22,946 nt of DNA from a virus. Shown here in pieces: positions 1 through 22,946 of the stretch (positions are counted from its first letter, which is position 1; each line of letters starts with the position of its first letter). The notes below the pieces were generated by a model that had not been told where the DNA came from, ran no database searches, and saw nothing but the letters and a program-made list of their open reading frames with translations. Where the stretch lies: positions 1 through 22,946 of the IMG/VR virus record IMGVR_UViG_3300008113_000864, one strand, 5' to 3'. The translations under genes were made by a program, and so were the position numbers.

Positions 1-930
1 CAGTCAGCACTGCAATCGGCGCAAGGTGTCGCTACATACCAGCCCGGTCAGTTCAGCGCGCAAGGCTTGCAGCAATACATGGACCCTTACCAAGCCCAAG
101 TCGAGCAAGGGGCGCTTGCGGCGATTGAGCGGCAGCGGCAACTCGCAACAAATCAGGTAGGCCAGCAGGCTCGCGCTGCGGGGGCTTTCGGTGGTTCGCG
201 TCAGGCTGTGCAGGAAGCTCTCACTAACGCTGAAGCGGCGCGCATTGCCGGTGAAACGTCTGCAGGTATACGGTCGCAAGGTTTCCGCACTGCGGCGGAT
301 CTCATGGCTCAAGACCAAGCGCGTCAGCAGGCAGCAGCTCAGTTGCGTCTTGCCGGTGCCGGTCAAATCGGCGCTCTTGCCGGTGCTGGTCAGCAGGCGC
401 TCGTCAGCGAAGCAGGTGCCCTTGAAGCGGCAGGTAAAGCCCAGCAGTTGCAACAGCAAGCGTTGCTCGATGAAGCCTATCGCCGTTACGCAGAAGAGCG
501 TAACTATCCCTTGACGCAGCTCGGTATTCGCCAAGCCGGTCTCACAGGCGTGCCATACAGCACTACGACATCATCCACGACATCCGGTGGCGGTAATCTC
601 GGTCTCACGGCTCTCGGGGGCGCTGGTCTCGGTGCCCAGATCGGCGGCCTCATTCCGGGTCTCGGTGCGGGTTACGGTGCTGGCCTTGGTTCGCTCGCAG
701 CGTTTCTCTCAGATGAGCGCATGAAGACCGACATCGAGAAGCTCGGCAAGGATAAGGAAACAGGTCTCACGATGTACGCATATCGGTACAAGGGCGACCC
801 GAAGAGCTATCCGAAGGTGGTCGGCCCTATGGCGCAAGAGATCGAGAAGAAGTATCCCGATCAGGTTAAAAAGGTTGCCGGTAAACTGGCAGTGAATCTC
901 GGTTTCGGGCCAATGGCGCAACGCGCGTAA
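1..930 (+). CDS. Tail fibre-like virion protein with S74-type C-terminus (5' partial)
   Basis: The reading frame is open from base 1, so the N-terminus lies outside the window; 309 residues are visible. The first 180 are rich in Gln and Ala and look helical. A Gly-rich hydrophobic stretch (about residues 195-235) follows, then a C-terminal segment of about 70 residues starting SDERMKTDI (Ser at residue 237) with YAYRYKGDP and VVGPMAQEI. This matches the start of intramolecular chaperone (peptidase S74/endosialidase chaperone) domains, where the Ser of the SD motif is the self-cleavage site and the released domain helps fibre trimerisation. The domain is short, so it may be a reduced, non-cleaving form. 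The protein is probably part of the tail or adsorption apparatus. It is followed 10 bases later by the transglycosylase gene, probably in the same late operon. Confidence 0.75.
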   Translation, partial: QSALQSAQGVATYQPGQFSAQGLQQYMDPYQAQVEQGALAAIERQRQLATNQVGQQARAAGAFGGSRQAVQEALTNAEAARIAGETSAGIRSQGFRTAADLMAQDQARQQAAAQLRLAGAGQIGALAGAGQQALVSEAGALEAAGKAQQLQQQALLDEAYRRYAEERNYPLTQLGIRQAGLTGVPYSTTTSSTTSGGGNLGLTALGGAGLGAQIGGLIPGLGAGYGAGLGSLAAFLSDERMKTDIEKLGKDKETGLTMYAYRYKGDPKSYPKVVGPMAQEIEKKYPDQVKKVAGKLAVNLGFGPMAQRA

Positions 931-940
931 GGAGACTGCT

Positions 941-2683
941 ATGCCAGATAGAGAATACGGCGGCGGTTCATATAATTCAGGCTACGGAAGCGGTGGATCA
1001 AGTAATCCGCGCGCCGGTGACACTCCTGGCTTTGGTACAGGTGGTGGTGGATCAGTTGGCGGTGGTGGCGGATACGGTGTTTCTGGTGGCGGCTTAGCTG
1101 GTGGCGGTGATCGCGGCGGTCGTGATGCCTCAGATATGGCAGCACAGCAAGCAGTCGCTAATGCTGCGCGTATTGCAGCGGAACGAGCTGCGTATGAGCA
1201 ACAGCAAGCTCAAGCAGCACAACAGGCTGCAGCACAGCGAGCAGCGGCACAGGCAGCGCAACAGGCAGCAGTTCAGGCGGCACTTGCACGGCAACAGCAA
1301 GAAGAAGCTGCGCGTGCTAATGCAGCACGTATTGCAGCAGAGCGAGCAGCATATCAGCGGCAGCAACAAGGTTTGCTTTCGCTTATGCAGTCTAAGGCGA
1401 CTGGTCCAACAACACGCGGTGGACCGGCATCAGTTGCAGCGCAACAAGCAGCGCGCAATCAGTTGATTCTCAACACAACTGGGAAAATCATCGATATTGA
1501 GTCAGGCGGTGATCCTAGAGCAAAAGCTAAAACTTCATCTGCAACTGGTCTTGGGCAATTCACCCAAGGCACATGGATGAAGATGATCGAAACATATCGC
1601 CCAGAACTTTTAGAGGGCCGAAATAGGCAGCAGGTTTTGGAGTTGCGGACTGACCCAGAGTTATCCATTGAGATGACGGGTAACCTTGCTCGTGAGAACG
1701 CTAATTACCTTGAGTCGCGCGGTGTTCCGGTAAATGAAAACTCACTCTATCTTTCGCACTTTCTCGGTGCTGGAGATGCCGCAAAGGTTTTGAAAGCAGC
1801 TCCAGATACGCCAATTTCAGAATTGGTTAAAGAGACATCTATTGCCGCAAACCAGAATATCCTTGGCGGAGACAAGACGGCTTCTGACATCACACGCTGG
1901 GCTTCTAACAAGATGCTCGCAAGCGCACCTGCTCGTGGAGCTGTTACTGCCTCTGGTGCAGAACCTTTGCCTGGTCCTCTTGATGCGTATCAGCCAACAA
2001 GTGGATTTGCTGCGCCTTCTGGTGGTGAGCAAGTAGCTAAACCAGCACAGCAAGCAGGTTTGCTCGATCAGATATTTGGCGGACCAGATGCAATGCAAAA
2101 CCGCATTTCTGCTTTAGAGGCAGAAGGTCGCTATGCAGGTCTTGATAAGCAGACTTACGCAACGCAGTTCGCCGGTGGCGATGTCAGCAAGGTGCGTTCG
2201 CGCATCACTGATTTCGGTCAGGGTCCAGTGGTTGACTATTACGTTAAGGATTTAAGTGACGTAGCAGGTGAAGCCATAGGAGGACTATTTGGTGGTATTG
2301 GCAATCTCTTCAAGGGAGGAGAAAAACCAATGCGTGGGCCGAATGAAGCCTACGGCGCTCCTGTCGCAACTGGCAGTATTTTCGGAAATCTTTTCAGTGG
2401 TACTCCTCGCTCTGATTATGGCCCTTACGGGGATCTCACAGCCGAACAGTATCGCCAGCAATATGGTGGTCGCGATATCTCACAACCTCAAACTGTTGCG
2501 GCAGTAGCACCACCAGCAGCGACACCATCATCTGCCGCTCTTGCACAGATACCAACACCAGAAGAGTTGGCGAGAAGCCCATATCTCTGGCAGCAATACT
2601 ATAACCGCATTCCGCAAAACTATGGTATCCAAATGGCTCAAGCACCGCTTGTTGGTCCTGCGATACGCGGCATATTCTCTTAG
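941..2683 (+). CDS. Virion protein with lytic transglycosylase domain
   Basis: This is a 580-residue protein with an AAGGAG-type site just before its ATG. It begins with about 60 Gly-rich residues, then an Ala/Gln/Arg-rich helical region (about 65-145). A lytic transglycosylase-like (SLT) domain spans about residues 180-320. The motif IESGGDPRAKAK...ATGLGQF is visible, with the probable catalytic Glu at residue 187, and a later YLSHFLGAGDAAK stretch typical of phage versions. The rest (about 340-580) is Pro/Gly-rich with no recognised domain. Such domains in virion proteins open the peptidoglycan locally during DNA entry. Its place among large virion proteins fits an internal or ejected protein better than a lysis enzyme. 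The transglycosylase call is strong; the exact virion location is inferred. Confidence 0.85.
   Translation: MPDREYGGGSYNSGYGSGGSSNPRAGDTPGFGTGGGGSVGGGGGYGVSGGGLAGGGDRGGRDASDMAAQQAVANAARIAAERAAYEQQQAQAAQQAAAQRAAAQAAQQAAVQAALARQQQEEAARANAARIAAERAAYQRQQQGLLSLMQSKATGPTTRGGPASVAAQQAARNQLILNTTGKIIDIESGGDPRAKAKTSSATGLGQFTQGTWMKMIETYRPELLEGRNRQQVLELRTDPELSIEMTGNLARENANYLESRGVPVNENSLYLSHFLGAGDAAKVLKAAPDTPISELVKETSIAANQNILGGDKTASDITRWASNKMLASAPARGAVTASGAEPLPGPLDAYQPTSGFAAPSGGEQVAKPAQQAGLLDQIFGGPDAMQNRISALEAEGRYAGLDKQTYATQFAGGDVSKVRSRITDFGQGPVVDYYVKDLSDVAGEAIGGLFGGIGNLFKGGEKPMRGPNEAYGAPVATGSIFGNLFSGTPRSDYGPYGDLTAEQYRQQYGGRDISQPQTVAAVAPPAATPSSAALAQIPTPEELARSPYLWQQYYNRIPQNYGIQMAQAPLVGPAIRGIFS
1157..1366 (+). 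repeat. Internal duplication within the transglycosylase gene
   Basis: Two copies of a segment of about 51 bases (1157-1207 and 1316-1366) encode nearly the same peptide, ANAARIAAERAAY followed by Gln/Arg-rich residues. They flank a Gln/Ala-rich region. Third-position differences show that the duplication is not recent, or that codons drifted under protein-level constraint. Confidence 0.8.
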
Positions 2684-2692
2684 GAGCAGATA

Positions 2693-4255
2693 ATGGCTAA
2701 CGGTCTTCTCAGCGATTGGATGTCAGGCACAGGTGTATATGGGAACCCTAATGCGATCGATCCGCAGACAGGTGTGCCTTATGCCGATACCCGTGCAGCG
2801 CAGCTCGGTGCTCTTGGCAATATCGGGTCACTTCTGATCGCTGCCGGTCAGCCTATGACTGGTGCTCAACGTGCACAGCTTCTTGGTCAGATCGGGCCTC
2901 AGATCTCCGGTATGCAAACCGATATCTATAACGCTGCACAGCGTCGCTTGATGCAGGCACAGTTTGCGGAGAAGCAGGCAGAGTTGGCTGACACGGCAAA
3001 GATTCGCGATCTCATGAAAGATCCGACCGCATTTAAAGCGGCAACTGGTTACGATCTCGGTCAGTTCACAGGGTTAGGACCAGGAGAAATTGGTGCTGCA
3101 TTAAAGCAAATCACAGTGTCAAAACTTACTCGTGATCCAACTGAGGCGGCGCTAAATGCTGCTAAACTTAAGCAAGCTGAGAGAGAAGCAACTCAGCCAA
3201 AAACAATTACTGTTGGCAACAAGGTTCTGCAGTTAAATGAGAAAACTGGGAAATATGAAACCATTGTTGAGGGAGAACCTTCTGGCGGTCTAGAGGGGAA
3301 AAATCAAGCTCTCATTATCTCTGGTATGAAAAATCCAGAACTTGCTAATTCTCCTGAGTATGCCATTGCGTATAACCAACTTTACGGTCCAAAGTTCACA
3401 ACTGTATATAACCCTGAAACAAAAATGATGGAGTACCAGTGGGTGCGTCCAGACGTCCCTGCTGGAGTTGTTGCTCCTAAGTTTGGCGTAAATCAGCAAC
3501 CTTCTGCACAACCGAGTGCTGCTGCTCCTAGTGTAACTGCGCCTTCTGCGCAGCCTAGTGCAGCAATGACTGTTGGTGAAGCAGCGACAGTACCTCAGAT
3601 GCCCGCTCGGTCAGGTGTTAAGCCTTTGATTGCACAACCTCCTAAAGAACCACAAGCTCCCAGCGGATTTGTGTATACCAGAGCGCCTGGAACAAATGGC
3701 CCTGATGATACTGGTGAAATGGTTGCTGTTACGGGTGGACCAGGGACCCAAATTTCTGCTGATATTCAAGGTAAACTTGCAGTTACAAGGCAATTTATTG
3801 AAGATTACTCACCTGTTATTGAGAAAGCTATTAAGGACGGAAGATTTGCTAATAATAATTATGCAGATCGTGTAAATTATGCAGGTGAATTAGGAGAAAT
3901 GGGTGAGATTAATAGATATTTCCAAACTGGCGCAGATGCGATTATTAGAACAATGACCGGCATGGGAATGAATATCTCAGAGCAAAACAAGTATTTGAAT
4001 CTTTACGTTCCAAAGTGGAATGAGTCAGAGTACACGATTAAAAGTAAGTTCAAATCAATGAAGGGTATTCTTTCAAGAATGAAATCTCTTGCAGAGCAAG
4101 GGCGTGTTGGGCCTGAACAGCTTGAAAGCACCCGTAAATTACTTGAAGAATATAAGCCTGAAACAGAGCAAAAGACTAACGAGTCATCAAAAGGAAAATC
4201 TGGACAAACACAAACTTCAGATGAGTCGTTAATCAATAAGTATCTAAATAAATAA
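2693..4255 (+). CDS. Putative internal virion/ejection protein
   Basis: This 520-residue protein has no domain I can name. The start is ATG at 2693, 9 bases after the previous stop, with an AGGAG site. Residues 1-130 are Gly/Ala/Gln-rich and helical. A Ser/Pro/Ala-rich linker lies at about 265-295. The C-terminal 150 residues are charged and helical (an EDYSPVIEKAIKDG region and a Lys/Glu-rich end). Size, composition and position between the transglycosylase and the next large protein match internal or ejection proteins of podovirus-like phages. Base composition changes from GC-rich to clearly AT-rich near 3060, inside the gene, which suggests mosaic origin. It could also be another structural component of the tail. 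Confidence 0.6.
   Translation: MANGLLSDWMSGTGVYGNPNAIDPQTGVPYADTRAAQLGALGNIGSLLIAAGQPMTGAQRAQLLGQIGPQISGMQTDIYNAAQRRLMQAQFAEKQAELADTAKIRDLMKDPTAFKAATGYDLGQFTGLGPGEIGAALKQITVSKLTRDPTEAALNAAKLKQAEREATQPKTITVGNKVLQLNEKTGKYETIVEGEPSGGLEGKNQALIISGMKNPELANSPEYAIAYNQLYGPKFTTVYNPETKMMEYQWVRPDVPAGVVAPKFGVNQQPSAQPSAAAPSVTAPSAQPSAAMTVGEAATVPQMPARSGVKPLIAQPPKEPQAPSGFVYTRAPGTNGPDDTGEMVAVTGGPGTQISADIQGKLAVTRQFIEDYSPVIEKAIKDGRFANNNYADRVNYAGELGEMGEINRYFQTGADAIIRTMTGMGMNISEQNKYLNLYVPKWNESEYTIKSKFKSMKGILSRMKSLAEQGRVGPEQLESTRKLLEEYKPETEQKTNESSKGKSGQTQTSDESLINKYLNK
3500..3561 (+). repeat. Imperfect 20-base direct repeat, 42-base period
   Basis: The 20-base segments at 3500-3519 and 3542-3561 differ at only three positions, all in third codon positions. 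They encode the repeated Pro-Ser-Ala-Gln-Pro-Ser-Ala linker of the surrounding virion protein. Confidence 0.75.
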
Positions 4256-4265
4256 GGTATAGCCA

Positions 4266-6005
4266 ATGGCAACTTATGAGCAGGTAATAGAAGCACTTCG
4301 CAACGCTGATGCTTCAGGTAATACTGAGGATGCAAAAAGGCTTGCAGATATTGCAAACCAAATGCGTATGAGCCAAGAGCAACCTAAGGGTACATATGTT
4401 CCAGAGATTGACCCAGCATCTGGTACTGCAACTGGCGGAATGACGTTTGTTCCAGAAGTAGCACCTATGCCGTACTCAGAGCAAATCATGCGCTCTCTCT
4501 CAGCAGTAGGTACTGGTGCCGATATAACAGCTCGTACATTAGCCTCTGGTGCATCTTTAGGCTGGGCAGATAAACTTGCTGCTGCTATGGGTGGCTTAGC
4601 CCCTACAACTATGTCAGATCTTATTACTGGTAATACTTATGAGTCACGACTTGCTGCGGAAAGAGCAAAAACAGAGCAAGCAAAACAAGCTATGGGTTCT
4701 CTTGGAACTCCTACTGAAATAGCTGGCGGTATTGCAGGAACAGTTGCAATGTCACCTGTTTCAATCACTGCTCGTATGGCAGGTGCCGCTCCAACTTTAG
4801 CGAATCTTGCAAAGACAATAGTTGCAGGTGGAGTTGAAGGAGGTGCTCTTGGAGCACTAGAGGCAAAAGGAAGAGATCAAGATGTCGCTTCTGGGGCTGT
4901 TCTTGGCACTGCATTAGGAGCAGGCATACCGGGAATTTTTGGCGCGGCTAGTCGTGCTATTTCTCCATTGCGCCCTAATCTTACACCTGCCCAACAAGCA
5001 GCGATGGTAACTGCGTCAGAGCGCAATATCCCTCTTACACCGGGTCAGCAAACGCAGACTCGCCCGTTGCGGTATATTGAAAGCCAGTTAGAAAACATTT
5101 CTGGTTTTGGTCAAACTGCTGAACAGCAGCAAGCGATCAATCGTGAAGTCGCAAAAACATTTGGCGCAAAAGCAACAGAAATTGATACAGATGTTGTCAA
5201 TAATAGTTTCCAAAGAATTGGTAAAGAGTTTGATAGATTAACTCAAAACAAAACTATTGATACTGGTACAGAGTTTAAAAACGAAGTTCAACAAATTTTG
5301 AATGAGTATGAAAGAAACATACCTACAGACGTTAGGGATGTGTTTGTTAGCAGAGCTAATGATTTGATAAATCTTGGTTCACGATCAACTGGCGATGATT
5401 TGCAGAAAATTAGAAGCACTCTTGCAAGACTTGAGCGTGGAGGATCTCAGAGCAACGAATATAACCTAGCGATCTCAAAACTTAGAGAAAGTGTTGACGA
5501 TGCTTTTGAAAGATCACTTTCTAAGCAAGATGCCGCTGATTTGCGTAAGGCAAGAGAGCAATACAAAAACCTAATCATTGTTGCCGATTCACTTGGCACA
5601 AGTGCTGAAGCTCAAGCGGGAAATATATCATTAAAAAATATAGCTAATGTTTTAGCTAATAGAGATGAAATGGGTTTTGCACGTGGTAGAGGTGGAGAAC
5701 TTGAAAAGCTATCTCGTGTTAGTGGTCTTCTAGCAAATCCTCCCTCATCTGGTTCTAGCGAAAGAGGTTATTTTACAAGCCTATTAGGCGCTCTCGGCGG
5801 CGCAGCTGGGTATCAAGTTGCAGATTGGCCCGGATTGGCTATAGGCCTTGCAACGCCAATGGCTGCTGGAATGGCTTATAATAACCCAGCAACACGTGCT
5901 TATTTGCTCAACCAAGCCGCAGCACCGTTAGAGCGAGCGATACCAGCATTCACTCGATACGGTACAACTGCAGGATTACTTTCAACTGAAACGCCGCAAC
6001 GCTAA
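4266..6005 (+). CDS. Putative internal virion/ejection protein with glycine-zipper segments
   Basis: The protein has 579 residues and starts at ATG 4266, ten bases after the previous stop; a weak AAGGTA site precedes it. The N-terminus (YEQVIEALRNADASGNTEDAKRLA) is a motif I associate with the starts of many large phage virion proteins. Two Gly/Ala-rich hydrophobic regions (about 148-200 and 503-555) have glycine-zipper-like spacing and could insert into membrane. The middle (about 280-480) is a long charged helical region. These features fit a protein ejected with DNA that helps form a channel across the cell envelope, but this is inference. The gene is AT-richer than the flanking DNA, like the second half of the gene before it. 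It is the last large virion gene before the early region. Confidence 0.6.
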   Translation: MATYEQVIEALRNADASGNTEDAKRLADIANQMRMSQEQPKGTYVPEIDPASGTATGGMTFVPEVAPMPYSEQIMRSLSAVGTGADITARTLASGASLGWADKLAAAMGGLAPTTMSDLITGNTYESRLAAERAKTEQAKQAMGSLGTPTEIAGGIAGTVAMSPVSITARMAGAAPTLANLAKTIVAGGVEGGALGALEAKGRDQDVASGAVLGTALGAGIPGIFGAASRAISPLRPNLTPAQQAAMVTASERNIPLTPGQQTQTRPLRYIESQLENISGFGQTAEQQQAINREVAKTFGAKATEIDTDVVNNSFQRIGKEFDRLTQNKTIDTGTEFKNEVQQILNEYERNIPTDVRDVFVSRANDLINLGSRSTGDDLQKIRSTLARLERGGSQSNEYNLAISKLRESVDDAFERSLSKQDAADLRKAREQYKNLIIVADSLGTSAEAQAGNISLKNIANVLANRDEMGFARGRGGELEKLSRVSGLLANPPSSGSSERGYFTSLLGALGGAAGYQVADWPGLAIGLATPMAAGMAYNNPATRAYLLNQAAAPLERAIPAFTRYGTTAGLLSTETPQR

Positions 6006-6494
6006 TTGGTAAAGCAGGCATACGACATACTCGACATCGCTCGGTTCTACTCAAAGGTTGATGTTGGAAAGAAGCACGAGTGTTGGCTCGTGAACGGTGT
6101 GCATGTCGATAGATTCGGGTATGGCTGCTTTACTCTTTCAGGTGCGCAGGTAAGGGCGCATCGTTTTTCGTATCAGGTATTCCACGGCAAGATCGGTGAC
6201 GGGCTAATCGTGCGACACAAGTGCGATACACCGCTGTGCGTAAATCCGTATCACCTTGAGACTGGAACAGTTGCTGACAACGTCATGGATCGAGTGATTC
6301 GCGGTCGGTCAGCAGTCGGTGAGCGCAACGGGAAAGCAAAGCTGACAGCTGAATTAGCGAAAAAGATTTTCAACGATAAGAGACCATACCCACTAATCTG
6401 TGCTGAGTATGGGTTAAACAAGTCCACCGTATCTCAGTTAAAGGTCGGTAAGACGTGGTCTCACGTGACCGGCAAGAAGTACATCAAGCGCTGA
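6006..6494 (+). CDS. HNH homing-type endonuclease
   Basis: This is a 162-residue protein. The start appears to be TTG at 6006, directly after the TAA of the previous gene; no ATG lies near, and the N-terminal RFYSKVDVG region matches family N-termini. The HNH_3-type core is clear: HRFSYQVFHGKI at about residues 57-68, then VRHKCDTPLCVNPYHL and GTVADNVMDR, giving the His, Asn and His of the nuclease centre and paired Cys for zinc. Residues about 115-160 (KLTAELAKKIF..CAEYGLNKSTVSQLKVGKTW) look like a helix-turn-helix that would recognise the target. Such free-standing enzymes spread by cutting unoccupied alleles. It sits at the border of the virion and early blocks. Nothing suggests an intron or intein around it. 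Confidence 0.88.
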   Translation: MVKQAYDILDIARFYSKVDVGKKHECWLVNGVHVDRFGYGCFTLSGAQVRAHRFSYQVFHGKIGDGLIVRHKCDTPLCVNPYHLETGTVADNVMDRVIRGRSAVGERNGKAKLTAELAKKIFNDKRPYPLICAEYGLNKSTVSQLKVGKTWSHVTGKKYIKR

Positions 6495-6498
6495 TTTA

Positions 6499-6507
6499 TG
6501 CTATAAT
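6499..6507 (+). promoter_or_regulatory. Extended -10 promoter
   Basis: TGCTATAAT is a perfect TGnTATAAT extended -10. No good -35 is visible 16-18 bases upstream, which extended -10 promoters tolerate. Predicted start is about 6514, just after the HNH gene. A short inverted repeat (CTCAA/TTGAG, 6508-6521) overlaps the expected start point and could be an operator. Confidence 0.55.
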
Positions 6508-6513
6508 CTCAAT

Positions 6514-6597
6514 GCGTTGAGCCTTGCTCCGCGCTGCTCTTCCTCCCTGGAGCAGCGGCCCCTGCGTCTCCCATCAGGCGTGGGGGCCATTTTTTTT
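6514..6597 (+). ncRNA. Candidate small structured RNA
   Basis: Between the extended -10 promoter and the terminator lie about 84 bases with no open frame. They hold a perfect 8-bp hairpin (CGCTGCTC 6532-6539 with GAGCAGCG 6550-6557) directly abutting the terminator hairpin. Promoter, two stacked hairpins and U-tract together look like a short independent transcript. The alternative is an attenuated leader of the early operon. Confidence 0.35.
6557..6597 (+). terminator. Rho-independent terminator
   Basis: GGCCCC (6557-6562) pairs with GGGGCC (6583-6588), extended by four inner pairs of which two are G-T, with a 12-base loop. Eight T residues follow (6590-6597). It would end late transcripts from the virion block or the short transcript that starts near 6514. 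Confidence 0.8.
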
Positions 6598-6601
6598 AGA
6601 G

Positions 6602-6650
6602 TTATCCACAGGTTTGTTAGACAGGTGTTGCATATAAAAAAATATATGAT
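6602..6650 (+). promoter_or_regulatory. Perfect DnaA box with adjacent AT-rich tract
   Basis: TTATCCACA (6602-6610) equals the bacterial DnaA box consensus. About 20 bases downstream is a stretch made only of A and T plus one G (about 6632-6648), resembling a DNA-unwinding element and also able to serve as a promoter. It lies about 200 bases upstream of a gene whose product resembles the DnaA DNA-binding domain. It could be an initiation site or an operator for host DnaA or the phage protein. Confidence 0.6.
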
Positions 6651-6701
6651 ACGGTCTCAGACATCAGCGATGGGGCTGAGTAACACGGAGACACGGAAAC
6701 A

Positions 6702-6815
6702 ATGTCAGAGCCAGATCCGCGCGTCGTAAGATTTCTGATAAATTTACTTGCGATGTGCCTATTCTCGATTATCGTATTCGGTCTAGCTTATATCGTAGAT
6801 GGGTATGTGCAATGA
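6702..6815 (+). CDS. Small single-pass membrane protein
   Basis: The product has 37 residues. It starts at ATG 6702, with CGGAG upstream at slightly long spacing, and ends in an ATGA overlap with the next gene, which supports it being real. Residues 10-32 (about FLINLLAMCLFSIIVFGLAY) form one strongly hydrophobic helix, with Arg residues before it and Asp after it. It has no recognisable family. As the first gene of the early operon it might act on the host membrane or on superinfection; a holin is less likely at this position. Function is unknown. Confidence 0.6.
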   Translation: MSEPDPRVVRFLINLLAMCLFSIIVFGLAYIVDGYVQ

Positions 6816-7282
6816 CCAGCGTTGATTGGAGATCGCATTACAAAGACGTGCGACTGAGACTTCGTGCTGCACCGCAGCATAACTTTGTCAGAGCACAACT
6901 AAGGGAGCCACCTGCACCACAGCCAGAGCCAGAGCCTGTAGCAGAAGAGGTACAAGTCGAAGAAGGACCGGCACCGCTTCCGCCTGTGCTCGCAAAGCAG
7001 TTTAGCGAAGCGCATCAGCTTCTCCGCGCTGCTAAGATCACGGTCGTACCACGGTGGAAGGAAATTCTGAGGGAGACATGCAGCAAGCACAAGATTCATC
7101 CAGAGGCAGTTACTGGCAACTCGCGCGAAGCGCCTTTGGTAAAGTGTCGCCGCGAAGTCTATTACCGACTGCGGACGGAGTTAGGGATGAGTTTGAGTCA
7201 GATCGGTCTCAAGCTGAACAAGGATCACACGAGCGTACTCTACGGTGTGAGGGAATACGCAAAAGCATTAGGGAAAGAATGA
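6812..7282 (+). CDS. DnaA domain IV-like DNA-binding protein
   Basis: The protein has 156 residues from ATG 6812; the preceding gene ends as ATGA across this start, which favours it over an upstream ATG at 6755. Residues 1-30 are basic, 31-58 are a Pro/Glu-rich linker, and about 95-152 resemble domain IV of bacterial DnaA. That part shows a basic helix (KCRREVYYRLRTELG), SLSQIGLKLNK, then DHTSVLYG (138-145). These match the SLPEIG..F..RDHTTVLHA signature that reads the DnaA box. No AAA+ ATPase part is present. It probably binds DnaA-box-like sites and either recruits or blocks the initiator. A perfect box lies about 200 bases upstream. The homology is clear by eye; the role is inferred. Confidence 0.75.
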   Translation: MTSVDWRSHYKDVRLRLRAAPQHNFVRAQLREPPAPQPEPEPVAEEVQVEEGPAPLPPVLAKQFSEAHQLLRAAKITVVPRWKEILRETCSKHKIHPEAVTGNSREAPLVKCRREVYYRLRTELGMSLSQIGLKLNKDHTSVLYGVREYAKALGKE

Positions 7283-7638
7283 TGGACCATAGAGATGTAC
7301 TTAAAGAAGCTCAGTCTATTTTATCGCAACGCAGTAATAATTACGGAGAGGCGCAATATAGCTTTGCTCGTGCAGCAACACTGATGAGCGTTCTCTCAGG
7401 CAAGAGCTATTCGGCATACGATATGTCGCTAGCGATGCTTGCGATCAAACTATCGCGTCTTGCGAATAGCCCAGATCATCACGACTCATGGGTAGACGGA
7501 ATTAACTACATGGCATTCTGTGCAGAGTTTCAAGGAAGGGAAGCGCCAGATGCTGTGCTAGATCTGTCACTAAAGCGCGTACAGTCAAACTTAAACGAAG
7601 CAATCAGGGGAGATGGTAATGGTGGAAGTAAGACCTGA
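7279..7638 (+). CDS. DUF6378/MazG-like protein
   Basis: The product is 119 residues long. The start at 7279 forms an ATGA overlap with the preceding gene and has a GGGAAAG site; ATG 7282 directly after is an equal alternative. Residues include an N-terminal helix with SQRSNNYGEAQYSFARAA, then a MAIKLSRLANSPDHHDSWVDGINYMAF stretch. This is the helical D..DS..D.a.Y pattern of the phage DUF6378 group, related to MazG-like all-alpha NTP pyrophosphatases. Those proteins are thought to act on nucleotides, but catalysis is not shown for this group. It sits in the replication operon, consistent with a nucleotide-pool role. Confidence 0.65.
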   Translation: MMDHRDVLKEAQSILSQRSNNYGEAQYSFARAATLMSVLSGKSYSAYDMSLAMLAIKLSRLANSPDHHDSWVDGINYMAFCAEFQGREAPDAVLDLSLKRVQSNLNEAIRGDGNGGSKT

Positions 7639-7822
7639 CGGACCAAACGAATACGTGATCCTGAGAGATCATGCTGTCGCTGGGTGGGTTCATCTCGCAA
7701 GCGATAAGAAATATCGTGCGCTGACAGTTGACGGTCATCTCACACATCACTGGACACTTACATCAGCACTCTCAGCAGTAGCGGATGACGCAGAGGACAT
7801 CGAAGTACATGCGACTCGATAA
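7619..7822 (+). CDS. Hypothetical protein
   Basis: This is a 67-residue protein of unknown family. Three starts are possible (ATG 7613, ATG 7619, GTG 7622). A GGGGAG site at 7607-7612 fits ATG 7619 best, because 7613 would leave no spacing. It overlaps the end of the previous gene by 20 bases and the start of the next by 14. Sequence pattern suggests a small beta-rich fold (EYVILRDH, AGWVHLA, RALTVDG) with an acidic C-terminal part. The tight overlaps argue for translational coupling in the early operon. Confidence 0.55.
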   Translation: MVEVRPDGPNEYVILRDHAVAGWVHLASDKKYRALTVDGHLTHHWTLTSALSAVADDAEDIEVHATR

Positions 7823-8603
7823 CGTACCAGCATCAGAGTATCACTCATGGGATGCACTCTCAGCTTCAGGCGCAAAGCAGTTGCTAAGATCACCGGCACA
7901 CTATCTCGCATCAAAAGAGATGCAGCGTGAGCCAACACCAGCAATGAAATTCGGCACACTCGTTCACGCAATGGTATTAGAGCCAGACACAGTTGACACT
8001 GACTTCGCAGCGATGCCGAAAATCGATAAGCGTACCACAGCAGGCAAACAGCAAGCTGAACTCTTTGCAGTGACAAACGCGGGTAAAGTGATCGTTGATA
8101 TGGATGACTTTCAACGCGCACAGAGAACAGCAGATGCCGTGCGATCACATCATCTCTATAACGATCTCTTGAAAGGCGCGAGCGTCGAGCAATCGTTCCG
8201 GTGGGAGCAACACGGTGTACCGTGCAAGGCTCGCATGGACGCGATACAGGGCGATCTCATAGTGGACCTGAAGACAACGCAAGACGCGTCACCTGATGGT
8301 TTCGCTAAGACGATGGCAGGGCTGAAGTACTACGTGCAAGCGGCCCATTATCTCGACGGGTTCGCCCGTGTCACTGGCACCGAGCAGCGCAACTTTATCT
8401 TCATCGCAGTGGAGACAGAAGCGCCTTTTGCTATTGGCATATACGAACTCGACTACGTGGCGCTCGAAGCTGGTCGCCATAAGATGGCTCTTGCAGCCGA
8501 AGCCTATAAAGCAACGAAGAGCGCTGACGCGTGGAAGGGTTACTCGCCCGACATTGTCACGCTCTCTGTTCCGTCATGGGTGGCAGGTGAAGTAAATGGA
8601 TGA
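7809..8603 (+). CDS. PD-(D/E)XK nuclease, exodeoxyribonuclease VIII-like
   Basis: The product has 264 residues from ATG 7809; an ATG at 7785 is possible but family members usually begin close to the DNVPASEYHSWDALSAS stretch seen here. Visible motifs include GTLVHAMVLEP (49-59), RMDAI with Asp144, VDLKTT with Asp153 and Lys155, and YVQAAHYLDGF (175-185). This set is typical of RecE/Cas4-type PD-(D/E)XK nucleases. It probably degrades one DNA strand from ends to create single-stranded DNA for recombination or replication restart. A RecT-like annealing partner is not recognised; the SSB-like protein encoded at 9283 might fill part of that role. No obvious ribosome site precedes the start, so it is probably translated by coupling. 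Confidence 0.8.
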   Translation: MRLDNVPASEYHSWDALSASGAKQLLRSPAHYLASKEMQREPTPAMKFGTLVHAMVLEPDTVDTDFAAMPKIDKRTTAGKQQAELFAVTNAGKVIVDMDDFQRAQRTADAVRSHHLYNDLLKGASVEQSFRWEQHGVPCKARMDAIQGDLIVDLKTTQDASPDGFAKTMAGLKYYVQAAHYLDGFARVTGTEQRNFIFIAVETEAPFAIGIYELDYVALEAGRHKMALAAEAYKATKSADAWKGYSPDIVTLSVPSWVAGEVNG

Positions 8604-8744
8604 CATCATCGACGAGTTAGAGAGTGTCCGCATCACTGCTGGCATGAGCACAAGGGAGCTGTCATCGCGCGCCGGTCTTACTCCGAGTCAGCAAAGGTGC
8701 TTGGTTATACGATCGTAGCGATACCAGTACCGGTGACAGAATGA
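8596..8744 (+). pseudogene. Broken XRE-type helix-turn-helix regulator
   Basis: From ATG 8596 a 40-residue frame begins with DELESVRITAGMSTRELSSRAGLT, the first two helices of a Cro/CI-like (XRE) domain, then runs off into an unrelated tail and stops at 8718. In the -1 frame, from about 8680, the sequence reads KVLGYTIVAIPVPVTE and stops at 8744 as ATGA with the next gene. That resembles the C-terminal end of small HipB-like regulators. The recognition helix region between the two parts is missing. This looks like a regulator damaged by an internal deletion that also shifted the frame. The 40-residue product may still be made, since the start overlaps the nuclease gene by 8 bases. Confidence 0.5.
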
Positions 8745-9214
8745 AGATCTGCGGCATCGATCCGGGAGCAAGCGGAGCAATCGCGATACTCGATATCGAC
8801 AAAGGATATCTGTCAGTGATTGATATGCCGGTGCACGCGGTCGAGCGCAACGGAAAGAAGAAGAACGAAATCTCAGCGCAGATACTGGCTCGCTATCTCG
8901 AAGATGAGAAACCGGATCACGTATGGGTTGAGAGAGTCGGTGCAATGCCGGGACAGGGTGTCAGTTCGATGTTCCAGTTTGGCAGAAGCGTCGGCACAGT
9001 TGAAGGAATAGTTGCAGCGCTGCGTCTTCCCATCTCGTATGTCACGCCGCAGAAATGGCAGAAGGCATCAGGTATGCGAGCAGGGAAAGACGGATCACGG
9101 CAACGAGCACAGGAACTTTTTCCTACATTTGCCCTACATTTTTCAAGAATGAAGGACAACGGAAGAAGTGACGCTGCGCTCATCGCGTGGTTTGGTGCAA
9201 CACAGGAACCCTAA
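8741..9214 (+). CDS. RuvC-like Holliday junction resolvase
   Basis: This 157-residue protein starts at ATG 8741. It has the RuvC/RNase H-fold layout: CGIDPGASGAIAI with Asp7, VWVERV with Glu64, the GVSSMFQFGRSVGTVEGI segment, VTPQKWQK, and GRSDAALIAWFG with Asp144. These carboxylates form the metal site. Phage enzymes of this type resolve branched recombination or replication intermediates before packaging. Length is close to bacterial RuvC. The neighbours are the exonuclease and the SSB-like protein, which together form a recombination module. Confidence 0.88.
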   Translation: MKICGIDPGASGAIAILDIDKGYLSVIDMPVHAVERNGKKKNEISAQILARYLEDEKPDHVWVERVGAMPGQGVSSMFQFGRSVGTVEGIVAALRLPISYVTPQKWQKASGMRAGKDGSRQRAQELFPTFALHFSRMKDNGRSDAALIAWFGATQEP

Positions 9215-9257
9215 TGAGAGAGGGATTACTCTCATCCGACATGGTCACGGTCTGACC
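9214..9257. other. Two small hairpins in the leader of the SSB-like gene
   Basis: ATGAGAG (9214-9220) can pair with CTCTCAT (9229-9235), and GGTCA can pair with TGACC a few bases on. No T-tract follows, so this is not a terminator. It may be an RNA processing or translational control element before the strong ribosome site at 9272-9278. Confidence 0.3.
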
Positions 9258-9282
9258 TATCAGTAACTCTGAAGGAGTAACA

Positions 9283-9831
9283 ATGTTGAACTTTCCACAG
9301 CAAGCATCAGGCAAACCTTGGGCGCGTCTCGATGCACGTACAGGCATTCTATTTGTGTCATCGGCAGATGGGGAAAAGACACCGGTCGACATGAAAGGGA
9401 AAGTATTCGGGTTAGACATCGCTAACGCTACACAGGGCTGGCTCATGGTTGGCGCAGCAGGTGTGGACTGGCAAGAGGTTAACGGTGCGTGGGGCAACCC
9501 ACCATCGCCAGACCATAAGCCGGGTGTGGATGTCACGATCTACTCAAAGGATGCGTCATTCGGGGACGCGCCATTCCGTAGTGCTCGTGGCAATTCCAGA
9601 GCGTGGACCCAATTCGTTGCAGATGTTGCGAAGAAGGCAGGAGCAATTCCAGCCGGTAAACTCGCAACGCTGAAGGTTGACGCGGTCAAGTCCATCAAGG
9701 TCGGTCAGGGCACATCTGTGCAGATCGACTTCACGCTGGCACCGAAAGAGAAGTGGTTCTCGGCTGAAGAGGCAGCTCCCGCACCTGCATCAGCACCTGC
9801 TAGCGTATCTGACTCGGATGACGAGTTCTAA
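9283..9831 (+). CDS. SSB-like protein with acidic C-terminal tip (putative)
   Basis: The product has 182 residues; GAAGGAG precedes ATG 9283 at good spacing. I do not recognise a named family. Residues 1-150 look like a compact beta-rich domain with aromatic residues (GKPWARLDARTGILFV, GWLMVGAAG, DVTIYSKDASFG). Residues 155-173 are an Ala/Pro/Ser-rich linker and the protein ends DSDDEF. A flexible linker plus acidic, Phe-ending tip is how bacterial SSB and T7 gp2.5-type proteins contact partners. Its place between the resolvase and the primase-helicase supports a single-strand DNA-binding role. An annealing protein is an alternative. The strong ribosome site suggests high expression. Confidence 0.5.
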   Translation: MLNFPQQASGKPWARLDARTGILFVSSADGEKTPVDMKGKVFGLDIANATQGWLMVGAAGVDWQEVNGAWGNPPSPDHKPGVDVTIYSKDASFGDAPFRSARGNSRAWTQFVADVAKKAGAIPAGKLATLKVDAVKSIKVGQGTSVQIDFTLAPKEKWFSAEEAAPAPASAPASVSDSDDEF

Positions 9832-9838
9832 GTAAAAG

Positions 9839-9878
9839 AAACCCCCGCACTGATACCCGATATCAGTACGGGGGTTTT
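9839..9878 (+). terminator. Strong rho-independent terminator (likely bidirectional)
   Basis: CCCCCG (9842-9847) pairs with CGGGGG (9069-type arm at 9869 to 9874), and ACTGATA (9849-9855) pairs with TATCAGT (9861-9867), with one C-A mismatch and a five-base loop. TTTT follows on this strand. On the other strand the stem is followed by TTTCTTTT. It separates the early operon from the primase-helicase gene. Confidence 0.9.
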
Positions 9879-9909
9879 AGTCGGGAGGATTCCAACAACG
9901 GAGATTGCT

Positions 9910-12123
9910 GTGAGTGAAAGCCTACAACAAGATGAAGTGATACACAACTCTGCTATGCACAAGATGTCGTTAGCCTTTGCCAATAACGGTTTTAAGGACA
10001 CCAGTCTCACATCTAAAGATTACACGTTGAAGGATCTCAGTGACCGGTTGAAGCGCGTCCGTGTCGGGCCAAAGGATGGCTCATACATGATACGGGGCGG
10101 TGATCTCACGATCTGCAAGCGCGCCGACGAGAATCTCAGATCGGCGGAACTCATTATCCTCGACGGTGATTCGTCCATCGATCCAGAGACAGGCGAGATC
10201 ACACCCGGTGCCCCCTATTTCTATGACGTGCACGAAGCGCTCAAAGACATGGGCATCGCTCACATCATGCACACGTCACACTCAAACCGTGGCTCTGATG
10301 GCGTGGTGAGCTTCTGGAAATTCCGTGTAGTCATCCCGTGCCAGATGCAGTCGCATGAGGATCTTATCGCCGGTGTCGATTACCTCATCGCGGAGCTGCA
10401 TAAGCGTAAGATCTGGATGAACTGCGTCACAGAGAACTATCGCTGGTCACAGCCTTGGTTTCTCCCGCGCGTCAGCAAAGAGGAAGAGCGCGAGCGTTTC
10501 GTGCATCGCGATTACCTCGACGGGAAGATCTTCGAGATCGAGACAGCCCTGAAGTGGCAGCGCGAACAGACCAGTTTAGACGATAAGATAGACCAGTTTA
10601 AGTTGTGGTTGCCGGCAACCCAGTCGAGCAACACGATCACTGATTTCAATCAGCAGCACGGTCTGGAATGGATGCGAGCGCAACTGGCATCGATGGGTTA
10701 CAAGTTTAGCCATTACGACAAGCGGCATGACGCATACCGATACGTGTCGCCCACGAGCAGCACAGGCACAGCGGGAGTTCTCCTATTCCGTGGCGCGCGT
10801 GGCGACTGGATCACCTATTCCCATCACGGGGCGCACGATCCGCTGTCAGAGAAAGTGATGGACCCGTTCGCGATATACGCACTCGTAAATTTTTCTGGGG
10901 ATAACTCTGCCGCACTACGGTCGCTGCAACCAAGAGAAAAGAGCATCACTGAACAGCTCTCAGAGATGCGGGATCACAGTGCGAGCACCGCCGCACCGCA
11001 ACAAGATAATGCTGCACCGCAAAACAAAAAGCGCATCGAAATCCTGCGCATGGATCAGCTCACCGACGAGCCAGTGCAATGGCTGATAGAGGACCTGATC
11101 CCCGCAAAGGCATTCGCAGCGATCTACGGGAAGCCCGGCAGCTTCAAGTCATTCGTGGCAATATATCTCAGCCAGATGATCGCGGCGGGGAAACCGGCAT
11201 TCGAGAAACCGACTACTCAAGGGACGTGCCTATACATCGCAGGGGAAGGCCAAGCAGGACTAAAGAAGCGCTCTGACGCATCTCGTATAGCTCACGACAT
11301 TGAGCCGTCTGTGCCTCTCTATTTCATCAAGAGAAGCCTGAACCTCAGCTCGACGCTGGAAGACATGCAGGAGCTCATCAAGGAGATCATGGAACTCGGT
11401 ATCGCGCCATCCCTCATAGTCATCGACACGCTTGCTCGGAACTTCGTCGGGGACGAGAACAGCTCATCAGACATGAGCCAATTTATATCGGTCATAGGCG
11501 AGCTTATAGCCCAACTCAGTTGCTCGGTGCTGGTGGTCCACCATGCCGGCAAGGACGAGTCAAAGGGTATGCGTGGCTCGTCAGCATTGCTCGGTGCTGT
11601 GGACGCGGAACTCGAATGCACCCGCACATCAGATGAGGAGGACAAGGACCACCTGACCGGAAAACTGACCACCACAAAGCAGAAGGAATCGGAGGACGGG
11701 GTCGAGTTTCACTTCAAGATGCAGCGGATCCTGACAGATAAACTGGACCCGAATATCGTCTCACTAGGGCTTAGACCCTGTGAGAAACAGCACAGCAAAA
11801 AGAAGCAGAAAAAGCAGCTCACGGAGAGCGAAATTTTCACGCTGGAAGCCTTTGACCTAGCAGTCTCAGAAGTCGGAAAGCGCTATGGGATACCAGGAAT
11901 ACCGCCAGATAAACTGTGTATCAGACGCGCTGATTGGTTAGCCTATTTCCGACATTTGTGTGCTGGAGACGACAAATTTAGCGAAAGAGCGTACCAAAGA
12001 GCGGCTGCGTCGCTCAGTGTGGCGAAAATCATAGCCGCCAAAGGCGACATTTTGTGGAAAACCGAGCAACATCAACATGTTACAGAAAAATCCGACAAGC
12101 CGACATTGCCCGACATGGCGTAG
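9910..12123 (+). CDS. Primase-helicase fusion (AEP-like plus RepA-type RecA-fold helicase)
   Basis: The protein has 737 residues; GTG 9910 follows a CGGAGA site, and ATG 9955 is a weaker alternative. The N-terminal part shows ILDGD (Asp85, Asp87), HTSHSN (His121-His124) and KFRVVIP, the spacing of archaeo-eukaryotic primase/PrimPol catalytic motifs. The C-terminal half is a RecA-fold ATPase of the RSF1010 RepA/AAA_25 type: Walker A GKPGSFKS (407-414), IAGEG, Walker B LIVIDT (Asp506), then VVHHAGKD and KGMRGSSAL. A basic Lys-rich stretch and a probable winged helix end the protein. It should prime and unwind phage DNA for the host polymerase. Helicase assignment is strong; primase activity is inferred from motifs. 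Confidence 0.82.
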   Translation: MSESLQQDEVIHNSAMHKMSLAFANNGFKDTSLTSKDYTLKDLSDRLKRVRVGPKDGSYMIRGGDLTICKRADENLRSAELIILDGDSSIDPETGEITPGAPYFYDVHEALKDMGIAHIMHTSHSNRGSDGVVSFWKFRVVIPCQMQSHEDLIAGVDYLIAELHKRKIWMNCVTENYRWSQPWFLPRVSKEEERERFVHRDYLDGKIFEIETALKWQREQTSLDDKIDQFKLWLPATQSSNTITDFNQQHGLEWMRAQLASMGYKFSHYDKRHDAYRYVSPTSSTGTAGVLLFRGARGDWITYSHHGAHDPLSEKVMDPFAIYALVNFSGDNSAALRSLQPREKSITEQLSEMRDHSASTAAPQQDNAAPQNKKRIEILRMDQLTDEPVQWLIEDLIPAKAFAAIYGKPGSFKSFVAIYLSQMIAAGKPAFEKPTTQGTCLYIAGEGQAGLKKRSDASRIAHDIEPSVPLYFIKRSLNLSSTLEDMQELIKEIMELGIAPSLIVIDTLARNFVGDENSSSDMSQFISVIGELIAQLSCSVLVVHHAGKDESKGMRGSSALLGAVDAELECTRTSDEEDKDHLTGKLTTTKQKESEDGVEFHFKMQRILTDKLDPNIVSLGLRPCEKQHSKKKQKKQLTESEIFTLEAFDLAVSEVGKRYGIPGIPPDKLCIRRADWLAYFRHLCAGDDKFSERAYQRAAASLSVAKIIAAKGDILWKTEQHQHVTEKSDKPTLPDMA

Positions 12124-12223
12124 TTTGTCGCTTCTGGACACGACACGAGGCGACATGTCGGGTGGGGTATACCCCTTTAGGGGTATCCCACAATGTCGCT
12201 TCGGGTGTCGGCTGGTTCTGTCG
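12093..12223. other. CGACA/TGTCG motif cluster with central hairpin (candidate origin)
   Basis: Ten copies of a 5-base motif occur in 131 bases: CGACA at 12093, 12101, 12111, 12141 and 12151; TGTCG at 12126, 12156, 12194, 12206 and 12219. About 0.3 is expected by chance. Three more CGACA copies lie at 11950, 11970 and 12045 inside the helicase gene. A hairpin at 12162-12191 sits in the cluster (GTGGG/CCCAC, a two-base bulge, ATACCCC/GGGGTAT, loop TTTA). Copies to its left are mainly CGACA and those to its right are all TGTCG. Clustered iterated sites beside a RepA-type helicase suggest a replication origin, or an operator region for the genes that follow. No gene lies in 12124-12279. Confidence 0.5.
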
Positions 12224-12279
12224 GTGTGAGTTTGAGACTAAGTTGCAGCTTGTGAGTTGCGGGTCAGAGGAGAGAGACG

Positions 12280-12582
12280 ATGAGCAATATCGGGGGTGGT
12301 GATGGCGGTGAGGGTGAGCGTCCCGTGATCCAGTTGTACCAGCTGGTGATGCAGGAGCAGGGTGACGCGGACAGGGTCAAGAAAGGGTGCTGCGAGCGGT
12401 GTCTCTTTTGGGTGGGGTTTAATGAGAACACCAATTCTGAGCCTGAAGGCGAGTGTCATAGACTGCCGCCGCAAGTCACCGCGACGGGTACGGTCAAGGA
12501 TCAGCACTACGGATGCAGCTGGCCTATCACCGGCGCGTCTGACTGGTGCGGGGAGTTCGAGGAAGCGGTGAGGATGAACTGA
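12280..12582 (+). CDS. Small Cys-rich, probably zinc-binding protein
   Basis: This 100-residue protein has GAGGAG ahead of ATG 12280. Cysteines at 37, 38, 41, 59, 79 and 90 are arranged as CCERC...GEC...DWCGEF. The final DWCGEF with an upstream CxxC-type pair is a motif I have seen in small phage and proteobacterial hypothetical proteins and implies one zinc site. The N-terminus is Gly/Glu-rich. The role is unknown; DNA or protein binding is plausible. It is joined to the next gene by a TGATG overlap. Confidence 0.6.
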   Translation: MSNIGGGDGGEGERPVIQLYQLVMQEQGDADRVKKGCCERCLFWVGFNENTNSEPEGECHRLPPQVTATGTVKDQHYGCSWPITGASDWCGEFEEAVRMN

Positions 12583-13145
12583 TGAGCAGACGCATTTCAG
12601 AAATCAGCAACCCGAACGAGATGCTCGTCTGGGAGATGCGTCAAAGGCAGGTTGACGCGGCGCTGGCTCCTCTCGACCGATTGGCGCGGGAGATGGAAGG
12701 CGCTTGGGGTTACCGCCGTCTCCAGTCGCTGGCCTCACCGGATCTCGCGGTCAAGTTTGAGTCGGCGCGTCAGAAGCTCGATGAGGCGATCAAGGCGCAG
12801 GATGCTGACGCTGTAGCCAAGCGCGCCGAGATCCTAATGCGGGGATGGCAGGCACTCGCCAAGGCAGCAGGGGAGCAGGGACACGCACCGCTCGGTGAGG
12901 GCATCTGGCAGGCCAAGAGCGGCGGGAGAACTTACACGGTGGTCCTCGTCAGGGAAGACGCAGACGCGCCAGCCTTGAGTGCCGCCGAGCCTGACACCGT
13001 GGTGAGCGTCGAGGAGCTACTGGTCTGCTGGCGGAATCGCTACGAGAGCGTGGGGAGGGTGAAGGCAGCCTTTCCGGGCGCGACCGTATCGGATGAGCGG
13101 CCTCGGACACGATTGCCGCGCGGTGGGGATGAGATACCGTTTTAG
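12582..13145 (+). CDS. Hypothetical protein
   Basis: The product has 187 residues. ATG 12582 shares one base with the previous stop (TGATG) and has a GAGGA site; a frame-extending GTG/ATG further upstream lies inside the previous gene and is not needed. Residues 10-90 are long charged helices rich in Ala, Glu and Arg (AKRAEILMRGWQALAKAA). Residues 105-125 look like a beta hairpin (IWQAKSGGRTYTVVLVRED). The C-terminus is basic and disordered. No family recognised. Location next to the candidate origin and zinc protein suggests a DNA-metabolism role, without direct support. Confidence 0.6.
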   Translation: MSRRISEISNPNEMLVWEMRQRQVDAALAPLDRLAREMEGAWGYRRLQSLASPDLAVKFESARQKLDEAIKAQDADAVAKRAEILMRGWQALAKAAGEQGHAPLGEGIWQAKSGGRTYTVVLVREDADAPALSAAEPDTVVSVEELLVCWRNRYESVGRVKAAFPGATVSDERPRTRLPRGGDEIPF

Positions 13146-13173
13146 GGTAAGAGAATAGAGGATCACTGAGCGG

Positions 13174-13202
13174 TTTACACTGCTCGCCTATGCGTGTATC
13201 GT
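13174..13202 (+). promoter_or_regulatory. Candidate promoter for the HNH gene
   Basis: TTTACA (13174-13179), 17-base spacer, TATCGT (13197-13202). The block GTTTACAC occurs again at about 13209, so it could also be a repeated operator. If this promoter is used, transcription begins near 13209, which favours ATG 13236 over GTG 13194 as start of the next gene. Confidence 0.35.
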
Positions 13203-13235
13203 TTTAGGAGTTTACACCAGTCAGAGACACACCGG

Positions 13236-13673
13236 ATGAAGTTTACGGATGAACGTAGAGTGAGATTGTCGGGTGACTGGTGCGTGTACTGCGGACAGGT
13301 AGCGGAGACAGTCGAACACTTCCCGCCAAAGTCGTACTGTTTGGATGGCCTGCTCATGCCAGCGTGCAAGGAGTGCAACAGTCTTGCAGGAACGGATTGG
13401 CCGACCGATTTCGGAAAGCGAAAAGATCTGGTGAACGAAAGACTGAGGCGGAGACACGCAAAAGCACTGAGCACGCCTGTATGGACACAGGAAGAGCTTA
13501 AGGAAATGAAACGGGGGATGAGGAAGGAGATCGAGATATGGCAAACAAGAAGACGAATAGCCGAACGCAGGATTGCGTGGAATGCGGAAGGGTATTTAGC
13601 CTATATCGACCGCAACAACGATTTTGCGAAACTAAGTGCAAGACTAAGTACTTCAACAGAGCAAAGCGATTAG
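13236..13673 (+). CDS. HNH endonuclease
   Basis: The product is 145 residues from ATG 13236. The zinc and nuclease motifs are clear: CVYCG (Cys16, Cys19), VEHFPPKSY with the first catalytic His at 28, and LMPACKECNSLAG (Cys44, Cys47, Asn48). The rest is a long Arg/Lys/Glu-rich helical tail. This is a different HNH subfamily from the enzyme encoded at 6006. In phages such genes are either mobile or act in packaging, but most packaging HNH proteins sit next to the terminase, which is not so here. The last 136 bases also encode a zinc-ribbon protein in another frame. The ribosome site is weak. Confidence 0.75.
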   Translation: MKFTDERRVRLSGDWCVYCGQVAETVEHFPPKSYCLDGLLMPACKECNSLAGTDWPTDFGKRKDLVNERLRRRHAKALSTPVWTQEELKEMKRGMRKEIEIWQTRRRIAERRIAWNAEGYLAYIDRNNDFAKLSARLSTSTEQSD

Positions 13674-13705
13674 CTTGGGAGCAATTCAAAGCAACCGCAG
13701 TTTGA
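13538..13705 (+). CDS. Zinc-ribbon miniprotein overlapping the HNH gene
   Basis: This 55-residue protein has an excellent AAGGAGA site seven bases before ATG 13538. It shows CVECG (Cys13, Cys16) and RFCETKCK (Cys30, Cys34), the CxxC...CxxxC pattern of small treble-clef or zinc-ribbon proteins common in phages and plasmids, followed by a basic helix. It is read in a different frame from the HNH gene and shares 136 bases with its 3' end. Both frames look protein-like. It may bind nucleic acid; no specific role is known. Confidence 0.65.
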   Translation: MANKKTNSRTQDCVECGRVFSLYRPQQRFCETKCKTKYFNRAKRLAWEQFKATAV

Positions 13706-14003
13706 GAGACCGGATACCGGATGGGTGGCTCGACGGCGCGGAAATCAAAATTTCGAAAAGTTTCATTCCTACCGATTGGCTGAAAAGTAAAACCGAGGGT
13801 AAATCTGCGGCAGGTTTCTCGGTTTCGCGCGCCGCGCCGCCGCGCATCGCTGCACCGCAATAGCTGCACCGCACAAGCGCAAGCCGTCGCGTTCATAGCG
13901 TCGCGCAATCGGGCAAGCCGCCGCAAGCGCATGACGCGTGATAGCATTGGATAGGGTGCGACCTATCGCCGCATGGTGAGCGTGCTAGGGCATGGCAAGC
14001 CTC
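13706..14003. other. Gene-free GC-rich stretch
   Basis: About 300 bases without a supportable gene. It contains an 11-base direct repeat (GCTGCACCGCA at 13849 and 13863), a run rich in GCGCGCC-like sequence (about 13825-13850), and an inverted repeat GATAGG/CCTATC (13950-13967). It lies between convergent plus-strand and minus-strand genes, so it may simply be an insertion boundary of the minus-strand cassette. Confidence 0.5.
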
Positions 14004-14038
14004 GAAAAGAAAAAGCGCCGCCGATTCGGGCAGCGCTT
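14004..14038 (-). terminator. Rho-independent terminator of the minus-strand cassette
   Basis: AAGCGC (14013-14018) pairs with GCGCTT (14033-14038) and GCC with GGC inside, with one mismatch. On the minus strand the stem is followed by TTTTTCTTTT. It lies just after the last minus-strand gene, as expected for its terminator. Confidence 0.75.
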
Positions 14039-14069
14039 AAGGATTAGGGGGAGAGCATGGGGGAAGGGG

Positions 14070-14336
14070 TCAAAATCCGTGAGCGTTTACCCCGTCGCGC
14101 TTAAGGCGAAGCGCCTCCCTACGCGTGACGCGTCGATGAGAACGTGCTCCGAAGCCTGGACCGTTATCAAATAGCGCGTCGCATATATCGTCCACGCTCG
14201 AGCGCGCCGCAATCTGAAAGTAGCGGTCCGACCGGTCTAGCCATTGCTTAGCCGTGCGCGAAAAATCATCCCGCGAATCGTAAGCAAATACATGACGCAC
14301 GCCGCGTCCGTGGATATCAGTTGCAATGTAAATCAT
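14070..14336 (-). CDS. Hypothetical protein (accessory cassette)
   Basis: This 88-residue protein is on the minus strand. ATG 14336 has an AAGGAA site eight bases before it; upstream ATGs at 14369 and 14384 are in frame but lack a good site. Residues about 1-25 look beta-rich (MIYIATDIHGRGVRHVFAYDS), then helices (AKQWLDRSDRYFQIA, SVDDICDAL), then a basic tail. No family recognised. It is the last gene before the minus-strand terminator and is separated from the gene before it by a GC-rich hairpin (14394-14413), which could set different expression. Confidence 0.5.
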   Translation of the reverse strand: MIYIATDIHGRGVRHVFAYDSRDDFSRTAKQWLDRSDRYFQIAARSSVDDICDALFDNGPGFGARSHRRVTRREALRLKRDGVNAHGF

Positions 14337-14422
14337 TTCAGAATTTCCTTTTCCGTGTTTCTTAGCCATCATCAGTTGCCGCATAACGGCAAGACGCGCC
14401 CCGTAAGGCGCGTTTCGGCTTG

Positions 14423-14872
14423 TTAAAGACTGAATTCTTTTGCCAATAAATTTCCGAATAACCCTGAGATAATTTCTTTTTGCTCGATCTTGTAAATCGT
14501 GCCGAATTCATATGGATCAATCCATTCGCCTGTTTCGTCGTCTTGCCAAGATTCAGGCTCGTTTTCTAAAATTTCCTCGAAATCAGCGTCAAAATACAAT
14601 TCACTCGGCAGTGAAAGCATAAAATCTCGCAATGTATCAGCAACTTTGCCAGTGTAAGTTTCTTCCACGATATCGGACGAACCCGCCTCTAAATCTTCTG
14701 GGTAACTAGCAGAGCAATCACAATTAAACTGCTCTATCTCGCCATTCGGTATTTTTGACCATGTAGGCCCAAATAAAAGATCATGACGAATAGCACCCGC
14801 GCATGCTTTTACATATTCAGGAATTTGAAAACGTTTTTCTAATGCAGTTTCAATTCTATTTTCGATTTTCAT
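14423..14872 (-). CDS. Hypothetical acidic protein (accessory cassette)
   Basis: The product has 149 residues; GGAG precedes ATG 14872 at nine-base spacing. It is acidic, with many Glu and Asp (SYPEDLEAGSSDIVEE, DFEEILENEPESWQDDETGEW). The N-terminal helix (IENRIETALEKRFQIPEYVKACAGAI) precedes a short beta section. No family recognised. Small acidic phage proteins sometimes mimic DNA or inhibit host enzymes; this is only a possibility here. The gene begins one base after the stop of the membrane miniprotein gene, so translation is probably coupled. Confidence 0.6.
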   Translation of the reverse strand: MKIENRIETALEKRFQIPEYVKACAGAIRHDLLFGPTWSKIPNGEIEQFNCDCSASYPEDLEAGSSDIVEETYTGKVADTLRDFMLSLPSELYFDADFEEILENEPESWQDDETGEWIDPYEFGTIYKIEQKEIISGLFGNLLAKEFSL

Positions 14873-14873
14873 T

Positions 14874-14966
14874 TTAATTAACTCCGATTGCGATTGTAAA
14901 AATAGCGGCGAGGAATACGCCTAGCGCGGCAAGCTCAATGATATCTTCAAGGATTGCGCGGATCAT
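14874..14966 (-). CDS. 30-residue membrane miniprotein
   Basis: ATG 14966 shares its first base with the stop of the gene before it (TAATG), and the stop is one base from the next start, so it sits exactly between two genes without spare bases. The product is MIRAILEDI followed by one hydrophobic helix (about LAALGVFLAAIFTIAIGV). The ribosome site of the next gene lies inside its last codons. It is too short for family assignment. It might be a membrane-active or toxin-like peptide, or a partner of the neighbouring proteins. Confidence 0.5.
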   Translation of the reverse strand: MIRAILEDIIELAALGVFLAAIFTIAIGVN

Positions 14967-15220
14967 TATCGCACCCGTGAAGCTAAGAAACAAAAGACAT
15001 AGCCTTTACCGTCGGCACTATCGCCGAATGTCATTTCAGAAATAGGCCAATTCAAATTGTGTTTTTTCACCAATGCTTTGACGGCCTCATAATGCGGAAA
15101 TTCAAAAGACAATTCATGAGGATAAGGGATTGTGACAGATAGGCCACGCGACGTGTAGGCCTTAATACGTGAACCCTTGGTATTTGATGCAGGAATATAT
15201 TTTGTATGAATGGCGATCAT
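14966..15220 (-). CDS. Hypothetical protein, first gene of accessory cassette
   Basis: This 84-residue protein starts at ATG 15220 with a GGAGA site eight bases away; an upstream in-frame ATG at 15268 lies at the promoter and would read through the tandem repeat. The sequence suggests a small alpha/beta fold (MIAIHTKYIPASN, RIKAYTSRGLSVTIPYPHE, YEAVKALVKKHN, MTFGDSADGKGYVFCFL). I recall similar short proteins in phage and plasmid accessory regions that carry the IKAYTS..G..VTIPYPHEL pattern, but no function is known. It leads a four-gene minus-strand operon. Confidence 0.6.
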   Translation of the reverse strand: MIAIHTKYIPASNTKGSRIKAYTSRGLSVTIPYPHELSFEFPHYEAVKALVKKHNLNWPISEMTFGDSADGKGYVFCFLASRVR

Positions 15221-15221
15221 T

Positions 15222-15253
15222 TCCGTTTCTCCGTTTTTCCGTTTTTCCGTTTT
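15222..15253 (-). repeat. Four tandem 8-base repeats in leader
   Basis: TCCGTTTC followed by three copies of TCCGTTTT (plus-strand reading) form a perfect 8-base period directly upstream of ATG 15220. On the minus strand each unit carries GGA, so the array repeats a ribosome-site-like element. Eight is not a multiple of three, so copy-number change would shift the frame relative to the upstream ATG at 15268. Confidence 0.75.
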
Positions 15254-15269
15254 CCCAAATGGGTGCACC

Positions 15270-15299
15270 TATATAGGAATATCTATAAGGAATAGTCAA
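15270..15299 (-). promoter_or_regulatory. Promoter of the minus-strand cassette
   Basis: On the minus strand TTGACT (15299-15294) is followed after 18 bases by TATATA (15275-15270). Five of six bases match the -35 consensus and five of six the -10. It lies about 50 bases upstream of ATG 15220. Confidence 0.6.
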
Positions 15300-15306
15300 G
15301 CGCATT

Positions 15307-15334
15307 TTGTATTTTTAGGGTAGGGTGCTATAGA
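15307..15334 (+). promoter_or_regulatory. Candidate divergent promoter for the small terminase gene
   Basis: An extended -10-like TGCTATAGA (15326-15334) lies 30 bases before ATG 15365, with TTGTAT (15307-15312) as a weak -35 at 16 bases. It is back to back with the minus-strand promoter, so a regulator could control both. Confidence 0.4.
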
Positions 15335-15364
15335 TTTGGGAAACCATTGAAACTGCGGGGAAAA

Positions 15365-15838
15365 ATGGCGAAAGAAGCTAGAAAGAATGGCCGTCCGACT
15401 ATGAAAAACAAAGAGTTGCTCGAAGAATTTTGCCGTCGAGTGGCAAATGGCAGGTCTGTTGCAAACGTTTGCCGTGAAGAAGATATGCCAGACGATAAGA
15501 CGATTTGGCGTTGGTTGTCGGAAGATAAGAGCTTCAGCGACGACTATGCGCGCGCGATCCAGGCACGGGCCATGCACCATGCGGACGGGATTCTCGATCT
15601 CGAGCAAAAACTGCTGAACGGGGAAATCCCGCCAGACGTTGCGCGGGTTGCGCTCGATACGCGGAAATGGGTTGCCTCGCGTCTGTTGCCGAAAACTTAC
15701 GGGGATAGGCAAACCGTGGACGTTGCCGTGACGCATACACATCAGCTGCATCTCGATGCGCTCAAACGGTTGAACGATTCAGCTAAGGCTTTACCTGCAG
15801 GCGATATCATCGAGGGCGAGATTGTTAGCGTTTCCTAA
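15365..15838 (+). CDS. Terminase small subunit (putative)
   Basis: The product has 157 residues; GGGGA precedes ATG 15365, while a TTG at 15347 would need a worse site. The N-terminal part has a helix-turn-helix (LLEEFCRRVANGRSVANVCREEDMPDDKTIWRWLSEDKSF, about residues 18-57) followed by YARAIQARAMHHADGILDL, EIPPDVARVALDTRKWVASRLLPKTYGD. This order is typical of phage small terminase or DNA-packaging regulators that bind pac/cos. It usually sits directly before the large subunit; here about 2.5 kb of genes separate them, which is unusual. The acidic C-terminal tail (GDIIEGEIVSVS) is also typical. Confidence 0.82.
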   Translation: MAKEARKNGRPTMKNKELLEEFCRRVANGRSVANVCREEDMPDDKTIWRWLSEDKSFSDDYARAIQARAMHHADGILDLEQKLLNGEIPPDVARVALDTRKWVASRLLPKTYGDRQTVDVAVTHTHQLHLDALKRLNDSAKALPAGDIIEGEIVSVS

Positions 15839-15860
15839 TAGGGCTTGGTCTAGTGGGAAG

Positions 15861-15869
15861 TTATCCACA
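15861..15869 (+). promoter_or_regulatory. Second perfect DnaA box
   Basis: TTATCCACA again equals the DnaA box consensus, with the same following base (G) as the box at 6602. It is about 120 bases upstream of the tandem palindromic repeats. Confidence 0.55.
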
Positions 15870-15897
15870 GGCAGAAAACAGTCCCACAGAAATGCTA

Positions 15898-15926
15898 TTG
15901 ACGTTTTGGGAAATCAGTTTTACAAA
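15898..15926 (+). promoter_or_regulatory. Candidate promoter upstream of the repeat array
   Basis: TTGACG (15898-15903), 17-base spacer, TACAAA (15921-15926). Transcription would cross the repeat array and reach the recombinase operon at 16174. Confidence 0.4.
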
Positions 15927-15955
15927 GTCTTTAACGCTAATGGGAAAAGGAATCA

Positions 15956-15967
15956 GTTACATGTAAC
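15956..15967. other. Perfect 12-base palindrome
   Basis: GTTACATGTAAC is a perfect palindrome between the promoter candidate and the tandem repeats. It could be a dimeric repressor site. Confidence 0.4.
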
Positions 15968-15989
15968 AAGCGCAACGATAACGGGGAAA

Positions 15990-16073
15990 CGTCAAACTTT
16001 TGACATGTCAAATAACTGACACTGTCAAACCGTTGACACCGTCAAAGAAATGACACTGTCAAATTTTTGACAC
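15990..16073. repeat. Five tandem 17-base palindromic repeats (iteron-like)
   Basis: Units share GTCAAA-N4-TGACA and begin at 15991, 16007, 16024, 16041 and 16058, so the period is 16, 17, 17, 17. Each unit is itself an inverted repeat with TGTCA/TGACA arms (CGTCA at units one and four); the third is perfect over six bases (TGTCAA/TTGACA). The array lies about 100 bases before the serine recombinase gene and downstream of a DnaA box. It may be a replication iteron array, a recombinase or partition site, or a multi-copy operator. It is not a CRISPR array, as there are no spacers. Confidence 0.85.
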
Positions 16074-16086
16074 TTAAACCGCAAGA

Positions 16087-16143
16087 CCCCCCCCGTCTCG
16101 ACCCCCCACCGGGGTGCGCCTGCTGCAGCCAACCCGCTCCCCC
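16087..16143. other. C-runs (G-runs on minus strand)
   Basis: Runs of 8, 6, 3 and 5 C residues (16087, 16102, 16133, 16139) with a CACC/GGTG inverted repeat between. The minus strand could form a G-quadruplex. It lies between the repeat array and the recombinase gene. Confidence 0.45.
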
Positions 16144-16173
16144 AAAACTGAAAAACTCACACGGAGATAAGGT

Positions 16174-16725
16174 ATGCTTATAGGTTATGCTCGTACTTCC
16201 ACCAATGACCAGCACGCAGGGCTTGATGCGCAACGGCGTGACTTAGCCGCGTCAGGGTGCGAGCGCATCTTTGACGAGCAGGTGTCATCTGTCGCGCGTC
16301 GTGACAGGCTTGATGAGGCCATCCAGTACTTGCGCGATGGCGATGTGCTTGTCGTGACAAAGCTCGACCGGCTTGCTCGCAGTGTCGCGGATCTCGTGAC
16401 GATTGTTGCTGAGATAGAGAAGCGCGGCGCGAGCCTGCGTATCCTCGCTATGAATCTTGATACCCACACACCGACAGGCAAGCTGATGCTGAATGTGATT
16501 GGTTCTGTGGCGCAGTTTGAGCGTGAGATCATGCTTGAGCGTCAGCGTGAGGGTATCCAGAAGGCGAAGCGAGACGGGAAATACCGGGGCAGGAAGCCGA
16601 CTGCGGCTGTGCGGAAAGACGAGATCGTGACGCTATTGGCTGGCGGGGTTAAGCCATTGGAGATCGCGTCACAGTTGCAGATCTCGAAGAGCAGCGTTTA
16701 TCGTTTGATAGGGGAGATGGGATGA
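16174..16725 (+). CDS. Serine recombinase, resolvase/invertase type
   Basis: The product has 183 residues with GGAGATAAGG before ATG 16174. It begins LIGYARTSTNDQ (Arg7, catalytic Ser9), then DEQVSSVARRDRL, LVVTKLDRLARSVADL, LNLDTHTPTGKLML-type segment, FEREIMLERQREGI and RGRKP, ending in a helix-turn-helix (PLEIASQLQISKSSVYRLI). This is the full layout of small resolvases or invertases such as Tn3/gamma-delta resolvase and Gin. It is too short to be a large serine integrase. In a phage it could resolve genome dimers or switch a segment; no inverted fibre segment is seen here. It heads an operon of overlapping small genes, and the palindromic repeats upstream are its possible target. Confidence 0.92.
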   Translation: MLIGYARTSTNDQHAGLDAQRRDLAASGCERIFDEQVSSVARRDRLDEAIQYLRDGDVLVVTKLDRLARSVADLVTIVAEIEKRGASLRILAMNLDTHTPTGKLMLNVIGSVAQFEREIMLERQREGIQKAKRDGKYRGRKPTAAVRKDEIVTLLAGGVKPLEIASQLQISKSSVYRLIGEMG

Positions 16726-16967
16726 TGGATATACTTGAACGGTTGCGAGTGTTTGCTGAGTTTAAGAATCGCGATGAAAAACTTGATGGCCCAAACATTA
16801 TACATGAAGCCGCCGATGAGATTGAGTTTCTCCGTAAGGAGCGTGATCGGTTGCGGGAAGCGTTGAAAGAAATAGCAACTGAAGAATACATTGATCCTAA
16901 AATGATAGCTGAAGAGGCGCTTTGGTATTCCAAAGCCGCCCGCGCCGCTCTTAAGGAAAACTCGTAA
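16722..16967 (+). CDS. Small coiled-coil protein
   Basis: This 81-residue protein begins at ATG 16722 overlapping the recombinase stop by four bases; ATG 16725 is equally possible. The middle (EAADEIEFLRKERDRLREALKEIA) is a heptad-like coiled coil, and the C-terminus is Ala/Lys-rich. Short proteins with this IIxEAADEIExLRxERD pattern are common in proteobacterial phages, of unknown role. It is probably translated together with the recombinase. Confidence 0.65.
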   Translation: MMDILERLRVFAEFKNRDEKLDGPNIIHEAADEIEFLRKERDRLREALKEIATEEYIDPKMIAEEALWYSKAARAALKENS

Positions 16968-17167
16968 TGGTCGGCTTTGAGTCGAAGCGTGAAGCGGCAT
17001 ATGCAAGGTATGCTGATATGGAGACAGTGGATCATCTTATAGATCTGCGTAAACGGTTAAGCGCTGCTGAGACGCAGCGCGATAATGCTCTTTCTGTTGT
17101 GATGGACTTGCGCCGCGAGAACGCGAAGCTGATCCGCATTGTGCAAGAAGTGACACGCGAAAAGTGA
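16967..17167 (+). CDS. Small coiled-coil protein
   Basis: The product has 66 residues from ATG 16967, which shares a base with the preceding stop (TAATG). It is highly charged and helical (LIDLRKRLSAAETQRDNALSV, DLRRENAKLIRIVQEV), likely a coiled coil that may pair with the protein encoded just before it. No family function known. It ends in a GTGA overlap with the amidotransferase-like gene. Confidence 0.6.
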   Translation: MVGFESKREAAYARYADMETVDHLIDLRKRLSAAETQRDNALSVVMDLRRENAKLIRIVQEVTREK

Positions 17168-17808
17168 AACCAGCAATCGCCATCTTTCGCCATGACCCAG
17201 AGTGCTCGCAGGACTGCGTTGACGGTATGGTTGAGGCGTTGTCTGGTGAGTTTCAGATACGCACCTTTGACGAGGAAGATATGGCGCATGACCCGTTGCG
17301 CGATGCAGATATAGTTGCATTCCCTGGTGGTATTGGGGACGCGCGTCGCTATTACGATTTCTTTAGGCGGCGCGAGGGAAACTATATCGCTGACTTTATT
17401 GCGCGCGGTGGTAAGTATTTGGGTATCTGCATGGGCGCATATTTTGCTGGGCGCGACTATTTTGATTTGCTGACAGGTTTAGAGCCTGTGCAATACATTC
17501 GGCGTGAAGGTGCAGATGTGCGTCGCAGCTATGGCACTGTTGCTGATGTGGATTGGGGCGGCACTCGCACGAAGATGTATTTCTATGACGGGTGCACATT
17601 TGCCGGTGATGGAAGATGCCAGATCGTTGCGCGATATGCCAATGGAGATCCGATGGCGGTGATACAGGGACGGGTTGGCTTGATCGGGTGCCACCCTGAG
17701 TCGCAACACAAGTGGTACGCGAAACCGTATATGCAGAAGCACTGGCATGGCGGTTCTCATCATGCGTTGCTGTTATCTTTTACGAAGAAGCTGATGAGGG
17801 CTAAGTGA
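17164..17808 (+). CDS. BPL_N-type glutamine amidotransferase-like protein
   Basis: This 214-residue protein starts at GTG 17164, overlapping the previous stop as GTGA. It has a class I amidotransferase-like fold pattern: IVAFPGGIGDARRYY (about 50-65), the nucleophile elbow GICMGAYFAG with Cys89, and GCHPES with His177 and Glu179, giving a complete Cys-His-Glu triad. Overall it resembles the biotin-protein ligase N-terminal (BPL_N) group. Activity is not established for that group; it might supply ammonia for a modification or act as a peptidase-like enzyme. There is no synthetase partner domain beside it. Its presence among packaging genes is unusual. Confidence 0.75.
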   Translation: MKPAIAIFRHDPECSQDCVDGMVEALSGEFQIRTFDEEDMAHDPLRDADIVAFPGGIGDARRYYDFFRRREGNYIADFIARGGKYLGICMGAYFAGRDYFDLLTGLEPVQYIRREGADVRRSYGTVADVDWGGTRTKMYFYDGCTFAGDGRCQIVARYANGDPMAVIQGRVGLIGCHPESQHKWYAKPYMQKHWHGGSHHALLLSFTKKLMRAK

Positions 17809-17990
17809 TGGAGATGGATTACGCTGCTGCTGAGAAAGCTGTGCAGTTGGAGGCGCAGCTCATAGTGTATCGTGACGCTTTACAGCGGATGGTGAAGCGA
17901 TTGATGGAGCGGGACAGCGAGTTTGCGCGGATCGTTGACGCTGTTGTGATAGGGAAGATCGCGCTGGGAGACGCTGATGTGGAAGACTAA
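17808..17990 (+). CDS. Small helical protein
   Basis: The product has 60 residues from ATG 17808, whose first base is the last of the preceding stop codon; a GAGG site lies about nine bases upstream. It is one long predicted helix (EKAVQLEAQLIVYRDALQRMV, MERDSEFARIVDAVV) with an acidic end. Family unknown. It overlaps the next gene by 14 bases. Confidence 0.5.
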   Translation: MEMDYAAAEKAVQLEAQLIVYRDALQRMVKRLMERDSEFARIVDAVVIGKIALGDADVED

Positions 17991-18192
17991 TCTGAAACCG
18001 ATTAACGAATGGGATAAGCTCGTCAACAGCCTGAATACCGTGAAGGCTGACGCGATGCTGTCATTCCGATACGGGTGCCCGTTTGACCATAATCCTTTTG
18101 AGCCTGGCACTGACCGGCATAAGGCATGGTCTGAGGGATGGGAGATGGGCAAAGAGAAATGGGGAGAGCCGCTCAGTGAAAAGCGAAGCTGA
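17977..18192 (+). CDS. Rmf/CrpP-like small protein
   Basis: This is a 71-residue protein from ATG 17977 with a GGGAGA site. Residues about 26-57 (AMLSFRYGCPFDHNPFEPG, then HKAWSEGWEMG) match the pattern of ribosome modulation factor/CrpP-type proteins: a small helix, Gly-x-Pro, Asn-Pro-Phe, then Trp-x-x-Gly-Trp. Family members bind ribosomes or nucleotides, or have been proposed to modify antibiotics; in phages the role is unknown. The similarity is recognisable but short. Confidence 0.55.
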   Translation: MWKTNLKPINEWDKLVNSLNTVKADAMLSFRYGCPFDHNPFEPGTDRHKAWSEGWEMGKEKWGEPLSEKRS

Positions 18193-18385
18193 AGAACTTT
18201 TGGCGTTGATTGTGCCGTCTTACTTTAACCTGATCGATACGCTGAGACGGCGAGAAGAGATCGCGACGATGATGGACTCGTCCGGTGAGAGCAATGCGTT
18301 TAACATGGCTCTTGGATATACTTATGCGGCACTGGATGATCTTATCATGCAGGCTGACGAGATAGTGAATAGGTCTACGAGATGA
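18176..18385 (+). CDS. Small helical protein before terminase
   Basis: The likely start is GTG 18176, eight bases after a GGGGAGA site, giving 69 residues; a longer frame from 18083 would overlap the previous gene throughout and has no site. It is helical and acidic (SEAEELLALIV, NLIDTLRRREEIATMMDSS, ALDDLIMQADEIV). It ends in an ATGA overlap with the large terminase gene, which suggests coupled expression. Family unknown. Confidence 0.55.
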   Translation: MKSEAEELLALIVPSYFNLIDTLRRREEIATMMDSSGESNAFNMALGYTYAALDDLIMQADEIVNRSTR

Positions 18386-19785
18386 GCAAGGCTTCTGCTG
18401 ACGCGAAAGAGTTTGAGGATTTCATTCGGCTGTATCGCAATGATCCGGTCAAATTTGTCCGCGTTGTGCTACGAGAGACACCGTTAAAGTGGCAAGAGGA
18501 ACTGTTGCGGAAGATCGCGGCAGGGAAGCGGCGCATCTCTGTGCGCGCGGGTCACGGTGTCGGTAAAAGTACTGTGTGTTCGTGGGCCATTGTCTGGGTC
18601 ATGTGCACGCGGTTCCCACAGAAATGCGTAATGACCGCGCCTACAGCGGGGCAGCTGTTCGATGCGTTGTTCTCTGAACTGAAAGCGCAAGTGAACAAGC
18701 TGCCGCCTGTATTGCGCGACTCATTCGATGTGCTGAGTGACCGAATTAGCTTGAAGGCAGCTCCAGAGTCGAGCTTTGCCTCGGCGCGTACCTCGTCCTC
18801 AGAGCGACCAGAAGCCCTCGCCGGTATTCACTCGGAGAACGTGTTGCTGATTGTGGACGAGGCTTCTGCTGTGCCAGAGCCGGTGTTCGAAGCAGCGGCA
18901 GGGTCGATGTCTGGTCACAGCGCTTGCACGATTCTCATTGGTAACCCGACGCGTAACAGCGGCTTGTTTTACCGGACGCACCATGAGCTGTCCTCTGACT
19001 GGGACACGATGCACGTCTCATGTCTCGATATCCCGTTGGTGTCGAAGGACTTCGTTGAGCAGATCAAGGCAACCTATGGTGAGGGCAGCAATGCGTATCG
19101 TATTCGCGTACTGGGAGAATTTGCTGTTGCTGATAATGATACTCTTATTGCGGCAGAGCTAGTTGATGCAGCGATGGGACGAGATGTTCCGGTCGATGTG
19201 TCAGACGGGATGATCTACGGGTTAGACGTTGCCCGGTTTGGCACCGACAGATCTGCTCTGTGCAAGCGGAAAGGCAATGTCGTGATGGAGGTCAAGTCGT
19301 GGGGTGGGCTTGATCTGATGCAGTTGGTCGGTGCTGTGGTGAACGAGGCGCGCACAGATAACCCAGTCGAGATCTGCGTGGACACCATTGGTCTGGGATC
19401 CGGTGTAGCCGATAGGTTACGTGAGATGGGGTACAATGTCAGGGATGTGAACGTCGCTGAGTCTTCAGCCATGAACCCTAATGCTAATAAGCTGCGGGAT
19501 GAGCTGTGGCTTGCGGTGAAGGATTGGCTTGAAACAAGAGCTGTGAGGTTGCCTAATAATCCAACTCTCAGACAAGAGTTGGTTGCGCCGAGATACACTT
19601 TTTCCTCGTCCGGTAAGATTGTGGTAGAATCAAAGGATAGCTTAAAGAAGCGCGGATTTAGGTCGCCAGATTTGGCGGATTCCATAACTCTCACATTTTC
19701 TGGGACCGCCGCCCTAGTAGGGGGTCGCGGAACACCGTGGGTTCGTGGTAAACCTTTGAAGCGGAACTTGCGGAGTATCGTGTAA
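18382..19785 (+). CDS. Terminase large subunit
   Basis: This 467-residue protein is the DNA-packaging motor. The ATPase part shows an adenine-side WQEELLRKI, Walker A RAGHGVGKST (55-64), Walker B VLLIVDEAS (Asp159, Glu160) and the coupling motif IGNPT (186-190). The RNase H-fold nuclease part has GLDVARFGTD (Asp282, Asp289), ICVDTIGLGSG (Asp334) and SPDLADSI (Asp430, Asp433). All expected residues are present. Length is normal for phage large terminases. ATG 18382 overlaps the previous stop, and the 3' end overlaps the next gene by one base. Confidence 0.96.
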   Translation: MSKASADAKEFEDFIRLYRNDPVKFVRVVLRETPLKWQEELLRKIAAGKRRISVRAGHGVGKSTVCSWAIVWVMCTRFPQKCVMTAPTAGQLFDALFSELKAQVNKLPPVLRDSFDVLSDRISLKAAPESSFASARTSSSERPEALAGIHSENVLLIVDEASAVPEPVFEAAAGSMSGHSACTILIGNPTRNSGLFYRTHHELSSDWDTMHVSCLDIPLVSKDFVEQIKATYGEGSNAYRIRVLGEFAVADNDTLIAAELVDAAMGRDVPVDVSDGMIYGLDVARFGTDRSALCKRKGNVVMEVKSWGGLDLMQLVGAVVNEARTDNPVEICVDTIGLGSGVADRLREMGYNVRDVNVAESSAMNPNANKLRDELWLAVKDWLETRAVRLPNNPTLRQELVAPRYTFSSSGKIVVESKDSLKKRGFRSPDLADSITLTFSGTAALVGGRGTPWVRGKPLKRNLRSIV

Positions 19786-20084
19786 TGGATAAAACACCTG
19801 CGTGGCAGAGAGCCGAGGGAAAGAACAAGAATGGCGGCCTTAACGCTAAGGGGCGCGCGTCAGCTAAGGCTGAAGGTATGAATTTGAAGGCACCCGTGAA
19901 AGCGGGAGATAATCCTCGTCGTGCTTCATTCTTGGCTCGCATGGGTAACATGCCAGGCCCAGAGCGTGACGAGAAAGGTAAACCGACGCGGTTGCTCTTG
20001 TCCTTGAAGGCATGGGGTGCGTCGTCAAAGGAAGACGCGCGGAAAAAGGCTAAGGCTATCTCTGCACGGAATAAGGGGAAGTGA
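19785..20084 (+). CDS. Small basic DUF6321-like protein
   Basis: The product has 99 residues; ATG 19785 shares a base with the terminase stop (TAATG). It is very basic, with AWQRAEGKNKNGGLNAKGRA at the N-terminus, NLKAPVKAGDNPRRASFLARMGNMPG in the middle, and LLLSLKAWGASSKEDARKKAKA near the end. This pattern matches small phage proteins I know as the DUF6321 group, often beside terminase and portal genes. The name is from memory and should be confirmed. A role in DNA handling during head assembly is plausible. Confidence 0.7.
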   Translation: MDKTPAWQRAEGKNKNGGLNAKGRASAKAEGMNLKAPVKAGDNPRRASFLARMGNMPGPERDEKGKPTRLLLSLKAWGASSKEDARKKAKAISARNKGK

Positions 20085-20085
20085 C

Positions 20086-20238
20086 ATGAAGAAGGTATGG
20101 GAAACGCCAGATCCGACAAAGAAGGACAAGAAGCTGTCCCCAAAGAAGAAGGCTGCCGCTAAAGCTATGGCAAAAGCTGCCGGTCGCCCGTTCCCGAATC
20201 TCATCGATAATATGCGCGCTGCGCGAAAGGGTAAGTAA
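20086..20238 (+). CDS. Small Lys-rich protein
   Basis: This 50-residue protein has GGGGAAG before ATG 20086. It is strongly basic (KKDKKLSPKKKAAAKAMAKAAG) with a conserved-looking RPFPNLIDNMRAAR segment near the end. It belongs with the small basic proteins found between terminase and portal in many podoviruses; function unknown. Its stop directly abuts the next start. Confidence 0.65.
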   Translation: MKKVWETPDPTKKDKKLSPKKKAAAKAMAKAAGRPFPNLIDNMRAARKGK

Positions 20239-20706
20239 ATGGCTGAAGCATGTCCTGTCGCAACGAGCGATATCACTATCAACTTGCAGAATCGCGGTAA
20301 GGCTATCGATAAGGCCCACTACGGCCCGATGGACCCGAACCAGCCGAACGACCGCTACTGGGCTATGAAGGCCAAGATGTGGGACGTATCACCGGATGAG
20401 GCGAAGTCTCAGCGTTGCGGTAACTGCGCCGCGTTTGTGCAAACTTCAAAAATGCTTAAATGTATTGAAGAAGGAATTGCTGGTAAGGGTGGAAGCAACA
20501 AAGATGCAATGGATACGATTAACGCAGGGGATCTTGGATTTTGCGATTTCTTTGATTTCAAGTGTGCGGCTGAGAGAACTTGTGATGCGTGGGTCGTTGG
20601 TGGACCGATTACCGATGAGACAGAGCAAGGTTCAGAGTCAGAGTCCGAGGACGAGTACAGTTATATGGATGAAGGGGAAGATATGTCTGAGGGTGAGGTA
20701 GACTAA
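20239..20706 (+). CDS. Cys-rich protein with acidic tail, probable virion-associated
   Basis: The 155-residue product starts at ATG 20239 immediately after the preceding stop. Cysteines at 60, 63, 75, 102, 109 and 115 (RCGNCAAF, LKCIEEG, GFCDFFDFKC, ERTCDAW) suggest a metal-binding core. The pattern recalls small iron-sulphur high-potential-type or zinc proteins that many phages encode near head genes. The last 30 residues are almost all Glu, Asp and Ser. I know similar proteins only as hypothetical or structural. The Cys core could bind zinc or an iron-sulphur cluster; the sequence alone does not decide. Confidence 0.65.
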   Translation: MAEACPVATSDITINLQNRGKAIDKAHYGPMDPNQPNDRYWAMKAKMWDVSPDEAKSQRCGNCAAFVQTSKMLKCIEEGIAGKGGSNKDAMDTINAGDLGFCDFFDFKCAAERTCDAWVVGGPITDETEQGSESESEDEYSYMDEGEDMSEGEVD

Positions 20707-21327
20707 GTGAATCTGGCAATCTGTATACCGGCTAGGGACGAGGTTCACGCCGGTTTTGCGAAGGATCTCGCTGTGCTTTCCGCGAAATGGTATGCCAGCG
20801 TTCCTGCTGGTATTCGCTTTGACATCCACATGGTTAGCGGTACTCTGATTGCTGATCAGCGGATGAAGTTGGTCCGCATGGCCTTGGATGGCGCGGCTGA
20901 CTACATCTTGTTTCTCGATAGCGATATGAGGTTTCCGTCTGACGTAATCGTGTCTCTAATGCGGCATGACTTGGACATCGTTGCGGCAAACTATGCGACG
21001 CGCCGGTTACCTGTTAAGACTGTCGCGTTCAAGAATTTCCAGAAGTTACAGTATGTTACGTCTGACTCTTCAAAGACAGGGTTAGAAGAAGTCGATGCTG
21101 TCGGTATGGGATGTATGCTGATTAAGGCAAACGTGTTCCGTACTATGGCAGAACCGTGGTTTCAGATTGGCTATTCGCCAGACTGGAAAGCGTTTGTCGG
21201 TGAGGACATGTACTTCTGCCGCGAAGCGCAAAAGGCAGGCTTCAAGGTCCACATTGACCATGATGTCTCAAAACAAGTAAGACATATCGGTGTGCTAGAG
21301 TTTATGCACGAACACGTTGATCTTTAA
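20707..21327 (+). CDS. GT2-like glycosyltransferase
   Basis: This 206-residue protein starts at GTG 20707, directly after the preceding stop codon. It shows ICIPARDEV at the N-terminus, YILFLDSDMRFP with the DxD metal/nucleotide-sugar motif (Asp71, Asp73), VAANYATRR, VDAVGMGCMLIKANVF and FVGEDMYFCREAQKAGFKVHIDHD, where the GED motif would hold the catalytic base. This is the GT-A fold of family 2-type enzymes. It may glycosylate DNA, a virion protein or the host surface. Enzymes of this shape between terminase and portal occur in several podovirus groups, substrates unknown. Confidence 0.8.
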   Translation: MNLAICIPARDEVHAGFAKDLAVLSAKWYASVPAGIRFDIHMVSGTLIADQRMKLVRMALDGAADYILFLDSDMRFPSDVIVSLMRHDLDIVAANYATRRLPVKTVAFKNFQKLQYVTSDSSKTGLEEVDAVGMGCMLIKANVFRTMAEPWFQIGYSPDWKAFVGEDMYFCREAQKAGFKVHIDHDVSKQVRHIGVLEFMHEHVDL

Positions 21328-21337
21328 GGAGTTTCCG

Positions 21338-21505
21338 ATGAAGGGTAAGTCGAAAGTAGCTGCTGTGATGTCGGAGTACAAAAAGGGTAAACTCCACGCT
21401 GGCGTTAATCCTAAGGGCCCGAAGAAAGCTCCTTTAGCCAAGAGCCGCAAGCAGGCCATCGCGATTGCACTCTCAGAAGCGGGTATGACAAAGAAGTCAA
21501 AATGA
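21338..21505 (+). CDS. DUF6496-like small basic protein
   Basis: The product is 55 residues. AAGGAG stands eight bases before ATG 21338, so the longer frame from 21317 is not needed. It contains MSEYKKGKLHAGVNPKGP and KSRKQAIAIALSEAGMTKK, the pattern of small phage proteins I know as DUF6496, often near head genes. The family name is from memory. Its stop overlaps the next start as ATGA. Confidence 0.7.
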   Translation: MKGKSKVAAVMSEYKKGKLHAGVNPKGPKKAPLAKSRKQAIAIALSEAGMTKKSK

Positions 21506-22056
21506 ACCACTTTTTTGATGACATCCAAGGCTGGTTCAACTTCACAAGACCGTATCGCGAAGCAGTTCTGAGTGCTCCTAAAAACGGTGCCGTGTTCGTT
21601 GAAATCGGCTGCTGGAAGGGTCGCTCTTCTGCTTATCTTGGTGTCGAAATAGTCAACTCTGGCAAAGACATACAGTTATACTGCGTCGATCACTGGAAGG
21701 GTTCTGACCAAGTCCACAAAGATGATCCGGAGCTGAAGTCGGTGTACTCAATTTTTAAAGCGAACATGAAGAAGATCGAGGGTCTCAAGATGACCCCTAT
21801 CCGGTCTGACAGTGCTTCTGCCGCGTCGAAGTTTGAGGACGAGTCAGTCGACTTTGTGTGGGTTGATGCGGGTCACGAATACGAAGAAGTGAAGGCTGAC
21901 ATCGAGGCGTGGATGCCTAAGCTGAAACGGGGCGGAGTCATGGGAGGTGACGATTACCCGTTCGATGGTGTATCTAAGGCTGTGAAAGAATTACTGCCCA
22001 AGCACGAGGTTGGCTCAGAGACCGGCTGGAAGTGGTGGCGCGTGAGAAAGGTTTAA
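21502..22056 (+). CDS. Class I SAM-dependent methyltransferase
   Basis: This 184-residue protein has FVEIGCWKGRSSAYL (about 31-45), the Gly-rich SAM-binding motif I, then YCVDHWKGSD (motif II with acidic end), DFVWVDAGHEYEEVKADIEAW (about 118-138) and KRGGVMGGDDY. This is the Methyltransf_24-type fold, often found with glycosyltransferases and modifying small molecules or sugars. No DPPY-type motif of DNA adenine methylases is seen, so a restriction-evasion DNA methylase is unlikely. It follows the glycosyltransferase closely, suggesting a joint modification pathway. Confidence 0.82.
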   Translation: MNHFFDDIQGWFNFTRPYREAVLSAPKNGAVFVEIGCWKGRSSAYLGVEIVNSGKDIQLYCVDHWKGSDQVHKDDPELKSVYSIFKANMKKIEGLKMTPIRSDSASAASKFEDESVDFVWVDAGHEYEEVKADIEAWMPKLKRGGVMGGDDYPFDGVSKAVKELLPKHEVGSETGWKWWRVRKV

Positions 22057-22059
22057 GGC

Positions 22060-22946
22060 ATGGCGATCTCAGGATACGACCCCGACAACATTCCCGTTAA
22101 TGTTTCAGCTCCCCGTGCCTATGACGATGATACGGGTATCCTGACACCTGGTCTGCAAGACCAGCCTATGGACGAGGAAGAGTTTCGCTCACGCGTTCGC
22201 CAGTCCATCGAAGACGCAGCAGTTTATATCGATACCTATATCGCCCCAGAGCGCGAAGCCGCGATGTCTTACTATCTGGGCAACTCGTTTGGTAACGAGG
22301 AACAGGGAAGCTCGCAGGTTGTGCTCACAGAAGTGCGCGACACTGTTTTGGCAATGCTGCCATCGTTGCTCCGTATTTTTACCGGCGGCGATAAGGTTTT
22401 AGAGTTTGTTCCGAAAACGGCTGAAGATGTCGAAGTAGCTGAACAGCAAACCGACTTCATCAACTATATCTTTATGCAGGAGAACCCAGGCTTCCGCATT
22501 CTCCATGACGCGATGAAAGATGCGCTCATTCTGAAAGAAGGCGTTCTGACTTGGTATAAGCGCGACGAAGAGACTGTCGAAGAGTATAGCTACTCAGGTC
22601 TGTCGCAAGAAGAAGCGGCAATGATCGCTCAAGATCCAAGCGTCACGGTTTTGGAATACCGCGAAGAGCAATCCGTGATGCAGCGCGACAATGTGGTTAC
22701 CATGTCGCCTGACGTTATGATGATGCCACAGATGATCTCAATGCGAGTTAAGCGGGTCATTCGTGAGCCACGCTATGTGGTCGAGTGCATCCCTGTTGAG
22801 CAATTCATTATCGATAATCAGGCAACCTGCATCGAGGACGCTCTCATTGTAGGCCGCCGCAAACTCGCAACTGTGTCAGAGTTGGTAGCGATGGGCTACG
22901 ACAAGGACTTGGTTGAGATGAACGCTGGCTCAGGTGGGTTTGAGCT
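22060..22946 (+). CDS. Portal protein (3' partial)
   Basis: The gene begins at ATG 22060, four bases after the methyltransferase stop with an AAGG site, and runs past the window end; 295 residues are visible. It shows EEFRSRVRQSIEDAA, YIAPEREAAMSYYLG, TEVRDTVLAMLPSLLRIFTGG, FMQENPGFRILHDAMKDALILKEGV, and VIREPRYVVECIPVEQFIID. This matches N-terminal parts of podovirus portal (head-tail connector) proteins that form the ring through which DNA is packaged. The order terminase, small proteins, portal fits the start of the late operon. Confidence 0.85.
   Translation, partial: MAISGYDPDNIPVNVSAPRAYDDDTGILTPGLQDQPMDEEEFRSRVRQSIEDAAVYIDTYIAPEREAAMSYYLGNSFGNEEQGSSQVVLTEVRDTVLAMLPSLLRIFTGGDKVLEFVPKTAEDVEVAEQQTDFINYIFMQENPGFRILHDAMKDALILKEGVLTWYKRDEETVEEYSYSGLSQEEAAMIAQDPSVTVLEYREEQSVMQRDNVVTMSPDVMMMPQMISMRVKRVIREPRYVVECIPVEQFIIDNQATCIEDALIVGRRKLATVSELVAMGYDKDLVEMNAGSGGFE

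What the first reader, a model, noticed from the sequence alone, without database searches (positions are those of the whole stretch)
6602..7282. Phage protein with a DnaA domain IV-like region next to a perfect DnaA box
The 156-residue protein at 6812 ends in a region matching the DnaA box-binding domain (SLSQIG...DHTSVLYG) but has no ATPase part. A perfect TTATCCACA box and an AT-only tract lie 100-210 bases upstream of it. A second identical box is at 15861. About 0.18 exact copies are expected by chance in this length, so two are notable. The protein may compete with host DnaA, recruit host helicase loader to phage DNA, or repress the early promoter. A phage-encoded DnaA DNA-binding module paired with boxes is a plausible undescribed initiation or host-takeover device.
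Basis: partly seen in the sequence, partly recalled or inferred. Interest (0 to 1): 0.75.

Follow-up and report, generated by a model that had tools for sequence, protein, structure and literature searches.

The report
Phage DnaA-type DNA-binding protein and box
This uncultured phage makes a small protein that copies only the DNA-reading part of the bacterial replication starter DnaA, and a strictly conserved DnaA recognition site lies just upstream of the promoter for its own early genes; both parts are real, but across phages they mostly occur separately, so what they do together is still an inference.

Summary
Protein 6812-7282 (156 aa) carries a genuine DnaA domain IV (Pfam Bac_DnaA_C, 44.2 bits against a 31.5 cut-off; Foldseek matches to DnaA-box co-crystals), no ATPase, and nearly all box-contact residues. 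TTATCCACA occurs twice (0.09 expected). Box 1 extends to AGTTATCCACAGG, invariant in 14 distinct upstream regions from relatives 71-100% identical, while the bases after it diverge.

Boxes lie about 17 and 28 nt upstream of -35-like hexamers of the early operon and of the terminase/resolvase region: regulator positions rather than a compact origin. The AT-only tract is not conserved. Standalone DnaA-C proteins are a common, already annotated phage class; none of 80 distant ones has a box within 600 bp, and 49 of 50 unrelated box-bearing phage records show no such gene. So the pairing belongs to this clade and is not a general module.

Best reading: a DnaA-box switch at the early promoter, readable by host DnaA and by the phage's ATPase-less version, which would act as competitor and autoregulator. 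Binding and function are untested. Two further HYK-DnaA-IV phages, related to each other, carry the same 13-mer upstream of several promoters, which makes the transcription reading testable.

The parts
6812..7282 (+). DnaA domain IV-like protein, 156 aa: N-terminal HYKxVRxRL motif (within res 5-18), Pro/Glu-rich linker, DnaA domain IV (res ~81-153)
   Evidence: Pfam 44.2 bits; AF2 pLDDT about 93 over res 81-150; Foldseek 3pvp, 8btg, 1j1v prob 1.00; motif alignment
6600..6612 (+). Box 1, AGTTATCCACAGG (core TTATCCACA 6602-6610)
   Evidence: invariant in 14 distinct upstream regions, present in 18/18 relatives that have the region
15859..15871 (+). Box 2, AGTTATCCACAGG (core 15861-15869), downstream of terminase small subunit
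   Evidence: syntenic site in 6 genomes; TTWTCCACA kept in 5 of 6
6557..6596 (+). rho-independent terminator closing the upstream genes, directly before box 1
   Evidence: 13-bp stem plus T tract; conserved in relatives
6628..6655 (+). proposed weak early promoter: TTGCAT-N16-TACGGT, -35 starting 26 nt after the start of the box core
   Evidence: hand-aligned across relatives (TTGCGT/TATGGT, TTGTGT/TAGGGT, TTGCCA/TACGGT); the automatic scan found no consensus promoter
   Evidence: both arms change together to CGTATA..TATACG in L009-L013
6702..6815 (+). 37-aa membrane-type peptide, first ORF of the early operon, TGA overlapping the ATG of the DnaA-like gene
   Evidence: read directly; conserved SD block CACGGAGACACGGA
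15898..15926 (+). proposed promoter TTGACG-N17-TACAAA, -35 starting 37 nt after the start of the box 2 core
   Evidence: conserved in 6 genomes; automatic scan negative
7279..12123 (+). rest of the replication/recombination operon: DUF6378, RecE-type exonuclease (7785-8603), RuvC-like resolvase (8741-9214), SSB-like (9283-9831), RepA-type helicase (9910-12123)
   Evidence: Pfam and PHROGs; SSB-like is my reading of its acidic tail only

Best explanation
The 6812 gene makes an ATPase-less DnaA-box-binding protein (shown: domain IV fold and contact residues; inferred: binding). The 13-bp box upstream of its operon is a functional DnaA-type regulatory site (shown: strict conservation; inferred: function) that sets the early promoter, and a second, weaker conserved copy sets the promoter near the terminase/resolvase genes. 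Host DnaA, present at infection, can read the site first; the phage protein then competes for the same site, switching or autoregulating the early operon, and may also occupy host DnaA boxes and so dampen host initiation. Its conserved N-terminal HYKxVRxRL peptide is the likely partner-binding arm. Everything after 'conserved site near promoter-like elements' is inference.
For: Domain IV by sequence, profile and fold. Residues equivalent to E. coli R399, R407, D433, H434, T435 are R105, R113, D138, H139, T140, invariant from the window to relatives about 30% identical (alignments; residue mapping is mine); PMC5742627 gives R399 (minor groove, TTA) and helix 434-451 (TnCACA) as the box readers and R399A and T435M as binding-defective. 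13 of 13 box columns invariant against 14 of 73 in the stretch just downstream. Boxes precede -35-like hexamers by 17 and 28 nt. Related phages G010 and G012, with HYK-DnaA-IV genes, carry AGTTATCCACAGG 14 or 25 nt before -35 hexamers at four and one promoters; in their relative G013 one homologous promoter has no box but a stronger core (TTGACA/TATAAC), the other a degenerate box TTATCCATA. DnaA acts as activator or repressor and stimulates transcription at ori-lambda (PMC8203912).
Against: Gene and box are uncoupled across phages: 0/80 within 600 bp, 4/50 against 1/50 whole records, 49/50 box-bearing records without the gene. More distant syntenic relatives (MW202711, L183, L197, L201, L203) keep the gene without an intergenic box upstream. 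Neither promoter passes the automatic consensus scan. Box 2 is broken in G009 (TTATCAACA). No binding or expression data exist.
Confidence: 0.42

Rival explanations
1. Host DnaA alone reads the boxes, as a borrowed activator or timing signal for phage promoters; the phage DnaA-like protein acts elsewhere (host oriC or another phage site) and the two are neighbours by the history of this clade.
For: The T-tract plus AGTTATCCACAGG word is frequent in phages: at least 119 stretches against 2 for the reversed control, and 49/50 such records lack a DnaA-IV gene. The gene usually has no box nearby. Host DnaA regulates transcription at ori-lambda.
Against: The phage protein keeps the same reading residues, so it should bind the same word wherever present; gene and box are both retained throughout this clade.
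Confidence: 0.28
2. Replication origin: the phage protein (or host DnaA) marks a phage origin at box 1, or at box 2 with the 17-bp repeats at 15990-16072, and helps load the RepA-type helicase.
For: The gene sits in the RecE-RuvC-SSB-RepA operon and this synteny is kept in relatives with RepA 40-48% identical. Box 2 lies close to a repeat array.
Against: One or two boxes per complete genome; AT-only tract not conserved; repeat array absent from G003, G005 and G009 at that site; GC skew shows no turning point; MW202711 has the gene and RepA but no TTATCCACA.
Confidence: 0.17
3. Host takeover only: the protein masks DnaA boxes at host oriC to stop host initiation; the phage box is merely autoregulatory or irrelevant.
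For: Widespread phage class with intact box-reading residues although most such genomes hold no box.
Against: No host identified, no growth data; does not explain the invariance of box 1.
Confidence: 0.1
4. The box match is chance or a by-product of another constrained sequence.
For: Some TTATCCACA matches in relatives are coding coincidences (phosphoesterase LIHKEI).
Against: Box 1 is intergenic, invariant among 14 distinct sequences, flanked by divergent bases.
Confidence: 0.03

Closest known systems
Bacterial DnaA, domain IV (PF08299; structures 1j1v, 3pvp, 8btg)
   Same: fold, helix-turn-helix, box-contact residues
   Different: no domains I-III and no ATPase; S in place of P423, R in place of K415, one residue shorter before the DHT motif
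Standalone 'Chromosomal replication initiator, DnaA C-terminal' proteins of uncultured Caudovirales; DnaA-like proteins of Rhizobium phage RHph_N28_2 and Microcystis phage Mae-JY35; a 'hypothetical protein' of Pelagibacter phage HTVC010P
   Same: small ATPase-less phage protein with DnaA-C domain
   Different: annotated only; no adjacent conserved box in the 80 distant IMG/VR relatives examined; this clade adds the box upstream of the operon
Host DnaA as transcription factor at phage lambda (ori-lambda, pO)
   Same: DnaA-type sites next to a phage promoter of replication genes (PMC8203912, PMC3985674)
   Different: lambda sites only resemble the consensus and are read by host DnaA; lambda encodes no DnaA-like protein (own knowledge)
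TnpA-REP proteins with a C-terminal Bac_DnaA_C domain (PMC6006769)
   Same: DnaA-C domain reused in a mobile element
   Different: fused to a HuH endonuclease; flanking repeats do not resemble DnaA boxes

Membership tests
Bac_DnaA_C (PF08299) domain family | score above curated cut-off | tested here: met
   44.2 against 31.5 bits
Bac_DnaA_C (PF08299) domain family | domain IV fold | tested here: met
   Foldseek 3pvp and 1j1v, prob 1.00, rmsd 1.9-2.0; best PDB E-value 2e-3
Bac_DnaA_C (PF08299) domain family | R399, R407, D433, H434, T435 equivalents | tested here: met
   R105, R113, D138, H139, T140 invariant
DnaA initiator (full family) | AAA+ domain III and NCBIfam equivalog cut-off | tested here: not met
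   156 aa, no AAA+; TIGR00362 34.7 against 343.9 bits
Standalone phage DnaA-C proteins | phage gene, small ORF, DnaA-C as the only recognised domain | tested here: met
   only DnaA-C recognised; 80 distant viral relatives all 255 aa or shorter; BFVD matches
DnaA box | TTWTNCACA sequence | tested here: met
   TTATCCACA x2
DnaA box | bound by DnaA or the phage protein | not testable with these tools
   needs a binding assay
DnaA-dependent replication origin | box cluster plus AT-rich unwinding element | tested here: not met
   single boxes 9 kb apart; AT-only tract not conserved

The most novel reading that the evidence does not exclude
A phage-encoded ATPase-less DnaA reading head that antagonises or replaces host DnaA at DnaA-box promoters, forming an early-to-late switch in the phage and also silencing host initiation, with the HYKxVRxRL peptide as a new recruitment motif shared by many phages.
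Probability: 0.25. Interest if true: 0.72.

Novelty: new variant of a known kind. Interest (0 to 1): 0.42.

Why it matters
Standalone DnaA-C proteins are common in phages and, as far as the searched literature shows, have no tested function. This clade supplies a candidate target site under strong constraint, and two further phages carry the same 13-mer upstream of several promoters, so the question 'what does the phage DnaA head read, and for what' becomes directly testable.

Tried and rejected
A general gene-box module: rejected. Origin with AT-rich unwinding element at box 1: AT-only tract not conserved, no skew signal. Boxes 4-6 kb downstream of RepA in sister phages: coding coincidence inside a phosphoesterase gene. 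Host assignment through prophages: no relative in the genome collection by the A1 scan. Rfam: nothing. tRNA: none. Literature on phage standalone DnaA-IV function: no dedicated study found in the open library. A uniform box-to-promoter spacing in unrelated box phages: not seen, only a few cases at 18-28 nt. N-terminal motif tied to RepA: not seen within fetched stretches; DUF6378 co-occurs more often, 20/33 against 4/47.

Full report
Observation. The ORF at 6812-7282 encodes 156 residues. Pfam Bac_DnaA_C matches residues 84-147 at 44.2 bits, above its cut-off; NCBIfam DnaA models match only by their C-terminal part and far below cut-off, so this is a domain IV without the ATPase. Two TTATCCACA copies, at 6602 and 15861, exceed chance (0.09 expected).

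Structure and reading residues. AlphaFold2 gives pLDDT about 93 for residues 81-150 and low confidence for the N-terminal half. Foldseek ranks DnaA-box complexes first (3pvp, then 8btg and 1j1v, prob 1.00; best E 2e-3). From the alignments, with my own residue count of E. coli DnaA, R399, R407, D433, H434, T435 correspond to R105, R113, D138, H139, T140, all invariant in relatives down to about 30% identity. A review gives R399 and the 434-451 helix as the box readers (PMC5742627).

The box in relatives. A viral scan gave 19 relatives. All 18 with the upstream region have AGTTATCCACAGG 206-216 nt before the gene. In 14 distinct sequences the 13 columns never vary, while only 14 of the next 73 columns are invariant and lineages fall to 32-49% identity there. 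This is a constrained element. It lies between a terminator (6557-6588) and a promoter-like pair TTGCAT-N16-TACGGT that can be followed by eye through the relatives, although the automatic scan does not call it.

Box 2. Downstream of the terminase small subunit the second copy aligns in six genomes: intact core in four, TTTTCCACA in G001, TTATCAACA in G009; 28 nt downstream is a conserved TTGAC[AG]-N17-TACA element. Box-to-hexamer distances for boxes 1 and 2 (17 and 28 nt) differ by 11, one helical turn; with two sites this is suggestive only.

Wider family. Relatives with RepA 40-48% identical keep the gene in the same DUF6378-RecE-RuvC-SSB-RepA order and the N-terminal HYKxVRxR[LI] motif, but have no intergenic box upstream; MW202711 (39.7 kb, circular) has no TTATCCACA at all. 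About 33 of 80 carry the HYK motif. None has TTATCCACA within 600 bp upstream. BFVD holds many such proteins named 'DnaA C-terminal', and cultured phages have them. So the protein class is known by annotation.

Are gene and box coupled? T-tract plus AGTTATCCACAGG occurs in at least 119 viral stretches against 2 for the reversed control, yet only 1 of 50 such records outside the clade has a domain IV match, a weak one with a stop inside, equal to 1 of 50 controls. Conversely GTTATCCACAG occurs in 4 of 50 DnaA-IV records and 1 of 50 controls. Across phages they are essentially independent at this sample size.

A second lineage with both. G010 (61.7 kb) and its relative G012, both with HYK-DnaA-IV genes, carry the 13-mer 14 or 25 nt upstream of -35 hexamers at four and one promoters, with an inverted repeat between -35 and -10. 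In G013, also with the gene, one homologous promoter lacks the box and has a more consensus core, and the other keeps a degenerate TTATCCATA. This fits a regulator site, but does not say whether host DnaA or the phage protein reads it.

Mechanism. The most economical reading is a DnaA-box switch at the early promoter, readable by host DnaA and by the phage's ATPase-less version, the latter as competitor and autoregulator, perhaps acting on host boxes too. Shown: domain identity, residues, conservation, position. Inferred: binding, sign of regulation, host effect. DnaA is known to act as a transcription factor and to stimulate transcription at ori-lambda (PMC8203912; PMC3985674).

Limits. IMG/VR records are mostly fragments; G001, G003, G007 and G009 have end repeats and look complete. 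Promoters are hand-called. The clade is one lineage, so its 18/18 co-occurrence is not 18 independent events. Host unknown.

Noticed in passing
window 15990-16072: Five 16-bp dyads TGTCAA-N4-TTGACA in a row between box 2 and the serine resolvase gene; present in G001, absent at that site in G003, G005 and G009; similar arrays elsewhere in G001 and G007.
   Followed up: partly
L298 (G010:13001-25000) at 846, 1579, 2693, 3359; L301 at 1394: Series of intergenic promoters with AGTTATCCACAGG, a hairpin or short spacer, TTGACA-like -35 and a GCGAAA..TTTCG inverted repeat before the -10, in phages that also encode HYK-DnaA-IV.
   Followed up: partly
Viral-contig scan, loci L049-L165: T-tract followed within 1-4 nt by AGTTATCCACAGG is at least about 60 times commoner than the reversed word in IMG/VR, mostly in contigs without a DnaA-like gene; some may be host-derived (DnaN-like frames).
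   Followed up: partly
L218-L297: A DUF6378 gene lies near HYK-motif DnaA-IV genes in 20 of 33 fetched stretches against 4 of 47 for those without the motif.
   Followed up: no
L023 (MW202711) 35042-35068: Two inverted TTTT[TC]CACA words 18 bp apart inside the repA gene of a relative that lacks TTATCCACA.
   Followed up: no
window 9283-9831 and 12546-13145: Two ORFs ending in acidic SSB-like tails (SDSDDEF, GGDEIPF).
   Followed up: no
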